A DNA stretch of 64,000 nt from an uncultured Opitutia bacterium (GTDB lineage Bacteria; Verrucomicrobiota; Verrucomicrobiia; Opitutales; Opitutaceae): positions 1 through 64,000 of the forward strand of contig CAIUWA010000005.1 of the NCBI GenBank assembly GCA_903902745.1, given 5' to 3'. Shown here one piece after another: positions 1 to 64,000 of the stretch. Position 1 is the first letter of the stretch. Each line of letters opens with the position of its first letter. Below the pieces are notes generated by a model that saw only the letters and a program-made list of their open reading frames with translations, searched no databases and was not told the origin of the DNA. The translations under genes and the position numbers were made by a program.

Positions 1-1857
<1,857 letters not shown>

Positions 1858-1861
1858 GAAC

Positions 1862-1880
1862 CCTGAGCCTGTCGAAGGGC
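1862..1880. repeat. Short dispersed repeat, CCCTGAGCCTGTCGAAGGG type
   Basis: A 19-bp motif just after the pyrophosphatase stop whose ends CCCT/AGGG can pair. Close relatives (GAGCCTGTCGAA core) occur inside coding sequence near 38897, 38955-38985 and 46308-46325, in both orientations. Function unknown; probably a small dispersed repeat. Confidence 0.55.
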
Positions 1881-1924
1881 TGACAACTCATCATCGTAGC
1901 GCGGGTCTCGGACCCGCCCTTTGG

Positions 1925-1953
1925 AGGCCGCGGCTAACCCCGCGGCCTTTTTT
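1925..1953 (+). terminator. Intrinsic terminator of hppA
   Basis: Perfect 9-bp stem AGGCCGCGG / CCGCGGCCT with a 6-nt loop, followed by a run of six T. It lies about 70 bp after the hppA stop and fits a strong Rho-independent terminator. Confidence 0.85.
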
Positions 1954-2008
1954 GTTTTCCAGACTTCAGCTTCACCCTCCGCGATCTGGCAGTGAATCCA
2001 TTGAATGA

Positions 2009-2102
2009 GGTGGAGCGCATTGTCCCTAACGCGCTGAAAGCGCCCTGCCCGCATTGAAGGAAAGGCAAAGCCAAACAATGCGTTAGGGACAACGCGTTCG
2101 AC
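2009..2102. repeat. AACGCGTT-type palindromic element, copy 1
   Basis: Inverted pair of short palindromes: GGTGGAGCGCATTGTCC at the left and the inverse (GGGACAACGCGTTC) at the right, with a spacer that includes the family's conserved AGCCAAACAA inner sequence. Same family as elements at 7405, 23231, 36307, 48727 and 52333. It fills most of the gap upstream of the thioredoxin gene. Confidence 0.8.
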
Positions 2103-2198
2103 TTTCCGGTATCGTCCAAAACCAAAAACTCGCCACCTCCTGCAACGCACCCTTGCACCCACGGCCATCGTCCGCACATTGTCCCCACTCCATTCCCG

Positions 2199-3038
2199 AT
2201 GAAAATTAAAACCCTCCTCGCCGGCGCCGCGCTCTTTTTTCTGTCCTGCCATGCCCCGCTCTTCGCCGCCGAACAGGGGAAGATCACGACCGAGCTCTCC
2301 GCCCTCGTCGAAAAAATCAACGCCAAGCTCGCGGCGGGGAAGTCCACCGAGGCCGACCTCGCCGGCGAAATCAAGGAGTTCGACGCGTTGCTCGCCGCCC
2401 ACCAGGGCGAAAAAACCGATGAGGCGAGCCAGATCCTCGTGATGAAGGCGAGTGTCTACCTCATGGTCCTGCACGATGCCGGCAAGGCCCTGCCCCTGAT
2501 CCGGCAGCTCAAGACCGATTTTCCCGAGACCACCCTGGGCCGCCAGGCGGACGAGATGATCGCCAGCGTCGAAAAACAAGCCGAGCAGCAGAAAATCCAG
2601 AGCAGCCTCGTCATCGGCTCGGTCTTTCCCGATTTCGCCGAGCAAGACACTTCCGGCCGGCAGCTCTCGATCGCGAATTACCAGGGCAAGGTCGTGTTGC
2701 TCGACTTCTGGGCCACCTGGTGCCCTCCCTGCCTCGCCGAACTGCCCAACGTGGTGAAGACCTACCAGGCCCAGCATGCCAAGGGCTTCGAGATCATCGG
2801 CATCAGCCTCGACCGGGAGGGGGACGGTGGCAAACTTGCGCTGTTCACCAAGGAGCATGCCATGCCGTGGGTGCAGTTCTTCGATGGGAAGTACTGGGCC
2901 AACAAGCTCGCGGTCAAATACGGCGTCGATAGCATCCCCTGCACCTATCTCCTCGATGGCACAGGCCGGATTATCGGCAAGGATCTGCGCGGCGAGGATC
3001 TCAACCTGGCCGTGGCCAAGGCGCTCGCCGCCAAATAG
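2199..3038 (+). CDS. TlpA-like exported thioredoxin-fold protein
   Basis: A 279-residue protein starting with a signal peptide (MKIKTLLAGAALFFLSC..., cleavage probably after AAEQ-proximal Ala). Residues about 30-130 form a helical segment with alternating charges; residues about 140-279 are a TlpA/AhpC-type thioredoxin fold with the redox motif WCPPC (around residue 175) in FWATWCPPCLAELP. Such proteins act in the periplasm as thiol reductants or in cytochrome c maturation; the substrate cannot be told from sequence. It stands alone between a palindromic element and an MFS gene, so there is no cytochrome context to strengthen a ccm role. Confidence 0.85.
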   Translation: MKIKTLLAGAALFFLSCHAPLFAAEQGKITTELSALVEKINAKLAAGKSTEADLAGEIKEFDALLAAHQGEKTDEASQILVMKASVYLMVLHDAGKALPLIRQLKTDFPETTLGRQADEMIASVEKQAEQQKIQSSLVIGSVFPDFAEQDTSGRQLSIANYQGKVVLLDFWATWCPPCLAELPNVVKTYQAQHAKGFEIIGISLDREGDGGKLALFTKEHAMPWVQFFDGKYWANKLAVKYGVDSIPCTYLLDGTGRIIGKDLRGEDLNLAVAKALAAK

Positions 3039-3068
3039 GCGGTGGATCCCCATGACATTTCCGAGAAT

Positions 3069-3138
3069 GTGGGAGGGGCTTGATGCCCCGAGCTTTGAGA
3101 CGGACTGATGAAGCGTCGGGGCAGCAAGCCCCTCCCGC
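3069..3138. repeat. REP-like inverted pair, GTGGGAGGGGCTTGATGCCCC
   Basis: The left unit begins GTGGGAGGGGCTTG and the right unit is its inverse (CAAGCCCCTCCCGC) after a spacer of about 30 bp; each unit contains its own GGGGC...GCCCC hairpin. The layout is that of a REPIN between convergent-neutral genes. Confidence 0.65.
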
Positions 3139-3186
3139 ATTTTCTCTGCTGGCCAGCGGATGGAGGAAGCACTCAATTGATATCCC

Positions 3187-4416
3187 ATGAGTCGCCGTGA
3201 GCTCTCCCCGCGGGCGCTGCTGTTCATCCTTACCGGGCTGAACCTGTTCAACTATCTCGACCGGTTCGTGCTGCCCGCCGTGCTGACGCGCCTGCGCGGC
3301 GACCTCGGCCTCAACGGCGACCAGGCCGGCACACTGGCCACCGCTTTTCTGGCCGGCTATTTCGTCACCTCGCCGTTCTTCGGCTACCTCGGTGACCGCT
3401 GGCCGCGGAAATGGCTGATCGCCGCGGGCATTTTCATCTGGAGTGTCGGCACGGTGATGACCGGCTTCGCGCACAGTTACGGCGAAATGCTCGCGTGGCG
3501 CGCACTCGTCGGCGTGGGCGAGGCCAGCTACGCCACGATCAGCCCGGGACTCATCTCGGACGCCTATCCCGCGGCCCGGCGCAACAACGCCCTGACCATT
3601 TTCTATGTCGCCATCCCCGTCGGCGCCGCCCTCGGCAACATCCTCGGCGGCTGGATCGCGGCGCACTGGACCTGGCGGGATGCGTTTTTCTGGGCAGGCG
3701 CGCCGGGTCTCGTGCTCGCCCTGGTGCTGCTGCCGTTTGCCGAACCGCGTCGCGGGGGCTCCGATGGCGGGACCGCAGCAGCCACGAAGCCCCGGGTCCG
3801 CGATGTCCTGAAGCTCTTCACCCTGCCCTCCTACCTGCTGGTCGTGCTCGGCTACACCGCCTACACTTTCGCGCAGGGTGGATTCGGTCACTGGGCGCCG
3901 GCCTACCTGCAGGAAGTCCACGGCGTGCCCGTGGAATCGGCGGGGCTTTTCTTCGGCGCTACCCTCGTTGTCTCCGGCCTGATCGGCACGCTGATCGGCG
4001 GTTATGCCGCCACCGCCTGGCAGCGGCGCCATCCCTCCGGCTACGCCCTGACCATGGGGCTCTCCGTGCTGATTTCTGTGCCGCTGGCCTTCATCGCTTT
4101 CCTCACGCCCGACAAGTCGCTCTCCATGGCCGCCCTTGGCGCCTGCATGTTCTTCACCTTCATCTCCACCGGTCCCACCAACACGCTGATCCTCGAGACC
4201 GTGCCGGTGAACCTGCGCGCCAGCGCCATGGCGATGTCGATCTTCATGATCCACCTGTTTGGCGACCTGTGGTCGCCCAAGCTCGTGGGCCGGCTGGCCG
4301 ACACCTCGGGACTGGGCCGCGCCGTCCTGATCCTGCCCGGCGCCCTGTTCGTCGCCGCCATCCTCTGGCTCGTGCTGGCCGGCAGACAGGCGCGCCACCG
4401 CGCCTCCGCCGTTTGA
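3187..4416 (+). CDS. MFS transporter, spinster-like
   Basis: A 409-residue polytopic inner-membrane protein with about 12 hydrophobic helices. The N-terminus has NLFNYLDRFVLPAVL and a loop 2-3 signature GYLGDRWPRKW, typical of the major facilitator superfamily; the YLDR segment resembles the spinster-like branch. Helix 4/5 has RALVGVGEASYATISPGLISD. The substrate is not deducible. ATG chosen at the first Met after the palindromic element. The downstream gene cluster is convergent. Confidence 0.85.
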   Translation: MSRRELSPRALLFILTGLNLFNYLDRFVLPAVLTRLRGDLGLNGDQAGTLATAFLAGYFVTSPFFGYLGDRWPRKWLIAAGIFIWSVGTVMTGFAHSYGEMLAWRALVGVGEASYATISPGLISDAYPAARRNNALTIFYVAIPVGAALGNILGGWIAAHWTWRDAFFWAGAPGLVLALVLLPFAEPRRGGSDGGTAAATKPRVRDVLKLFTLPSYLLVVLGYTAYTFAQGGFGHWAPAYLQEVHGVPVESAGLFFGATLVVSGLIGTLIGGYAATAWQRRHPSGYALTMGLSVLISVPLAFIAFLTPDKSLSMAALGACMFFTFISTGPTNTLILETVPVNLRASAMAMSIFMIHLFGDLWSPKLVGRLADTSGLGRAVLILPGALFVAAILWLVLAGRQARHRASAV

Positions 4417-4510
4417 TTCGGATGTCCGCCTCGTGCCTTCGCTTCTTCGTGGTTAAACCGGCCGGGCGCACCTGGTCGAGGTTGCGAGCGGAAGATTGCT
4501 TCCGGCGACC

Positions 4511-5059
4511 CTAGCGAATGACTTCGATCGAGGTCGCGCGAAGCCTCACGTTCATCGGCCGGCCCGCCCCGGCGGTGGAGATGGTGAGTTCCTCCAGGCT
4601 GATGTAGGGCCAGAGTTTCTCCAGTTCCGGGTAGAATTTGGCCATGATCAGCTTCCAGTCCGCCTCGGTGTTGGCGGCCGTGATATTCGCCGTGACTGAA
4701 TGAGTGGCGAACTGCCCCGAACTTTTGGACGCCTCGGTCGAAATGGTCACCCGGTTGCCAAACGCTTCCTTCGCCAGCCGGTCGATCACCCCAAGCAGGA
4801 GGTTGGCATTATAGGTCTTGAGTGAATCGAGCTTGGTCGCGGCCGCCTTCGTCCGCGCGTCGATGGAATCACTCTTGCCCAGCCAGGCCGCCTGCGTGGC
4901 CAGGGTGTCGTTGGCGGATTTCGCCGCCAGCCAGAATAGGCGGGCCCGTCCGCTGAACGACGAAAACCAGATGGCGACGGTGGCCACAAAAAATGCCAGG
5001 AGGAGCAACTTTTCCCGCAATTGGCGGGCCAGGAAAAAGGCTTTGAAAGCTTTGAACAT
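4511..5059 (-). CDS. gspM: Type II secretion system protein M-like
   Basis: A 182-residue protein with a short cytoplasmic N-terminus, one membrane helix (residues about 18-36, LLLLAFFVATVAIWF) and a periplasmic domain. No strong motif is visible, but its position as the last gene of G-H-I-J-K-L-M, 2 bp after the GspL-like gene, and the bitopic topology match GspM, which stabilises GspL and the inner-membrane platform. Assignment rests mainly on synteny and topology. Confidence 0.65.
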   Translation of the reverse strand: MFKAFKAFFLARQLREKLLLLAFFVATVAIWFSSFSGRARLFWLAAKSANDTLATQAAWLGKSDSIDARTKAAATKLDSLKTYNANLLLGVIDRLAKEAFGNRVTISTEASKSSGQFATHSVTANITAANTEADWKLIMAKFYPELEKLWPYISLEELTISTAGAGRPMNVRLRATSIEVIR

Positions 5060-5061
5060 GG

Positions 5062-6207
5062 TCAGGTCGCCGGCTTGATGGCGTCGGGCTTGAAGGTGAT
5101 GTACAACGTGAAGGTGGTCATCCCGCGCACCGTGCTCGGCTTGGGGATCTTGGCTTCCTGCACTGACGGCAGCTTCTCGAGCGCCATGCGGTAGACTTCC
5201 ATTTCACCGGAATTCGGGGTCTGCGCATCAATCTGCAGGCTGGTCACGCCGTTGGTCGTGTTCGAGAGGATCCGCGTAAAAATAATGCTGCCGCGCTTTT
5301 CCGCCCCCCCGATCATCTGCACCATTTCCAGCGGCAACAGTCGCTTGGTGGAGAGTTCCTCGATCCGATTGGCGAAATCATTCGCCGCCATGACCCTCGA
5401 CACCAGCGGCGCCTGGACACTGATGCGGGTCGCCTGGGTCTTGAGCCAGAAGGCGCGCCCGCCGATGACGGCAAATTCGGCCAATCCCAATAGCACCAGC
5501 GCCGCGGCACAGCCCGCCAGCACCCGCCACAGCAGGAGGTCGCGGGCCTGGCTGCGACGCAGGGCCGCCAGTTCCGCCTTGTCCCGCACGTCCAGCGCCG
5601 CAGTCCCCGCCACGGGCAGGCGGGCGGAGAATTCACCGGCGCGAAACAGGAAGGCCTTCTCGTCGGGGGACACCGTGATTTCGGGCTGCGCCGTGAGATC
5701 GATGACCACGCGGCTGCCGCCCGCGGCCCGCAGCAACTCGTCGCGTGTCAGCGCCCGGTCGGCCTCGGTCGCATCCGGGGCCAGCGTCCGGGTCAGCACC
5801 ACTGTGGGCACAGGCCCGCTTTCCCAGTAAACCATGGTGAGCCCGTCGGCCGTGGGGAAAAGCAAGGCGGTGGCGGGTTCATGCTCCACCCCGAGCACGG
5901 CGGCGAAGGCTGGCGCCACGAGTTCCGCCTGCTTCCAGTCCGCGGTCTGCTCAGCAGTGAAACGCTTCCGATAGGAGGCGAAGATCAGCGCCTGGGGTGC
6001 TCCGGGGGCCCAATAATAGCCGTGATAAAGCTGCGCCGGGGGAAACGGCGAGAGCGTTTCCAGGGCGAGTTCCACCTGCGCGGCGACATCAGCCGCGGTG
6101 GCCGCACCGTCCACGGACACCACGCGCACAAAAAACCGATGGTCCGGCAGCAGCACGACCCGGGGGGCGGGCGGCCCGGATTTGATAAAATCAATCAACT
6201 TGGTCAT
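5062..6207 (-). CDS. gspL: Type II secretion system protein L-like
   Basis: A 381-residue bitopic protein. Residues 1-200 form a cytoplasmic domain of actin-like layout (starts MTKLIDFIKSGPPAPRVVLL), residues about 218-245 a membrane helix (LLLWRVLAGCAAALVLLGLAEF) and the rest a periplasmic domain with PilN/GspL-like pattern (QIDAQTPNSGEMEVYRMALEKLP). GspL recruits the secretion ATPase GspE to the membrane. It overlaps the gspK stop by 4 bp (ATGA), indicating translational coupling. No GspE or GspF gene is in this window. Confidence 0.7.
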   Translation of the reverse strand: MTKLIDFIKSGPPAPRVVLLPDHRFFVRVVSVDGAATAADVAAQVELALETLSPFPPAQLYHGYYWAPGAPQALIFASYRKRFTAEQTADWKQAELVAPAFAAVLGVEHEPATALLFPTADGLTMVYWESGPVPTVVLTRTLAPDATEADRALTRDELLRAAGGSRVVIDLTAQPEITVSPDEKAFLFRAGEFSARLPVAGTAALDVRDKAELAALRRSQARDLLLWRVLAGCAAALVLLGLAEFAVIGGRAFWLKTQATRISVQAPLVSRVMAANDFANRIEELSTKRLLPLEMVQMIGGAEKRGSIIFTRILSNTTNGVTSLQIDAQTPNSGEMEVYRMALEKLPSVQEAKIPKPSTVRGMTTFTLYITFKPDAIKPAT

Positions 6208-7556
6208 TCGGCGGGTTTGGGCGGGGGGGCAACGGGTGTGGGGTCATTATTCTCGCTAATTTCAAGGACTGTAAAGGGGTAGTTCAGACTGGCGGCACTG
6301 GTGCCGTTGGCGTTCGCCGCGCCGGCAGCGGCGCCGCCGCGTCCGCCCGCCCGCGCACCCGGGTTGTTGGCGCGGGCGGCATTGTTGGCTGGGGCGGCAT
6401 TCGCAGTTGGCGTCGGATTCGTCGTGGCAGACGCCCCGGAGGCGGGGTTGGTTGCATTTGTTTGCACGGTTTGCGCCGCCTGCTGGCCGGGAAGGGTGAC
6501 AACCGTGTTGAGCTGGTAGACGGCCCGGCCGTCGTGAACGGTGATGTGAATCCGGAGCGCGCTGATCTGCGTGCCGAAAACCGCCGGGTTGCCCTGGCCG
6601 AGGATCGTCGCGGCATCGGTCACCGAGCGGAAATACTGCGGACCCTTGGCTTCATAGGCACCGGCGCCACTGACATAATCATTCAGGTGTTGCTGCTGGG
6701 TCGCGTCGAACTGGCCCAGGGCCGCCAACACATCGGGGCGCGCACTATTAATGTTGGGCTGACGGTAACTCAGCAGCGAAAAGGTGTCGGCAAAACGGTG
6801 CCACAGTTCGTTGGGCCGGCCGTCCTCGCCGTAAAACATGTCCCGGGCGACATCGATCGCCGCCAGTTCGTCGAAGGAACGCAGCGAACGGCCGGGCGGG
6901 GCGTAAGGCAGGGTCGCCTGGTCGTAGTCCGGCGTGAAGGTGCCGGTCGGCGTGTAGTTCGGCTTCATCCAGCCCAGCAAGGCGTCCGCCAGCTTCTGGG
7001 CGTCCAGCGGCTGGATCTCCCAGACATCGAAGACGGCCAGCAGCGTGGCGTTGTCGACATTCGGCAGCGAGATTTTGCCGCTCTCGTCCTCAAACGCCAC
7101 CTCCACCGTGTGGCCTTCCCCGGGCTTCCAGTCGGCAAAGGTGAGTGGGTCGCCCCAGCCTTCCGCGGGACTGCGCAACGCCCCGACCGTCTGGTTGAAG
7201 CACGACAGCACGGAGAGCGTGACCTCGAGCGCCGAATAAGCCTCCGACCGCAAGCGACGGGCGTCGGCCTCCCGCGCCGCGACAATCAAATCGCTGCTGG
7301 CCTTGTTGAGGAAGGCCGTGAGCGCGAATGCGGTGAGGACCAGCGTGACGAGGACAATCACCAGCACGGAGCCCTGCATGGCGGATCGGCGACTGGGGCT
7401 CAGAGGTGGAGCAAGTTGTCCCCAACCCGCCGGATCGAGGCTGCGGCTTCGCCGCAACGCGTTGGGGACAACGCGTTCCACCCTCGAGCCCGGCACCGCA
7501 GCGAGGCCAGGGCTGTACGTATTGCCACCGGGGAGAAATTGGACGCGCGCTTTCAT
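6204..7556 (-). CDS. gspK: Type II secretion minor pseudopilin K-like, with repeat-derived leader
   Basis: A 450-residue protein. The prepilin helix is MQGSVLVIVLVTLVLTAFAL (from about residue 60), followed by a GspK-type body (GKISLPNVDNATLLAVFD, QKLADALLGWMKP, helix-hairpin-helix-like NINSARPDVLAALG) and an Ala/Asn/Gly-rich stretch (about residues 355-430) before a short C-terminal strand. GspK caps the pseudopilus tip. Residues about 24-54 are encoded by a palindromic repeat (VERVVPNAL). A shorter start at 7379 would give the leader MQG only; the ATG at 7556 lies 3 bp from the gspJ stop and is kept here because the neighbouring pseudopilins also have long leaders. Confidence 0.75.
   Translation of the reverse strand: MKARVQFLPGGNTYSPGLAAVPGSRVERVVPNALRRSRSLDPAGWGQLAPPLSPSRRSAMQGSVLVIVLVTLVLTAFALTAFLNKASSDLIVAAREADARRLRSEAYSALEVTLSVLSCFNQTVGALRSPAEGWGDPLTFADWKPGEGHTVEVAFEDESGKISLPNVDNATLLAVFDVWEIQPLDAQKLADALLGWMKPNYTPTGTFTPDYDQATLPYAPPGRSLRSFDELAAIDVARDMFYGEDGRPNELWHRFADTFSLLSYRQPNINSARPDVLAALGQFDATQQQHLNDYVSGAGAYEAKGPQYFRSVTDAATILGQGNPAVFGTQISALRIHITVHDGRAVYQLNTVVTLPGQQAAQTVQTNATNPASGASATTNPTPTANAAPANNAARANNPGARAGGRGGAAAGAANANGTSAASLNYPFTVLEISENNDPTPVAPPPKPAE
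7405..7482. repeat. AACGCGTT-type palindromic element, copy 2, inside gspK leader
   Basis: The left end GGTGGAGCAAGTTGTCCCC is mirrored by the right end GGGGACAACGCGTTCCACC; an extra hairpin GCGGCTTCGCCGC sits in the spacer. It is open in the gspK frame and so contributes residues to the pre-protein leader if the upstream ATG is used. Confidence 0.8.
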
Positions 7557-7558
7557 CC

Positions 7559-8293
7559 TTAGAATTGCGGCAGGCCCTCCGTGGCCGTCGGCAGGGTGAT
7601 GACGGTTTCGCGCGTCATCCGGTCGTAAGCGAATTTAAGCCGCAGGCGTTGCGGCGGCATCGGCTGGGCGCTGGAGTCCTTTTTCAGCGCGGTCTCCGTC
7701 GACCAGCTTTTCAAGTTGGCATCGTAGTAGTCGTAATTGAGCGCGGTCACGAGGGAGGAGATCACGGTCTCGCGCGGCGGATCGTCGGCGAACTTGGTTT
7801 CAAGGCTCGAATGCCAGAGCAGGATGAGCCCCTCTCCTTCGCGGGCCTGCAACGAGCAGACCACCTCCGGTAGCGGACGATTCTCCGGCCAGGCCACGAG
7901 CCGGCTGCCCGCGGGCAGCGCGAAGGTCAGCAGATTGTCGGGCGTGCCCGAGATCGGCTTGATCTCCGGCACCGTGATCGGCGTGTCGCCGAGGCGCACC
8001 GCCGGTGGCAGCGCCGCAGCGCGCAACTCCCGGTCGAGGTAGCGCGTCACCGCGACCACGTGCTGGTCGAAGAGGCGCCGGTCCGTGCCCCGGCCCCACA
8101 GTTCGCCCATCGAAAAAACCGTGGCGTTCATCACGATCAGGAGCATCGCCACCAAGGCGAGCGAGAGGAGTATTTCCAGCAGGGTGAATCCCTTGCCGCC
8201 GGAGTGGCGAAGCCGGGCGAAAAACCCCGGGACTCCACCGCGGAGGAAGGCGGACTTCACACGCGACCCGTGGTAGGCGTCCCTTGGGTTCAT
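7559..8293 (-). CDS. gspJ: Type II secretion minor pseudopilin J-like
   Basis: A 244-residue type IV pilin-like protein. A long basic leader (about 33 residues) ends in the prepilin peptidase site [19 protein letters not shown] with the conserved Glu at +5. The globular part contains LDRELRAAA and a GspJ-like C-terminus (RLRLKFAYDRM). GspJ bridges GspI and GspK in the pseudopilus tip. The start overlaps the gspI stop by 4 bp. Confidence 0.75.
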   Translation of the reverse strand: MNPRDAYHGSRVKSAFLRGGVPGFFARLRHSGGKGFTLLEILLSLALVAMLLIVMNATVFSMGELWGRGTDRRLFDQHVVAVTRYLDRELRAAALPPAVRLGDTPITVPEIKPISGTPDNLLTFALPAGSRLVAWPENRPLPEVVCSLQAREGEGLILLWHSSLETKFADDPPRETVISSLVTALNYDYYDANLKSWSTETALKKDSSAQPMPPQRLRLKFAYDRMTRETVITLPTATEGLPQF

Positions 8294-9159
8294 CGGCCTC
8301 CTCCTCCGGCTGGCACCGTATTGCGAAGCGGTTGATTGGCCCCGCCGGCAGCGCCCCCGCCTCCGGGCTGGCCACCGCCACCTTGCCCGCCGACCCGGCC
8401 GCCCGCACCCTGGCCTCCTGGGTTGCCGCCTCCACCCCTTTGAAAACCTCCGCCCCCCGGCGGGCCGGCGCCTCCGGTACCGTCGCCATTGCCTGGTCCA
8501 AGCCCATTGCCTCCACCACCATTGCGGCCGCCCCGACCACCCCGGCCGCCAGCGCCGCCGGCCCCACCGCCCCCACCGGCGCCGCGCCCACCGCGCCCAC
8601 CGCCGCCCAGACCGCCGCCGGCGGGGGCCGGACTGGCCGCCACAAAACCATTCGGTTGCTTGCCCTGGAGCTCGGCAATCCGGGCCTTTATGTCCTGCAG
8701 CAGCTTGTCGCGGTCCGTGGCATCGGACCAGGTGGGCCGCAGGACCATGAATGTTTGCGAAGTTTTCTGCGGCTCGCCCTGCCCGGACTCAGTGATCTCG
8801 CAGTTGAAGGTCACCGCAAAAAGATCGGGCATCGTGGCCGAGGGTTCGATGGTGGAGGTCCACCGCACATGGCGCCCGCCGGTGGAATCAAATTCCTCGC
8901 CGTCCTCGGCTTTTTGGAGATCCGTCTCGGCCAGCAGTGTGGCCCGGGCAAATTTCACGTCCTCATCCGACTCCCGGTTGCGCCGGATGCCTTCGTAACT
9001 GTTGAGGACGTTCGCGTAGGTCGCGAGGATCACGATGAACCCCATGGCAAAAATCGCCAGCGCCACCAGCACCTCGAGCAGCGAGAACGCCGCCGCGCCG
9101 CGCCGTGCACGGCGGCGCGGACCAGGGGCTCCAGGAAAGGCGAGGGCAACCAGAGGCAT
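8290..9159 (-). CDS. gspI: Type II secretion minor pseudopilin I-like with glycine-rich tail
   Basis: A 289-residue protein with basic leader RRRARRGAAA then FSLLEVLVALAIFAMGFIVIL, a class III signal and pilin helix with Glu+5. Residues about 40-185 form the pseudopilin body (NRESDEDVKFARATLLAET). The last ~100 residues are extremely Gly-rich with Arg, Asn, Pro and Gln, unlike the ~120-residue length usual for GspI. The tail is in a frame with strong G/C bias and might be partly disordered adhesive or a repeat expansion. Context between gspH and gspJ supports GspI. Confidence 0.7.
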   Translation of the reverse strand: MPLVALAFPGAPGPRRRARRGAAAFSLLEVLVALAIFAMGFIVILATYANVLNSYEGIRRNRESDEDVKFARATLLAETDLQKAEDGEEFDSTGGRHVRWTSTIEPSATMPDLFAVTFNCEITESGQGEPQKTSQTFMVLRPTWSDATDRDKLLQDIKARIAELQGKQPNGFVAASPAPAGGGLGGGGRGGRGAGGGGGAGGAGGRGGRGGRNGGGGNGLGPGNGDGTGGAGPPGGGGFQRGGGGNPGGQGAGGRVGGQGGGGQPGGGGAAGGANQPLRNTVPAGGGGR

Positions 9160-9165
9160 CGGCGG

Positions 9166-9741
9166 TCAGGGCTTGGGCGCCTCGAGTACCGGAGCACAGG
9201 TCCACGGGTCGATCGGCATGATGCTGGCGCTGCCATTGAGGCGGAACTGGACGCGGAAGGGCGAGCAGGTGCCGTCGGGATAAAACGTGACAAACGGGAG
9301 CGACTGGGTCTCGACCAGCACGCCGCCGAGCAAGATGGCGCTGCCACCCTTCTGCGCGGCGAGAAAATCGATGACCAGGTCGCTGCCGGCATTGGTCTGA
9401 TAGCTCCGCTTGCTGTCGATGGTGCTGGCCGTGAACGCCTGTTCCTTCGCATCAAAGCTCAGGCGCACCTCCACGTTTTTTTCGACCGCATACTGGCGGG
9501 CCTCAGTCAGGGCCTTGCGGAAAATTTCCACCGGAGTGGTCGGCCGGTCGCCCACCATCCGGCCGGCCCCGGCAATCAGGGCGCCAGAGAGCAGGGCAAT
9601 GAGGGCGATCGTGACCAGGATCTCGAGCAGCGTGAATCCGCCCGGTCTCCGCCGGGCCATGCGGCCGAGTCCGGCCAGGGCCAAAAAAGATCGCGGGCCG
9701 GTCTGGACGCGGGCGGTCAGCCGGCCGGATGGGGACGGCAT
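9166..9741 (-). CDS. gspH: Type II secretion minor pseudopilin H-like
   Basis: A 191-residue protein with the class III prepilin signal [22 protein letters not shown]. The ATG at 9741 is preceded by GGAG at 6-nt spacing and gives a ~33-residue leader; the internal ATG at 9660 would give a classic 7-residue leader but has no ribosome site. The C-terminal half (RYKIN-like strand pattern, FVTFYPDGTCSPFRVQF) matches GspH/FimT. A minor pseudopilin that starts pseudopilus assembly. Confidence 0.75.
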   Translation of the reverse strand: MPSPSGRLTARVQTGPRSFLALAGLGRMARRRPGGFTLLEILVTIALIALLSGALIAGAGRMVGDRPTTPVEIFRKALTEARQYAVEKNVEVRLSFDAKEQAFTASTIDSKRSYQTNAGSDLVIDFLAAQKGGSAILLGGVLVETQSLPFVTFYPDGTCSPFRVQFRLNGSASIMPIDPWTCAPVLEAPKP

Positions 9742-9753
9742 GGGAGGCTCCGT

Positions 9754-10254
9754 TTACTTCTGCGCGTCGCCTTCGGCGGGAGGCGGCCAGTTTCCGATGT
9801 CATCCGCCGTGCCGCTGATCCCGTCCGGTCCCATGGACCAAAGGTCGTAGTCGTCCTTGTTCTTCGTCCCCGGGTAGGCGTACTGATACTCCCGTCCCCA
9901 CGGATCCAGCGGCGGTTTGCCGGTGTTCGAATCGATGTACTTTCTGCGCCAGCGATCCGCCTTGCCGCTGGGTGCGGTCAGCAGCGCCTGCAGGCCTTCC
10001 GCCGTCGATGGGTAATCGCCCACGTCCAGTTTGTACGAAAAAAGCGCCGGTTTCATGCTCTCGCGCACCACCATGCGAGCGACCGTTTCCTGCTGATTGC
10101 CAAAGATGCCCTTGATGTTGCTGACCGCCACGCCCACCAGCAGGGCCATGATCGCGATCACCACCAGGATTTCCAGCAGGGTGAAGCCCGCGGCGGATGC
10201 GCGCGGGAAAGAACGACGGGGACGAAGGGCGGGGAATGATGGGAGGGAACTCAT
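9754..10254 (-). CDS. gspG: Type II secretion major pseudopilin G
   Basis: A 166-residue protein. Leader ends [24 protein letters not shown], then the GspG body with [29 protein letters not shown] and the C-terminal calcium loop [18 protein letters not shown], all hallmark GspG features. It forms the pseudopilus shaft. ATG at 10254 preferred over a TTG further upstream. First gene of the G-to-M cluster. Confidence 0.92.
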
Positions 10255-10447
10255 GGCCGGTAAATGATAGGGGATGCGGGGCGTGTGTCGAGACGCTGGC
10301 AACCGATGAAAGTTGCAAGGATCCTGACCGTGCAGCGGCCGGCGCCGTTCAGTCTATTTGCCAGAATGCACCGGCCCGAAAGTGGCGCGGACCACCCATC
10401 CCTGTTGGCCGCTCGGTCTGCCCTTCATAAACAAGGCATCGGAGGAA

Positions 10448-10521
10448 TCACGCGAAGCCGCGAAGCTTTTTTGGGATCGCCCAGAAGCATTATCCTTCAC
10501 GCTCTTCGGGGCTTCGTGTGA
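10448..10521. repeat. Palindromic element with degenerate tandem arms
   Basis: Termini TCACGCGAAG and CTTCGTGTGA are inverted with one mismatch. Each arm is a degenerate short tandem array (GCGAAGC-like units) and the two arms face each other. Lies in the 285-bp gap upstream of gspG. One of a set with similar architecture but different sequence (18681, 29858, 38204, 47501, 57151). Confidence 0.6.
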
Positions 10522-10539
10522 ACCATCTCCGATACTGAC

Positions 10540-11082
10540 CTACGGGCTGAATAGCGCGTCGTCGGCGGTGGCGAATTTGCGGTCCGGACCGGCGGAGCGG
10601 ATTTCCATCCGGCGGCCGCTGAGCTGGTGAAAGCGGAACGGCGTGCCCCAGCGGTCGCAAATCTCCCCGCGAGCATTGATCGCTGGATGATCGCGGGGGA
10701 TTAGCGCCAGCCGCAACGGATTGTCCCCCGCCAGCGCCGCGGTGATCTCGGCGTTTTCGCCGACCGGGTTGCCGGTCTGGGGAAAATTCGTCGCCCAAGC
10801 CTGAAAGAGGTCGTTCAATACGCGCAGGTCGGACTGGATGTCTTTGTCCGGTGCGTTGAGCCGATCGGCCAGCGCGATGCGCTCCTCCGGCGGCCAAGCC
10901 TTTACCGCGAGGTTTACATCGGTGGAAACAGGCACCCGCGCGGGTGGTGGCGCGGTCGTCGGTCCGAGTGCTGAAGTTCGGGGCGCGGCTTCCGTGCCGC
11001 CCTGCCCTGCCGGCCAAAGCCGCCAGGCCACGAAAGCCAGCATGAGGAATACAGCGGCCAGGATAAGCGTGCGGCGGTTCAT
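10540..11082 (-). CDS. Membrane-anchored protein with GspG-like C-terminus
   Basis: A 180-residue protein with an N-terminal membrane anchor (RRTLILAAVFLMLAFVAWRLW), a Pro/Ala linker and a ~110-residue extracytoplasmic region. The end, DRWGTPFRFHQLSGRRMEIR then SAGPDRKFATADD, resembles the terminal Ca-binding segment of GspG pseudopilins although the prepilin signal is lacking. Location just upstream of gspG suggests a secretion-related role, but this is inference. Not recognised as a named family. Confidence 0.65.
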   Translation of the reverse strand: MNRRTLILAAVFLMLAFVAWRLWPAGQGGTEAAPRTSALGPTTAPPPARVPVSTDVNLAVKAWPPEERIALADRLNAPDKDIQSDLRVLNDLFQAWATNFPQTGNPVGENAEITAALAGDNPLRLALIPRDHPAINARGEICDRWGTPFRFHQLSGRRMEIRSAGPDRKFATADDALFSP

Positions 11083-11105
11083 GGCGAATTCTCAGGCAGG
11101 CAGGA

Positions 11106-11147
11106 AATGGGTCCTATGGGACCCATAGGACGTATAGGTCCTATAAA
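11106..11147. repeat. Short interspersed inverted array based on GGTCCTAT
   Basis: Contains GGGTCCTATGGGACCC (self-complementary) followed by ATAGGAC and ATAGGTCCTAT, alternating direct and inverted units of about 10 bp. Lies between the DUF1501 gene and the GspG-tail protein gene, both on the minus strand. Confidence 0.55.
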
Positions 11148-11159
11148 AATCCCTCCTCC

Positions 11160-12608
11160 TCACCCGAGGAAGCCGAGGTTCGGTTTCGCAAAGCGTCCGA
11201 TGTTCGGCAGGACGACGGGCAGATTGGTCGCGCTGACTCCGAACCAGCTGGCGAGCGTGGCGCTGTATTCGTCGACACTGGTGGTCGGAATCCAGCGGCC
11301 GCTACCGGTGTCATCGGGACCCTTCACGGTCCAGTCGGGCATGCGGCCGTAGATATCCCCGCCCTTCACGGCGCCGCCCATCAGCAGGTGGTGGCTGCCC
11401 CAGCCGTGGTCCGAGCCGTCACCATTCGTGGTGAAGGTGCGGCCGAAATCGGAGGCGGTGAAGGTGGTCACCTGGTTTTCCGCGGCCAGCTCCTTTGTAG
11501 CACTGTAGAAGGCCGCCAGCGAACGGCTGACATCCGTGAGCAGATTGGCGTGGGCCCCGGTGGAGGTGTTGCCGGCCGTGACCTGCTGGTCGTGCAGATC
11601 CCAGCCGCCGATGCGGGCGAAAAAGACCTGGCGCTTGAGGCCCAGCTGCGGTGCGGCGGCAATGAGCCGGGCGATGGTCCGGAGCTGCTGACCCAGGCTG
11701 CTCGTGGGAAACACGGTCGTGAATGGCTGGTTGGCGCTCAGGATTCCGGAAAGCAGTGCGCTGTCGGCAATGGATCCCGCGGTCTCGCCCGCAAACGCGG
11801 TTTCGAAGAGATTGTTGTTCTGCAGCGCGAGGATGTCGTTTTGCGCCTTCGTGCGCACGCCGGCGGCGGTGGTCAGGACCGAGGAGGAGCCAGTGAGGGA
11901 AATTGCCCCGGTCGGATTCACGGAATATTGCGCGACGCTGTTGCCGACCTGGAAGGAATTCTGGCCGTTGAGGCTGATCGACATCGAAATGCTGTTGTTC
12001 GTGTTGAACGCGTTGGTCAGGTCGGCGAGGCGGCCGCCCCAGCCGGTGCTGAACGGCTTGTCGGGCACGCTGCTCTGCCATTCGACCTGCTGGTCGTTGT
12101 GCGAGAAGAGCTGGGACGGCAGCGGGACGGACTTGGCGTTGTACTGCGTCTTGTTTGTGGGCACGCACAGCGTGCCGACGTTGGCGAGGAGCGCGAATTT
12201 ACCCTGGCTGAAAAGGCTCTGCAGCTCCGGCATCGCGGGATGCAGGCCGTAGGCATGGCCGTCGGACGTCTTCGGGCTGATGGCGAGCGGCGCGGATTGC
12301 GACAGGGCCAGCGCGCCGCGGCCCGTGAGGTACGAGGCATAGCCGGACGCATCGATCGGCACCACCAGGTTGTTGGCATCATTGCCACCCGCGAGAAAAA
12401 GACAGACCAGCGCCTTGAAGTCCGAGGGCAGCGCACCGCCCGTGGCCGGAATCCCTCCATCCGGCAGGACGTTGTCCGCGCTGGCGACCGCGCCCATGAG
12501 GCGGAGCTGCGCGAGGGCCGAGAGCATGCCGGTGGCGCCGACCGCGGCGCAGCAGGCGCCCAGGAATTTGCGGCGCGCGGGATCGAACGGCGGATTTTTC
12601 GGATTCAT
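11160..12608 (-). CDS. Tat-exported DUF1501 protein
   Basis: A 482-residue protein with a twin-arginine signal (ARRKFLGACCAAVGATGML) and a DUF1501 body (VCLFLAGGNDANNLVVP, DFGRTFTTNGDGSDHGWGSHH). DUF1501 belongs to the alkaline-phosphatase-like/sulfatase-like fold group; the function is not established. The His/Asp-rich DGSDHGWGSHH segment is the likely metal site. Lies 19 bp downstream of a DUF1800 gene; the pair is conserved in Planctomycetota and Verrucomicrobiota and is thought to act together on the cell surface. Confidence 0.9.
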   Translation of the reverse strand: MNPKNPPFDPARRKFLGACCAAVGATGMLSALAQLRLMGAVASADNVLPDGGIPATGGALPSDFKALVCLFLAGGNDANNLVVPIDASGYASYLTGRGALALSQSAPLAISPKTSDGHAYGLHPAMPELQSLFSQGKFALLANVGTLCVPTNKTQYNAKSVPLPSQLFSHNDQQVEWQSSVPDKPFSTGWGGRLADLTNAFNTNNSISMSISLNGQNSFQVGNSVAQYSVNPTGAISLTGSSSVLTTAAGVRTKAQNDILALQNNNLFETAFAGETAGSIADSALLSGILSANQPFTTVFPTSSLGQQLRTIARLIAAAPQLGLKRQVFFARIGGWDLHDQQVTAGNTSTGAHANLLTDVSRSLAAFYSATKELAAENQVTTFTASDFGRTFTTNGDGSDHGWGSHHLLMGGAVKGGDIYGRMPDWTVKGPDDTGSGRWIPTTSVDEYSATLASWFGVSATNLPVVLPNIGRFAKPNLGFLG

Positions 12609-12627
12609 GGCGGGAAAACGGGCGGGG

Positions 12628-15546
12628 TTATTTCTGAATCGAAGCCTCGGGGGAGGTCATGACCAGGTAGATGGCCGAGCGCACTTTCTCCGTGGTGGTG
12701 GTGCCGTTGGGCATGCCCGCAACCGCGGCCACAATCCTGTCGGTCATGGCCTTGGGCAGGGTGCCGCTGCTGAGGACAAGGTTGAGCTGGTCGACCAGCT
12801 GCTGCGGCGTGTTGGCCAGCGGCAGCAGCGCCGTCAGGTCGAGGCCGATGGTCTGCTGGGTCCCATCGGTGGCGGAGCGCGTGTTGTAGATGTAAGTGTA
12901 GAGGAAATTCGGGACCGTGATGCCCGTGGTGGCGGTGAGGATCTGGAACTCGGGTGCGTACAGGCCCGCCGAGGCGAGTTCGCCGGGCATCACGTAATTG
13001 GGCTCGAAGAAATTGAACACCGTGTTGGCGCGGAGGGCGGCCTGCGCGAGATTCGTCTCCGGGTTGGAAATATTGAAGCGGCCGCTGTTCGAGGCGCCGC
13101 CGAAGGCGCGCAGTTCAGCGGTGGAGCGGAGGAGGGGCTCCTTGAGCTTGCCGTGGCCGGGAATGTTCAGGGAGGTGGTCGCACGCGCCTCGTAATCCGT
13201 GAGGATCGCCCGCACCACCGCGCCCAAGTCGCCGCGCACGCCCGCCCCATTGTTGGCGAACACCTGGGCGACGCGATACACGTAGCCCGGGCTCGGGTTG
13301 CTCGTGACGAGCCGCTCGATCAACTGCCGCGAGAAGAACGGGCCGGCATTCGGGTGGTTGAACAGCGTGTCCAGCATGTCCTTCAGGTCCTTGGCTCCGC
13401 CCTGGTTCGCCGGGATGATCTTGCCGCCGACGATGGTCTTCTGCGTGTCGTCGTGCGAGGCGGGGTACAGCATCATCGGATTGATGTAGTCGGCCGCCGC
13501 TCCGCGGAAATTGGGGTTGGCGGCAGTCGAGAAATAGGCCCAGCCGGTGAAAACCTTCGCCGTTTCCGTGATCGTCGTCTGATCGTAGGTGGGGATGGGC
13601 TGGCCGTTCGAGTCGAGCTGCAGCGTGCCGTCGGGCTGGAGCTGGTTCAGGCCGATGGTGAACAGCTGCATGACTTCACGCGCGTAATTCTCATCGGCCG
13701 ACGTGAGGACATTGCCCTTCGAGTCCGTGGTGGCCTTCGAATTGCGCAGCGAACTGAGATAGATCCCCATCATCGGGCTCAGCGTGACATCCTCGAGCAA
13801 CTGCCGGAAATTGCCAAAGGCATCGCGCGCCAGCAGGTCGTAATAATTAGCCATGCCTTCCTGCGCGTTGGCGAGCGTGGCATTCTGGTCGGAGATCACG
13901 AAAATCTCGCTGAGGGCGAAGGCGACGCGTTGCCGGAGCTGGTCCGGGCCCGTGACGGCGATCTTCCACCAAGCCGCCTGGCGGTTGGTGCCGGTCGGCA
14001 GGGTGTTGGTGGCGCTCTGGGTGTACTGCGCAAAGTCGGCCATCGTCTCGCTGCGGTGGAGGGTCGGCGCCATGGCCATCTGCTCGTTGAGCCAGGCGGT
14101 GTAGCCTTTTGCCGTGAAGGCATTGATGTCGGCCAGACTGGGGCCGAAGGTGGCCTGCGAGAGAAACCGGGCGGCATCCGCCTGCGTGGCCTGACTGAGG
14201 TCCGCCGCCGGGACCACGGCGGGAATGCTGAAGATGCCGTTGCCACTGTATTTCACGAAGCCGCCCACCAGTTCGCCCCCGGGATAACCCGCGGTGTCGA
14301 TGCTGACATAGACGCGGCCGGACTTCAGCGCGGCCACGAGGTCGGCGGGGCTGTAGATGCCGGTGGTTTGGAACACCCAGGCGGATCCGCTGACCTGCCC
14401 ATACGGCAGGCCCTGCACAAAAACCCCGTCGATCACCAGGTGGGCACTGGTCTCCGCTGACGTCAGATTGGAAAAGGACACGCTCACGAGGGCCGATTTC
14501 TCATCGGCACTGAGCTGCAGCGTGGCCGTGCCATAGGCCGTGGAATTGGTCGCGCCGATGGCGGCGTGCAGGCCGGCGATATAAAGCGAGGTGGCGCCGG
14601 TGGGCGTGGCGATGGGAGCGAGCACGCCACTGTCCGGCGTGAGATCGTAAACCTCGATCAAGCCGAGTCCAGTGGTGCCGTCCGCACTGCTGACCTGGAT
14701 GGTGTAGTTCGCGTTAGGCGCCAGGTCCACGATCACGGCGGCATCATTGCTGTTGGGGTCGAAGGGAAACGCGCCGCTCTGCGCAAAAGCCGCGGTGAGC
14801 TGGCCGCCGGCGTCCGCGCTGCTCCAGTTGTCGTTGCTCGCAATCACCTGGCCGCCCCCGTTAAGCACGGAAAAAACCGGGTCAGCCAGCGCGCCTGGGA
14901 CGCCCAGCTTGGTCAGTCCGGGACCCGCGGCGCGGATGAGCACCCGCCGCATGCCGGCGCTCGGCGCGACCACGAGTCCGGAGATCAGCATGTTCGGCCC
15001 CGAGCCGACCAGGGCGCGCGTCGAAAGATTCATCAACCGCGCGGATCCGGTGATATCGTAGACCTCAAGGAGGGCGATGCCGGTCCCGCTGTTCACGCCG
15101 CTCACTTGCGCCGTATAGGCACCGGGCGAAAGCGTGATGACCATGGCGGCATCTTTGCTGTTTGGATCCAGCGCGAACGCACCGACAGATGCCATCTTGG
15201 CCGCGTCCGCTGCCAGCCAGCCGCTATTCGAGGCGATCTGGACGCTGCCGCTATTGAGCGTGAGCACCGGATTGGAGATGGTGCCGGGCAAATTGTACGG
15301 GGCCGTCGCGAGTTTCGGTCCCACCGCGCGAATCAACACCTGTTTCGGCGGTCCCTGCTGGATGACGAAGCCCGTGATCATCACACTGGCGCCCGTGCCA
15401 ACCTGGCCGCGGGTGGAGAGATTCGCCAGGCGCTGGTCATACTCGGCGGCATTCACCGTCAGCACAGCACCCATACCCATCAGCCCGAGCAACCGGCAGA
15501 CCTTGCCGAGATAGCCTGACTCATGACGGAGGTTAGAAATAATCAT
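12628..15546 (-). CDS. Exported DUF1800 protein with two N-terminal beta repeats and a CHRD domain
   Basis: A 972-residue protein. After a signal segment (VCRLLGLMGMGAVLTVNAAE) come two related ~120-residue repeats, each with (V)LIRAVGP / LIRAAGP and ending LLEVYDI / LIEVYDL. Next is a CHRD-like domain (LYIAGLHAAIGATNS ... VYVSIDTAGYPGGELVG) and then DUF1800 (ARFLSQATFGPSLADINAF, FALSEIFVIS, NYAREVMQLFTIG). ATG 15546 is used; a TTG at 15585 could extend it. DUF1800 has no settled biochemical function; pairing with DUF1501 suggests a joint extracytoplasmic role. Confidence 0.9.
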   Translation of the reverse strand: MIISNLRHESGYLGKVCRLLGLMGMGAVLTVNAAEYDQRLANLSTRGQVGTGASVMITGFVIQQGPPKQVLIRAVGPKLATAPYNLPGTISNPVLTLNSGSVQIASNSGWLAADAAKMASVGAFALDPNSKDAAMVITLSPGAYTAQVSGVNSGTGIALLEVYDITGSARLMNLSTRALVGSGPNMLISGLVVAPSAGMRRVLIRAAGPGLTKLGVPGALADPVFSVLNGGGQVIASNDNWSSADAGGQLTAAFAQSGAFPFDPNSNDAAVIVDLAPNANYTIQVSSADGTTGLGLIEVYDLTPDSGVLAPIATPTGATSLYIAGLHAAIGATNSTAYGTATLQLSADEKSALVSVSFSNLTSAETSAHLVIDGVFVQGLPYGQVSGSAWVFQTTGIYSPADLVAALKSGRVYVSIDTAGYPGGELVGGFVKYSGNGIFSIPAVVPAADLSQATQADAARFLSQATFGPSLADINAFTAKGYTAWLNEQMAMAPTLHRSETMADFAQYTQSATNTLPTGTNRQAAWWKIAVTGPDQLRQRVAFALSEIFVISDQNATLANAQEGMANYYDLLARDAFGNFRQLLEDVTLSPMMGIYLSSLRNSKATTDSKGNVLTSADENYAREVMQLFTIGLNQLQPDGTLQLDSNGQPIPTYDQTTITETAKVFTGWAYFSTAANPNFRGAAADYINPMMLYPASHDDTQKTIVGGKIIPANQGGAKDLKDMLDTLFNHPNAGPFFSRQLIERLVTSNPSPGYVYRVAQVFANNGAGVRGDLGAVVRAILTDYEARATTSLNIPGHGKLKEPLLRSTAELRAFGGASNSGRFNISNPETNLAQAALRANTVFNFFEPNYVMPGELASAGLYAPEFQILTATTGITVPNFLYTYIYNTRSATDGTQQTIGLDLTALLPLANTPQQLVDQLNLVLSSGTLPKAMTDRIVAAVAGMPNGTTTTEKVRSAIYLVMTSPEASIQK

Positions 15547-15779
15547 GGCGCTAATGAACAGGGGTACAGACGCCTCTTTCGCCAACCAGTTTCATCAAGA
15601 CTTCAAAGAAGTCAACTAACATGACTCCAATAACTCGTAAAATGTCGGCGCCAAGGGCCACGCGCCCCTGAACCTCAGGGCCTTTCGGCCCTCATCACCG
15701 GCCAAAAATTCTATACGCCTACCAGCGACCCTCGTCGATTGACGACTGGCGTGCCAGCCATAGCTCAACTGGCGACGGC
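15547..15779. other. Intergenic gap upstream of the DUF1800 gene
   Basis: No gene seen. It holds a small GGGCC-TTTC-GGCCC hairpin near 15676 and, at 15761-15772, a 12-base inverted copy of the D-arm of the adjacent tRNA (TAGCTCAACTGG). The minus-strand promoter for the DUF1800 gene should lie here but no clear boxes are visible. Confidence 0.4.
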
Positions 15780-15855
15780 TGGTGCCCCCGCCCGGACTTG
15801 AACCGGGACAAGCGGTTTAGGAAACCGCTGCTCTATCCAGTTGAGCTACGGGGAC
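15780..15855 (-). tRNA. tRNA-Arg (anticodon CCU)
   Basis: Full cloverleaf on the minus strand: acceptor GTCCCCG pairs with CGGGGGC (one G-T), D-arm GCTC...GAGC, anticodon stem GCGGT/ACCGC with loop TTCCTAA (anticodon CCT), T-arm GGTTCAAGTCC and encoded CCA end. Reads AGG codons. Confidence 0.96.
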
Positions 15856-15994
15856 GACAGAGGCAGGGCATAAATTATGGCTGCAAAAACCAAAGGCCAG
15901 CCCTGACTGCAATCCGGCGGGTACCGCCGCGTAAGAGGATTGCCGCGCTGGCACCACCACCCTTTTCTCATGTCCGCCGGCTCGACCCTACCCC

Positions 15995-17086
15995 ATGAAA
16001 CGAATCCTGATTATCGATGACGAGGCGCCGATGCGTGACACCATCAAGATAATCTTGGAGTCATCCGGCTTTGAAACGTTGCAGGCTGAATCCGGTGAGC
16101 GAGGCCTGAGCCTGGCCCGTGAACACCTCCCGGATCTCACTCTTTGCGACGTCAACATGCCGCAGATGGATGGCACGGCGGTGCTGCAGGCCTTCCGCGC
16201 CGATCCCGACCTCGCCATGCGGCCCTTTGTCATGATGACCGGGAACCCGTCGCAGACTCCGCAGCGGGTCGGCATGAATCTCGGGGCCGACGACTATCTG
16301 GTCAAACCGTTCAAGCTGCCGGATCTGATCCAGTGTGTAGAGACCCGCCTGAAACGCGCCGACCTGCACTGGCGGGTGGAAGGCAAAACCCTGCAGGAGC
16401 TGCGCTCGACGCTGCACTCAGTTCTGCCCCACGAATTCTTCACCCCGCTGGCCGGTATCCTGGGCTTGAGCGAAGTGCTGAAGGAGGAAGCCGCCGACCT
16501 CACGACGGAGAAGATCATCAATTACGCCACGGACATCGAGCGCAGCGGCCAGCGCTTGCACCGGACCCTGCGCAATTATCTCAAGATCCTCGAACTCGAC
16601 CAAAACGAACCGGCGGCCAAGCCGGTCCGCCTCGGTGACCCGGTGACTGCGGCTGAAGCCAAGGCCTTGGTGGAAACCACGGCCCGCGCGGTGGCCACCA
16701 AGCACAAGCGCGCCGCCGACCTCGTGCTCACACTCCAGTCATGCACACCCAGCGTGGACCGGGACACGCTGGCCGCGTTTGTCGAGGAGCTGTTTGAAAA
16801 TGCCTGCAGCTTTTCCCGTCAGGGCACCCCGGTGACGGTGGAATTTTTCTCGGAAAAAAACGGGATGACCCTCCGGGTTTCGGACCGCGGCCGCGGCATG
16901 ACCCCGGAACAGATCGGCCAGCTGGGCGCCTTCAAGCAATTCGACCGCAAACGCTACGAACAACAGGGTCTCGGTCTTGGCCTCTCCCTGGTCGGCCGCC
17001 TCCTCCAACGGACCGGCGGGACCCTCGCGGTGCGCAGCGTGATGGGTGAAGGCACGACCATCACGGTCCACGTGCCAAACGCCTAG
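15995..17086 (+). CDS. Response regulator fused to histidine kinase domain
   Basis: A 363-residue cytoplasmic protein. Residues 1-122 are a receiver domain (ILIIDDEAPMR, phospho-Asp in CDVNMPQMDG, Lys in DYLVKPF). Residues about 140-205 form a dimerisation segment with an H-box LPHEFFTPLAGILGLSEVL. The rest is an HATPase with N-box EELFENACSFS, G1 SDRGRGMTPEQ and G2 GLGLGLSLVGRLL. No sensor or membrane part, so it likely receives phosphate through REC and relays to an unknown partner. Monocistronic. Confidence 0.88.
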   Translation: MKRILIIDDEAPMRDTIKIILESSGFETLQAESGERGLSLAREHLPDLTLCDVNMPQMDGTAVLQAFRADPDLAMRPFVMMTGNPSQTPQRVGMNLGADDYLVKPFKLPDLIQCVETRLKRADLHWRVEGKTLQELRSTLHSVLPHEFFTPLAGILGLSEVLKEEAADLTTEKIINYATDIERSGQRLHRTLRNYLKILELDQNEPAAKPVRLGDPVTAAEAKALVETTARAVATKHKRAADLVLTLQSCTPSVDRDTLAAFVEELFENACSFSRQGTPVTVEFFSEKNGMTLRVSDRGRGMTPEQIGQLGAFKQFDRKRYEQQGLGLGLSLVGRLLQRTGGTLAVRSVMGEGTTITVHVPNA

Positions 17087-17104
17087 GGCGGCCCGTTCGT
17101 TCCA

Positions 17105-17207
17105 CTGGCCACAGCTTGCACGGATAAGCACAGATATCGGATCGGAGATTTCATTTCCGATCCGTTATTGGCTCCCCTCTGTGCCTATCTGGGTAATCCG
17201 TGGCTAA
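17105..17207. repeat. Imperfect inverted element with CACAGAT-like arms
   Basis: The left arm (TGGCCACAG ... GGATAAGCACAGATA) is mirrored by the right arm (CTGTGCCTATCTGGGTAATCC ... GTGGCTA); a central GATCGGA...TCCGATC hairpin lies between. Same architecture as other facing-arm elements in the window. Confidence 0.55.
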
Positions 17208-17297
17208 AATGAACAGGACCCCCTGCACGTTTTCCCTCTCAAAATCGCAGGTTGACAAGCCTCACTGCAAATTCACTGTCTCCCCTCGTTTTCAGCC

Positions 17298-17513
17298 ATG
17301 AGCACTCCCGTCACCACCGCCACTACCGAACAGAAGCAGCAGACCCTCACGCCCGCGGAAATCCCGTTCACCAACGTGGTGCTGGCGATGAACCGTTACG
17401 TCACGGACACGGGCAAGATCCTGCCCCGCAAGTACACGCACCTTACGGCCCGCCATCAGCGCGCGATCACCAAGACGATCAAGCATTCGCGCAACATGCT
17501 CCTCGCCCCCTGA
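17298..17513 (+). CDS. rpsR: Small ribosomal subunit protein bS18
   Basis: A 71-residue basic protein. The C-terminal half, KILPRKYTHLTARHQR then ITKTIKHSRNMLLAP, is the bS18 signature that contacts 16S rRNA in the platform. It lacks zinc-binding cysteines. It stands alone instead of next to rpsF and rplI, and is closed by its own terminator. A TTGACA at 17252-17257 could be the -35 box, but no good -10 is visible at 17 bp. Confidence 0.93.
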   Translation: MSTPVTTATTEQKQQTLTPAEIPFTNVVLAMNRYVTDTGKILPRKYTHLTARHQRAITKTIKHSRNMLLAP

Positions 17514-17539
17514 GCAGCGTCATTTGCGATTTTAATTTT

Positions 17540-17568
17540 GGCCGGAGTCTCGGGACTCCGGCCTTTTT
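17540..17568 (+). terminator. Intrinsic terminator of rpsR
   Basis: Perfect 10-bp stem GGCCGGAGTC / GACTCCGGCC with TCGG loop and five T. The T-run ends 6 bp before the assigned tsaC start. Confidence 0.85.
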
Positions 17569-17574
17569 CATGTC

Positions 17575-18624
17575 ATGACCCTACCCGCCGTCCGCGCCCG
17601 GCTTTACCGCGGCACGCCGAGGAACCTCGCGCGGCTCGCTGCGGCTCTGCAACGCGGCGAACTGGTTGCGGTGCCCACCGAGACGGTCTACGGTCTCGCC
17701 GCCAACGCGCTTGACGCCCGCGCCTGCCGGCGGATTTTCCGCGCGAAGGGCCGCCCAGCCAGTGATCCGCTCATCGTGCACATCCATGCACCGGGCGATC
17801 TCGCCCGGATCGCTGAGTCGAACCCGGCGGCCCTGAAGCTTGCCCGGAAATTCTGGCCGGGCCCGCTCACGCTGGTGCTGCCCAAAAAGTCCGTGATACC
17901 CGCGATTGTGTCAGCCAGACGCCCCAGCGTCGCCGTGCGCCTGCCGAGCCATCCCCTGTTCCGCCGCTTGCTGAAAATCAGCGGCGTCCCGCTCGCAGCC
18001 CCCAGCGCCAATGCCTTCGGCTACGTGAGCCCCACCACGGCCGCGCATGTGCAGGCCGGACTGGGCCGCAGGATCCGGCACATCCTTGACGGCGGACCAT
18101 GCGCAATCGGTCTCGAATCGACGATCGTTGATCTGCGCGATCCGCGAAAGCCGCGACTACTGCGGCCCGGCGCCATCACCCGTGCCCAACTTGAGCGCGT
18201 CCTCGGCTGCCGGGTACCCGTGGCGGCGGCTGCCCGCCAGTCCTCGCGCGGCGCCCAGCTCGCGCCCGGCCTGCTGAAACGGCATTACAGCCCGCGCACA
18301 CCGGTGGTGTTGCACTCGCGGATCAAAATCCAAGAGGTGCTCGCCGACCGGCAGCAACGCGAGGGCTGGCTTTTCATCGCGCGGCCGGCAACGCGCGTCG
18401 GACGGGCGGACCGCCCGTCCCTCCCCTCGATCCCGTCGAAGGGCCGGAACATCTTCTGGCTTGATGACCGCGGCGATCTGCGTGGCGCCGCCCGGAAATT
18501 ATTCAGCCAGCTGCGTGCGCTCGATATCCGTGGTTTCAGGAAAATTCACGTCGAACTCGCAGCCGGCACCGGCCTGGCCGACGCGATCAACGACCGCCTG
18601 CGCCGCGCCGCCGCCCGCGGCTGA
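17575..18624 (+). CDS. tsaC: L-threonylcarbamoyladenylate synthase (Sua5/YwlC type)
   Basis: A 349-residue cytosolic enzyme making threonylcarbamoyl-AMP for t6A37 tRNA modification. The YrdC domain spans residues about 10-200 with VPTETVYGLAANAL, KGRPASDPLIVHI, SVAVRLPSHP and the late SAPSANAF-like APSANAFGYVSPT; ends with a Sua5 domain (APGLLKRHYSPRTP). A REP-like inverted repeat at 18400-18420 encodes part of a linker in the Sua5 domain. The assigned ATG comes right after the rpsR terminator, leaving no room for a leader, so transcription may start inside the terminator or the true start may be further in. Confidence 0.9.
   Translation: MTLPAVRARLYRGTPRNLARLAAALQRGELVAVPTETVYGLAANALDARACRRIFRAKGRPASDPLIVHIHAPGDLARIAESNPAALKLARKFWPGPLTLVLPKKSVIPAIVSARRPSVAVRLPSHPLFRRLLKISGVPLAAPSANAFGYVSPTTAAHVQAGLGRRIRHILDGGPCAIGLESTIVDLRDPRKPRLLRPGAITRAQLERVLGCRVPVAAAARQSSRGAQLAPGLLKRHYSPRTPVVLHSRIKIQEVLADRQQREGWLFIARPATRVGRADRPSLPSIPSKGRNIFWLDDRGDLRGAARKLFSQLRALDIRGFRKIHVELAAGTGLADAINDRLRRAAARG
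18400..18420. repeat. GGACGGGCGG inverted repeat inside tsaC
   Basis: Perfect 10-bp inverted repeat GGACGGGCGG-A-CCGCCCGTCC within the coding sequence of the Sua5 domain, encoding GRADRPS. A near relative lies just downstream at 18638. Confidence 0.6.
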
Positions 18625-18637
18625 GTGACATCGGTGG

Positions 18638-18658
18638 GGACGGGCGCCCAGCCCGTCC
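18638..18658. repeat. GGACGGGC inverted repeat downstream of tsaC
   Basis: GGACGGGC-GCCCA-GCCCGTCC, an 8-bp inverted repeat 14 bp after the tsaC stop. Could serve as a 3' hairpin but lacks a T-run; sequence kin to the copy inside tsaC. Confidence 0.55.
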
Positions 18659-18680
18659 GATACGAACCACCAGATTTCTC

Positions 18681-18750
18681 AACGCAGAGTCCACAAAGGG
18701 AATTCCGAGGGAAATAAATCCACCTCGGTGTCCTCCGCGAACTCTGTGTT
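18681..18750. repeat. Palindromic element with degenerate tandem arms
   Basis: A 70-bp element with termini AACGCAGAGT and ACTCTGTGTT (inverted, one mismatch). The right arm read on the minus strand is a run of GAG/CACCGAGG-like units. Fills the gap between convergent tsaC and hisC. Confidence 0.6.
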
Positions 18751-18782
18751 TAAAAATGTTCGGGGATCCAAAGCGTACTCGC

Positions 18783-19871
18783 TCAGAGTAGTGCCTTTAA
18801 TTCCACCAGCACACGTTCGTTCTGTGTTTTCGTACCGACGGTGATGCGCAGCCATTCCGGCATGCCGTACGATGCCATGGGCCGCACGATCACACCGCGC
18901 CGCTGCAGCGCGTCGAACAGCCGTGCGCCCGCACCCACCTTCACGAGGACGAAATTCGCCTCGCTGGGCACGACCTCCAGCTTCAGCGCCCGCAAGCCCG
19001 CTTCGAGCTGGGTGCGGTTCGCGCGGTTTTCCCGGGCGCATTTTTCCGTGAAATCGCGGTCATCCAGCGCCGCCAGCGCCGCCGCTTGGCCGATCGCGTT
19101 CACGTTGAAGGGCTGGCGCACGCGGTTGAGCACGGCTGCGAGGCCGGCACCGGTATAGCCGTAGCCCACCCGCAGCGAGGCCAGTCCGTGGATCTTGGAA
19201 AACGTGCGCAGGCCGATGAGGTTTCGTCCCTCGCGGATCAGCGGTCGCAGGTCGGCCGGGCTTTCCTGGAATTCCGCATAGGCTTCGTCAAATACGCCTA
19301 CCACGTGCTCCGGCAGGCCGCGGGCAAACGCCAGCAGTTCTTCCGCGGTGTTCGCGGTGCCGGTCGGATTGTTCGGGCTGGCCACGAACACCAGCCGGGT
19401 CTTCGGCGTGATGGCGCGCATCATCGCGGCGAGATCGTGCCGGTGGTTCGCCAGCGGCACCTCCACCGCCTTCGCCCCAAACAGCAGTGTCACCAGCTTG
19501 TAGACAATGAACGCGGGCTGGCCCATGACGACCTCGTCGCCGGCGCCGAGGAAGGCGTGCCCGAGGAGCTCGATGATTTCATTGGAGCCGTTGCCCACGA
19601 TGAACTGGTCCGCGCCGAGGCCATGCGCCTGCGCCAGCTTCTGCCGCAGGGCGAAGCAGCCGCCATCTGGATAAAGTTCACCCTGGGCCAGCGCGCGCGT
19701 CGCGGCCGCGAGGGCGCGGGGCGACGGACCGAAGGGGTTTTCGTTCGAGGCCAGCTTGATGATGCCCGCCGGGTCCAGCCCCAGTTCGCGGGCCACGTAC
19801 TCGATGGGCTTGCCCGGCTCATAGACGGGCTGGGCCAGGACCGAGGGCTTGACCAGCGATTCGATTTTCAT
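18783..19871 (-). CDS. hisC: Histidinol-phosphate aminotransferase
   Basis: A 362-residue PLP enzyme of class I/II aminotransferases; converts imidazole acetol phosphate and glutamate to histidinol phosphate in histidine synthesis. Seen: KLASNENPFGPSP near the start, FDEAYAEF with the PLP-stacking region, the Schiff-base Lys in RTFSKIHGLASLRVGYG, and LRITVGTKTQNE near the end. Not next to other his genes. The same family can also use aromatic amino acids, so substrate range is not certain. Confidence 0.9.
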   Translation of the reverse strand: MKIESLVKPSVLAQPVYEPGKPIEYVARELGLDPAGIIKLASNENPFGPSPRALAAATRALAQGELYPDGGCFALRQKLAQAHGLGADQFIVGNGSNEIIELLGHAFLGAGDEVVMGQPAFIVYKLVTLLFGAKAVEVPLANHRHDLAAMMRAITPKTRLVFVASPNNPTGTANTAEELLAFARGLPEHVVGVFDEAYAEFQESPADLRPLIREGRNLIGLRTFSKIHGLASLRVGYGYTGAGLAAVLNRVRQPFNVNAIGQAAALAALDDRDFTEKCARENRANRTQLEAGLRALKLEVVPSEANFVLVKVGAGARLFDALQRRGVIVRPMASYGMPEWLRITVGTKTQNERVLVELKALL

Positions 19872-19927
19872 GGTCCCACGAGAACACGATTCGACACCGG
19901 CGCGAAAGCCATAAATATTGCGCCCGC

Positions 19928-21121
19928 ATGCTCCGTCTCTCCCGCCTCGGTCTTCTCCTGCTGGTCCTCTGTGCCGCTGGTGGGGCGGCCGACAATCGCG
20001 CCACCAAGTCCGCGCTGCCCGCCAAAGCCTCCGTCGCGGCAGTCCCGCCCGTCATCATCGAACAGGGCGAAATCGACGGGGCCAAATTCACGATCGCCCG
20101 GCCGGCCCGGTGGAACCGCCAGCTGCTGCTAATCGCCCACGGGCTTCGCGCTGAGTCCGCGCCTCTGGTGGCGGATCTTTTTCCGGAGCATTTCGCCTAC
20201 CAGACCCTGCTGGACGAAGGCTGGATGGTCGCGAAGACCAGCTTCCGCCGGAACGGCCCGATCATCGGCGACGCCATCGCGGATCTCGACGCCCTCCGCG
20301 CCCACATCGTCCAGACCTACGGCAATCCCGGGCGCGTGCTGCTCGAGGGCGAGTCGATGGGCGGACTCATCGGCACCCTCATCGCCGAGCGCGCACCGGA
20401 CTACGATGACCAAGGCCAGCCCCTCTTCGCCGGGATCGTCGCCATCGGCGCCGCGCTCTCGGCCAAGGAGCCCAACATGGCCCTCGGTCTTTCCCTGCGG
20501 CCGAAGATCCCCGTTATCTTTCTCACCAACCAAAGCGAGCTCGACGGCCCCAAAAATTACGTTCGGACCTTCGTGCCGCGCGACCGCACCGATGTCCTTC
20601 CCGTGCTCCTCCGGGTCTCGCGGGACGGCCATGTGAACGTCAACCAGCGCGAGCGCCTGGCCGCCCTGCGCATCCTCAATGCCTGGCTCGACTCCGGCCC
20701 CTCCGCCCTGCCCCCTCCCGCCAAGGACGAACCCTTCTTCGATGTCACCGTGCCCCCCGCTCCGCAGCCCTCGCAAGTGGCACTCCAGGATGACAGCCGG
20801 GGCTTTGCCGCCCGCGTCACCGAAGTTTCGGCCGGCTACGGCAACCTGCAGCTCAACGCCCAGCCCGGCGATTTCGCCGCCGCCGGCATCCGGCCCATGG
20901 TCTGGTTTCAACTGAAGGTGGGAGCCAAAACCTACCGCGTGCGCTACGGCCGGGATTTCGACAGCGTGAAACGTGGCGAGTGGGTCGCCTTTCCTAATGC
21001 CGACGGATTCACCTGGCTGGTCCGCAATCTGGGCGATGCGGCCGTCACCGCCGGCCTGAAGCTCGGAGACTCAGTTACGCTGCGCCGCTACGACGACGTG
21101 CCTTCCGAGTCCGCTCCCTGA
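19928..21121 (+). CDS. Exported alpha/beta hydrolase
   Basis: A 397-residue protein with a signal peptide (LRLSRLGLLLLVLCAAGGA). Residues about 50-260 show an alpha/beta hydrolase pattern: oxyanion region LLIAHGLRAE and nucleophile elbow GESMGG (Ser around residue 140); Asp/His partners are not certain. Residues about 270-397 form a separate beta-rich C-terminal domain (VALQDDSRGFAARVTEV ... GLKLGDSVTLRRYDD). Substrate unknown. Divergent from hisC with 56 bp between the starts. Confidence 0.8.
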   Translation: MLRLSRLGLLLLVLCAAGGAADNRATKSALPAKASVAAVPPVIIEQGEIDGAKFTIARPARWNRQLLLIAHGLRAESAPLVADLFPEHFAYQTLLDEGWMVAKTSFRRNGPIIGDAIADLDALRAHIVQTYGNPGRVLLEGESMGGLIGTLIAERAPDYDDQGQPLFAGIVAIGAALSAKEPNMALGLSLRPKIPVIFLTNQSELDGPKNYVRTFVPRDRTDVLPVLLRVSRDGHVNVNQRERLAALRILNAWLDSGPSALPPPAKDEPFFDVTVPPAPQPSQVALQDDSRGFAARVTEVSAGYGNLQLNAQPGDFAAAGIRPMVWFQLKVGAKTYRVRYGRDFDSVKRGEWVAFPNADGFTWLVRNLGDAAVTAGLKLGDSVTLRRYDDVPSESAP

Positions 21122-21133
21122 AGACACAACCTT

Positions 21134-21221
21134 TAGCGGTGTTCTACTTGTCCGCCATAGCTGCAGCGACGGTGGATGACCGCCGACTCGGAAAGATGGG
21201 CGCTCATAGAGCGCCGCTACA
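21134..21221. repeat. GTAG-type REP elements, mixed pair
   Basis: Left unit TAGCGGTGTTCTACTTGTCC (kin to the element at 37424), a middle CGGTGGATGACCGCCG hairpin, and a right inverted unit ending AGCGCCGCTAC with its own GCGCTC/GAGCGC hairpin. CTAC at the right edge marks a GTAG-type REP on the minus strand. Lies between convergent genes. Confidence 0.6.
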
Positions 21222-21234
21222 ACAAACTGCGGCC

Positions 21235-21828
21235 TTATTTCTTCCGACTCGGGACGTGGACAAACTTCATTCCCGCCGCCTGCGCCGCGCGCATGCCGGG
21301 ATCCGCGTCCTCAAACACGAGGCACTTGGCCGGCGACACACCCATCAGCCGGGCGGCGAGGAGGAACATGTCGGGCGATGGCTTGCCCTGAACCACGTCG
21401 TCCGCCGAAACCACCACCTTGAACAGCGACGTCAGGCCCGCCAGCTCCAGCGAGCGGCGCACGATGTCCCTCGGACCACCCGAGGCGATCGCCACCGGAT
21501 GGGTCATCGCCGCCCGCCGGGCGAAGTCCGCCACGGGCCGGATGAGTTTCGCATCCCCCTGGATCTCCTGGAAAAGCTTCTCTTTCGCGTGGAAAACCTC
21601 CTCGGCGTTGACTGAAAGTCCGTAGTGCTTCGCAATCAGCTCGGCCACGCGACGCGTCGGCACGCCGCCGAGGGAATAAAAAAAATCTTCGTCCAGCCGG
21701 TGCGGCAACCCCGCCGCCCGCATCGCTTGGTCCCACGCGCGATAGTGCAGCGGCATCGTGTCGACCAGCGTGCCGTCGAGGTCGAAGATATAGCCGTCAA
21801 AATCGCCGGGCGGGATGTCGAGTTGCAT
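21235..21828 (-). CDS. HAD-family phosphatase, beta-phosphoglucomutase-like
   Basis: A 197-residue cytosolic protein with HAD motifs: nucleophile FDLDGTLVDTMP near residue 14, motif II ASGGP, Lys in VQGKPSPDMFLLAA and the acidic FEDADPGMRAAQAAG. The alpha-helical cap between motifs I and II places it in the beta-phosphoglucomutase/phosphoglycolate group. ATG 21828 chosen over an upstream TTG. Substrate unknown; lies 46 bp after the aquaglyceroporin gene on the same strand. Confidence 0.85.
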   Translation of the reverse strand: MQLDIPPGDFDGYIFDLDGTLVDTMPLHYRAWDQAMRAAGLPHRLDEDFFYSLGGVPTRRVAELIAKHYGLSVNAEEVFHAKEKLFQEIQGDAKLIRPVADFARRAAMTHPVAIASGGPRDIVRRSLELAGLTSLFKVVVSADDVVQGKPSPDMFLLAARLMGVSPAKCLVFEDADPGMRAAQAAGMKFVHVPSRKK

Positions 21829-21874
21829 GCGGGCGCGCACGTCACGGCCAAAGCCCGCGCAGCGCAACGGAAAA

Positions 21875-22690
21875 CTAGCCGGGAGTCGCGGCGTAGGCAG
21901 GTTTGAATAACCACCGGTAGAAAATTCCCCCCACCTGCCCGCCCGCCAGCGGTGCCACGACGTAGACCGTCAGCCAGCCCCAGCCGTTGACGGTGAACGG
22001 CACCGAGCCCCACCCCGCCAGAGCGCTCCAGATGCGTGGCCCCAGGTCCCGCGCCGGGTTGAAGCCCGCCTGCGTCAGCGGGGCGAGCAACGAGATCAGC
22101 AGCGTGATGGTCAGCCCGATCGTCGCCGCCGTCAGCTCACGCGGCCGCGCGGCGTTCCGTTCGTCCGTCACCGCGAGGATCACGAGCACCAGGATGGCGG
22201 TGCCCAGGGCCTCGATGAAAAACGCGGTTCCCGGCGTGACGAGCGCCCGTGCCGCCTCGGTCAGCGGCCGGCCGCCCGGATTCGGAAAGAATTCCCCGAA
22301 AACCATCGCGCTCGCCTCGCTGCCGGCGACGCCCCGCACCAGGCCGTGGGCCGCCTCGAAGGCGGCGAGCGGGCCGGCAAACACCGCGTGCAGCACGGCG
22401 GCCCCGGTGAAGGCGCCCGCGAACTGGGCCGCGATATAGGCGGGCACGCGCCCCACGGGAAACCGGCCGCTCGTCACCAGCGCGCAGGTCACGGCCGGAT
22501 TGAGATGCGCGCCACTCAGCGCACCTGTCAGGTAGATCGCCGTGGCGATGCCGAGGCCCCAGACGATGGCCACCTGGAAAATCCCCACCTGCGCCCCGGT
22601 CAGTACCGCCGCCGCCACGGACCCGCAGCCGAAGAACACCAGCAGGAACGTGCCGGCGAACTCGCCGATGAACCAGGCGGGCGGCTTCAT
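21875..22690 (-). CDS. Aquaglyceroporin of the arsenic operon (AqpS/GlpF-like)
   Basis: A 271-residue MIP channel with six hydrophobic helices and two pore loops: SGAHLNPAVTCA and QAGFNPARDLGPR. The Asp after the second NPAR is typical of glycerol/aquaglyceroporin channels. The start overlaps the arsC stop by 4 bp (ATGA), and arsR lies upstream; the same set (ArsR, aquaglyceroporin, ArsC) in Sinorhizobium meliloti uses the channel to let arsenite leave the cell after reduction. That role is inferred here. Confidence 0.88.
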   Translation of the reverse strand: MKPPAWFIGEFAGTFLLVFFGCGSVAAAVLTGAQVGIFQVAIVWGLGIATAIYLTGALSGAHLNPAVTCALVTSGRFPVGRVPAYIAAQFAGAFTGAAVLHAVFAGPLAAFEAAHGLVRGVAGSEASAMVFGEFFPNPGGRPLTEAARALVTPGTAFFIEALGTAILVLVILAVTDERNAARPRELTAATIGLTITLLISLLAPLTQAGFNPARDLGPRIWSALAGWGSVPFTVNGWGWLTVYVVAPLAGGQVGGIFYRWLFKPAYAATPG

Positions 22691-23199
22691 CGCTTCAACC
22701 CTGCCTCGCCCGCGAGCTTGAACTGCTCGCCCACCCCGCGGACCGCCACGGCATCAAGCAGCTGGGCGTCGGAAAACGCGCAGAACAGTTCCACCCGCCG
22801 CGCAATCTGTGACGCCACATTCACGAAGAACCGGAATTTTTCCTCCTCCGTGCCTTCAGCCGCGGCCGGGTCGGGCGAGCCCCAGTGTGCGATCATCGGC
22901 TGGCCGGGCCAGACCGGGCAGGCTTCCTTTGCATGGTCGCAGACGGTGATGACGAAATCGAACTTCACGCCCTTGAATTCATCCCACGACTTCGAGCGCG
23001 CGGCACCGGCGTCGAGGTTGTATTTCTCCCGGAGGGTGCGGATCGCCAGCGGGTTCACTTTGCCGGTGGGATGCGAGCCGGCGCTGAACACCTCGAAGCG
23101 GCCCTTGCCCTTCGCCCGCAGCAAATATTCGCCGAGGACGGACCGGGCGGAGTTGCCCGTGCACAGGATCAGGACCTTGAAGGGATTTTTCGGATTCAT
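22687..23199 (-). CDS. arsC: Arsenate reductase, LMW-phosphatase type
   Basis: A 170-residue cytosolic enzyme reducing arsenate to arsenite. N-terminal P-loop VLILCTGNSARSVLGEYLL has Cys-X5-Arg; the general acid region follows FVITVCDHAKEACPVWPG with the two further cysteines (VCD...ACP) needed for the thioredoxin-coupled mechanism. Translationally coupled to the downstream channel gene. A palindromic element separates it from arsR. Confidence 0.92.
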   Translation of the reverse strand: MNPKNPFKVLILCTGNSARSVLGEYLLRAKGKGRFEVFSAGSHPTGKVNPLAIRTLREKYNLDAGAARSKSWDEFKGVKFDFVITVCDHAKEACPVWPGQPMIAHWGSPDPAAAEGTEEEKFRFFVNVASQIARRVELFCAFSDAQLLDAVAVRGVGEQFKLAGEAGLKR

Positions 23200-23230
23200 G
23201 GAAGGGAATTTTTCCGGGTGCTGCGTTCGC

Positions 23231-23323
23231 GGTGGAACGCGTTGACCCTAACGCGTTGTTTGGCTCTGTCTGGCATCAAGAGCGGACAGAGGCTTTCAGC
23301 GCGTTGGGGACAACGCGCTCCAC
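23231..23323. repeat. AACGCGTT-type palindromic element, copy 3, overlapping the arsR tail
   Basis: Left end GGTGGAACGCGTTGACCC, inner GTTTGGCTCTGTC, right end GTTGGGGACAACGCGCTCCAC. The right half is inside the arsR reading frame and encodes its last residues (VERVVPNAL); the left half lies in the arsR-arsC spacer. Confidence 0.82.
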
Positions 23324-23677
23324 GTCGGTACAGCCGCACGGGCTGGTGTCGGAGAATTTCGGCGCGAGCAGCTTCAACCGCGCGAGATCTTTTTTAAACA
23401 CCGGGTCCTCCCGCGCGCAATCCTGCAGGCAGGCCAGGTTGGCCCGCAGTTCACGCGAGGGCTTCGCCGGCAGTTCGTAGATCATCCAGTTGCCCTCCCG
23501 CTCGCACTCCACCATCCCGCGGGCGCGCAGGTAGGCGAGGTGCTTGGAGATCTTTACCTGCGGCTCGCGCAGGATTTCCTGGAAGTGGCAGACGCACAGC
23601 GGGCCCGCCGCCAGCACGTTGAGCACGCGCAGCCGCGTGAGATCGCAGAGGCATTCATAGATTTTAACCAGCTTCAC
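23276..23677 (-). CDS. arsR: ArsR-family arsenic repressor
   Basis: A 133-residue winged-helix repressor. IYECLCDLTRLRVLNVL opens the fold; the metal site CVCHF sits on helix 3 and ISKHLAYLRARGMVE is the recognition helix. The last ~16 residues come from a palindromic repeat. GTG at 23677 chosen because GAGGAA lies 12 nt upstream and the product then starts as the family does; a TTG at 23713 would add 12 residues but has no ribosome site. It probably represses arsC and the channel gene, which follow on the same strand, and releases on binding As(III). Confidence 0.88.
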   Translation of the reverse strand: MKLVKIYECLCDLTRLRVLNVLAAGPLCVCHFQEILREPQVKISKHLAYLRARGMVECEREGNWMIYELPAKPSRELRANLACLQDCAREDPVFKKDLARLKLLAPKFSDTSPCGCTDVERVVPNALKASVRS

Positions 23678-23685
23678 GCGGAATT

Positions 23686-23707
23686 CATATTCCTCGTTGG
23701 GAATATG
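23686..23707. promoter_or_regulatory. Candidate ArsR operator
   Basis: Perfect 8-bp inverted repeat CATATTCC-TCGTTG-GGAATATG, 9 bp upstream of the GTG start of arsR and within the spacer to the divergent aquaporin gene. The location, symmetry and AT-richness fit an autoregulatory ArsR site. Confidence 0.5.
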
Positions 23708-23846
23708 ATTCAAGCCCCGAACAAAGGTGTCACCGGAATGTCACCGAAGCCCGATCCTGCTCCTGCCTGGGATGCCTGCGGTCAAATGACGCGTTGTATT
23801 TCCATCGCTGATGGATAGGCAGAAGGCCTTCACCGCTTCAAAACCC

Positions 23847-24464
23847 ATGAAAAAATACCTCGTTGAGTTCATCGGCACGTTCTTTCTCGTCTTCACAGTC
23901 GGCATGACCGTCCGGAGCGGCGCGCCGCTCGCTCCGCTGGCCATCGGCGCCTCGTTGATGGTCATGATCTTCGCCGGCGGGCATGTCTCCGGCGGACACT
24001 TCAATCCCGCGGTTACGCTGGCGGTGTTTGTCCGCGGAAAGCTCGAGACGAAGGACGTCGTTCCCTATTGGGTGGCGCAGTTCCTTGCCGGCCTCGTCGC
24101 CGCGCTCATTGTCACCTTCCTGATCGGACCCAAGCCGGCCAGCCCCGCCCTGCATGGCACGATTCCCTCCGCGATCGTTGAGTTCCTCTTCACGTTTGCC
24201 CTGGCCTGGGTGGTCCTGAATGTCGCCACCCACAAGAGCACCGCGGGCAATTCCTTCTACGGGCTCGCCATCGGTACCACGGTGATGACCGGCGCCATTG
24301 CCGTCGGCGGTGTCTCGGGCGGGGCCTTCAATCCCGCCGTGGGCTTGGGCGTGTTTACGATGGGGCTCGAGTCGGCGAAACAACTCGGGGTTTATCTCGG
24401 GGCGGATCTCGCCGGCGGCTTGGTCGCCGCCCTCACTTACAAAGTGGTGCACGGCGCGGACTAA
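23847..24464 (+). CDS. Aquaporin, AqpZ-like
   Basis: A 205-residue MIP channel starting MKKYLVEFIGTFFLVFTVG, with both pore loops GGHFNPAVTLA and GGAFNPAVGLG and six hydrophobic helices. Lacking the Asp of glycerol facilitators, it is closer to water channels. Divergent from arsR and sharing its upstream region, so it may also answer to ArsR; this is inference. The nearer ATG (23847) is used; an ATG at 23811 would add 12 residues. Confidence 0.88.
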   Translation: MKKYLVEFIGTFFLVFTVGMTVRSGAPLAPLAIGASLMVMIFAGGHVSGGHFNPAVTLAVFVRGKLETKDVVPYWVAQFLAGLVAALIVTFLIGPKPASPALHGTIPSAIVEFLFTFALAWVVLNVATHKSTAGNSFYGLAIGTTVMTGAIAVGGVSGGAFNPAVGLGVFTMGLESAKQLGVYLGADLAGGLVAALTYKVVHGAD

Positions 24465-24480
24465 GCCGGTCCAAGCACCG

Positions 24481-24579
24481 GCAAATCCCAAAGTCCAAAC
24501 TGCCAAGTCTCAAAGTCGTCTGCGCGCGAAGCGCGCGCTGATTTTTGAGATTTGTTATTTTGTAATTTGAAAATTTTCA
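24481..24579. repeat. Heptamer-array palindromic element with central GCGCGC hairpin
   Basis: Left arm is a degenerate CAAAGTC-type 7-bp array; in the middle TGCGCGCGAAGCGCGCGCT folds on itself; the right arm is an array of the same kind read from the other strand (CAAATTA/CAAAATA-like units). Markedly AT-rich against a GC-rich chromosome. Sits between convergent genes. Confidence 0.65.
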
Positions 24580-24591
24580 GGGTGCGTCGCT

Positions 24592-26325
<1,734 letters not shown>

Positions 26326-26418
26326 GACAATGAATTTAAAAGGGACACGATTTCGCCTTTTGCCCCCGTTGGCAACTCCCGAACTGGCGCCGGCGTGGAA
26401 TCTGCGCTAGAGTGAAAC

Positions 26419-27192
26419 ATGCTCGAATTCCGCCATCTGCAGCTGCGCGTCCGCGATCTCGCCCGCAGCGTCGATTTCTATGCGCGGCAACTGGGGTTCA
26501 GACTGGTTCACCAGGCAGCGGGCCACGCCGAACTTGCCGCCCAGGTGGGCGGGGCGGTCCTGCTCACGCTCGTTGAGGATCGCTCGGCCCAGCCCGCCCC
26601 GCCCGATGCCGCGGGTCTGTTTCACTCCGCGCTGTTGCTGCCGTCCCGCGCCGCGCTCGGCCGGTGGGTGCGCGGCACCGCGGACGCCGGGGTCGAGTTC
26701 GACGGCTTTTCCGATCATGGTGTCAGCGAGGCTGTTTATCTTTCCGACCCCGACGGCAACGGCTTGGAATTTTATGCCGACCGGGCGCCGGAAGCCTGGC
26801 CGCGCGCCAAAGGGGAAATCGCGATGTTCACCCGGCCCCTCGACATGCCCGGGCTGCTCGCGGCCGGCGCCACCGTTCCCGCGGGCCCGCTGCTGGCGGG
26901 GGCACGCTGGGGTCACCTGCATCTGCGCGTCACCGACCTCAAACGCAGCGACCCGTTTTATCAGACCACACTCGGAATGACCCTCACGCAGGGCTCCTAC
27001 CCGGGCGCCCGTTTCCTTGCGGCCGACGGCTACCATCATCATCTCGGACTCAACACGTGGGGCCAGCCGCGCCGGGCCCAACCGGAGGGAAGTCTCGGAT
27101 TGGTCGAGGCGACCTTCGCCCACAGTGGCGTGACCGCGGAACAAACCCTGCGTGACCCCGACGGCATGGCACTGCGACTTGCTCCCCTGTGA
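26419..27192 (+). CDS. VOC-fold protein, CatE-like dioxygenase
   Basis: A 257-residue protein of two glyoxalase/bleomycin-resistance modules: residues 1-125 (FRHLQLRVRDLARSVDFYARQLGF, DPDGNGLEFYAD) and 165-257 (WGHLHLRVTDLKRSDPFYQTTLGM, YHHHLGLNTW, DPDGMALRLAP). The metal ligands His/His/Glu can be placed at HLQL/HLHL, YHHH and E of GLEFYAD, matching catechol 2,3-dioxygenase-like CatE proteins. Real substrate unknown. Divergent from the helicase gene. Confidence 0.82.
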   Translation: MLEFRHLQLRVRDLARSVDFYARQLGFRLVHQAAGHAELAAQVGGAVLLTLVEDRSAQPAPPDAAGLFHSALLLPSRAALGRWVRGTADAGVEFDGFSDHGVSEAVYLSDPDGNGLEFYADRAPEAWPRAKGEIAMFTRPLDMPGLLAAGATVPAGPLLAGARWGHLHLRVTDLKRSDPFYQTTLGMTLTQGSYPGARFLAADGYHHHLGLNTWGQPRRAQPEGSLGLVEATFAHSGVTAEQTLRDPDGMALRLAPL

Positions 27193-27318
27193 TCCGGATA
27201 GATTGCACGCTCCCCGTTTGCTGTCCCGGCTTCAGCCGGAACTGCGAACGCTAAACGACCCCTGGCCTGCCTTAACGCTTGGCTTGGCCGCGTGGCCCGC
27301 GCTAGTTTTCGCCCGCGC

Positions 27319-28758
27319 ATGAATAACGAGATTCGCTGGCTCGCTCGTCTTGGCATCGACCAGGGCCTTTTGACCCGCGCCCAATGCGTCAAGCTCGGCG
27401 GTGGGTTTGACGGCAGCGCCGGGGTGGCCGATTTTGCCCAGACCCTCATCGATCACGACATTGTCAGTGACGTCGCCACGCTGGAAAAACTGGCGAACAT
27501 GGCCGTGGCCAAGGCCAAGTCCGGTCCGCCCGCCAGCGACCCGTTTGATGCCGCCGAGGAGGATGAACCACCCGCGCCCGCCGCCGCACCCGCTCCGGCC
27601 GCCAAACCGGCCGAGGCCGGCAAAAGCGCCCCCACCGTGGTCGGCCCTGCGCCCAAGTTCGCCTTCGAGGCCATCGGCACGATGGATGATACGGCGCTGG
27701 CCGCCGGCATGCGGGAGCTGCTCAAGGCCACCGGGCGTTTCGCCGCCAGCGACCTCCACCTCTCCACCGGCACCCGCCCGTTCATCCGCAAGGACCGCGA
27801 GATCTCGTTTCTCTCCGAATATCTCCTCAAGCCCGAGGATGCCCTCCGGCTCAACACCGTGTTGTTAACCGAGGGACAAAAAAAGATTTTCCAGGACAAG
27901 AAGGACATCGACTAAGCCCTGGCCCTCAGTGCCACCGACCGCTACCGCGTGAACCTCATGGTCCACAAGAATGGCGCCGCCGGCTCCTACCGCCTGGTGC
28001 CGGAGAAGGTGAAGACCATGGCTGAACTCGGCTACAGCGCCCACCTCGAGACGATCAAGAAACTCCTTTCCTACCACAACGGCCTCATCCTCATCACCGG
28101 CCCCGTCGGCTCCGGCAAGACCACCACCCTCGCCGCGATGGTCGCCTACCTCAACGAGACGCGCACCGACCATATCATCACCGTCGAGGATCCCATCGAG
28201 GTCGTGCAGCCCGCCAAGGGCTGCAACGTCACCCAGCGCGAGGTCGGCCCGCACACGAAATCCTTCTTCACCGCGCTCAAGGGCGCCCTCCGCGAGGACC
28301 CCGACATCATCGTCATCGGCGAATTGCGCGACCTGGAGACGATTGAGATGGCTGTGAGCGCGAGCGAGACGGGCCATCTCGTCATCGGCACCATGCACAC
28401 GAGCGACGCCTCCACCACGCTCAACCGCATGCTCGATGTGTTTCCGCCCGCGCAGCAGACGCAGATTCGCGCCAGCGTGGCCGAGAGCCTGCGCGGGGTC
28501 GTCTGCCAGCGCCTGCTGCCCGCCACCAAGGGCGGCCTCGTGCTCGCCTGCGAGATTCTCATCAACAACACCGCCATCTCCGCCCTCATCCGCGAGGGCA
28601 AGACCACCGGCCTCCGCAATACCATGGAGACCGGCGTGAAGGAGGGCATGTGCCTCATGGACAACGTGGTCTTCCAGCTCCACCGCGAGGGCAAGATCGC
28701 CTCCGGCACCGCCCTCGCCAACATCAGCAACCGCGTCCTGCGCGCGAAGATCACCTGA
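27319..28758 (+). pseudogene. PilT/PilU-like pilus ATPase interrupted by an in-frame stop
   Basis: An otherwise intact retraction-type ATPase whose frame is broken by TAA at 27913-27915 (…KKDID-stop-ALALSATDRYRVNLM…). The frame continues unchanged, and the family has an aromatic residue (Tyr/Phe) here, so one base change (TAC/TAT to TAA) explains it. The N-terminal part has an acidic/Ala-Pro linker (residues about 80-115) and DLHLSTGTRP; the C-terminal part has Walker A GPVGSGKTT, Asp box TVEDPIEVVQ, Walker B DPDIIVIGELRD and His box GTMHTSDASTT. The C-terminal piece could restart near 27949-27958. Either a recent pseudogene or a sequencing error. Confidence 0.8.
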
Positions 28759-28760
28759 CC

Positions 28761-29837
28761 ATGGCCGCCATCGACGCCCTCCTTCGCACCATGCTCGAAA
28801 AGGGCGGGTCCGACCTGCATCTCACCGTCGGCCTCCCGCCCAAGGCCCGCGCCTCTGGTGCCCTCCAGGCCATCGGCACCGAGCCGATCGACGCCGCCAC
28901 GATGGAAAAACTGCTCAAGGAAATCGTCCCCGAGCGCCGCTGGAAGGAATTCCTCGAGCGCAAGGACCTCGACCTCGCCCACGAGATCCCCGGCCTCGCG
29001 CGCTTCCGCGGCAACTATCTCTACAATCACTGGGGCCAGGCCGCCGTCTTCCGCCAGATCCCCGCGAAGATCCTCTCGTTCGATGAGCTCAAGCTCCCCG
29101 AGGCGCTGAAGAAACTCTGCCATCTCAACGAGGGCCTCGTCGTCGTCACCGGGCCCACGGGCTCCGGCAAGTCGACCACGCTCGCCGCGATGATCGACTA
29201 CATCAACACGAACCTCACCCGTCACATCATCACGATCGAGGACCCGATCGAGTTCGTGCACCCGGTGAAGAAGAGCGTGATCGTCCACCGCGAGGTCGGC
29301 GAGCACACCGAGTCGTTTGCCGCCGCGCTCAAGGGCGCGATGCGCCACGACCCCGACATCCTGCTCGTCGGTGAAATGCGCGAGCTCGAGACGATCAAGC
29401 TCGCGCTCGGCTGCGCCTCCATGGGCATGCTCGTCTTCGGCACGCTGCACACCAACAACGCCCCGAAGACCATCGACCGCATCATCAACGCCTTCCCTTC
29501 CGACCAGCAGAACCAGGTGCGCGTGATGCTCGCCGGCTGCCTCGCCGGCGTCGTCGCCCAGCTGCTCTGCAAGCGCATCCCCAAGGGCCGCTGTGCCGTG
29601 CACGAGATCCTGCTCCAGCACGAGGCCCTGCCCAACACCATCCGCAGCGGCCAGATCGGCAACATCAAGTCCATCATCGAGAGCGGCGGTGCCGACGGCA
29701 TGATCACGATGGACACCAGTCTCATGAACCGCGTGAAGGACGGAACCATTGAGGCGAAGGAAGCCTACATGAAGGCCGCCAACAAGGCGACCTTCGCCCC
29801 CCTCCTCAAACCGGGCGATTTGGACGCGGGGCACTAG
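28761..29837 (+). CDS. pilT: Type IV pilus retraction ATPase PilT
   Basis: A 358-residue hexameric ATPase that depolymerises pili. Seen: N-terminal GGSDLHLTVGLPPKAR, arginine-rich ARFRGNYLY, Walker A GPTGSGKSTTLA, Asp box ITIEDPIEFVH, Walker B DPDILLVGEMRELET, His box FGTLHTNNAPKTIDR and the C-terminal signature near AGCLAGVVAQLLCKR. ATG 28761 is 2 bp after the stop of the preceding PilT-like gene, so they form one unit; the pair resembles pilT-pilU arrangements. Confidence 0.93.
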   Translation: MAAIDALLRTMLEKGGSDLHLTVGLPPKARASGALQAIGTEPIDAATMEKLLKEIVPERRWKEFLERKDLDLAHEIPGLARFRGNYLYNHWGQAAVFRQIPAKILSFDELKLPEALKKLCHLNEGLVVVTGPTGSGKSTTLAAMIDYINTNLTRHIITIEDPIEFVHPVKKSVIVHREVGEHTESFAAALKGAMRHDPDILLVGEMRELETIKLALGCASMGMLVFGTLHTNNAPKTIDRIINAFPSDQQNQVRVMLAGCLAGVVAQLLCKRIPKGRCAVHEILLQHEALPNTIRSGQIGNIKSIIESGGADGMITMDTSLMNRVKDGTIEAKEAYMKAANKATFAPLLKPGDLDAGH

Positions 29838-29857
29838 CGCGCCGCGCGCTCAGGTGA

Positions 29858-29942
29858 CAGTAGACCGGCGACCAGTGGCAGAACTCCGACTGCCGCCGCG
29901 CTAATTTTTCTCTGTCTCCCGTCCCCTGTCCCCTGTCTACTG
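29858..29942. repeat. Heptamer-array palindromic element
   Basis: Perfect 8-bp inverted termini CAGTAGAC / GTCTACTG. The right arm contains tandem GTCCCCT-like heptamers; the left arm carries a degenerate complementary array. Sits between pilT and the ATP-grasp gene on the same strand. Confidence 0.65.
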
Positions 29943-29952
29943 CGTCCCTTCC

Positions 29953-32427
29953 ATGACCGCCGCCCGCCACACGCCGATCGTCTCCGCGCCGCAACAGCGC
30001 GCGTGGCGCCAGCGCCTGCGGGCGGTGATTCGCGACGCGGGCTTCACCGAGCCGGCTTCCCGTGACAACCTGCCGGCCAAGGGCGAGGGTCCGTTCTGGG
30101 AACTCGAGCCCACGCCGCTCGTGCTCGGCGCCGAGGAGTGGGCGCAGCTCGCTGCCGGCCTTCGTCAGCGGGCGCGCTTCACGAACGCCTTGCTCGTCGA
30201 TCTCTACGACCGGCAGGAGGTGCTGAAGCAGGGCCTGCTCCCGCCCGATGTGATCCTCGGCGATCCCTATTATCGCCGTCCCTGCCTCCGGCTCGAGCCG
30301 GCCCGCAATGTGCCGGCCCCCTTGCTGCGCTTCGACCTCGTGAAGACCGCCGCCGGCTGGCAGGTCGCGCAGACGCGCGCCAACACTCCCGTCGGCCTCA
30401 GCTACGCGGTGCAAAACCGCCGGTTCATGACGCAGGAGGCCGGCGAACTCTACCGCCGGCTGCCGGACTTCCACAGCATCATCAATTTTCCCCTGCAGCT
30501 CCTCGAGGCGCTCCGCCGCTCCGCGCCGCGCGGCACGGACACCCCGACCATCGTCATGCTGACGGCCGGGCCGCAGGATCCCTTCTACACCGAGCACAGT
30601 TTCCTCGCGCGCAAGATGGGCCTGCCCCTCGCAAAGGGCGACGATCTCCTCGTCCTCGACAACCGGGTTTACTTCAAGACCATCGCCGGCCTGGAGCGCG
30701 TCGATGTCATTTATCGCCGGCTAAACGACACGCACATCGATCCGGTCGTCTTCGACACCGACCGCGAGACCGCGGGTGTCCCCGGCCTGCTCCAGTGCAT
30801 CCGCGCCGGCCACGTGACTGTCGCCAACGCCATCGGGTCCGGCGTGGCCGAGAGCCGCACACTCGATGCCTGGCTGCCGCAGCTCATGCGGTTCTACCTC
30901 GGCGAAAAACCGCTCCTGCCCGCCGTGCCCACCTACACCTGCGGCGACAACGACCAGCTGGATTTCATCCTCGATCACCGTGCCGGGCTGCGCATCCGCC
31001 CCGCCCACGATCCCCGGCTGGGTGACCCGCGGCTGCACCGGGCCGATCCCGTCTTGCTCGACGAGCGCGGCCTGGCCAAGGAGGTGCTCGAAAACCCGTT
31101 CGCCTACGTGGCCCGGGAAATCATCGCGCCGCTGCCGGTCGATCCGGCCGTCCGCCGGTCGCCGCCGTTTCACCTGAGCGCCTTCGTGCTCGCGCAGGGC
31201 CGCGATTTTTTCGTCCTGCCCGGCGGCCTCGTACACCTCGGCGCGGAGCCACCGCCGCTCGACCGCGTGGGGACGACCGCCGATGCCCTGGTGCTCCGGA
31301 GCCATGATGCCCCCGCGACCGTGGACGCGTCCGAGACGGCCGAGGCGGACGAACCCGCTCCGACGGCGCTGCGCCACGCCCTTGGCTCGCGCACGGCCGA
31401 AACGCTGTTCTGGCTCGGCCGCTACGTCGAGCGCGCCGAGACCACCGCGCGGATGCTGACGATCATCGACGACGTGGCGCTCGAGGAAATCCCCGCGCGC
31501 GAGCGCCGCCGCTGGACCCCGCTCTGGCAGGGCCTGCTCGAGGCCACGGGCAATTCGAGCCGGCGCATCACCACGCGCGAGCGCCCCGAGGCCGCGCTCG
31601 CCGGCGACCTCACCTGGCGCATGACGCTCGATGCGCAGCATTCCAGTTCCATCTACGCGTCCGTCGAGAGCGCCATTTTCAACGCCCGCAAGCTCCGCGA
31701 CTACGTGAGTCCCGAGGCCTGGGGCGTGCTCCACCGCCTGCTCGGCCGGCTTGAGGCCTTCCGCCGGCATGGGGAGCGGGTGAAGCCGGTCCACGCGCGG
31801 GCGCAGACCGCCGCAGCCATCGCCGTGGTGCTCGAGGAGGTGAACGCCTTCCTCGCCACCGCAGAGCGCACCATGCTGCATGACTCCGGCTGGCATTTTT
31901 TGCGCATCGGCCTGCACCTCGAGCGGGCGATCATGACCTGCAGCGCGCTCCGACATGTGTTGAGCGCCACCGCCGGGGCCGAGCCGGCGCGCAACGCGCC
32001 GCGCGACAACCCCGAGCTGTCCGCCCTCCTGCGCATGCTCGGCTCGCAGGACGCCTATCGCCGGCTCTACCAGGCCCGCAGCCGGCCCCACCTGGTGGCG
32101 GATTTTTTCCTGCGGCAGCCCGCCGCGCCGCGCAGCCTTTATCACAATCTCACCCGCATTGAGACCGCGCTGCGCTCCATCGATGCCGCCCCGGACGAGG
32201 CGGCGCCGGTCCTCGCCTCCGTCGCCAGCCTCCTGCGCCGGTTGCGCGAGCTGGATCCGGCGCGCGACCTCGGCACCGGGTCCGGCCCTTCCGGAACCAC
32301 GGCGGAATTCCTTTCCACCCTGCTCCGCGACCTCGGTTCGTTCCACCCGTTGCTGAGCGACCACTTCTTCAGCCATCAGGCGCGCGTGGCCGGCGGCACC
32401 ACCCGCTCAGAACCCGTCCCGGCCTGA
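29953..32427 (+). CDS. Circularly permuted ATP-grasp / alpha-E domain fusion
   Basis: An 824-residue cytosolic protein. Residues about 20-460 are a circularly permuted type-2 ATP-grasp domain (FDLVKTAAGWQVAQTRAN, YAVQNRRFMTQE, RVDVIYRRLNDTHIDP, NAIGSGVAESR). Residues about 480-815 are an alpha-E domain (SRTAETLFWLGRYVERAE, NARKLRDYVSPEAW, LERAIMTCSALRHVL). These two are usually adjacent separate genes, often with a transglutaminase-like gene, in a predicted peptide-ligation/amide-forming system of unknown product. Here they are fused, joined by an Ala/Glu-rich linker, and no transglutaminase follows. Confidence 0.9.
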   Translation: MTAARHTPIVSAPQQRAWRQRLRAVIRDAGFTEPASRDNLPAKGEGPFWELEPTPLVLGAEEWAQLAAGLRQRARFTNALLVDLYDRQEVLKQGLLPPDVILGDPYYRRPCLRLEPARNVPAPLLRFDLVKTAAGWQVAQTRANTPVGLSYAVQNRRFMTQEAGELYRRLPDFHSIINFPLQLLEALRRSAPRGTDTPTIVMLTAGPQDPFYTEHSFLARKMGLPLAKGDDLLVLDNRVYFKTIAGLERVDVIYRRLNDTHIDPVVFDTDRETAGVPGLLQCIRAGHVTVANAIGSGVAESRTLDAWLPQLMRFYLGEKPLLPAVPTYTCGDNDQLDFILDHRAGLRIRPAHDPRLGDPRLHRADPVLLDERGLAKEVLENPFAYVAREIIAPLPVDPAVRRSPPFHLSAFVLAQGRDFFVLPGGLVHLGAEPPPLDRVGTTADALVLRSHDAPATVDASETAEADEPAPTALRHALGSRTAETLFWLGRYVERAETTARMLTIIDDVALEEIPARERRRWTPLWQGLLEATGNSSRRITTRERPEAALAGDLTWRMTLDAQHSSSIYASVESAIFNARKLRDYVSPEAWGVLHRLLGRLEAFRRHGERVKPVHARAQTAAAIAVVLEEVNAFLATAERTMLHDSGWHFLRIGLHLERAIMTCSALRHVLSATAGAEPARNAPRDNPELSALLRMLGSQDAYRRLYQARSRPHLVADFFLRQPAAPRSLYHNLTRIETALRSIDAAPDEAAPVLASVASLLRRLRELDPARDLGTGSGPSGTTAEFLSTLLRDLGSFHPLLSDHFFSHQARVAGGTTRSEPVPA

Positions 32428-32473
32428 AGCGGACGCGGCCTTCAGACCATATCCGTTGGACCGAGGGTCGAGT

Positions 32474-32543
32474 GTAGGAGCGGCTTTACGCCGCGATGGT
32501 TCACTCCTCAGGCCCCATCATCGCGGCATAAAGCCGCTCCTAC
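32474..32543. repeat. GTAG-type REPIN, family GTAGGAGCGGCTTTACG, copy A
   Basis: A 70-bp inverted pair: begins GTAGGAGCGGCTTTACGCC and ends with its inverse (AAGCCGCTCCTAC). Each unit contains a GCGGC...GCCGC hairpin. The second copy at 53449 is also exactly 70 bp. Confidence 0.85.
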
Positions 32544-32589
32544 AGTTTCAAGACGATCCTTTGCAGGAATCCTGCACCCGCTCATTCCC

Positions 32590-33009
32590 TCAGACCCCGG
32601 GCGGCGGTGACTTTTCCGGCACCACTCCGCTGATACGCCAGCCGGCCGACTCCCGCGCCAACGCATAGCGGTAATCCACCGACTGCCCGCCGGCTCCGAA
32701 CACCCGCACGGTCAAGGTGGCATTCTCCCCGTCATCCATCGTCAGGCCGAATTCGGCCCGCTCGTTGTGTGCAATCAGGGGATAGCTCTGTTCCACCATC
32801 ACGGTGAATTCCTTGAGCGTGAACTGGGCGCGCAGGGGCGCGGCCGCCCGTTCGTAGGCCCGGGCAAAATCACCGGTCCGAAAGGCCGCGAGCTGCGTGT
32901 CCACCAAGGCGACCAGTTCCTTGCGCACCTCCGCCTTGCTGTAATGCAGCTCCGCCGCCTGGGCCATGGGCAAAGACAGAAGAAGCCAAGCAGCAATCAA
33001 CCGGCGCAT
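32590..33009 (-). CDS. DUF4864-like exported protein
   Basis: A 139-residue protein with a signal peptide (RRLIAAWLLLSLPMAQA). The body has LVALVDTQLAAFRTGDFARA, AYERAAAPLRAQF, FTVMVEQSYPLI and DYRYALARESAGWRISGV, a SnoaL/NTF2-like pattern seen in DUF4864. Function unknown. ATG 33009 used so that the signal peptide is at the N-terminus. Confidence 0.75.
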   Translation of the reverse strand: MRRLIAAWLLLSLPMAQAAELHYSKAEVRKELVALVDTQLAAFRTGDFARAYERAAAPLRAQFTLKEFTVMVEQSYPLIAHNERAEFGLTMDDGENATLTVRVFGAGGQSVDYRYALARESAGWRISGVVPEKSPPPGV

Positions 33010-33095
33010 GGGATCACCCTGTTCCTTCCTGTCACCGGCGCAACCGCTCAGTTGGATCACGGATGATTCATGCCAGTCGCCCGCTGCTTTTACCC

Positions 33096-33174
33096 GTAGG
33101 GCCGGACCTAGGTCCGCGCCTTGGCCGGATGTCCATGACGCGGCGAAGAGGCATCGACCAAGGTCGAGCCCTAC
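33096..33174. repeat. GTAG-type REPIN, family GTAGGGC-GACC, copy A
   Basis: Starts GTAGGGCCGGACCTAGGTCC and ends in the inverse of a second unit, TCGACCAAGGTCGAGCCCTAC. The two units share a frame (GTAGGGC, then a GGACC/GGTCC or CGACC/GGTCG hairpin) but differ in sequence. The same two units occur in swapped order at 50809. Confidence 0.85.
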
Positions 33175-33281
33175 CGACCAAGGACAAAAGGATTGGGCGA
33201 TTGGCATCAAGCCTTGGTCACGCGAACCGCATGGCGGAAGCCAGGGCACGTCCGTGCTGAATCCGACCTTTGGAGCGGCTC

Positions 33282-33316
33282 AAAAAAAATCGCCCCGGCC
33301 TTTCAGCCGGGGCGAT
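33282..33316 (-). terminator. Intrinsic terminator of the TonB receptor gene
   Basis: Perfect 11-bp stem ATCGCCCCGGC / GCCGGGGCGAT with a 6-nt loop; read on the minus strand it is followed by eight T. Lies 50 bp after the receptor stop. Confidence 0.88.
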
Positions 33317-33366
33317 GTTGCAGATGAAGGCACTTTCCCGTGACGGGGAAATTGCGTCGCTCCGAA

Positions 33367-35694
33367 TCAGAACCGGTAGTCGGCAGTCAGCGAATAATTC
33401 CGTGGCTCGCCCGGCAGCAGGGACGTGCGGGTGAGGGCCGCCTGGATGTAGTCCTTGTTCGTCAGGTTGTTGACGATCAGGCCGACGCTCCACTTGTCGA
33501 ACTTGTAGCTGGCACCCGCCAGCAAGATGGTGCGCGGCGCCACGTAAAAGCTCGGCTGGTTCACGACGCCCGCGGCGGTGGTCAGGGTGACCTGGTCGCC
33601 GGCGGCCTTGTCCATGTAGTCAATGCCGAAGCTGAAGCCGAGGCCCTTCACGGCACCCTCAGCGAACGTGTACTTGGCAAACATGGCGCCGGAGGTGTCG
33701 GCCACCATCCGCTGCCGGATGCCAAGGCTGTCGCGCATGTGCATGTGCGTAAAGTTGCCAACCAGGGAAAGCTCCGGGGTGACCAGGGCGTTGACCTCGA
33801 CCTCATAGCCGTGGTTCTTCAGGTCGAAGAACAGGAACTGCGGCTGCGTGGGATCCGTGGCGAACGCGCTGTTCGGCGCGGTCACGTTGGTCTGCTTGAC
33901 GTCAAAATAGGACGCCGTGGCGGTGATCCGGTTTTTAAACAGCGAGGCCTTCAAGCCGTATTCCAACTGGTCGCCGACGCCAATCTTGAACCCGTTGGTG
34001 GCGAAATCGCCGGCCTGGATGCTCGAGGGCAGCGCGCCGCCAATGCGGTTGTAGCCGAGGAACACGGAAAGCTCCTTCATCGGCTTGTAGATCGCACCCC
34101 AGTTGGCATCCGTCACGGAATTGCGCGTCGAGGGCAGGATCGCGGGCGAGACGCCACCGGTGTCGAGGCGCTCCAGCACTCCGTAGAATTGTGAAACGCC
34201 GCCCGACAGGATGAGATGGTCGTCCAGCATCGTGAGGCGCTGGTAGATGAAGCCCTGGACGTCTTCCTGCGCGGCGAGCTTGTCCTTGATGAGGACAAGC
34301 GTGAGCGGATCATCCACTCCGACGCGCTGGCCCGTGGCGTAGTCGACAGTCGGGCGGGTGCCGTTCCAGTTCTTCCACATCACCCGCTGGAAGTTGGCGC
34401 TCATGCCGCCGATGGTCGTGCCCTTGATTTCGGAGCCAATGGCGTACTCCGAAGCGTAGTCGTTCTTCAGGTGCAGCTCGTTAAACTTCAGGATGTTCGC
34501 CTGATTGGTGCGGCTGAAGAGGGTGTTGGTCGACGGCGTGATGGCCGTGGCCACCACCGAGTTGGTCGCGGCCGTGTAAACGAAGGAGGTGAAGGGCACG
34601 TACTCACCCGTCAGCGGGTTGCGGTTGCCCTGGTTGCCCGCCACGGGGGCGCCACCGGGGGCGCCGTGGTCGTTGCGCTCGGCATAGTCCGCCATCAGCC
34701 AGAGGCGCGCGGCGACCGAGTCACCGACCTTGAAACGCAGCTCGGAATAGAAACGGCTTTCCCAACGATAGCGGTTGTCGCCATCCGGGCCCCACTTGTT
34801 GTCACGGGGGAGCAGGGGATTCTTGCGCGCATAGCCGCCCGTGCTGGTGCCGACCGCGGGGTCGATGGTCACACCCACGCCGTTGGCCTGCTTGTTGGTC
34901 AGGGTCTCCAGTTTCAGGATGAGCTCGGTGCCGTTGGAAAACACATGCGTGTACGACGGGGCGAACAGGTAGCCCTTGCGGTAGTCACCGTTGATATAGC
35001 CCTTCGAGTTCCAGTAGGTGGCCACCATCCTCACCGCCGACTTGCCGCCTTGATAAACGCGGTTGGCGTCAACGCTGGCTTCGCTGCCGAGATAGGACTT
35101 CATCCGCAGGGAAACGTCCGTGAAATCCGAGAATTTCGGTGACTTCGTGATCTGGTTGATGATGCCACCGAACCCGCCGCCCGGGACCAGGATGGCATTC
35201 GGGCCCTTGATGATCTCGAGGCGCTCGACGTTGGTCATGTCGGACGTCATGTTATAGCCATCCAAGCCCGAGACGTTCACGCCATCGATGAAGCGCTGGG
35301 AGGTCTGGAAGCCGCGGATGCTGTAGCGGTCACCGCCAGAGGGGGAGCTTTCCTGGAGCGGCGTCACAAACTTGGCCGCATCGATCATCCGCAGGCCCTG
35401 CGTGTCGTTGATCAATTCCTTGGTCACGACCGAGATGGTCTGCGCGATGTCCAGGATGGGAATGCTGATGCGCGTCACCGAAGTGGCCTCCGAGGCATTG
35501 TATTCACTGGAGTGGGTGTCGCGCACATCGAACTCCGGCAGCGTCACGGTCGCGTCGGCCGGAGCCGCCGCCGCCATTGCGCCGGAAGCCGAGGCGATCA
35601 GGAAAATCGCGGAAGCCAGGCAAATACCAGGGGAAAATCTCCAGCCCAAGGGCTGAGATGGGGCACGGTCAGGGACAGCAAGATCGTAACACAT
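33367..35694 (-). CDS. TonB-dependent outer-membrane receptor
   Basis: A 775-residue protein. Signal peptide (ICLASAIFLIASASGAMAA), then a TonB-box-like/plug region (LPEFDVRDTHSSEY, AQTISVVTKELIND, YSIRGFQTSQRFIDGVNVSG, VERLEIIKGPNAILVPGGG, GGIINQITKSP) and a 22-strand barrel ending in aromatic NYSLTADYRF. The plug resembles receptors for ferric siderophores, but the ligand is not known and no siderophore genes are nearby. ATG 35694 gives a proper signal sequence; an ATG/alternate start 75 bp upstream is less likely. Ends in a strong terminator. Confidence 0.92.
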   Translation of the reverse strand: MCYDLAVPDRAPSQPLGWRFSPGICLASAIFLIASASGAMAAAAPADATVTLPEFDVRDTHSSEYNASEATSVTRISIPILDIAQTISVVTKELINDTQGLRMIDAAKFVTPLQESSPSGGDRYSIRGFQTSQRFIDGVNVSGLDGYNMTSDMTNVERLEIIKGPNAILVPGGGFGGIINQITKSPKFSDFTDVSLRMKSYLGSEASVDANRVYQGGKSAVRMVATYWNSKGYINGDYRKGYLFAPSYTHVFSNGTELILKLETLTNKQANGVGVTIDPAVGTSTGGYARKNPLLPRDNKWGPDGDNRYRWESRFYSELRFKVGDSVAARLWLMADYAERNDHGAPGGAPVAGNQGNRNPLTGEYVPFTSFVYTAATNSVVATAITPSTNTLFSRTNQANILKFNELHLKNDYASEYAIGSEIKGTTIGGMSANFQRVMWKNWNGTRPTVDYATGQRVGVDDPLTLVLIKDKLAAQEDVQGFIYQRLTMLDDHLILSGGVSQFYGVLERLDTGGVSPAILPSTRNSVTDANWGAIYKPMKELSVFLGYNRIGGALPSSIQAGDFATNGFKIGVGDQLEYGLKASLFKNRITATASYFDVKQTNVTAPNSAFATDPTQPQFLFFDLKNHGYEVEVNALVTPELSLVGNFTHMHMRDSLGIRQRMVADTSGAMFAKYTFAEGAVKGLGFSFGIDYMDKAAGDQVTLTTAAGVVNQPSFYVAPRTILLAGASYKFDKWSVGLIVNNLTNKDYIQAALTRTSLLPGEPRNYSLTADYRF

Positions 35695-35909
35695 AATACG
35701 ACGGATTAGGGGTGGGGTTGGTTTGCCGGAATGCAGCCAAGGCCAAGTCGCCTTAATTAACTTCTGCAACCGTATGAAATTGATTTCTGAAAGCGGACCT
35801 TGGCGTCTTCAAGGCAAATAAATCCCCAGCTACCATGGCAAAACCTCCTCAGCCAGCCCGCGGCCCCTTCAGTCTTGGCGGGGCCGGCGTTTGACCCGAA
35901 GGTATTCCC

Positions 35910-36275
35910 GTGTCCCCGCTCGTGCTCCTGTCCCCGCTGCTCTTTGCCTTTGAGGTCTGGCAGCTTGTGATCAGCGAGCGCTACCTCGGCATCAAGCAGA
36001 TCGAGCGCGATGCCGACCCGCGCAACCTCGGGCTCGGCGAATGGACGGCCTTTATTTGGAGCCTGGGCATCCTGCTCTCCTGGGCGTGGATGACCGCGAT
36101 GTTGTTTGAACGCTTTGGCCGCGTGCAGGCGGTGTGCATGCTCGTCGTTACCGGCGTGGGTTTCATGCTGCGCCGCAACTGCGGGCTGAAGTGGGTCCTC
36201 GTCATCCTCACGCTCGAGGGCGCCATCCGTGTGGGCATGCTCATGTCCCTGATCGGCATGGCCTGGCGCGAGTAG
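35910..36275 (+). CDS. Small membrane protein, unknown
   Basis: A 121-residue protein with GTG start (GAAGGT lies 6-11 nt upstream). About four hydrophobic segments: residues 3-20, 45-65, 72-90 and 95-115, with a conserved-looking cytoplasmic loop ERYLGIKQIERDADPRNLGL after the first. No family recognised. Small polytopic proteins of this size are common in the phylum. Confidence 0.65.
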   Translation: MSPLVLLSPLLFAFEVWQLVISERYLGIKQIERDADPRNLGLGEWTAFIWSLGILLSWAWMTAMLFERFGRVQAVCMLVVTGVGFMLRRNCGLKWVLVILTLEGAIRVGMLMSLIGMAWRE

Positions 36276-36306
36276 CGGCCGTACGCGGTTGGTCCGTCGC
36301 CCAGAG

Positions 36307-36334
36307 AGTGGAACGCGTTATCCCTAACGCGTTG
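36307..36334. repeat. AACGCGTT-type palindrome, single unit
   Basis: GTGGAACGCGTTATCCC followed by TAACGCGTTGG: one half of the family seen in full at 23231 and 52333; no partner unit is visible downstream. Confidence 0.65.
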
Positions 36335-36489
36335 GTTCGTAAGAGGCACCATCTCCGCCCCTCACGCTGGAATCGGCCCGCTGCATTCATCCACCCGGAT
36401 GCTTCCGTCCGGGGCCTGCGTATTACTACCCACGCTCTCCCGTAGTTGTACCGATGAAACACCCCAGGACGTTTTGCTACTATGGGCGC

Positions 36490-36765
36490 ATGAAACCCAC
36501 CTCGCGCCTCGTCATCCTCGCCCTCCTGGCCACGGCAGCCACGTTTCTGAGCGCCTGCCAGAGTGCCTCTCTCGTCCGCGCCGACTCCCGCTCCCTCGCC
36601 GCGGTGCCCGCCGTGCTCCAGGCCAATCCCGACATCCTCGGCGGCCTCGTGGGTCGCGAGGCCGTCGGTTCGCTCCCCGCCCTCCGCCGCCTCAACGAGG
36701 GCACCCAGCGCGCCGAGCTCGATCAGCGCGCCTACCTGATCTGGAAGCATTCCCAGAATTCCTGA
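36490..36765 (+). CDS. Small lipoprotein
   Basis: A 91-residue protein with a lipoprotein signal (VILALLATAATFLSAC, lipobox LSAC, acylated Cys at residue ~22). The mature part is short and helical (LAAVPAVLQANPDILGGLVG, LRRLNEGTQRAELDQRAYLIW). Unknown role. Lies 25 bp before the EF-hand gene, probably cotranscribed. Confidence 0.75.
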   Translation: MKPTSRLVILALLATAATFLSACQSASLVRADSRSLAAVPAVLQANPDILGGLVGREAVGSLPALRRLNEGTQRAELDQRAYLIWKHSQNS

Positions 36766-36790
36766 TCCCGGTCTGCCCTGCCCGCCACCC

Positions 36791-37411
36791 ATGAAAGCGC
36801 GCCTGCTCCTCGCCCTTGGTTCGCTCTTCGTGCTGCTGCCGGCGGCCCGCGCGCTGCCCGGCGTCGCCGAGATCAAGGCCGCCTTCGACGCGCTCGACAC
36901 CGACCATAACGGCGCGATCAGCCTCGCCGAGTGGGAGAAGGCCTCCTTCGCCCTCTTCCGCACCGCCGACAAGAACAACGACAACGCCCTCGACCCCTCC
37001 GAGCTCGGCAGCACCACCATCACGCAGGACACGTTCCAGCTCATTGACGAGGACCACAACGGCCGCCTGAGCATCGCCGAGTTCATGCGCCTCCGCCGCG
37101 CCATTTTTACCGCCGCCGACATTGATCGCGACGACTCCCTCACCTTCGTGGAGTTCGAGTTGCTCACCCTCCTCACCCAGACCGGCTGGACCGACCGGAA
37201 TCACAATGGTCGCATCGAGCCGTCCGAGCTCAAGGCTGCCCTCGTCCAGGCCTTCGGTCAGCTCGACACCAACCATGATGGATTTCTCAGCGCCGCCGAG
37301 GCCGTCTATATGCTGCCGGAGCAGTTCAAGGTCAGCGACGAAGATCACGATGGCCGGCTGACCCAGGATGAATTCGTGCGCGGCTACCTGAAAACCCTCG
37401 GCGCCCTGTAA
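36791..37411 (+). CDS. Exported EF-hand protein with seven calcium loops
   Basis: A 206-residue protein: signal peptide (LLLALGSLFVLLPAARA) then seven EF-hand-like loops in tandem: DTDHNGAISLAE, DKNNDNALDPSE, DEDHNGRLSIAE, DIDRDDSLTFVE, DRNHNGRIEPSE, DTNHDGFLSAAE and DEDHDGRLTQDE, about 22-36 residues apart. Most keep D-x-D/N-x-D/N-G and the E at position 12. Likely a periplasmic or surface calcium buffer/sensor; partner unknown. Confidence 0.88.
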   Translation: MKARLLLALGSLFVLLPAARALPGVAEIKAAFDALDTDHNGAISLAEWEKASFALFRTADKNNDNALDPSELGSTTITQDTFQLIDEDHNGRLSIAEFMRLRRAIFTAADIDRDDSLTFVEFELLTLLTQTGWTDRNHNGRIEPSELKAALVQAFGQLDTNHDGFLSAAEAVYMLPEQFKVSDEDHDGRLTQDEFVRGYLKTLGAL

Positions 37412-37423
37412 TTCGCGCAGAAT

Positions 37424-37475
37424 GTAGCGGCGGTCTACTTGTCCGCCATAGCATCAGCGACGGCGGACGACCGCC
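37424..37475. repeat. GTAG-type REP, family GTAGCGGCGGTCTACTTG
   Basis: GTAGCGGCGGTCTACTTGTCC then a facing CGGCGGACGACCGCCG unit. Kin to the left unit of the element at 21134; the right end lacks a clear CTAC. Confidence 0.6.
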
Positions 37476-37669
37476 GGCTTGGAAGGGGGATCGAAGACCA
37501 TCGAGCTGCTGCCTTGCGATTCGAGCCCATGCTCCGGATCCAGCTTACCGCGCCACCGGATCGCGCCTGCTTCACTCCGGCGTTGATGCGTGCTCGTAAC
37601 TACCAATTCTCGAACCCAACCGCGCCTTCCCGTGGCAACTGCGCAAGCCATGGCAAGCAGGGGTTTCCT

Positions 37670-37697
37670 GTCGCCAGTCACCGGTCACCTGTCTCCC
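37670..37697. repeat. Heptamer array, GTCACCN consensus
   Basis: Four adjoining degenerate 7-mers of GTCnCCn type, upstream of the amidase gene. No inverted partner is obvious, so this may be one arm of a decayed element. Confidence 0.55.
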
Positions 37698-37716
37698 TCC
37701 TTCGCCCCCGTCCCCT

Positions 37717-38199
37717 TTGCCGATGCCGTTCCCCGAAACCACCCGCCTCTCCCCGAATCGCGACGCCACCCCGCCGCATGAACGGCTCGGGGTGCTGTTT
37801 CATCACAGCGTGTCCCCGTTCGACGAGACCATCGCCCTCATGCTGCGGCCCGCGAGCAAGGTGAGCTACCATTGCCTGATCGGCCTCGACGGCACCCGCT
37901 GCACCCTCGTGCCCGACGCGCAGATCGCGTGGCACGCCGGCGCGTCCTCCTTCCGCGGCCGTTCGCGCTGCAACGATTTCCTCCTCGGGGTCGCCTTCGC
38001 CGGCGACACGAATCAGGCTCCTCTCACCGCCGCCCAGCTCTCCTCCGCCCTCGAATGGCTCGACGCACGCTGGCCGCGCCACGGCTGGACTGCGGATGTC
38101 ATGACCGACCACCGCCAGGTCTCCCCCGGCCGCAAGGACGACCTGAACCCCGCCGAGTGGGCCCGCCTCCACGCCGCGATCACCGAAAAATTCGGCTGA
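37717..38199 (+). CDS. N-acetylmuramoyl-L-alanine amidase (Amidase_2/PGRP type)
   Basis: A 160-residue protein with the T7-lysozyme/PGRP fold: first zinc His in GVLFHHSVSPFDE, SYHCLIGLDG strand, the IAWHAGASSFRGRSRCND loop, LLGVAFAGD, and the terminal zinc His/Lys/Asp in MTDHRQVSPGRKDDLNP. No signal peptide, so it could act on recycled muropeptides (AmpD-like) or phage-style lysis. A second ATG two codons in is equally possible. Confidence 0.85.
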   Translation: MPMPFPETTRLSPNRDATPPHERLGVLFHHSVSPFDETIALMLRPASKVSYHCLIGLDGTRCTLVPDAQIAWHAGASSFRGRSRCNDFLLGVAFAGDTNQAPLTAAQLSSALEWLDARWPRHGWTADVMTDHRQVSPGRKDDLNPAEWARLHAAITEKFG

Positions 38200-38203
38200 G
38201 GTA

Positions 38204-38290
38204 ATCGCGAAACCGCGGAAGGGCGGAACCACGGAATCCATCTTTCCCTTCCTGAATTTTCGCGCTTCCGCTCCTCCGCGTTTCCGCGAT
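38204..38290. repeat. Palindromic element, ATCGCGAAA/TTTCCGCGAT ends
   Basis: An 87-bp element with near-perfect inverted termini; the left arm is a tandem of (C)CGCGGAA-like units and the right arm the same from the other strand. Starts 5 bp after the amidase stop. Close kin of the element at 47501. Confidence 0.68.
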
Positions 38291-38365
38291 GAAGGTTGCC
38301 CCTTCCGCATTTCGTCTTGAGCAATCCCCGCACGCGCCGCACAAACTCTTCGCGCGCAAGACGCC

Positions 38366-39790
38366 ATGACGCCCCCCGACCAGACCCCGAAACTGCCCAA
38401 GTGGATTTTTTTCCTCACTGACGCCGTTCTCCTGTTCCTCGCCTGGTATATCGCCGCCAACAGCGCCCGGCCCCTCTCCGGCACCGCCCTCCTCTCGATC
38501 CTCTCCTGCGTCATCGCCGGCGCCCTCATCGCCACCGTCCCGCTCATCGCCCACTACGAGCGGGTGAAGAACGAAACCCTCGACGAGCGCCAGCGCGCCC
38601 TCGAATCGCTCGCGCTCACGATCGCCGCCTCGGCCGAGCAGATCGGCATCGCCGCCCACGGCCTCCACGAAATCGCCGAGCTCGCCCAGCGCAACCTGAA
38701 GGCCGCCGAGCAGCTCCCCGCCAGACTGCAGGAGAAAATCGCCGGCCTCAAAACCCCGCCCGACCACTCCCGCGATCCGGAGAAGGAGGAGTTGAAAAAA
38801 GAGCTCGCCCGCCTCCGCTCTTCCGAAAGCGAGCGCCTCCAGTCCGCCGCCGAAAAAATCACCAAAGCCGTCGCCGATCTCTCCAAGCTCGCCCGCCGTG
38901 AGCATGTCGAACGGGCCCGCGCTGAGCCCGCTTCCACCGAGCCCAGCCGAAGTGTCGAACAGGCCAGCCCTGAGCCTGTCGAATGGGCCATCACCGAGGC
39001 GCCCCTTGCGCCCCCCGCTGAAATTCTCCCTCTCACGGCCATCGTCAGCGACGATTCGCCCCCGCCGCCGCCCAAGCGCACCCGCAAACCCAAGCCCGAA
39101 GCATCCGCGCCCACGCCGGAAGCCTCCGATTCCGGAAATCAAAAATCTGAAATCGAAAATCTGAAATCCGAAGAGCCTCCGCCGATCCCCGCCGCCGCGA
39201 TCCCTGAGGTCGTGCCCGTGGCGCCGGACTCCAATCCCCCCATCCCGGACGCTCCCGGATCCGAAGCTCCAAAATCTGAAATCGAAAATCTGAAATCCGA
39301 GGATCCCGCCCCGGCCCCCGACGTCGCCCCCCTCGAAGCCCCGCCCTCAAAACCCGAACGCAAGCGAGCCCCAAGAAAGCCCAAGGCCGAAGCGCCTGTC
39401 CCGGAACCCTCCGGGTCGGAAAATCTGAAATCTGAAATTGGAAATCTGAAATCTGAAGAGCCCGCCCTCGACCTCGTCGAAACACCCGCCGCTTCCGCCG
39501 CCGAAGTGGTCGAGAGAGCCGTCTCCTCCGACGGCGCCACGCGCCTGCTCGTCACCGCGTACATCGGCATCGGCAACCGCCTTTTCATCCGCGGTTCGGG
39601 TCCCGGCCTGAGCTGGGACAAGGGCCTGCCGCTCCAATTCGTCTCCATCGGCAAATGGCGCTGGGAAACCAGCGAGGCCAGCGCGCCCGTCCAGTTCAAG
39701 CTCTACAAGAACGACGACAGCGAATGCGCCGCGCTCGGCACCCAGACCCTCGACCCCGGCCAGCAGCAGGAAGTCACCGCGACATTTTAG
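38366..39790 (+). CDS. Membrane protein with repeat-bearing linker and C-terminal beta domain
   Basis: A 474-residue protein. Two hydrophobic helices at residues about 13-32 and 40-62, then a coiled coil (about 65-195, ERVKNETLDERQRALESLAL, KEELKKELARLRSSESERLQ), a long Pro/Glu/Ala-rich linker (195-395) and a compact C-terminal domain (RLLVTAYIGIGNRLFIRGSG, WRWETSEASAPVQFKLYKND) resembling starch-binding/CBM-like beta folds. The linker contains three in-frame copies of an LKSEIENLKSE-type segment encoded by 7-bp arrays, and remnants of the GAGCCTGTCGAA repeat. Unknown function. Confidence 0.78.
   Translation: MTPPDQTPKLPKWIFFLTDAVLLFLAWYIAANSARPLSGTALLSILSCVIAGALIATVPLIAHYERVKNETLDERQRALESLALTIAASAEQIGIAAHGLHEIAELAQRNLKAAEQLPARLQEKIAGLKTPPDHSRDPEKEELKKELARLRSSESERLQSAAEKITKAVADLSKLARREHVERARAEPASTEPSRSVEQASPEPVEWAITEAPLAPPAEILPLTAIVSDDSPPPPPKRTRKPKPEASAPTPEASDSGNQKSEIENLKSEEPPPIPAAAIPEVVPVAPDSNPPIPDAPGSEAPKSEIENLKSEDPAPAPDVAPLEAPPSKPERKRAPRKPKAEAPVPEPSGSENLKSEIGNLKSEEPALDLVETPAASAAEVVERAVSSDGATRLLVTAYIGIGNRLFIRGSGPGLSWDKGLPLQFVSIGKWRWETSEASAPVQFKLYKNDDSECAALGTQTLDPGQQQEVTATF
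39135..39458. repeat. Three in-frame AAATCTG heptamer arrays inside a gene
   Basis: Clusters at about 39135-39172, 39270-39302 and 39419-39458, each a short run of degenerate AAATCTG units, all in the same orientation and frame, encoding (L)KSEIENLKSE. They are AT-rich islands inside a GC-rich gene. Confidence 0.8.
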
Positions 39791-40007
39791 CACCGCGCTC
39801 CACCCGCCCGGCCAGCCAGCTGCGCAAGCGATGAAAAATCAGGGTGAGATTGCCTGTCTTGATCCGGGATGCTGTTCGCCCGTTAACCCGTACGCCAAAC
39901 TTTCGCCGCGACCACAAATCCACGCCGGGAATCAGCTCAACCTTGAGTGACTCCCCGGTGGCAAAATCCTTGATCGAAATCCGAAACCGCGCCTTTGGCC
40001 TTCCCAT
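39774..40007 (-). CDS. Small basic protein, unknown
   Basis: A 77-residue protein starting MGRPKARFRISIKDFATG, with ELIPGVDLWSRRKFGVRVNG and a basic helix-like end. The strand pattern looks protein-like and the start has a good context, but there is no family call. It overlaps the 3' end of the preceding gene on the other strand by 17 bp. Confidence 0.45.
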   Translation of the reverse strand: MGRPKARFRISIKDFATGESLKVELIPGVDLWSRRKFGVRVNGRTASRIKTGNLTLIFHRLRSWLAGRVERGAKMSR

Positions 40008-40119
40008 GACCAAAATGCAAAACACGCACCTCGTATTTCACAACTCCTACCTTGTCGGTCACTTGCCGTTTTCCCCTGTTAACGGCAGTGCTGCATACTA
40101 ACACTGTTAGCCAAAAAAG

Positions 40120-40626
40120 ATGAAAACGGCTTTGTTGTTGGTGCTGTGTTTGGTCGCGCTTCTCAGCGGCACATTTCTGCTGCACGGCACCAAAGAGCAT
40201 TCGTTGCTGTCGATCGCGTCAGGAGTCGTCTGTGCGCTTTTGTTGGTTGTCGCGCGGTTCACGAAGAAAGAAGGAAGAGTCCGCGCCTCTCGCGCTGCGG
40301 CATGCTGGGCGGCTTTTCTTGGCTGCGCGGGCTTGAGCTATTTCTCCGGTGTTCTGTTTTATCGATCCCAGATCAGCGGCACGAAGCAGAAGCTAGATTC
40401 ACTGTTCGTCTCTCTCGAAGAGCGCCGCCGCGTGAGTGGCGCATATCCCGAGAAGATTGATGAGCTCATCGATCAATCTCACCTCCCATGGCTGACGCGT
40501 GGCACAGTTGTTTTTCATAGCCGTGCCGACTTTTTCTGGGTTTATTTCCGCGACGTGAATTCAGGCCTGATGGATATTTTCGCTTACGATTCCGGCGCGA
40601 AGGCATGGACTTACCGGCAAAGATGA
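40120..40626 (+). CDS. Membrane protein in lower-GC patch
   Basis: A 168-residue protein with three hydrophobic segments (residues 3-18, 30-46, 62-80) and an extracytoplasmic C-terminal half with a pilin-C-terminus-like pattern (SGAYPEKIDELIDQ, DFFWVYFRDVNSG). Codon use is clearly less GC-rich than the neighbours. Starts 7 bp after GTTAGCC (40106-40112) and is followed by GGCTAAC, a cassette-like frame. Function unknown. Confidence 0.68.
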   Translation: MKTALLLVLCLVALLSGTFLLHGTKEHSLLSIASGVVCALLLVVARFTKKEGRVRASRAAACWAAFLGCAGLSYFSGVLFYRSQISGTKQKLDSLFVSLEERRRVSGAYPEKIDELIDQSHLPWLTRGTVVFHSRADFFWVYFRDVNSGLMDIFAYDSGAKAWTYRQR

Positions 40627-40679
40627 AATCGATCCAAAAAGAGGCTAACCAACACCTGAGGGCAACCGATCAAGGAAAA

Positions 40680-41930
40680 TCAGGCGGCGTGGAGTGATAA
40701 AGCGAGGGGTGATTTTCTGTGGTGGAGGGCGGCAGTGTAGCGGGCCTCGTCATAGGGGATGCGGTCCTGCCAGCAGCGCCACAGGATGCGGATCCATTTG
40801 AAGGCGAGGCTGCGGAGGATGGACTGGTGGCGTTTGCCGGCGCCTTTCTGCCGGAGGTAATAGGCCTTGGCCCAGGCACACTTGGGGATGGTCTGGCCGG
40901 CCCACTCGACGAAGGTCTGGCGGAGGAACTTGGGCGCGTTCCAGCGCCAGTGGATCCAGAGCTGCCGGCCGCTGCGTTCGGTCACCGGGGCGACGCCGGC
41001 ATACTTCTGCAGGCTGGCGGCATCGGGATAGCGGGTGCGGTCCGTGCCAAAGGCAACGAGCAGCCGCGGCGCCAGCGCGGGTCCGGCCCCGGGCAGGTTC
41101 CGGAACAGCTCGACCTCGGGGTGCGCGGCAAACGCCGTCGCAATCTCGGCCTCGATCCCGGCCAGGTGCTGCTGCAGGGGCCGCAGCACCGCCACGAGCA
41201 ACCGTACCTGGAGGACTGCCGGCGCGATGACCGCGCGGTCCGTGGTCAACGGCCGGGCTTGTCCGATCAAAGCCACCCGGTCCGCAATCACCTCCTGCCG
41301 CCGGGAGTTGTGCGCGGTGTAGAAGCGCTGCAGGGTCGCGGGCTTGGCCCGCTGCAGGAGCGCCAGCTCCGGCCAGCGCTCGAGGAAGTCCAGCGCCAGG
41401 GGCGTCCACAGGTCGTCGCCGCAGAGCTCCAGCGCCTGGGGGAAGTACAGCTTCAGGGTGCTGCGCAGCTCGTTCGAGAGTTGCGTGCGGTGGTCCACCG
41501 CGTTGCGCCGCACTTCGGTCAAGGCGGCCAGGGCCCGGGTTTCCGTCGTGTCGAGCACGAGCGGCCGGAGTTGGTCCCGGTGTTGCGTGAGGATCGTGAG
41601 CAGGACCTCGGCGTCCGGCAGATCGGACTTGGCCCCGGAGGGCGTGAAGGCCTCGCGGAACCGCTCGCTGGTGGCCGGATGAACGGGATGGATCGTGAGC
41701 CACGGATAAGCGGCCAGCGCATGCAGGACCGCATTCTTGCCGGCCTCCAGCGCGAGGGCCACCGGCCGGTGGCCGCAGGACTGTCCCAGTTGCTCCAGCC
41801 AGCCGTGGAGGGACTCGGCGGAGGCCGGAATCGTGCCGGCCTCCCGTTGGGCTCCGCGTTGCAGCGCGAAGGCGTGTTCCTGGTCGCCCCAGTCGAGGGC
41901 GACCAAGGCCGTGTAATCGGGGGTGTTCAT
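40680..41930 (-). CDS. IS110-family transposase (DEDD recombinase)
   Basis: A 416-residue recombinase. The RuvC-like N-terminal DEDD domain shows ALDWGDQEHAF (first Asp), ALEAGKNAVLHAL (Glu) and GAKSDLPDAEVLL (Asp-x3-Asp). The C-terminal Tnp_20 domain has LFRNLPGAGPALAPRLLVAFG and YAGVAPVTERSG. IS110 enzymes work with a bridge RNA made from the element's non-coding end. ATG 41930 used. Full length, apparently intact. Confidence 0.93.
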   Translation of the reverse strand: MNTPDYTALVALDWGDQEHAFALQRGAQREAGTIPASAESLHGWLEQLGQSCGHRPVALALEAGKNAVLHALAAYPWLTIHPVHPATSERFREAFTPSGAKSDLPDAEVLLTILTQHRDQLRPLVLDTTETRALAALTEVRRNAVDHRTQLSNELRSTLKLYFPQALELCGDDLWTPLALDFLERWPELALLQRAKPATLQRFYTAHNSRRQEVIADRVALIGQARPLTTDRAVIAPAVLQVRLLVAVLRPLQQHLAGIEAEIATAFAAHPEVELFRNLPGAGPALAPRLLVAFGTDRTRYPDAASLQKYAGVAPVTERSGRQLWIHWRWNAPKFLRQTFVEWAGQTIPKCAWAKAYYLRQKGAGKRHQSILRSLAFKWIRILWRCWQDRIPYDEARYTAALHHRKSPLALSLHAA

Positions 41931-42220
41931 GTTTTTGGTTTGGCGGACCGGGGCTGCAGACTGTATCAAGCGGGACGTGGGAAACGTCGGCACCCAGAGG
42001 ATGCATGACCCGACCCATGGGCTGACCGGCCGCAGGCGAGATTTGGTTCGGATTCCTCCAACAGAACTTCGCCAGATGTTCGTCCTGCGACCGGCCAGCA
42101 AATTAATCTCCGACGCCCTCCACCCCAAGATGAGTTTCACGAGCGCCAGCCGCAGGGATCAGCCCGAGTCCACTCCAGCTTTGGGCTTCCGCGGACCCGG
42201 ACTGACCCCTGCTGGTTGTC
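41931..42220 (-). ncRNA. Candidate bridge-RNA region of the IS110 element
   Basis: About 290 bp of non-coding DNA directly upstream of the transposase, where IS110-group elements encode the bridge RNA that pairs with donor and target DNA. Several hairpins are possible (for example GACGTGGGAAACGTC at 41974-41988). Loops cannot be assigned without the element ends. Inference from family, not direct. Confidence 0.35.
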
Positions 42221-42234
42221 TGATACAGACGCTA

Positions 42235-42279
42235 GAGCCAACGGCCGCAACCGGCCGTGGCTCATCTTGAACGTTCGGC
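42235..42279. other. attC-like half-site upstream of the ankyrin gene
   Basis: Hairpin GAGCCAACGGCCG / CGGCCGTGGCTC with one unpaired A, then CTTGAACGTTCGGC, laid out like the right half of an integron attC site (core GTTCGGC close to GTTRRRY). The ankyrin ATG follows 6 bp later. The left half is missing, perhaps separated by the IS. Confidence 0.3.
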
Positions 42280-42284
42280 AAAGA

Positions 42285-42680
42285 ATGAGCACGCCTGCGA
42301 CAGCGCTTAGGAGTTACGCATACGCAGGCGACGTCACGCAGGTGCGAAAACTCTTGCTCGAAGGCGTCGACCCAAATGTCGCGGATGAATATCGCCGGAC
42401 AGCGCTCTCACTTGCAGCCGAGCAAGGGCATCTCGCTGTTGTCGAAGTGTTGCTTGCAGGCGGTGCGTGGGTTGATCCGCACGAAGATTACGACACCTAC
42501 GAGACACCGTTGATGGTGGCGGTCACGAGTGGTCATTTGGAGATCGTGAAGAAGCTAGTCGAAGCGGGTGCGAATCCTTTTTGGCATGTAGGAGTATCGC
42601 AGGCCAATGCGACGTTCTACGCTCGGCTTCACGGGCATACCGCGATACTCGAATATCTTTCTAGCGTTCCGCCCCGATGA
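42285..42680 (+). CDS. Ankyrin-repeat protein
   Basis: A 131-residue protein of about four ankyrin repeats: SYAYAGDVTQVRKLLLEGVD, RRTALSLAAEQGHLAVVEVL, TPLMVAVTSGHLEIVKKLVE and NATFYARLHGHTAILEYLS. No other domain and no signal, so probably a cytosolic protein-binding module. Lower GC than the flanks. Begins right after an attC-like half-site. Confidence 0.85.
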   Translation: MSTPATALRSYAYAGDVTQVRKLLLEGVDPNVADEYRRTALSLAAEQGHLAVVEVLLAGGAWVDPHEDYDTYETPLMVAVTSGHLEIVKKLVEAGANPFWHVGVSQANATFYARLHGHTAILEYLSSVPPR

Positions 42681-42707
42681 AACCAGAGCCCAACCAGTAG
42701 GAATGAG

Positions 42708-42761
42708 AAGGCGTAGAGCGCCGCATCGCGCAACGAAGCGCGGTGCGTCAAGCTACGCCTT
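42708..42761. repeat. Long imperfect hairpin after the ankyrin gene
   Basis: AAGGCGTAG pairs with CTACGCCTT, extended inward by an imperfect GCATCGCG/CGCGGTGCG stem. GCCCAAC (RYYYAAC-like) lies just before it at 42688. Could be a terminator-like fold or a decayed attC site. Confidence 0.4.
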
Positions 42762-42803
42762 ATCTGTCCCGAACCTTTCCATCCCAGCGCGGTCTGCCTT
42801 GGC

Positions 42804-43382
42804 ATGAAGATCCACTCGCTTGCGCTCACCGGCTGTCTCTCCGGCCTCGTTCTCGTGGCCCTGGCCGCTTGCAGCAGTCCGACCACACGCGATCCTTCCC
42901 TTGCTCCGGTCATGGCCAATCCGCCGCCAGCACCGGTTCCGGTCATGGTGACCACACCCCCGGCCATGGCCGCCATTCCCGCCACGGCCGTCCCCGTGCC
43001 CACGGCCGGCATGCCGGAGGCCACGGGTGGCAGCAGCCTCGACAGCTTCACTTCTGTCCCGGGCGTGGACGATCCGTGGTTCGAAATCAAAGATTATGCT
43101 TTTGAACGTCGCGACGAGTTCGTCGCCCGCGCGCAAACCTCGATCTCCTTGCTCAACGGCGCGGTCGCCGTGGCCCGCCAGAGTCTGCCCAAGCCCGGGC
43201 TGGCCGACGCCCATGCCGCCGACATCACGAAACTGGACGCCGCCCTGACCGCACTGGAACAGACCCGCGCCGCGCTGACTTTCGCCTCCGCCGACCGGTG
43301 GGAGGGCGCCAAGAATGATTTCCACACCGCCTGGCTGAATGCCCAGGCCGCCTGTGCCCGCGCGCGAGCCACCGGGGGTTGA
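42804..43382 (+). CDS. Lipoprotein, unknown
   Basis: A 192-residue protein with a lipoprotein signal (GCLSGLVLVALAAC, lipobox LAAC), a Pro/Ala/Val-rich linker (residues about 25-75) and a C-terminal helical domain (AFERRDEFVARAQTSISLLN, ALTALEQTRAALTFASADRW). High GC like the main chromosome, so it marks the edge of the low-GC patch. Role unknown. Confidence 0.75.
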   Translation: MKIHSLALTGCLSGLVLVALAACSSPTTRDPSLAPVMANPPPAPVPVMVTTPPAMAAIPATAVPVPTAGMPEATGGSSLDSFTSVPGVDDPWFEIKDYAFERRDEFVARAQTSISLLNGAVAVARQSLPKPGLADAHAADITKLDAALTALEQTRAALTFASADRWEGAKNDFHTAWLNAQAACARARATGG

Positions 43383-43603
43383 TGCGACCGGCAGCGTTCA
43401 CTGCCTAATGGATCCACCCGTTGCGCCGGAAAGGCCGCCGGGGGGGGGACCAGGGCGCCTGTCAGCTGACTTGAGCGGGTGGACAAAACCGCGGACAGTG
43501 AGGGAGCCGGCCCGCGTGCAGAAATTACGTAGCGCCGGTGCGTAGTCTCCTCACTTCACCCTGTTGCCGCGCCGGGCCCGCCCGACAGAATCACCGTGCC
43601 GCC

Positions 43604-44104
43604 ATGTGTCCTCCTTCTCCACCCGGTCTTCGATCCGTCCGCCGCGCGGACCGGCCCCGCGGCTTCACTCTCGTGGAGATCATGATCGTGGTCGCGCTCA
43701 TCGGGATGCTCGCGGCCATCGCCGTCCCCGTCATGCGGCACCAGCAGCAGCGCGTCCAGAACGGCCGCTTCGTCAGCGACCTCCGCATCTTCGCCCAGGC
43801 CTTTGAAACCTATGCCACGCGCAACGGCAAGTGGCCGGCCGATGCCTCTCCGGGCGCCGTGCCGGCGGGCATGTCGGGCGAGCTCCGCGATGGCGCCTGG
43901 ACCGTCGCCCAGACTTCCATCGGCGGACAATGGGACTGGGACTACAAGTCCCTGAGCTTCACCGCCTGCATCGGGATCCATCCCGTGAATCTCCCCGTGG
44001 CTCAGATGCAGGAAATCGACCGCCTGATCGACGATGGCAATCTCGCCACCGGCAGCTTCCGGTCCAGCGGGTCCAACTACTACGTCTATATTCTCCAGCC
44101 CTGA
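43604..44104 (+). CDS. Type IV pilin-like protein
   Basis: A 166-residue protein with leader RRADRPRG/FTLVEIMIVVALIGMLAAIAV, a class III prepilin signal with Glu+5 and a long N-terminal helix. The body has FAQAFETYATRNGKWPADAS and a C-terminal domain without the GspG calcium loop. A pilin or pseudopilin related to the ATPases and Gsp proteins in the window. An in-frame codon upstream (43538) is not a better start. Confidence 0.8.
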   Translation: MCPPSPPGLRSVRRADRPRGFTLVEIMIVVALIGMLAAIAVPVMRHQQQRVQNGRFVSDLRIFAQAFETYATRNGKWPADASPGAVPAGMSGELRDGAWTVAQTSIGGQWDWDYKSLSFTACIGIHPVNLPVAQMQEIDRLIDDGNLATGSFRSSGSNYYVYILQP

Positions 44105-44156
44105 GCGGACAATTCCCCCGGCGGTTGAAAAGCTGAAAGGTCAGCGTTTCGGTTTT

Positions 44157-44360
44157 TCAATAGTGTGGCGGCCGCTCGCCCGTCGACGCACCGCCGCCCT
44201 CTCCCGCCGCGCTCGTCGTCAGCCGGTCGCGCATTTTCTGCACTTCCTTGCGCAGGCGCGCGAGATCCCCCGCCAGCTCCAGCATCGCCTTGTCCTGCTC
44301 GACCACATGGCGCTCGAGGTAGGCGATCTTCTCCTCGAGCGGTTTAAGAAATTCGCTCAA
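44157..44360 (-). CDS. slyX: SlyX-family protein
   Basis: A 67-residue coiled-coil protein: LKPLEEKIAYLERHVVEQDK and LARLRKEVQKMRDRLTT, ending RPPHY, the SlyX tail. Function of SlyX is not established. Its start overlaps the stop of the upstream response regulator by 17 bp. Confidence 0.8.
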   Translation of the reverse strand: MSEFLKPLEEKIAYLERHVVEQDKAMLELAGDLARLRKEVQKMRDRLTTSAAGEGGGASTGERPPHY

Positions 44361-44952
44361 CGGTGGGTTTCGCGGCCGGCGCCGGCTTCGGTTTCAGGCT
44401 CTCCAGCTCGGGCAGCACCACGCGCTGGTAACAGTCGGGGCAGACCGAGTGGCTGAATTCGCTGCCGGTCCGCTCGTTGATGTAGCCCTCGATCTGCTGC
44501 CAGTAGTTCTGGTCGTCGCGGATTTTTTTGCAGTAGGAGCAGATCGGCATCATCTCCTCGAGCTGCTTCACCTGCGTCGCATAGCGCAGGATGCGCTCCG
44601 CCACGCGCAGCCGCGTCCAGAGTTCGTCGAAGTTCAGCGGCTTGGTCAGGAAGTCGTCGACGCCCGCGTCCGCCGCCTCGCGCTGGTTGTCCGCCGTGGC
44701 GTCGTTGCCCGTGAGCAGGATGAAATAGGTGTACTCGGCGTGCGTCCGGCCGCGGACCCGCCGGCAGAGCTCGAGGCCGTCCAGCTTCGGCATGAGCCAG
44801 TCGCTGACGATCACCCGCACGGGCTCCTTCTGCAAAAGCTCCCAGGCCTGCTCGCCGTCGGCGGCCTCGACCGCCTCGTGGCCCAGCCGGCGCAGCGCCT
44901 GGCGCAATACCGCCCGGGCCACCGCATCGTCCTCGACTGCGAGAATCTTCAT
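44344..44952 (-). CDS. Response regulator with cysteine-rich C-terminal module
   Basis: A 202-residue protein. REC domain residues 1-120 (ILAVEDDAVARA, phospho-Asp in VSDWLMPKLDG, DDFLTKPLNF). After a helix comes ICSYCKKIRDDQNYWQQIEG ... HSVCPDCYQ: two CxxC pairs that look like a zinc-binding module. No DNA-binding domain, so output is likely protein interaction or redox/metal-linked. Overlaps slyX. Confidence 0.85.
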   Translation of the reverse strand: MKILAVEDDAVARAVLRQALRRLGHEAVEAADGEQAWELLQKEPVRVIVSDWLMPKLDGLELCRRVRGRTHAEYTYFILLTGNDATADNQREAADAGVDDFLTKPLNFDELWTRLRVAERILRYATQVKQLEEMMPICSYCKKIRDDQNYWQQIEGYINERTGSEFSHSVCPDCYQRVVLPELESLKPKPAPAAKPTVERIS

Positions 44953-45020
44953 GAACGGATAACGGAAGCCGGATTTTCCCCCTGCGCAATCTGGAAACCA
45001 TTCCAGTCGCACCGCCCGAT

Positions 45021-45057
45021 CCGGCGAATTGTCACCCATCGGGTGACAATTCGCCGG
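45021..45057. repeat. Perfect 17-bp hairpin with TTGTCACCC core, copy 1
   Basis: CCGGCGAATTGTCACCC, 3-nt spacer, then the exact inverse. It lies 22 bp after the minus-strand stop of the DUF255 gene. A second hairpin of the same design is at 52429, directly after another minus-strand stop. No T-run follows, so not a standard terminator. Confidence 0.8.
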
Positions 45058-45079
45058 CCATGAACCGGGCATCTCCCTG

Positions 45080-47383
45080 TCAGTGATGGAGGAGCGACCG
45101 CAGCTCCGCCGGTGCGGTGACGGGCGCCTGGCACGAAAACTCCTCGCACACATAGGCGGTGGCGCGGCCGGACTGCGGCCGCATTTCCGCCAGCCAGGGG
45201 GCGCGGGCCGCGAGCCACTGCCGGTCCGCGTCACCCGTCACCGCGAGGATCGCGCGATGCGGGCCGGCCTTTTCGTGCAGCACCGCCGCCAAGGCGCGGA
45301 AATCCGCCGCCGCCGGATCACCCGCCAGCACCACGTGCCGCGGCGACTCCAACGCCAGCTCAAGGGCGCAGAGCATCTGCGGCATCGCCTGGGGCGCGCC
45401 GCTCCATTGCCCCTGGAAAGCCAGCAGGGCTTGGCGCCCGCGCTCCCGATAACTGGCCTGGTTGCTGACCTGGCCCGCCAGCCCACCGGACTGGCCTACA
45501 GTCGAACCAGCCGCCACGCGGTCAAACACCGTGCCCAGCCGCAGCAGATTCATCGTTCCCACCGAACTCGGCGCCGGCTCGGCACCGTCGTAATCCTCCT
45601 TCAGCCGCAGCACGATGCTCGCGTCCCCCGCGGCGGAATTAAACCAGCCGCCCCGTGCGTCGTCCCAGAAGACCGCGTCCATGGTCTGCTGCAGCCGCTC
45701 CGCCCATTGCAGCCAGCGGAAATCGAAGGACGCCTCATAGAGATCGAGCAGACCCTGGATGAGACAGGCATAATCCTCCGCAAACCCCTCGACGGCGCCG
45801 CGGCCTTCCCGATAGCTGCGGTAAAGCACGCCGCGCGCAGAGTCATAAAGCTCGCGCTGGAGAAATTCCGCCGCCCGCGTGGCCGCCTGCAGCAGGCGAT
45901 CCGCCTCGCCCCCGCCACCGAGGACTTGATGCCCCCGCGCCAGCGCCGAGATCATCAGCCCGTTCCAGGCGGTGATAATCTTGTCGTCGAGCAACGGACG
46001 TGGACGTCGCGACCGCACCACGCGCAGTTTTTCCAAGGCCGCGACCAGCCGGTCATTCGCCTGCTCCGCCGTGAGACCCAGGGCCCGCGCTGAAGCCGTG
46101 AGCGTCTGCCTCTGCGCTAGGATGTTCCAGCCCGTGAATTCGCCATGCGGATCGGCCTCCGCCAGCACATTCCCATTTTCCGTCACGCCAAAATGCGCGC
46201 ACACCAGCGGCGCATCCGCTCCGAGCACCGCCATAATCTCCGCCTGCGTCCAGACATAGAACGCCCCCTCCGCCTGCTCCGCCACGTGCACTCCCCGCCC
46301 CTCGCCTGCCGTGAGCCTGTCGAACCGGCCCTCGACACTCGGATTCGCCGGCCGCGGCGAATCCGCATCCTCCGCGGAAAAGAAGCCGCCCTCCGGATGC
46401 GTCAGGTCGCGGGCCACGTAGTTGAAAATATCCCGGGCGAGCCACGCATAGCGTTCGTCGCCGGTAGCCACGCGGGCCTCGAGGGCGTTGAGCGCGATCT
46501 GGGCCTGGTCGTAGAGCATCTTCTCGAAGTGTGGGACGAACCACGCCCCATCGACCGAGTAGCGGTGAAAACCCCCGCCGACGTGGTCGTGGATCCCGCC
46601 CTGCGCCATTTTTTGCAGCGTGAAGCCGGCCATCTTCGCCGCCTCGGCGCCGGGCGCCGAGTCCAGGCCCTGCAACGCCGCGCAGCGGAAAAGAAAACTG
46701 AGGCTGGAGGCCCGCGGAAACTTCGGCGCCCCGCCAAAGCCGCCGCGCTCCGCGTCGAACGAATCATAGAAATGCCGGAAGCCCTTCTCAAACGCCTCCC
46801 CCGCCAAGTCATGCAGCTCCTCCCCTCCCTGCACCCCGTCCTCCGTCTTCCGTCCTCCGTCCTTCGGCCCCCGTCCTCCCGCTTCCTTATGCCGCAAAAA
46901 TGCCACCACGCGTTCGCCCTCGTCGACCAGCTTCTCGCGCTCCTCGCGCCAGCCGCGTGCGATGGTCTGCAGGATTGCCGGGAACCCCGGCCGGCCGTGG
47001 CGCTCCTCCGGTGGAAAATAGGTACCGCCATAAAACGGCTTGAGCTCCGGGGTAAGCCACGCGCTCAGCGGCCAGCCGCCGTGGCCCGTCGTCGCCTGCA
47101 CATACGTCATGTAAACCCGGTCGACATCCGGCCGCTCCTCGCGATCGACCTTGATGGGCACGAAGTGCTCGTTGAGCAGCGCGGCGATTTCCGCATCCTC
47201 GAACGACTCGTGCGCCATGACATGACACCAATGGCAGGTGGCATAGCCAATCGAGAGGAAGATGGGCTTCTGCTCCGCCCGCGCCCGCGCAAAGGCCGCC
47301 TCGCCCCACGGCTCCCAGTCCACGGGATTCTCCGCGTGCTGGAGCAGGTAGGGTGATTTTTCGTGCGCGAGCGCGTTGGGCAT
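45080..47383 (-). CDS. DUF255 thioredoxin/epimerase-like protein (YyaL/SSP411 type)
   Basis: A 767-residue protein. N-terminal thioredoxin-like domain (about 1-165): [40 protein letters not shown] with CxxC, GGTYFPPE. The rest is an (alpha/alpha)6 glycosidase/epimerase-like barrel ([44 protein letters not shown]). Known homologues are called spermatogenesis-associated 20; the biochemical role is unclear. A 42-bp heptamer array adds 14 residues (near residue 170). ATG 47383; GTG at 47386 possible. Confidence 0.88.
46836..46877. repeat. In-frame CCGTCCT heptamer array inside the DUF255 gene
   Basis: Six adjoining 7-mers of CCGTCCT type (one diverged), 42 bp in all, so 14 codons with no frame change. 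Encodes a GGRKTEDG-like loop between the thioredoxin and barrel domains. Confidence 0.78.
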
Positions 47384-47500
47384 CACCGCAGAAGCTCACC
47401 CAAACGCGCCCGGATGCAAAGGTTTTGGACAAAAATCGCGGTTAGGCTGGGATCGATTGATAGACAGACCCCGTCGTCTCACGCGGTTTGCCGGAATTTA

Positions 47501-47579
47501 ATCGCGGAACCACGGAGGGACGAAAACACGGAAAGGTGAAAGGGTGGACCGATTCCCGGTCTTTCCGCGCTTCCGCGAT
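47501..47579. repeat. Palindromic element, ATCGCGGAA ends
   Basis: A 79-bp element with perfect 9-bp inverted termini ATCGCGGAA / TTCCGCGAT and degenerate CCACGGA-like tandem arms. Ends 2 bp before the DHS-like stop. Kin of the one at 38204. Confidence 0.7.
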
Positions 47580-47581
47580 CC

Positions 47582-48628
47582 CTACTCCCCCAGCACCCAC
47601 GCAAAGATCAGCGGGGCGACGATCGTCGCGTCGCTCTCGATGATGAACTTGGGCGTCTTCGCGCCGAGCTTGCCCCAGGTGATCTTCTCGTTGGGCACCG
47701 CGCCGGAGTAGCTGCCGTAACTGGTCGTGGAATCGCTGATCTGGCAGAAATAACCCCAAAGCGGCACGTTGGTACGCCCCAGGTCCTGGTGGAGCATCGG
47801 CACCACGCAGATGGGGAAATCCCCGGCGATGCCGCCCGCAATCTGGAAGAAGCCGATCGAGCCCTCGCCGTTGCGGAGCGTCTTCGCCGTCCGCGTATAC
47901 CAGGCGGCCAGCATCGTCATGTGCTCGATGCCCGTGCGCACCGTGTGGACGTTCTTCACGGCCCCGCGGATGACGTGGGACGCGTACATGTTGCCGAGCG
48001 TAGAGTCCTCCCAGCCCGGCACAATGACGGGCAGGTTTTTCTCGCAAGCCGCAAGCAGCCACGAGTTCCGCGGGTCGATCTGGTGGAGCTTCTTCAGCTT
48101 TCCGCCGCGGATCAACTTGTACAGGAATTCATAGGGAAAGTAGCGTTCGCCCGCCCGGTCCGCCTTGATCCACTCCGCCAGCACCAGCCCCTCGATGCGC
48201 CGCATGGCCTCCATCTCGGGAATGCAGGTGTCGGTCACGCGGTTCATGTGACGGGCAAGCAGCGCCTGCTCGTCCTTCGCCGTGAGCTCGCGGTACCGCG
48301 GCACGCGCTCATAGGAATCATGCGCCACCAGGTTGAAGATGTCCTCCTCGAGGTTCGCGCCGGTGCAGACAACCGCATGGACCTTGTCCCGGCGGATCAT
48401 CTCCGCAAGGGACAGGCCGAGCTCGGCGGTCGACATCGCGCCGGCCAGGGTCACGAGCATCTTGCCCCCGGCCTGGAGGTGCGCCTCGTAGCCCCGGGCC
48501 GCATCCAGCAGCGCGGCGGCGTTGAAATGACGGTAGTGTCGGGCCACGAACTTCGAGACCGGACCCTTCTTCCGGGCGAGGGCGGCATTGATATCCTCGG
48601 GGCGCGGGAGGCGGCGTTTTGCTTTCAT
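47582..48628 (-). CDS. Deoxyhypusine synthase-family protein
   Basis: A 348-residue cytosolic NAD-dependent enzyme. Seen: MLVTLAGAMSTAELGLSLAE, VVCTGANLEEDIFNLVAHDS, FPYEFLYKLI, VPGWEDSTLGNMYAS, FFQIAGGIAGDFPIC and SGAVPNEKITWGKLG with the Lys that forms the imine with the butylamine group. Bacteria lack eIF5A, so bacterial members are thought to modify polyamines (for example homospermidine formation) rather than make hypusine. ATG 48628; an ATG five codons upstream is also possible. Confidence 0.85.
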   Translation of the reverse strand: MKAKRRLPRPEDINAALARKKGPVSKFVARHYRHFNAAALLDAARGYEAHLQAGGKMLVTLAGAMSTAELGLSLAEMIRRDKVHAVVCTGANLEEDIFNLVAHDSYERVPRYRELTAKDEQALLARHMNRVTDTCIPEMEAMRRIEGLVLAEWIKADRAGERYFPYEFLYKLIRGGKLKKLHQIDPRNSWLLAACEKNLPVIVPGWEDSTLGNMYASHVIRGAVKNVHTVRTGIEHMTMLAAWYTRTAKTLRNGEGSIGFFQIAGGIAGDFPICVVPMLHQDLGRTNVPLWGYFCQISDSTTSYGSYSGAVPNEKITWGKLGAKTPKFIIESDATIVAPLIFAWVLGE

Positions 48629-48726
48629 GCGTGCTGCTTCCATTCAACCGGGCGCGGAAGGCCTTTGCCACCAAAAAACCTCCGCGCCGGCCGCCTGCAA
48701 CGCGCTGACTCCCTTGGAATTTGAAA

Positions 48727-48853
48727 GGTGGAATGCGTTGCGGTGCCCGCCGAAGCATCCAGCGAAGGCTGGGGCCCCAACGCGCGGGGAACCTCCGTCT
48801 CTCCTCCCATTCGGGCGGAGCCTTGCAGCGCGTTGGGGACAACGCGCTCCACC
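48727..48853. repeat. AACGCGTT-type palindromic element, copy 5
   Basis: GGTGGAATGCGTTGCGG at the left and GTTGGGGACAACGCGCTCCACC at the right, with a long ~85-bp spacer holding GGGGCCCC and CGGGCGGAG segments. Fills the divergent gap between the DHS-like and ABC-F genes. Confidence 0.75.
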
Positions 48854-48931
48854 TCATGCCCAAGGAGGCCGGGCCGGCCGCAACGCGTCATTGACGCAGG
48901 CGGGGTGCATGGGGTTTGCTAGACGGTTTCC

Positions 48932-50797
48932 ATGCTCACGATCGCCGATGTCTCGAAGTCCTATGGCACACGCACGCTGTTCAGCGACGTGTCGCTGTTC
49001 ATCGCGCGCACCGACCGGTACGGGCTCGTCGGCCCCAATGGCGCGGGCAAATCCACCCTGTTCAACCTCATCTTGGGCGAGGAGAAGGCCGACACCGGCA
49101 CAATCGAGTGGGAGCGCGGGGCCGATTTCGGCTTCCTCCCCCAGGAAAGCGCCCCGGCCGGCGACGAAACCATCCTCCACATCGCCACCAGCGGCAAAAA
49201 ACTCGAGCCCACCGACGACGACTACGACATCGACTACACCCTTGAGCCCCGGGCCAAGAAGATCCTCGCGGGCCTCGGCTTCAAGGAAGGCGACGCCGAC
49301 AAGCTCGCCAAGACGTTCTCCGGCGGCTGGGTCATGCGCGCCCACCTCGCCCGCCTCCTCGTCGCCGAGCCCGCCCTGCTCCTCCTCGACGAGCCCACCA
49401 ACCACCTCGATCTCGAGGCCCTGCTGTGGTTTCAGGAATATCTCACCCGCTACCCGGGCGGCCTCGTCGTCATCTCCCACGACCGCGCCTTTCTCAACGC
49501 CCTCTGCACCGGTATGCTCGAGCTCCGTGCGGGCACCCTGCATTATTATCACGGCAACTATGACAATTTCCTGAAGGAAAAGGAGGACCGCAAGGCGATC
49601 CAAGCCTCGGCCTTCAAGAACCAACAGCGCGAAATCGCCCACCTGCAGAAATTCGTGGACCGCTTCGGCGCCAAGGCCTCCATGGCCTCCCGCGCCAAGT
49701 CCAAGGAGAAGCAGATCGAGCGCCTGCAGGAGGTCGCCGTCGAGGAGCCCGTCGAGGAGCTCAAGCGCATCAACTTCAAGTTCCCGCAGCCGCCGCGCTC
49801 CGGCCTCAAGGTCATCGAGCTCGAGCATGTGCAGCAGGCCTACGGCACCCATGTCGTCTATCGCGACCTCAACTTCACCATCGAGCGCGGCCAGAAGATG
49901 GTGCTCGTCGGCCCCAACGGCGCGGGCAAGTCCACCCTGCTGAAGATTCTCGCCGACGTCATTCCCATCCAGGGCGGCGTCCGCGAGCTCGGCAGCAATG
50001 TCGTGACCGGCTACTTCGCGCAGAACCGCCTCGATAACCTCACGGCGGGCGCCACCGTTTTCGAGAACGTGATGGAGCTGCGCACCAACGAGAACCAGCT
50101 CACGGAGCAGCAGGCCCGCGCCATCCTCGGCGCCTTTCTCTTCCGCAAGGACGACGTGAAAAAGCCGGTCTCCGTGCTCTCCGGCGGCGAAAAATCCCGC
50201 CTCGCCCTCGCCCGGATCCTCGTGAAACCGCCGAATCTTCTCCTGATGGACGAGCCGACGACCCACCTCGACATCGCGTCGATCGACGCGCTCATCGGCG
50301 CGCTCAAGAACTACGAGGGCACGCTCATCTTCATCAGCCACGACGTGCACTTCATCCGCGCCCTCGCGGAGAATGTGCTCCACGTGCACAGCGGCCGCCT
50401 CACGCCCTACGCCGGCAACTACGACTACTACCTGGAAAAATCCAAGGCCGGCGACGCCCGCGCCGCGCTCACCGCGGGCTTCACCGATGCACGGCCCGTG
50501 CAGCAAAAAGCCGCCGTGGCAGCAGCCAGGGCACCGGTGGCCACCGCGGCCAAAAAACCGGGCGCGAACGAAATCCGGAAATTCCGCGAGCAGGTTGGCC
50601 AGCTGGAAAAAAAGGTCGTCGACCTCGAGACCAAGCAGGCCGAGATCACCGCCGCGCTCGAGGCGCCGGAGACCTATGCCGACAAGGGCAAGTTTCACCA
50701 TCTCAACCGCGAGCTGACCACGGTCGTCGACCAGATCGCCACCGCCACGGCCGCGTGGGAGGAAGCCGCGTCGAAGCTGGCCGAGATGGAAAAGTAA
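48932..50797 (+). CDS. ABC-F ATPase
   Basis: A 621-residue soluble protein with two ABC cassettes: Walker A GPNGAGKST (residues ~36 and ~330), signatures FSGGWVMRAHLARLL and LSGGEKSRLALARIL, Walker B LLLLDEPTNHLD and LLLMDEPTTHLD. No membrane part. The linker (about 240-290) has REIAHLQKFVDRFGAKASMA as in Uup/ABCF3 types, and the C-terminal ~70 residues are a coiled coil (KKVVDLETKQAEITAALEAP). ABC-F proteins act on the ribosome E site; which one this is cannot be told. Confidence 0.93.
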   Translation: MLTIADVSKSYGTRTLFSDVSLFIARTDRYGLVGPNGAGKSTLFNLILGEEKADTGTIEWERGADFGFLPQESAPAGDETILHIATSGKKLEPTDDDYDIDYTLEPRAKKILAGLGFKEGDADKLAKTFSGGWVMRAHLARLLVAEPALLLLDEPTNHLDLEALLWFQEYLTRYPGGLVVISHDRAFLNALCTGMLELRAGTLHYYHGNYDNFLKEKEDRKAIQASAFKNQQREIAHLQKFVDRFGAKASMASRAKSKEKQIERLQEVAVEEPVEELKRINFKFPQPPRSGLKVIELEHVQQAYGTHVVYRDLNFTIERGQKMVLVGPNGAGKSTLLKILADVIPIQGGVRELGSNVVTGYFAQNRLDNLTAGATVFENVMELRTNENQLTEQQARAILGAFLFRKDDVKKPVSVLSGGEKSRLALARILVKPPNLLLMDEPTTHLDIASIDALIGALKNYEGTLIFISHDVHFIRALAENVLHVHSGRLTPYAGNYDYYLEKSKAGDARAALTAGFTDARPVQQKAAVAAARAPVATAAKKPGANEIRKFREQVGQLEKKVVDLETKQAEITAALEAPETYADKGKFHHLNRELTTVVDQIATATAAWEEAASKLAEMEK

Positions 50798-50808
50798 TCC
50801 TTTTCCTG

Positions 50809-50881
50809 GTAGGGCTCGACCTTGGTCGATGCCTCTCTGTCATGGACGCTTGGCGAGGCGCGGACCAAGGTCCGGCCCTAC
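50809..50881. repeat. GTAG-type REPIN, family GTAGGGC-GACC, copy B
   Basis: GTAGGGCTCGACCTTGGTCG at the left and the inverse of GTAGGGCCGGACC at the right: the same two units as at 33096 in the opposite order. 73 bp, between convergent ABC-F and phosphorylase genes. Confidence 0.85.
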
Positions 50882-50939
50882 GAGTAAACGCATCGGACGA
50901 TTGGTATAACCGCCAACTACGGACTTTGTCGCAACTCCC

Positions 50940-52286
50940 TCACCCCACAACCTCGTCAATCAGCTTGGGCGCTGTCACTGATCCATCGCCCACCACGATC
51001 GCCTTGGCCAGCATCGCTCTCGCCTCGGCCAGCGCGGCGTCATCATTCGCGTGGATCGTGACCAGCCGGCCTCCAGCTTCGACCCGCTCGCCAATTTTCA
51101 CGAGGTCGCCAAATCCCACCGCCGGATCGACCCGGCCTTCGGCTTTCGCCCGGCCCGCACCCAGGCGCAGCGCGGCCAGCGCCACACCCAGCGCGTCGAC
51201 TTCCTGCACATACCCGGCCCGCGAGGCCTCGAGCGAAACTTTCAACCGCGCCTGTGGCAGTCGGGCGGGGTCGTCGATCACCCGGACATCGCCGCCTTGG
51301 GCCGCCACCAAGTCGCGGAATTTCTGCAGCGCCGCACCACTCGCAATGCTTGCCTCCAGTTTTTTTCGCGCCTCGGCCGCCGTCTTGGTGACGCCACTGA
51401 GCACCAGCATCTCTTCGCCCAGCGCGAAGGTGACCTCCATCGTGTCTGCCGGACCTCTTCCCCGGAGACAGTCGATTGACTCGACGACCTCGAGGGCGTT
51501 GCCCACGGCTCGGCCCAGCGGCTCGTCCATCGCGGTGAGGATGGCGCGCATCGGCGTGCCCATCGCGGTCGACACCGCCACAAGGGTCTGCGCGAGCTCG
51601 CGCGCCCTCGCCTTGTCCTTCATGAAGGCGCCCCGGCCGAATTTCACGTCGCCCACCAGCACGTCGGTCCCCTCCGCCAGCTTTTTCGCCAGGATGCTTG
51701 CGCAGATGAGCGGGATGCTCTCGACCGTGCCGGTCACGTCGCGCAGGGCGTAGAGTTTTTTGTCCGCCGGCGCGAGTTCCGCGGTCTGCCCGATGAGGCA
51801 GAGGCCGATGCGCTCGAGTTGCGCCCGGTACTCGGCAAACATGAGGTTCACCCGGAAGCCGGGGATCGACTCCAGCTTGTCCAGCGTGCCGCCCGTGTGG
51901 CCCAGCCCGCGGCCGGAAATCATCGGCACGGCGACACCGCACGCGGCGGCCATCGGGGCGAGGTGCAGCGAAACCTTGTCGCCCACCCCGCCGGTTGAGT
52001 GCTTGTCGGCCTTTGGCAGCTTCACGTTGGCGAGGTCGGCCACGAAGCCCGAGCGCATCATCGCCTCGGTCAGCGCCGCCGTCTCCGTCGTGGTCATGCC
52101 GCGCAGGAAAATCGCCATGAGCATCGCGCTGAGCTGGTAGTCGGCCCACGAGCCGTCCGTCGCGCCGCGGACAAACGCCGCGATCTCATCGCGTGTCAGC
52201 TCATGCCCATCGCGCTTCCGCGCGATGATGTGCTGGGGAAAAAGGGCGGTGGACACGCCTGCAGCCAACCATGCCCGCCCGATCAC
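50940..52286 (-). CDS. deoA: Thymidine/pyrimidine-nucleoside phosphorylase
   Basis: A 448-residue enzyme splitting pyrimidine nucleosides with phosphate. Hallmarks: HIIARKRDGHELTRDEI, KHSTGGVGDKVSLHLAPMAA (phosphate site), ISGRGLGHTGGTLDKLESIPG, SILAKKLAEGTDVLVGDVKF and a C-terminal mixed beta domain. GTG at 52286 has GAGG at 7-nt spacing; a GTG at 52256 would start closer to family length. Thymidine vs uridine preference is not resolved. Confidence 0.93.
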   Translation of the reverse strand: MIGRAWLAAGVSTALFPQHIIARKRDGHELTRDEIAAFVRGATDGSWADYQLSAMLMAIFLRGMTTTETAALTEAMMRSGFVADLANVKLPKADKHSTGGVGDKVSLHLAPMAAACGVAVPMISGRGLGHTGGTLDKLESIPGFRVNLMFAEYRAQLERIGLCLIGQTAELAPADKKLYALRDVTGTVESIPLICASILAKKLAEGTDVLVGDVKFGRGAFMKDKARARELAQTLVAVSTAMGTPMRAILTAMDEPLGRAVGNALEVVESIDCLRGRGPADTMEVTFALGEEMLVLSGVTKTAAEARKKLEASIASGAALQKFRDLVAAQGGDVRVIDDPARLPQARLKVSLEASRAGYVQEVDALGVALAALRLGAGRAKAEGRVDPAVGFGDLVKIGERVEAGGRLVTIHANDDAALAEARAMLAKAIVVGDGSVTAPKLIDEVVG

Positions 52287-52332
52287 CGCAAAGCCTCAAA
52301 TCCACCGGCACGGCGTTCTATGCGTTTTCCCG

Positions 52333-52425
52333 GGTGGAACGAGTTGTCCCCAACGCGTTGTTTGGCTCCGTCGACGCCAGACCTCCGACGGACGTTCCAG
52401 CGCGTTGAGGTCAACGCGCTCCACC
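52333..52425. repeat. AACGCGTT-type palindromic element, copy 6
   Basis: GGTGGAACGAGTTGTCCCC then CAACGCGTTGTTTGGCT at the left, and GTTGAGGTCAACGCGCTCCACC at the right. Shares the inner GTTTGGCTC with copies 1 and 3. Immediately next to the hairpin at 52429. Confidence 0.82.
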
Positions 52426-52428
52426 TTT

Positions 52429-52467
52429 CCCGGCGACTTGTCACCCAATAGGTGACAAGTCGCCGGG
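52429..52467. repeat. Perfect 17-bp hairpin with TTGTCACC core, copy 2
   Basis: CCCGGCGACTTGTCACC, 5-nt loop, then the exact inverse. Begins 3 bp beyond the minus-strand stop of the methyltransferase gene. Compared with copy 1 the base change A/C in the left arm is compensated in the right arm, so the stem, not the sequence, is preserved. Confidence 0.82.
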
Positions 52468-52470
52468 TGC

Positions 52471-53184
52471 TCATGGCCCGGTTCGCTTCAGGACGAGCAT
52501 GGAATTGCTGCCGATGAAAAATTCGTAGTCCACCGCCACGACCTTGCTGGCGATGCCGGCTTCACGCAGCTCCCGCCGCAGGCGGCCGAGCCCGGGATAT
52601 GGCCGGCCGTCGGCGCCGCACACCGGATGGATCCGCACTTCGCCCGCGCTGACGCGCACGAGTTCCCGGCACGCCGCGAGATGCCAGGCCGGGTCGAAAC
52701 GCCGCGCGTAGATGAAGAGCAGGTGCGCGCAGAGCACGAGATCGAAGACCCCGTCGAAAAACGGCAGGCGCGGCAACGCCCCGCCCACATAGCGGTTGTG
52801 CAGAAACCCGCCCTCATAGTCCGCGAGAAACCGCTGCGCCGCGGTCCGGCGATCGGCCTCGGCGGCGTCCAGCGAGGGGAAGGAGCGGAAATGCAGCAGG
52901 TGCGGCTTCGCGCGCATTTGTGTCCGCATGTGCGCGTAGTCCCTCGACACCTGCGCCGCGAGGACAGAGGACAGGCCGCCATAGAGCGGGTCGACGGCCA
53001 CGGCATCGACGCCGCGGCGACTCGCTTCCGCGGTGAACGACGCGGGCCCGGCCGCCACGTCCAGCACGGCGCGACGCCGGAGCGCACCGGCATCCAGTGC
53101 AAAAAACTGGCTGTATTCGGCCAGGGTGCGACCGAAGAAGGCAACGGAGGGAAGATCGATTTCAGTGGAGAGGGAAGAATTCAT
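52471..53184 (-). CDS. Class I SAM-dependent methyltransferase
   Basis: A 237-residue protein with Rossmann motif I VLDVAAGPASFTAEASRRGV, the acidic VDAVAVDP end of motif II, and FDLVLCAHLLFIYAR. Later part HLAACRELVRVSAGEVRIHP and ends SNSMLVLKRTGP. The substrate is unknown. ATG 53184 is used; an ATG at 53271 would add a poorly conserved 29-residue lead. Confidence 0.8.
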   Translation of the reverse strand: MNSSLSTEIDLPSVAFFGRTLAEYSQFFALDAGALRRRAVLDVAAGPASFTAEASRRGVDAVAVDPLYGGLSSVLAAQVSRDYAHMRTQMRAKPHLLHFRSFPSLDAAEADRRTAAQRFLADYEGGFLHNRYVGGALPRLPFFDGVFDLVLCAHLLFIYARRFDPAWHLAACRELVRVSAGEVRIHPVCGADGRPYPGLGRLRRELREAGIASKVVAVDYEFFIGSNSMLVLKRTGP

Positions 53185-53448
53185 GGCAGGGGATCGGGCG
53201 GATGAAACGGGCACAAAAAAACCCGGCTCGGGAGGGAGTCGGGCTCGACGTGGGAAAAAAACGGGCGGCATCGCCGCCTTGCGCCATCAGCGCATCACCA
53301 TCGTCGGGCCGTCCCGCGCCAAATAACGTGTTTGGCTACCGTCACGCGGACGGAGGCGAATACACGGCACTGGACGGAAAGATGCATGACGCGAGGTGAT
53401 GCGGACTCCGCGCGCGGCGCGCAAGCGGATTTTTCCGGCGGTCAATTT
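53185..53448. other. Intergenic gap upstream of the methyltransferase
   Basis: About 260 bp with no gene. A fragment reading ACGTGTTTGGCTACCG near 53328 resembles the inner part of the AACGCGTT-type repeat. No clear promoter boxes seen. Confidence 0.4.
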
Positions 53449-53518
53449 GTAGGAGCGGCTTTACGCCGCGATTGGTGGCATCGCGGGACGAACCATCGCG
53501 GCGTAAAGCCGCTCCTAC
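53449..53518. repeat. GTAG-type REPIN, family GTAGGAGCGGCTTTACG, copy B
   Basis: GTAGGAGCGGCTTTACGCC at the left and the inverse AAAGCCGCTCCTAC at the right; 70 bp, same length and ends as the copy at 32474, with a different spacer. Confidence 0.85.
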
Positions 53519-53527
53519 ATCCGAACC

Positions 53528-54907
53528 CTACTCCTTCTTCGCGCCGAAAACGGCACGGGCCATTTCCATCGGGGCACGGGTCAGGCTCTTCATGGCGGAG
53601 GGCGATGGCGGAGGGGGTGGCGGGGGCAACGAGCTGAGTTTTTTCTCCCGCAGGGAGAGCTGGATCTCGCGGTCGCGCACCTGTTCCTCGCGGCGCTTCA
53701 CGGCTGTGTGGTGGTCCTGCATGGCGAGGCGGTCGTCCCGGAAATTGGAGCGCTCGGCCTCAAGCAGTTCGGTGGCGCGCTGAAGTTTCGCCCAGGCCTC
53801 GCGCAATCCGGCGTCATCGGTGAAGTGGGAAGGCGCCGTCGAAGGCGCGCTCTTGCTGAACCAGACCACGCGGTCGGCCTCGAGCTGGGCCTGGATCTTC
53901 CGCAGGCGATCCTCGTAGGCGCGGAGGTTTTCCTCCTGCGCACGGAACAGGTCGAGGTCTTCATGCCAGCGGCGGCGCTCCTGGGCGAACCGGGTCGATT
54001 CCTCGCGGAACCGCGCGGCTTCCTCCGCCAGGCGGTCCTCCTCCGCGGCGAGACGCTGGCGCCAGGCGATGATCTCTTCCCGCTCGGCCGGTGCTTCCGT
54101 CTCCCCCGGCCGGCCCGCGGCGGGCGTGACGGCACCAAGGCTCCGGCGCTCATCCTCGAGGGCGGAACGTTCGCTGGCGATCGCGGCGCGGGTCTCGGAC
54201 AGCACGCGGGCCTTCTCATCAATGGCGGTCTGGGTGGCGGCCACAAGCTCGCGCTCGGTCCGGAGCTCCGCGGCCTCCGCCTGCAGCTGGCCGGTGTCGG
54301 TGTTCTGGGCGAGGAGGGTCTTGAGCTCGGCCTCGAGGGCGCTTTTTTCGTGCTGCAGCCGTTCAACGCGGGCCTCGAGCACGGCCTTTTCCTTCGACAC
54401 CCGCAGCAGGTCCGCGCCCGGCTCGTGCGTGTGGGCGCCCAGCGGGTGCGCGCTGTGGCCGGCCCCGGCGAGATTCTCCAGCAAGGACTCGACCTGCGCC
54501 AGGTCCTCGGGCGTGACGGACTCGGGCTCCGCAGTCGTCTCGAGGCGCAGCAGCGTCCGCACGCGGCGGAGCAGGACGCGCGGATCCTCGTGGGCGGCGA
54601 GCACATCGGCCACGCCCAGGCGGATGCCCTGGACCACCAGCGGGAGCTCGAGCCGGGAAACCAGCAGGAGCACGGGCACGGTGGGTTGGATTTTTTTCAA
54701 CGCATCGACGAAGACAAAACCGGGCGCGCCGGAAAGCTCATGGTCGATGACGGCCAGGTCGTACCATTCGCCGCGGGCGTTTTCGGCGGCGGCTTCCGCG
54801 GTGGCAAAGGCACGCACGTCGAAACCGGCGTCGGCGAACAGCAGCAGGAGACGGCGGCGCATCCGGGCGTCACCGTGCACGACGAGAATTTTTTTGACGA
54901 GGTTCAT
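53528..54907 (-). CDS. Receiver-domain protein with long coiled coil
   Basis: A 459-residue protein. Residues 1-120 are a receiver-like domain (ILVVHGDARMRRRLLLLFAD, phospho-Asp in LAVIDHELSGAPG), although the second acidic pocket residue is His-Gly-Asp rather than Asp-Asp. From about 165 to 400 it is a long heptad-rich coiled coil (VLEARVERLQHEKSALEAEL, FRAQEENLRAYEDRLRKIQA), then a Pro-rich segment and a short tail. May be a scaffold or a regulator of polarity/motility; no DNA-binding domain. Stands alone. Confidence 0.8.
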   Translation of the reverse strand: MNLVKKILVVHGDARMRRRLLLLFADAGFDVRAFATAEAAAENARGEWYDLAVIDHELSGAPGFVFVDALKKIQPTVPVLLLVSRLELPLVVQGIRLGVADVLAAHEDPRVLLRRVRTLLRLETTAEPESVTPEDLAQVESLLENLAGAGHSAHPLGAHTHEPGADLLRVSKEKAVLEARVERLQHEKSALEAELKTLLAQNTDTGQLQAEAAELRTERELVAATQTAIDEKARVLSETRAAIASERSALEDERRSLGAVTPAAGRPGETEAPAEREEIIAWRQRLAAEEDRLAEEAARFREESTRFAQERRRWHEDLDLFRAQEENLRAYEDRLRKIQAQLEADRVVWFSKSAPSTAPSHFTDDAGLREAWAKLQRATELLEAERSNFRDDRLAMQDHHTAVKRREEQVRDREIQLSLREKKLSSLPPPPPPPSPSAMKSLTRAPMEMARAVFGAKKE

Positions 54908-55058
54908 GGAGGGTGGGAACGCGGTTGAATTGAACTGTGTTCAGCCTAGACCCGCGCCTCCGCCGGGCGCCATAGCCCGGGCCGGTTTTTACCGCGCGTT
55001 TACCCGTTCCGCCCCGGATTCGGAAAATTTTTACCCCGTTTTCCCGCAGGAACCCACC

Positions 55059-56288
55059 TCAGGTGCGGAAGAGGACTTCCTCGCGGTTGAACATCCGCAC
55101 GGTCAGCGCGAGCGCGATGCCCGCATAGGCGCAGGTGGAGCCGAAGATCAGCGCGATGTAATTCCAATGCCACACGCCGGAAAGGATTTCCTTGCACACG
55201 AGCGAAAGGTTGAGGATCGGGACCAGCGCGAGCCGGGTGTTGAGCTCGACTCCGGGCAGGAGGCCGATCGCCACGGGCAGCAGGACGACAAAGGCCAGGG
55301 GCATGAGATAGGTCTGGGCCTCCTTGGTGCTCTTCGCGAAGAGCGCGATCATCATGAGCAGCGCGGAGAACAGCACCGCCACGGGCAGGACCATCGCGAG
55401 CACACCTGCCACGCCGAGCGGGCTGATGAGCGGCAGCGCCCCGCCGCCGGCCTGGGCCGCGACGGCCTGGACCCCCCGGCCCACCGAGCCGGTGGCCACG
55501 CCCGCCACCGTCAGGGTCAACGCCATCGACACCAGCGAAAGACCCATCGCGCAGAGGGAACTCGTCAGCACCATGAAAAATTTTCCCAGCACGATATCCA
55601 CCCGCGCCACCGGGCTGCACAGCAGCGTTTCCAGCGTGCCGCGCTCCTTCTCCCCCGCCGTCAGGTCGATCGCGGGATAGACCGCCCCGCTGAAGCAAAG
55701 CATGATGATGAGATAGGGCACGAAACCGCCGATGGCATTGCCCCCGACCTTCTCGGGCGGGGCGACATTTTCCCGCCTCACCGCGAAGGGCGCCACGAGC
55801 GAAGCCGGCAGACCGTGCGCGGCGAGCGCGGCGGTGACGGTTTTCTCGCGGAGCTCGCGGAAAAAGGCGTCGATCTCGCCGACGGCGAAACCTGATTTCA
55901 ACTCCCCCTGATAGTGCAGGATCACCACGGGCCCCGCGGTCCCGCCCCGCAGCCCGGCATCAAAGCCGGCGGGGATCCGCACCGCCGCGCGGATTTTTTT
56001 GTCCGAGATGAGCTGCCGGTAGTCGGCGCTCTCAGGCACAACCCTGAACCGGGAGGACTGCTGCAGCGCCGCGGTCGTCATGGGCGAGTCAACCCCGCCC
56101 AGCAGCATCACCACCGGGACCTCCTCGCGGGCCCGGGCGTAGGCGCGCGAGCCGATCCGGCCCAGGGAAAAAACGAGGGTCGGCATGACAACCACCGGGA
56201 TGATGATCATCGACAGCAGCGTGCGGCGGTCCCGCAGCGAATCCCTCAGCTCCTTGCCGTAAACCGTGACGATGCTCCTCCAGCTCAT
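55059..56288 (-). CDS. ABC-2 type permease, NatB-like
   Basis: A 409-residue membrane protein: N-terminal helix (RTLLSMIIIPVVVMPTLVFS), a large extracytoplasmic loop (residues about 45-190) and five or more helices in the C-terminal half, with the DLTAGEKERGTLETLLCSP signature of NatB/ABC-2 permeases. Pairs with the ATPase gene that overlaps its start by 4 bp. NatAB expels Na+ in Bacillus; substrate here not certain. Confidence 0.87.
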   Translation of the reverse strand: MSWRSIVTVYGKELRDSLRDRRTLLSMIIIPVVVMPTLVFSLGRIGSRAYARAREEVPVVMLLGGVDSPMTTAALQQSSRFRVVPESADYRQLISDKKIRAAVRIPAGFDAGLRGGTAGPVVILHYQGELKSGFAVGEIDAFFRELREKTVTAALAAHGLPASLVAPFAVRRENVAPPEKVGGNAIGGFVPYLIIMLCFSGAVYPAIDLTAGEKERGTLETLLCSPVARVDIVLGKFFMVLTSSLCAMGLSLVSMALTLTVAGVATGSVGRGVQAVAAQAGGGALPLISPLGVAGVLAMVLPVAVLFSALLMMIALFAKSTKEAQTYLMPLAFVVLLPVAIGLLPGVELNTRLALVPILNLSLVCKEILSGVWHWNYIALIFGSTCAYAGIALALTVRMFNREEVLFRT

Positions 56289-57028
56289 GCGGGTTCCTCC
56301 GGGCAGGCGACCTTGACGAAAACCTCCTCCATGTCGTGTTCGCCCGTGCGGGCGCGCAGTTCTCCCAGCGTGCCCTCCGCGAGCAGCCGGCCGCCATGAA
56401 TGATCCCGATGGTGTCGCAGAGTTTTTCCACCTCGCTCATCATGTGCGTCGAGTAGATGACGGTCTTGCCCCGCCCCTTGCAGTCGCGGACGAAGCGCAC
56501 GATGGCCCGCGCCGCCATCACATCGAGGCCGAGCGTGGGCTCGTCGAAGATCATCACCGCCGGATCGTGGATCAGGGTGCGGGCGATCGAGGTCTTCTGC
56601 TTCATGCCGGTCGAAAGTTTTTCACAGCGGCGGTCGAGGAATTCGTGCAGGTCGAGTTCATCCGCGAGCCGCTGCAAGCGGACCTTGATCTCGGCCTCCG
56701 CCAGGCCGTTGAGCCGGCCGAAATAGGCGATCATCTCGCGCGCGGTCAGCCGGCCGTAGAGCGCCGTGCTCGTCGCCAGGAATCCCACGCGGGCCCGGAC
56801 TTTTTCCGGGGCCGCGACGATGTCAAAGCCCGCCACGGTCGCCGTGCCGGCCGTGGGTTGGAGCAGTGTCGCCAGCAGGCGGAGCGTGGTGGTCTTGCCC
56901 GCGCCATTGGCCCCGAGCAGGCCATAGATCTGCCCGGGTTCCACGCGGAAGGAGACGCCGTCCACCGCCCGGATCTCCCCGCGTTTTTTGTCCCGGAAGG
57001 TCTTGGTCAGGGAGCGGGCTTCAATCAT
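56285..57028 (-). CDS. ABC transporter ATPase, NatA-like
   Basis: A 247-residue ATPase with Walker A GLLGANGAGKTTTLRLLA, Q-loop region VGFLATSTALYGRLTARE, signature KLSTGMKQKTSIARTLIHDP, Walker B VMIFDEPTLGLDV and the switch His in YSTHMMSEVEKLCD. Forms an exporter with the downstream permease. ATG 57028. Confidence 0.92.
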   Translation of the reverse strand: MIEARSLTKTFRDKKRGEIRAVDGVSFRVEPGQIYGLLGANGAGKTTTLRLLATLLQPTAGTATVAGFDIVAAPEKVRARVGFLATSTALYGRLTAREMIAYFGRLNGLAEAEIKVRLQRLADELDLHEFLDRRCEKLSTGMKQKTSIARTLIHDPAVMIFDEPTLGLDVMAARAIVRFVRDCKGRGKTVIYSTHMMSEVEKLCDTIGIIHGGRLLAEGTLGELRARTGEHDMEEVFVKVACPEEPA

Positions 57029-57150
57029 GGACGTTGTGCCCGGTGGCGGCACCGCAAGGGGAAGGCGGCGGGGTTGGACTCCATGGGCCGAGGTTACGGT
57101 CCGGAGCCGCACAAGGCAACCTTTGGCCGGATTCCACGTTGAAATCACAC

Positions 57151-57220
57151 TCGTGCTTCGTTCTCGTTCTCGCATCCGATCCAAGGGGAGAACGAAGAAC
57201 GATTGCGAGATTGAGCACGA
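57151..57220. repeat. Palindromic element with TCGTGCT/AGCACGA ends
   Basis: A 70-bp element, 7-bp perfect inverted termini and degenerate TTCTCGT-type arms facing each other, in the divergent gap between the NatA-like and M1 peptidase genes. Confidence 0.62.
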
Positions 57221-57290
57221 CTGGGTCGGTCGGAGTGGTCGACGGCATGGGCCATTGACTCCCTTCCACCGGCAGACAAAAAAAGCACCC

Positions 57291-59957
<2,667 letters not shown>

Positions 59958-59968
59958 AATGTATAATG

Positions 59969-60084
59969 GTAGGGCGCGGACTCCGTTCCGCGCCGGGCAA
60001 AAGGGGAAGAGGCCCATCTGAGAACCAGGGACTGCGGCTGGACTCCAGTGACGTTCCCGGCGGGGAACGGAGTCCCCGCCCTAC
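59969..60084. repeat. GTAG-type REPIN, family GTAGGGCGCGGACTCCG
   Basis: GTAGGGCGCGGACTCCGTTCC at the left and the inverse GGAACGGAGTCCCCGCCCTAC at the right around a ~65-bp spacer. Each unit holds its own GCGCGGA...TCCGCGC-type hairpin. 116 bp, between co-directional genes. Confidence 0.8.
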
Positions 60085-60148
60085 CGGAGTCGGACATCAC
60101 TCAGCCGGCGGCTTGTCAGCCGGGGCCTACCGCGCCTAGCCTGCGCGC

Positions 60149-61105
60149 ATGAAACCCCTCGTCGTCGTGGTCGGCAGCTTTGTGCAGGACCTCTGCTGGA
60201 AGTGCGCCGAGTTTCCCCGGGCGGGCGAGACCGTGATCGGCACCTTTGCCACGGGCCCCGGCGGCAAGGGCTCCAACCAGGCCGTCGCCGCGGGCCGGGC
60301 GGGCGCACCCACGGTTTTCATCGGCGCCGTCGGCCGCGACGTGTTCGCCGATGCGGCCAAAAAATTCTACCGGGCCGAAGGCATTGGCGCGCGCTTCATC
60401 GAGAAGCCAAAGCACGCCACCGGCACTGCGGCCATCATGGTGAATGCCACCGCCCAAAACGAGATCGTCGTCGCCCTCGGGGCCAGCGCCCTGCTGCAGC
60501 CGCGCGACATCGACGGCACGCTGATCCGCGGGGCGAAGGTCGTCGTCTGCCAGCATGAGGCCAACCTCCCGGTCAACGCGCACGTTTTCCGCCTCGCCCG
60601 GAAGGCCGGGGTCACCACGGTGCTGAACCCCGCGCCCATGCGGCCCGATTTCGACGCCCGTGTGCTGGCCCTCGTCGACGTGCTCATCCCCAACGAGACC
60701 GAATTCGTCACGCTGGCCAACCAGCTTGGGATCGCTCCCTCCCCTTTCACGGAATCGGCCCTCCAGGCCATGACCCCTGGCGACCTGCACCGGCTCTGCC
60801 GCGCCTTCGGGGTGCCCACGGTCATCGTCACCCTCGGCAAACGCGGCTGCTTCGTCTCCCCGCCCGAGGGCGTCCCCACCTTCATCCCCGCCCATACGGG
60901 AATCAAAGTCGTGGACACGACCGGCGCCGGCGACGCGTTTGTCGGCGGCTTTGCCGCCGGCCTTGTCGAGTCCGATGGCGACCTCGTGGCTGCCGCGCGT
61001 CTTGGCAACGCCGTCGCCGCTCTGTCGGTCACGAAATTCGGCACGGCCCCGGCCATGCCGGCCAAGGCGGAAATAGCCCGCTTCCTGCGCCGAGGCGCCA
61101 CTTGA
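60149..61105 (+). CDS. rbsK: PfkB-family carbohydrate kinase, ribokinase-like
   Basis: A 318-residue kinase. Motif 1 GPGGKGSNQAVAAGRAGAPTV, IGAVGRDVFAD, NPAPMRP, IPNETE and motif 2 VVDTTGAGDAFVGGFAAGL with the catalytic Asp. The NxxE (NETE) and the ribose-type GGKGSNQ loop point to ribokinase more than other PfkB sugars. Monocistronic or with the next gene (start 42 bp away). Confidence 0.88.
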   Translation: MKPLVVVVGSFVQDLCWKCAEFPRAGETVIGTFATGPGGKGSNQAVAAGRAGAPTVFIGAVGRDVFADAAKKFYRAEGIGARFIEKPKHATGTAAIMVNATAQNEIVVALGASALLQPRDIDGTLIRGAKVVVCQHEANLPVNAHVFRLARKAGVTTVLNPAPMRPDFDARVLALVDVLIPNETEFVTLANQLGIAPSPFTESALQAMTPGDLHRLCRAFGVPTVIVTLGKRGCFVSPPEGVPTFIPAHTGIKVVDTTGAGDAFVGGFAAGLVESDGDLVAAARLGNAVAALSVTKFGTAPAMPAKAEIARFLRRGAT

Positions 61106-61146
61106 CGGCCAACCAGGCCCGGCCGTCGCCGGGCGTCTTCCCCGCC

Positions 61147-61725
61147 ATGCCGACCTTCACCGCCCGTATCGGGAAAAACTGGATCATGCGCTGCGTGATC
61201 GTGCCCGCGGGCGTCATGCGCTCGCTCGGCGGCGGACTGCGCATCCCCGTCGTTGCGAGCTACGCGGGGGAAAAGGTCCTGACCACCGTCATGCCAGCCG
61301 GGCAAAAACGCGGGCGGCTCGTCGTCCTCATGGACATCCTGCGACCGGCTGGGCTCGATACTGGCGACCGGCTTGAGGTCACCCTCACGCGCTCGACGGC
61401 ACCGCGGGAACCCGTGGTGCCGGCTGACTTGAAGCGCGCCCTGCAGTTCCGGCCCGCCGCACGGGAGGCCTTTGAACAAGGCCCTCCTTCCATGCGCCGG
61501 TGGATGATCCGCCACATTGAAGAGGCCCGGCGCGCCGGGACCCGCCAGGCCCGGGTCGATCTGATCCTTGAGCGCCTCGTCGAGCGGCCGCGCCCGCGAG
61601 CCGCGAAAGCGCAGGCGTCCGACCCGGCACCCCGGCCATTGGACGAACCACCCTTTCAGTCGCACCCCTGCCTGGGTGCCGTAGGAACTGCGCCAAGACA
61701 AACCCAACGCCCACCAGGAAGTTAG
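61147..61725 (+). CDS. DUF1905 / YdeI-type protein
   Basis: A 192-residue protein. N-terminal beta domain of DUF1905 type (FTARIGKNWIMRCVIVPAGV, PVVASYAGEKVLTTVMPAG) and a helical YdeI/bacteriocin-protection-like part (VPADLKRALQFRPAAREAFE, RRWMIRHIEEARRAGTRQAR). The last ~35 residues are low-complexity. Function is not well known. ATG 61147; the frame is open 15 codons further upstream and overlaps rbsK. Confidence 0.75.
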   Translation: MPTFTARIGKNWIMRCVIVPAGVMRSLGGGLRIPVVASYAGEKVLTTVMPAGQKRGRLVVLMDILRPAGLDTGDRLEVTLTRSTAPREPVVPADLKRALQFRPAAREAFEQGPPSMRRWMIRHIEEARRAGTRQARVDLILERLVERPRPRAAKAQASDPAPRPLDEPPFQSHPCLGAVGTAPRQTQRPPGS

Positions 61726-61810
61726 TCATTATCGTCCCCGGACGCCCTGTTGGTGTTTCGGGAAAGAAACCGGACGCGGTTTTGCCGCGAAACCCCAAAT
61801 CCCCCGGGGT

Positions 61811-61826
61811 TGGCATTGCGCCTGCT
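61811..61826 (+). promoter_or_regulatory. Sigma-54 (-24/-12) promoter for amtB
   Basis: TGGCATTGCGCCTGCT: TGGCA and TGC with the GG and GC spaced exactly as in the sigma-54 consensus TGGCAC-N5-TTGC. It lies 67 bp before the amtB ATG. No NtrC-type site was identified with confidence. Confidence 0.6.
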
Positions 61827-61892
61827 GTAAGGCCTCCGTTCCACGCCCAAGGATTCCACCCTGGGGTTCCACCGTAATCTCAAAGTAAGTTT

Positions 61893-63404
61893 ATGCACAT
61901 CCTTCCACGTGTAATTGGGAAACTGGCCGCTTGCAGCGTCCTCGGCCTGCTGTTCAACCTCGCAGCTTTCGCCGAAGACGCGAAGCCCGCCACCCCGCCT
62001 CCTCCCGCCCCAAGCCTTGAACAACGCGTGGCAGGCCTTGAAGCCTATCTGGGCAACGGTGATCCGACCACCTCGCTCAAGGATGCAAAAGGCGCAGTAC
62101 CCGACGGTCTGACCACGCCCTCCGTGGGCGTATCCGGCCCCGGCCACAACGCCTGGCAAATGACGAGCGCCGCCCTGGTGCTCTTCATGACACTGCCCGG
62201 CCTGGCCCTCTTCTACGGCGGCCTGATGCGCCGCAAGAATGTGCTCTCCGTCATGGCCCAGTGCCTCCTGCTCTCCGGGCTCGTCACGATTCTCTGGTGG
62301 GCCGTCGGCTACAGCCTGGTGTTCCACAGCGGCAGCCCGTTTCTGGGCGGCCTCGACTTTGCGATGCTCAATGGCGTGGGTTCCGCGCCCAATACGGATT
62401 ACGCGTACTGGGTGTCGCAGAATGTGTTCTCCATGTACCAGCTGATGTTCGCGATCATCACCCCCGCCCTGATCGTCGGCGCCATCGCCGAGCGCATGAA
62501 GTTCTCCGCGATCTTCCTCTTCATGACCCTGTGGATGTTCGTCGTTTACTTCCCCCTCGCCCACATGGTCTGGGGCATCGACGGCTTCATGAACGGCGTC
62601 TGGAATGCCAAGGCGGCGATCCACGCGGTCGATTTCGCCGGCGGCACCGTGGTGCACATGAGCTCGGGCTGGTCCGCGCTCATCCTCTGCCTGATCCTCG
62701 GGCCGCGCCTCGGCTTCGGCAAGACCCCGATGCCCCCGCACAGCATGGTGCTCTGCATGGTTGGCACCGGCATGCTCTGGGTGGGCTGGTATGGCTTTAA
62801 CGCCGGCTCGGCCGTCGCGGCCGACGGTGTGGCCGCCAACGCCTTCACGACCACCACGATTGCGACCGCCGTCGCCTCCTTCGTCTGGCCGATGATGGAA
62901 TGGTTCACCCGCGGCAAGCCGAGCATCCTCGGCTTCTGCTCCGGCGCGGTGGCCGGCCTCGTCGTGGTCACGCCCGCCTGCGGTTTCATCACCCCGAACG
63001 GGTCCGTGATCATCGGCCTCGCCGCGGGCATCGTGCCCTGGTTCTTCTGCTTCAAGGTCAAGGGTTGGTTCGGCTACGATGACGCCCTCGACACCTTCGG
63101 CGTGCATGCCGTGGGCGGCACCATGGGTGCCTTCCTCACCGGCGTGCTGGCGCGCAACAGCGCCAATGCGAACCTGGCCACCAACCTGAAGGACTTCGTC
63201 ACCGATTCCCCCATGCAGAAGCTCGTGTTCGAGCAGCTGAAGGCCATCGGCTTGACGCTGGTTCTCGCCGTCGTCGGCACCGTCGTCATCGCCTACATCG
63301 TGAAGGCGGTCGTCGGCCTGCGGCCCACGGCTGAGGCGGAGGAAGCCGGTCTCGATCTCAGCGACCATGGCGAAGAAGGCTATATCTTCGAAACCAAGTC
63401 CTGA
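61893..63404 (+). CDS. amtB: Ammonium transporter
   Basis: A 503-residue membrane channel. Signal-like helix (LGLLFNLAAFAEDA), Pro-rich spacer, then 11 membrane helices. Seen: TLPGLALFYGGLMRRKNVLS, WWAVGYSLVFHSG, DFAGGTVVHMSSGWSALIL with the first pore His, and TFGVHAVGGTMGAFLTG with the second. Imports ammonium when nitrogen is scarce. Followed in 27 bp by the PII gene that gates it. Confidence 0.95.
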   Translation: MHILPRVIGKLAACSVLGLLFNLAAFAEDAKPATPPPPAPSLEQRVAGLEAYLGNGDPTTSLKDAKGAVPDGLTTPSVGVSGPGHNAWQMTSAALVLFMTLPGLALFYGGLMRRKNVLSVMAQCLLLSGLVTILWWAVGYSLVFHSGSPFLGGLDFAMLNGVGSAPNTDYAYWVSQNVFSMYQLMFAIITPALIVGAIAERMKFSAIFLFMTLWMFVVYFPLAHMVWGIDGFMNGVWNAKAAIHAVDFAGGTVVHMSSGWSALILCLILGPRLGFGKTPMPPHSMVLCMVGTGMLWVGWYGFNAGSAVAADGVAANAFTTTTIATAVASFVWPMMEWFTRGKPSILGFCSGAVAGLVVVTPACGFITPNGSVIIGLAAGIVPWFFCFKVKGWFGYDDALDTFGVHAVGGTMGAFLTGVLARNSANANLATNLKDFVTDSPMQKLVFEQLKAIGLTLVLAVVGTVVIAYIVKAVVGLRPTAEAEEAGLDLSDHGEEGYIFETKS

Positions 63405-63770
<366 letters not shown>

Positions 63771-63811
63771 CGGCACCATCGCCGGCTTCAACCTGATCAG
63801 TGCAATTCCCT

Positions 63812-63841
63812 GCTGCCCCCTTTTCTAAAGAAGGGGGCAGC
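63812..63841 (+). terminator. Hairpin between glnK and the glutamine synthetase gene
   Basis: Stem GCTGCCCCCTT / AAGGGGGCAGC (11 bp) with an 8-nt loop, followed by CTCTTTCTTA (T-rich but not pure). It may end part of the amtB-glnK message ahead of the glutamine synthetase gene. Confidence 0.6.
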
Positions 63842-63884
63842 TCTTTCTTAACCAACATTCGTTTCGAAGAAACCACTCAATAAC

Positions 63885-64000
63885 ATGGCCAAATACAAAT
63901 TGGAATACATCTGGCTCGACGGCTACACGCCGTTGGCAAGCCTGCGCAGCAAGACCCAAGTGAAGGAATTCGCCAGCTTTCCGACGCTGGCCCAACTGCC
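63885..64000 (+). CDS. glnII: Glutamine synthetase type II (eukaryotic-like), 3'-truncated by window edge
   Basis: Only the first ~38 codons are in the window. MAKYKLEYIWLDGYTPLA then LRSKTQVKEF is the N-terminal signature of type II glutamine synthetase, which begins with a beta-Grasp domain. Next to amtB-glnK it completes an ammonium-assimilation set; GSII in Verrucomicrobiota is in line with this. Confidence 0.85.
   Translation, partial: MAKYKLEYIWLDGYTPLASLRSKTQVKEFASFPTLAQL

Follow-up and report, generated by a model that had tools for sequence, protein, structure and literature searches.

A REPIN from an Opitutaceae family served by a REP-associated tyrosine transposase (RAYT) very probably inserted at the arsR 3′ end within the window of this study, i.e., the whole stretch of 64,000 nucleotides analyzed, giving ArsR a presumably tolerated C-terminal tail and leaving a hairpin spacer between arsR and arsC. 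REP and REPIN were defined according to PMC3116915, PMC2817692, and PMC3733652. The palindrome found at arsR is a REPIN; two REP stem-loops, inverted relative to each other and headed by GTGG, make up this non-autonomous mobile element.

The element is 92 bp long (23232–23323), starts with GTGG and ends with CCAC. The initial annotation had placed it at 23231–23323 and was right within one base; position 23231 is one extra G. Both ends are formed by inverted arms of 24 nt, an A-type REP arm on the forward strand (GTGGAACGCGTTGACCCTAACGCG, 23232–23255) and a G-type REP arm on the reverse strand (GTGGAGCGCGTTGTCCCCAACGCG, 23300–23323), which flank an inner spacer and are both close to GTGGARCGCGTTGWCCCCAACGCG. 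The isolated G-type arm folded as DNA at −10.7 kcal/mol. The transcribed strand of the whole element folded at −55.9 kcal/mol, compared with −29.3 kcal/mol for shuffled sequences (z −7.6). Its fold and its copies in the genome exclude a chance origin of the repeat.

The arsR ORF is on the reverse strand at 23276–23713 and was identified by matches to HTH_5 and HTH_metalloreg and by orthologue alignments, many of which begin at GTG 23677 (codon 13), the probable true start. Its stop codon (23276–23278) falls within the element. Thus, the last 15 residues, VERVVPNALKASVRS, and the TGA stop (48 nt, 23276–23323, reverse strand) are element sequence. In the orientation and frame taken, the G-type arm would read VERVVPNAL, and TGA as the sixteenth codon would end ArsR. 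The remaining 44 nt of the element (23232–23275) are located in the 76-nt spacer between arsR and arsC (23200–23275, reverse strand). The proposals in the initial annotation that the repeat supplies the C-terminus of ArsR and that its other half lies in this spacer were therefore both borne out. The arsC gene (22687–23199, reverse strand) encodes a low-molecular-weight phosphatase-type arsenate reductase that matched LMWPc and scored below the cut-off of TIGR02691. An intrinsic terminator was also considered for the arsR-arsC spacer and rejected, as no terminator-like site was found there. An operator-like dyad, ATCATATTCC-N6-GGAATATGAA, was observed at 23684–23709, immediately upstream of the likely GTG start of ArsR, and a similar dyad also precedes arsR of the same-genus genome G001. 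Moreover, two genes for MIP (aquaporin-type) channels bracket arsR-arsC, one downstream on the same strand (21875–22690) and the other divergent (23811–24464).

The arsR-arsC junction was compared with those of relatives by searching three genomes of the genus and 200 genomes of the family for ArsR and translating the tails of the 29 best orthologues. Three of the 29 had no arsC within the stretch fetched. Among the 26 with a nearby arsC, the arsC start was 4–15 nt past the arsR stop in 21, and the computed gaps of the other five were odd, with arsC located elsewhere or its start misplaced. The median spacer in the relatives was 7 nt, vs. 76 nt in the window. The orthologue of G001, which was 70–78% identical, had an unrelated tail and a 7-nt gap to arsC. 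Excision of exactly 92 bp would give a native end, TDRERSTRKNSLP, followed by a TGA that overlaps the ATG of arsC (ATGA). The empty site, however, could not be placed to the base, and only one of three boundary choices gave a native stop before arsC.

These comparisons are consistent with the following sequence of events. In the lineage of this genome, a RAYT would have placed a REPIN copy at the arsR 3′ end, and the last native codons of arsR would have been replaced by 15 codons of the element and its own TGA. The tail would be a passenger behind the conserved core of the repressor. Given that the DNA-binding region and the cysteine residues are upstream of the insertion, the predicted tail is probably tolerated. 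The main side effect would be the change of a short junction between the arsR stop and the arsC start into a 76-nt hairpin spacer. With a spacer of 76 nt, vs. the median of 7 nt in relatives, arsC may plausibly be affected, and its translational coupling to arsR may have been weakened or lost. As the native end of arsR is uncertain and dependent on the boundary chosen, this loss of coupling is an inference.

It is also conceivable, albeit unlikely, that selection kept the tail and the hairpin, with the REPIN tuning the expression of arsR-arsC through mRNA stability or reduced translation of arsC, or with the tail altering ArsR. The strong hairpin that spans the arsR stop and the roughly tenfold longer spacer would fit such a role, and REPs have been proposed to be post-transcriptional elements (PMC3733652). 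However, the insertion was seen in a single genome, so that its conservation cannot be demonstrated, the element is one among many scattered copies, and the spacer has no terminator signature. Slightly more doubtful still is that the REPIN rewired the ars operon, its own TGA and hairpin separating arsC translation from arsR and its tail changing the repressor. If this were true, REPINs of the arsR family would be mobile modules that bring a stop codon and a spacer to operon junctions.

The passenger reading, in which the element is one dispersed copy of a repeat, also draws on its distribution. A search of the same genome (3.29 Mb in 52 contigs, 98% complete) with the element returned 58 matches, some of which are one copy counted on both strands. 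Other near-full-length copies were mostly 77–82% identical, with E values down to 3e-19, and at least 39 distinct places of related sequence were tabulated. The view of the repeat as a mobile palindrome is thus supported by at least 39 dispersed places in this genome and by 29 orthologues without the insertion. The window itself contains a REPIN copy upstream of a thioredoxin-like gene (2010–2102), one within the gspK pre-leader (7406–7481), one without an overlapping ORF of coding-like composition (52334–52424), a degenerate copy with one clear arm (48780–48852), and a single REP arm (36308–36337). The family was also found in 28 of 61 Opitutaceae genomes, and the REP arm is present in the related genome G005.

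The copies are mostly extragenic, and a likely gene product is overlapped at about four of the 39 places. For instance, an esterase-like protein (L030) contains an in-frame copy, VERVDLNALRRS, that follows the start and precedes the signal peptide, with the homology to orthologues beginning downstream, and the element supplies the stop codon of a PrmC-like gene (L003). Where a likely gene is present at the other places, the overlapping part of the ORF is mostly an upstream extension and the gene start is further downstream. That codon 16 is always an in-frame TGA was rejected as a rule for the family, as such a stop was found in only 6 of 18 listed copies, in the orientation with the G arm first.

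To define the conserved structure, 23 copies were aligned and hairpins within each arm were compared with a palindrome formed between the two arms, using 500 shuffles. Most copies had GTGG heads, in keeping with GTAG-type REPs, which are short imperfect palindromes with a GTAG/GTRG/GTGG head at one end. Their two arms were usually of opposite A/G type, and the two REPs, inverted and separated by a spacer, gave the arrangement of a REPIN. For the intra-arm hairpins, 93.8% of the cells were paired and 23 cells were compensatory, as exemplified by columns 71/90 with 12 A-U and 11 G-C pairs. The intra-arm covariation was 0.182, vs. 0.114 in the shuffles, none of which (0 of 500) reached the observed value. 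The inter-arm palindrome showed no excess of covariation in this alignment, as 456 of 500 shuffles reached the observed value, and a long cruciform was therefore rejected as the conserved structure. Thus, what is conserved is the individual REP stem-loop, two of which make up the REPIN. The inverted ends and the long hairpin would also be compatible with a different class of short repeat, such as a conventional MITE bounded by transposon terminal repeats or a repeat of the ERIC type. This is very improbable, however, given that each arm is a covarying hairpin of its own with a GTGG head, that visual inspection of the flanks of 22 copies showed no target duplication, and that RAYT genes are flanked by the same arms.

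VERVVPNAL was absent from all 29 ArsR orthologues, including the one from the same genus. These orthologues terminate 1 to about 25 residues past the aligned conserved core, and many end directly after a CGC-like cysteine motif. The initial annotation had named orthologues ending in the same residues without any repeat as the observation that would speak against it, and none was found. Given the 29 orthologues without the tail and the short arsR-arsC gaps of relatives, the ArsR tail is, by this sequence comparison, an insertion product. That the tail is native to ArsR and resembles the repeat by coincidence, or is ancestral and was lost elsewhere, has a negligible probability and is already refuted by the comparison with these orthologues and by a DNA match to the repeat that runs past the arsR stop codon into the spacer, the only point in its favor being that some orthologues also carry unrelated tails, the longest with about 20 extra residues.

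Similar to the arsR copy, the gspK copy at 7406–7481 encodes VERVVPNAL in the same frame. The gspK ORF (6204–7556, reverse strand, T2SSK_1st) has a leader of 61 amino acid residues before G^SVLVIVLV, and the copy lies in the non-conserved leader, downstream of the conserved start codon and upstream of the predicted site of prepilin cleavage. The homology to GspK orthologues mostly begins at residues 46–60. In several relatives, gspK begins at or just past the gspJ stop, and the leaders before G^SVLVIVLV are shorter and variable. As the peptide of GspK is ahead of the predicted cleavage site, it should be missing from the mature protein; it is probably translated and then cut off by the prepilin peptidase. 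Thus, the proposal that the repeat donates the same peptide to two unrelated proteins holds at the level of the ORFs, and of these two only ArsR would retain the peptide in the finished protein.

The sole Y1_Tnp/RAYT match in the same genome is flanked by another REP family, GGTAGGGCGCGGACTCCGC. Arms of a third repeat family, GGTAGGGCGCGGACTCCG, which was observed in the window at 59968–60085 and in L074 at 1424–1458 and 1913–1947, flank this RAYT. About 70 Y1_Tnp loci of relatives bearing the element were inspected, and none was flanked on both sides by the REP of the arsR element; several of them show other inverted repeats. Only a search that began with loci carrying the exact arm revealed the cognate RAYT; this arm occurs in at least 115 stretches of public genomes, the matches listed bearing Verrucomicrobiota names, mostly Opitutae. 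RAYT-like genes were located between copies of the arsR-element REP at L181, L209, and L259, with partial cases of this arrangement at L198 and L239. RAYT genes with the same flanking arms were also found at L288, L289, and L290, the last being the same locus as L318. The best relatives of the L181 protein were from G044, G017, and the same-genus genome G002 (57% identity), and all three are flanked by the arsR-element REP. The L181 protein matched REP_Tyr_transpos of NCBIfam with an E value of 2e-20 and 73 bits, which is below the cut-off of 80, and a Pfam search with it gave no match. The HUH motif MPDHxH and WxYxRRNP with its conserved Tyr were invariant in three sequences. Judged from these flanking arms, the REP family of the arsR element is served by a candidate cognate RAYT in related Opitutaceae genomes, including one of the same genus. 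The cognate RAYT was not found in the genome with the arsR insertion (98% complete, 52 contigs), whose only RAYT is 39% identical to the L181 protein and of another family, nor in G001, which has none. Its absence from the former may reflect a loss of the transposase there or a gene in the missing 2%.

Additional repeats were observed in the window. A second REPIN-like family, TGTAGGAGCGGCTTTACGCCGCGAT, is found at 32473–32544 and 53448–53519, with a diverged copy at 3063–3144; it belongs to a Verrucomicrobiota genome and is much like REPs listed for Pseudomonas, e.g., TGTAGGAGCGGCCTTG (PMC2817692). Inverted repeats of a further family, marked by GGTAGGGCTCGACCTTGGTCGATGCCTCT and by arms of the GGTCCG type, are found at 33070–33175 and 50808–50907.

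The REPIN in the tail of ArsR is a clear yet fairly ordinary case of a kind already described in related bacteria; what is new is the polarized arsR case and the candidate cognate RAYT. One insertion set against 29 orthologues without it makes a cleanly polarized case in which a REPIN adds a tail to a regulatory protein. Tying this Opitutaceae REP family to a candidate RAYT makes REP recognition by the enzyme directly testable. Moreover, REPIN copies mislead the annotation of both gene starts and gene ends. Rickettsia palindromic elements (RPE) are palindromic mobile DNA that adds an in-frame peptide to unrelated proteins. By description, the arsR element is similar to RPE in its in-frame peptide; different from RPE, most copies here are outside genes.

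Similar to the GTAG superfamily and GTAG-20 of Opitutus terrae, which often occur as inverted dimers, the arsR element has a short stem-loop, a terminal tetranucleotide, an inverted-dimer arrangement, and a link to RAYT (PMC3733652). According to the same paper, the GTAG-20 elements of O. terrae mostly begin with GTGG and intragenic GTAG repeats are most numerous in this bacterium. It also describes intragenic REPs, stop codons carried by REPs, and overlaps with N-termini, many of which reflect misannotated starts, a pattern matched by the gene-overlapping copies of this study. The organism and the target gene are different, however, and the likeness to GTAG-20 is one of description (PMC3733652). 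Similar to the RAYT/TnpA-REP proteins (PMC2817692), RAYTs of the L181 type have the HUH motif MPDHxH, the conserved Tyr, and flanking inverted REPs; they differ in forming a diverged Opitutaceae branch below the NCBIfam cut-off. Finally, dispersed inverted REP doublets with a spacer and a link to RAYT are shared with the REPINs of Pseudomonas fluorescens SBW25 (PMC3116915). Different from SBW25, which has over a thousand REPs, the genome studied here has tens of places, and no cognate RAYT was found in it.
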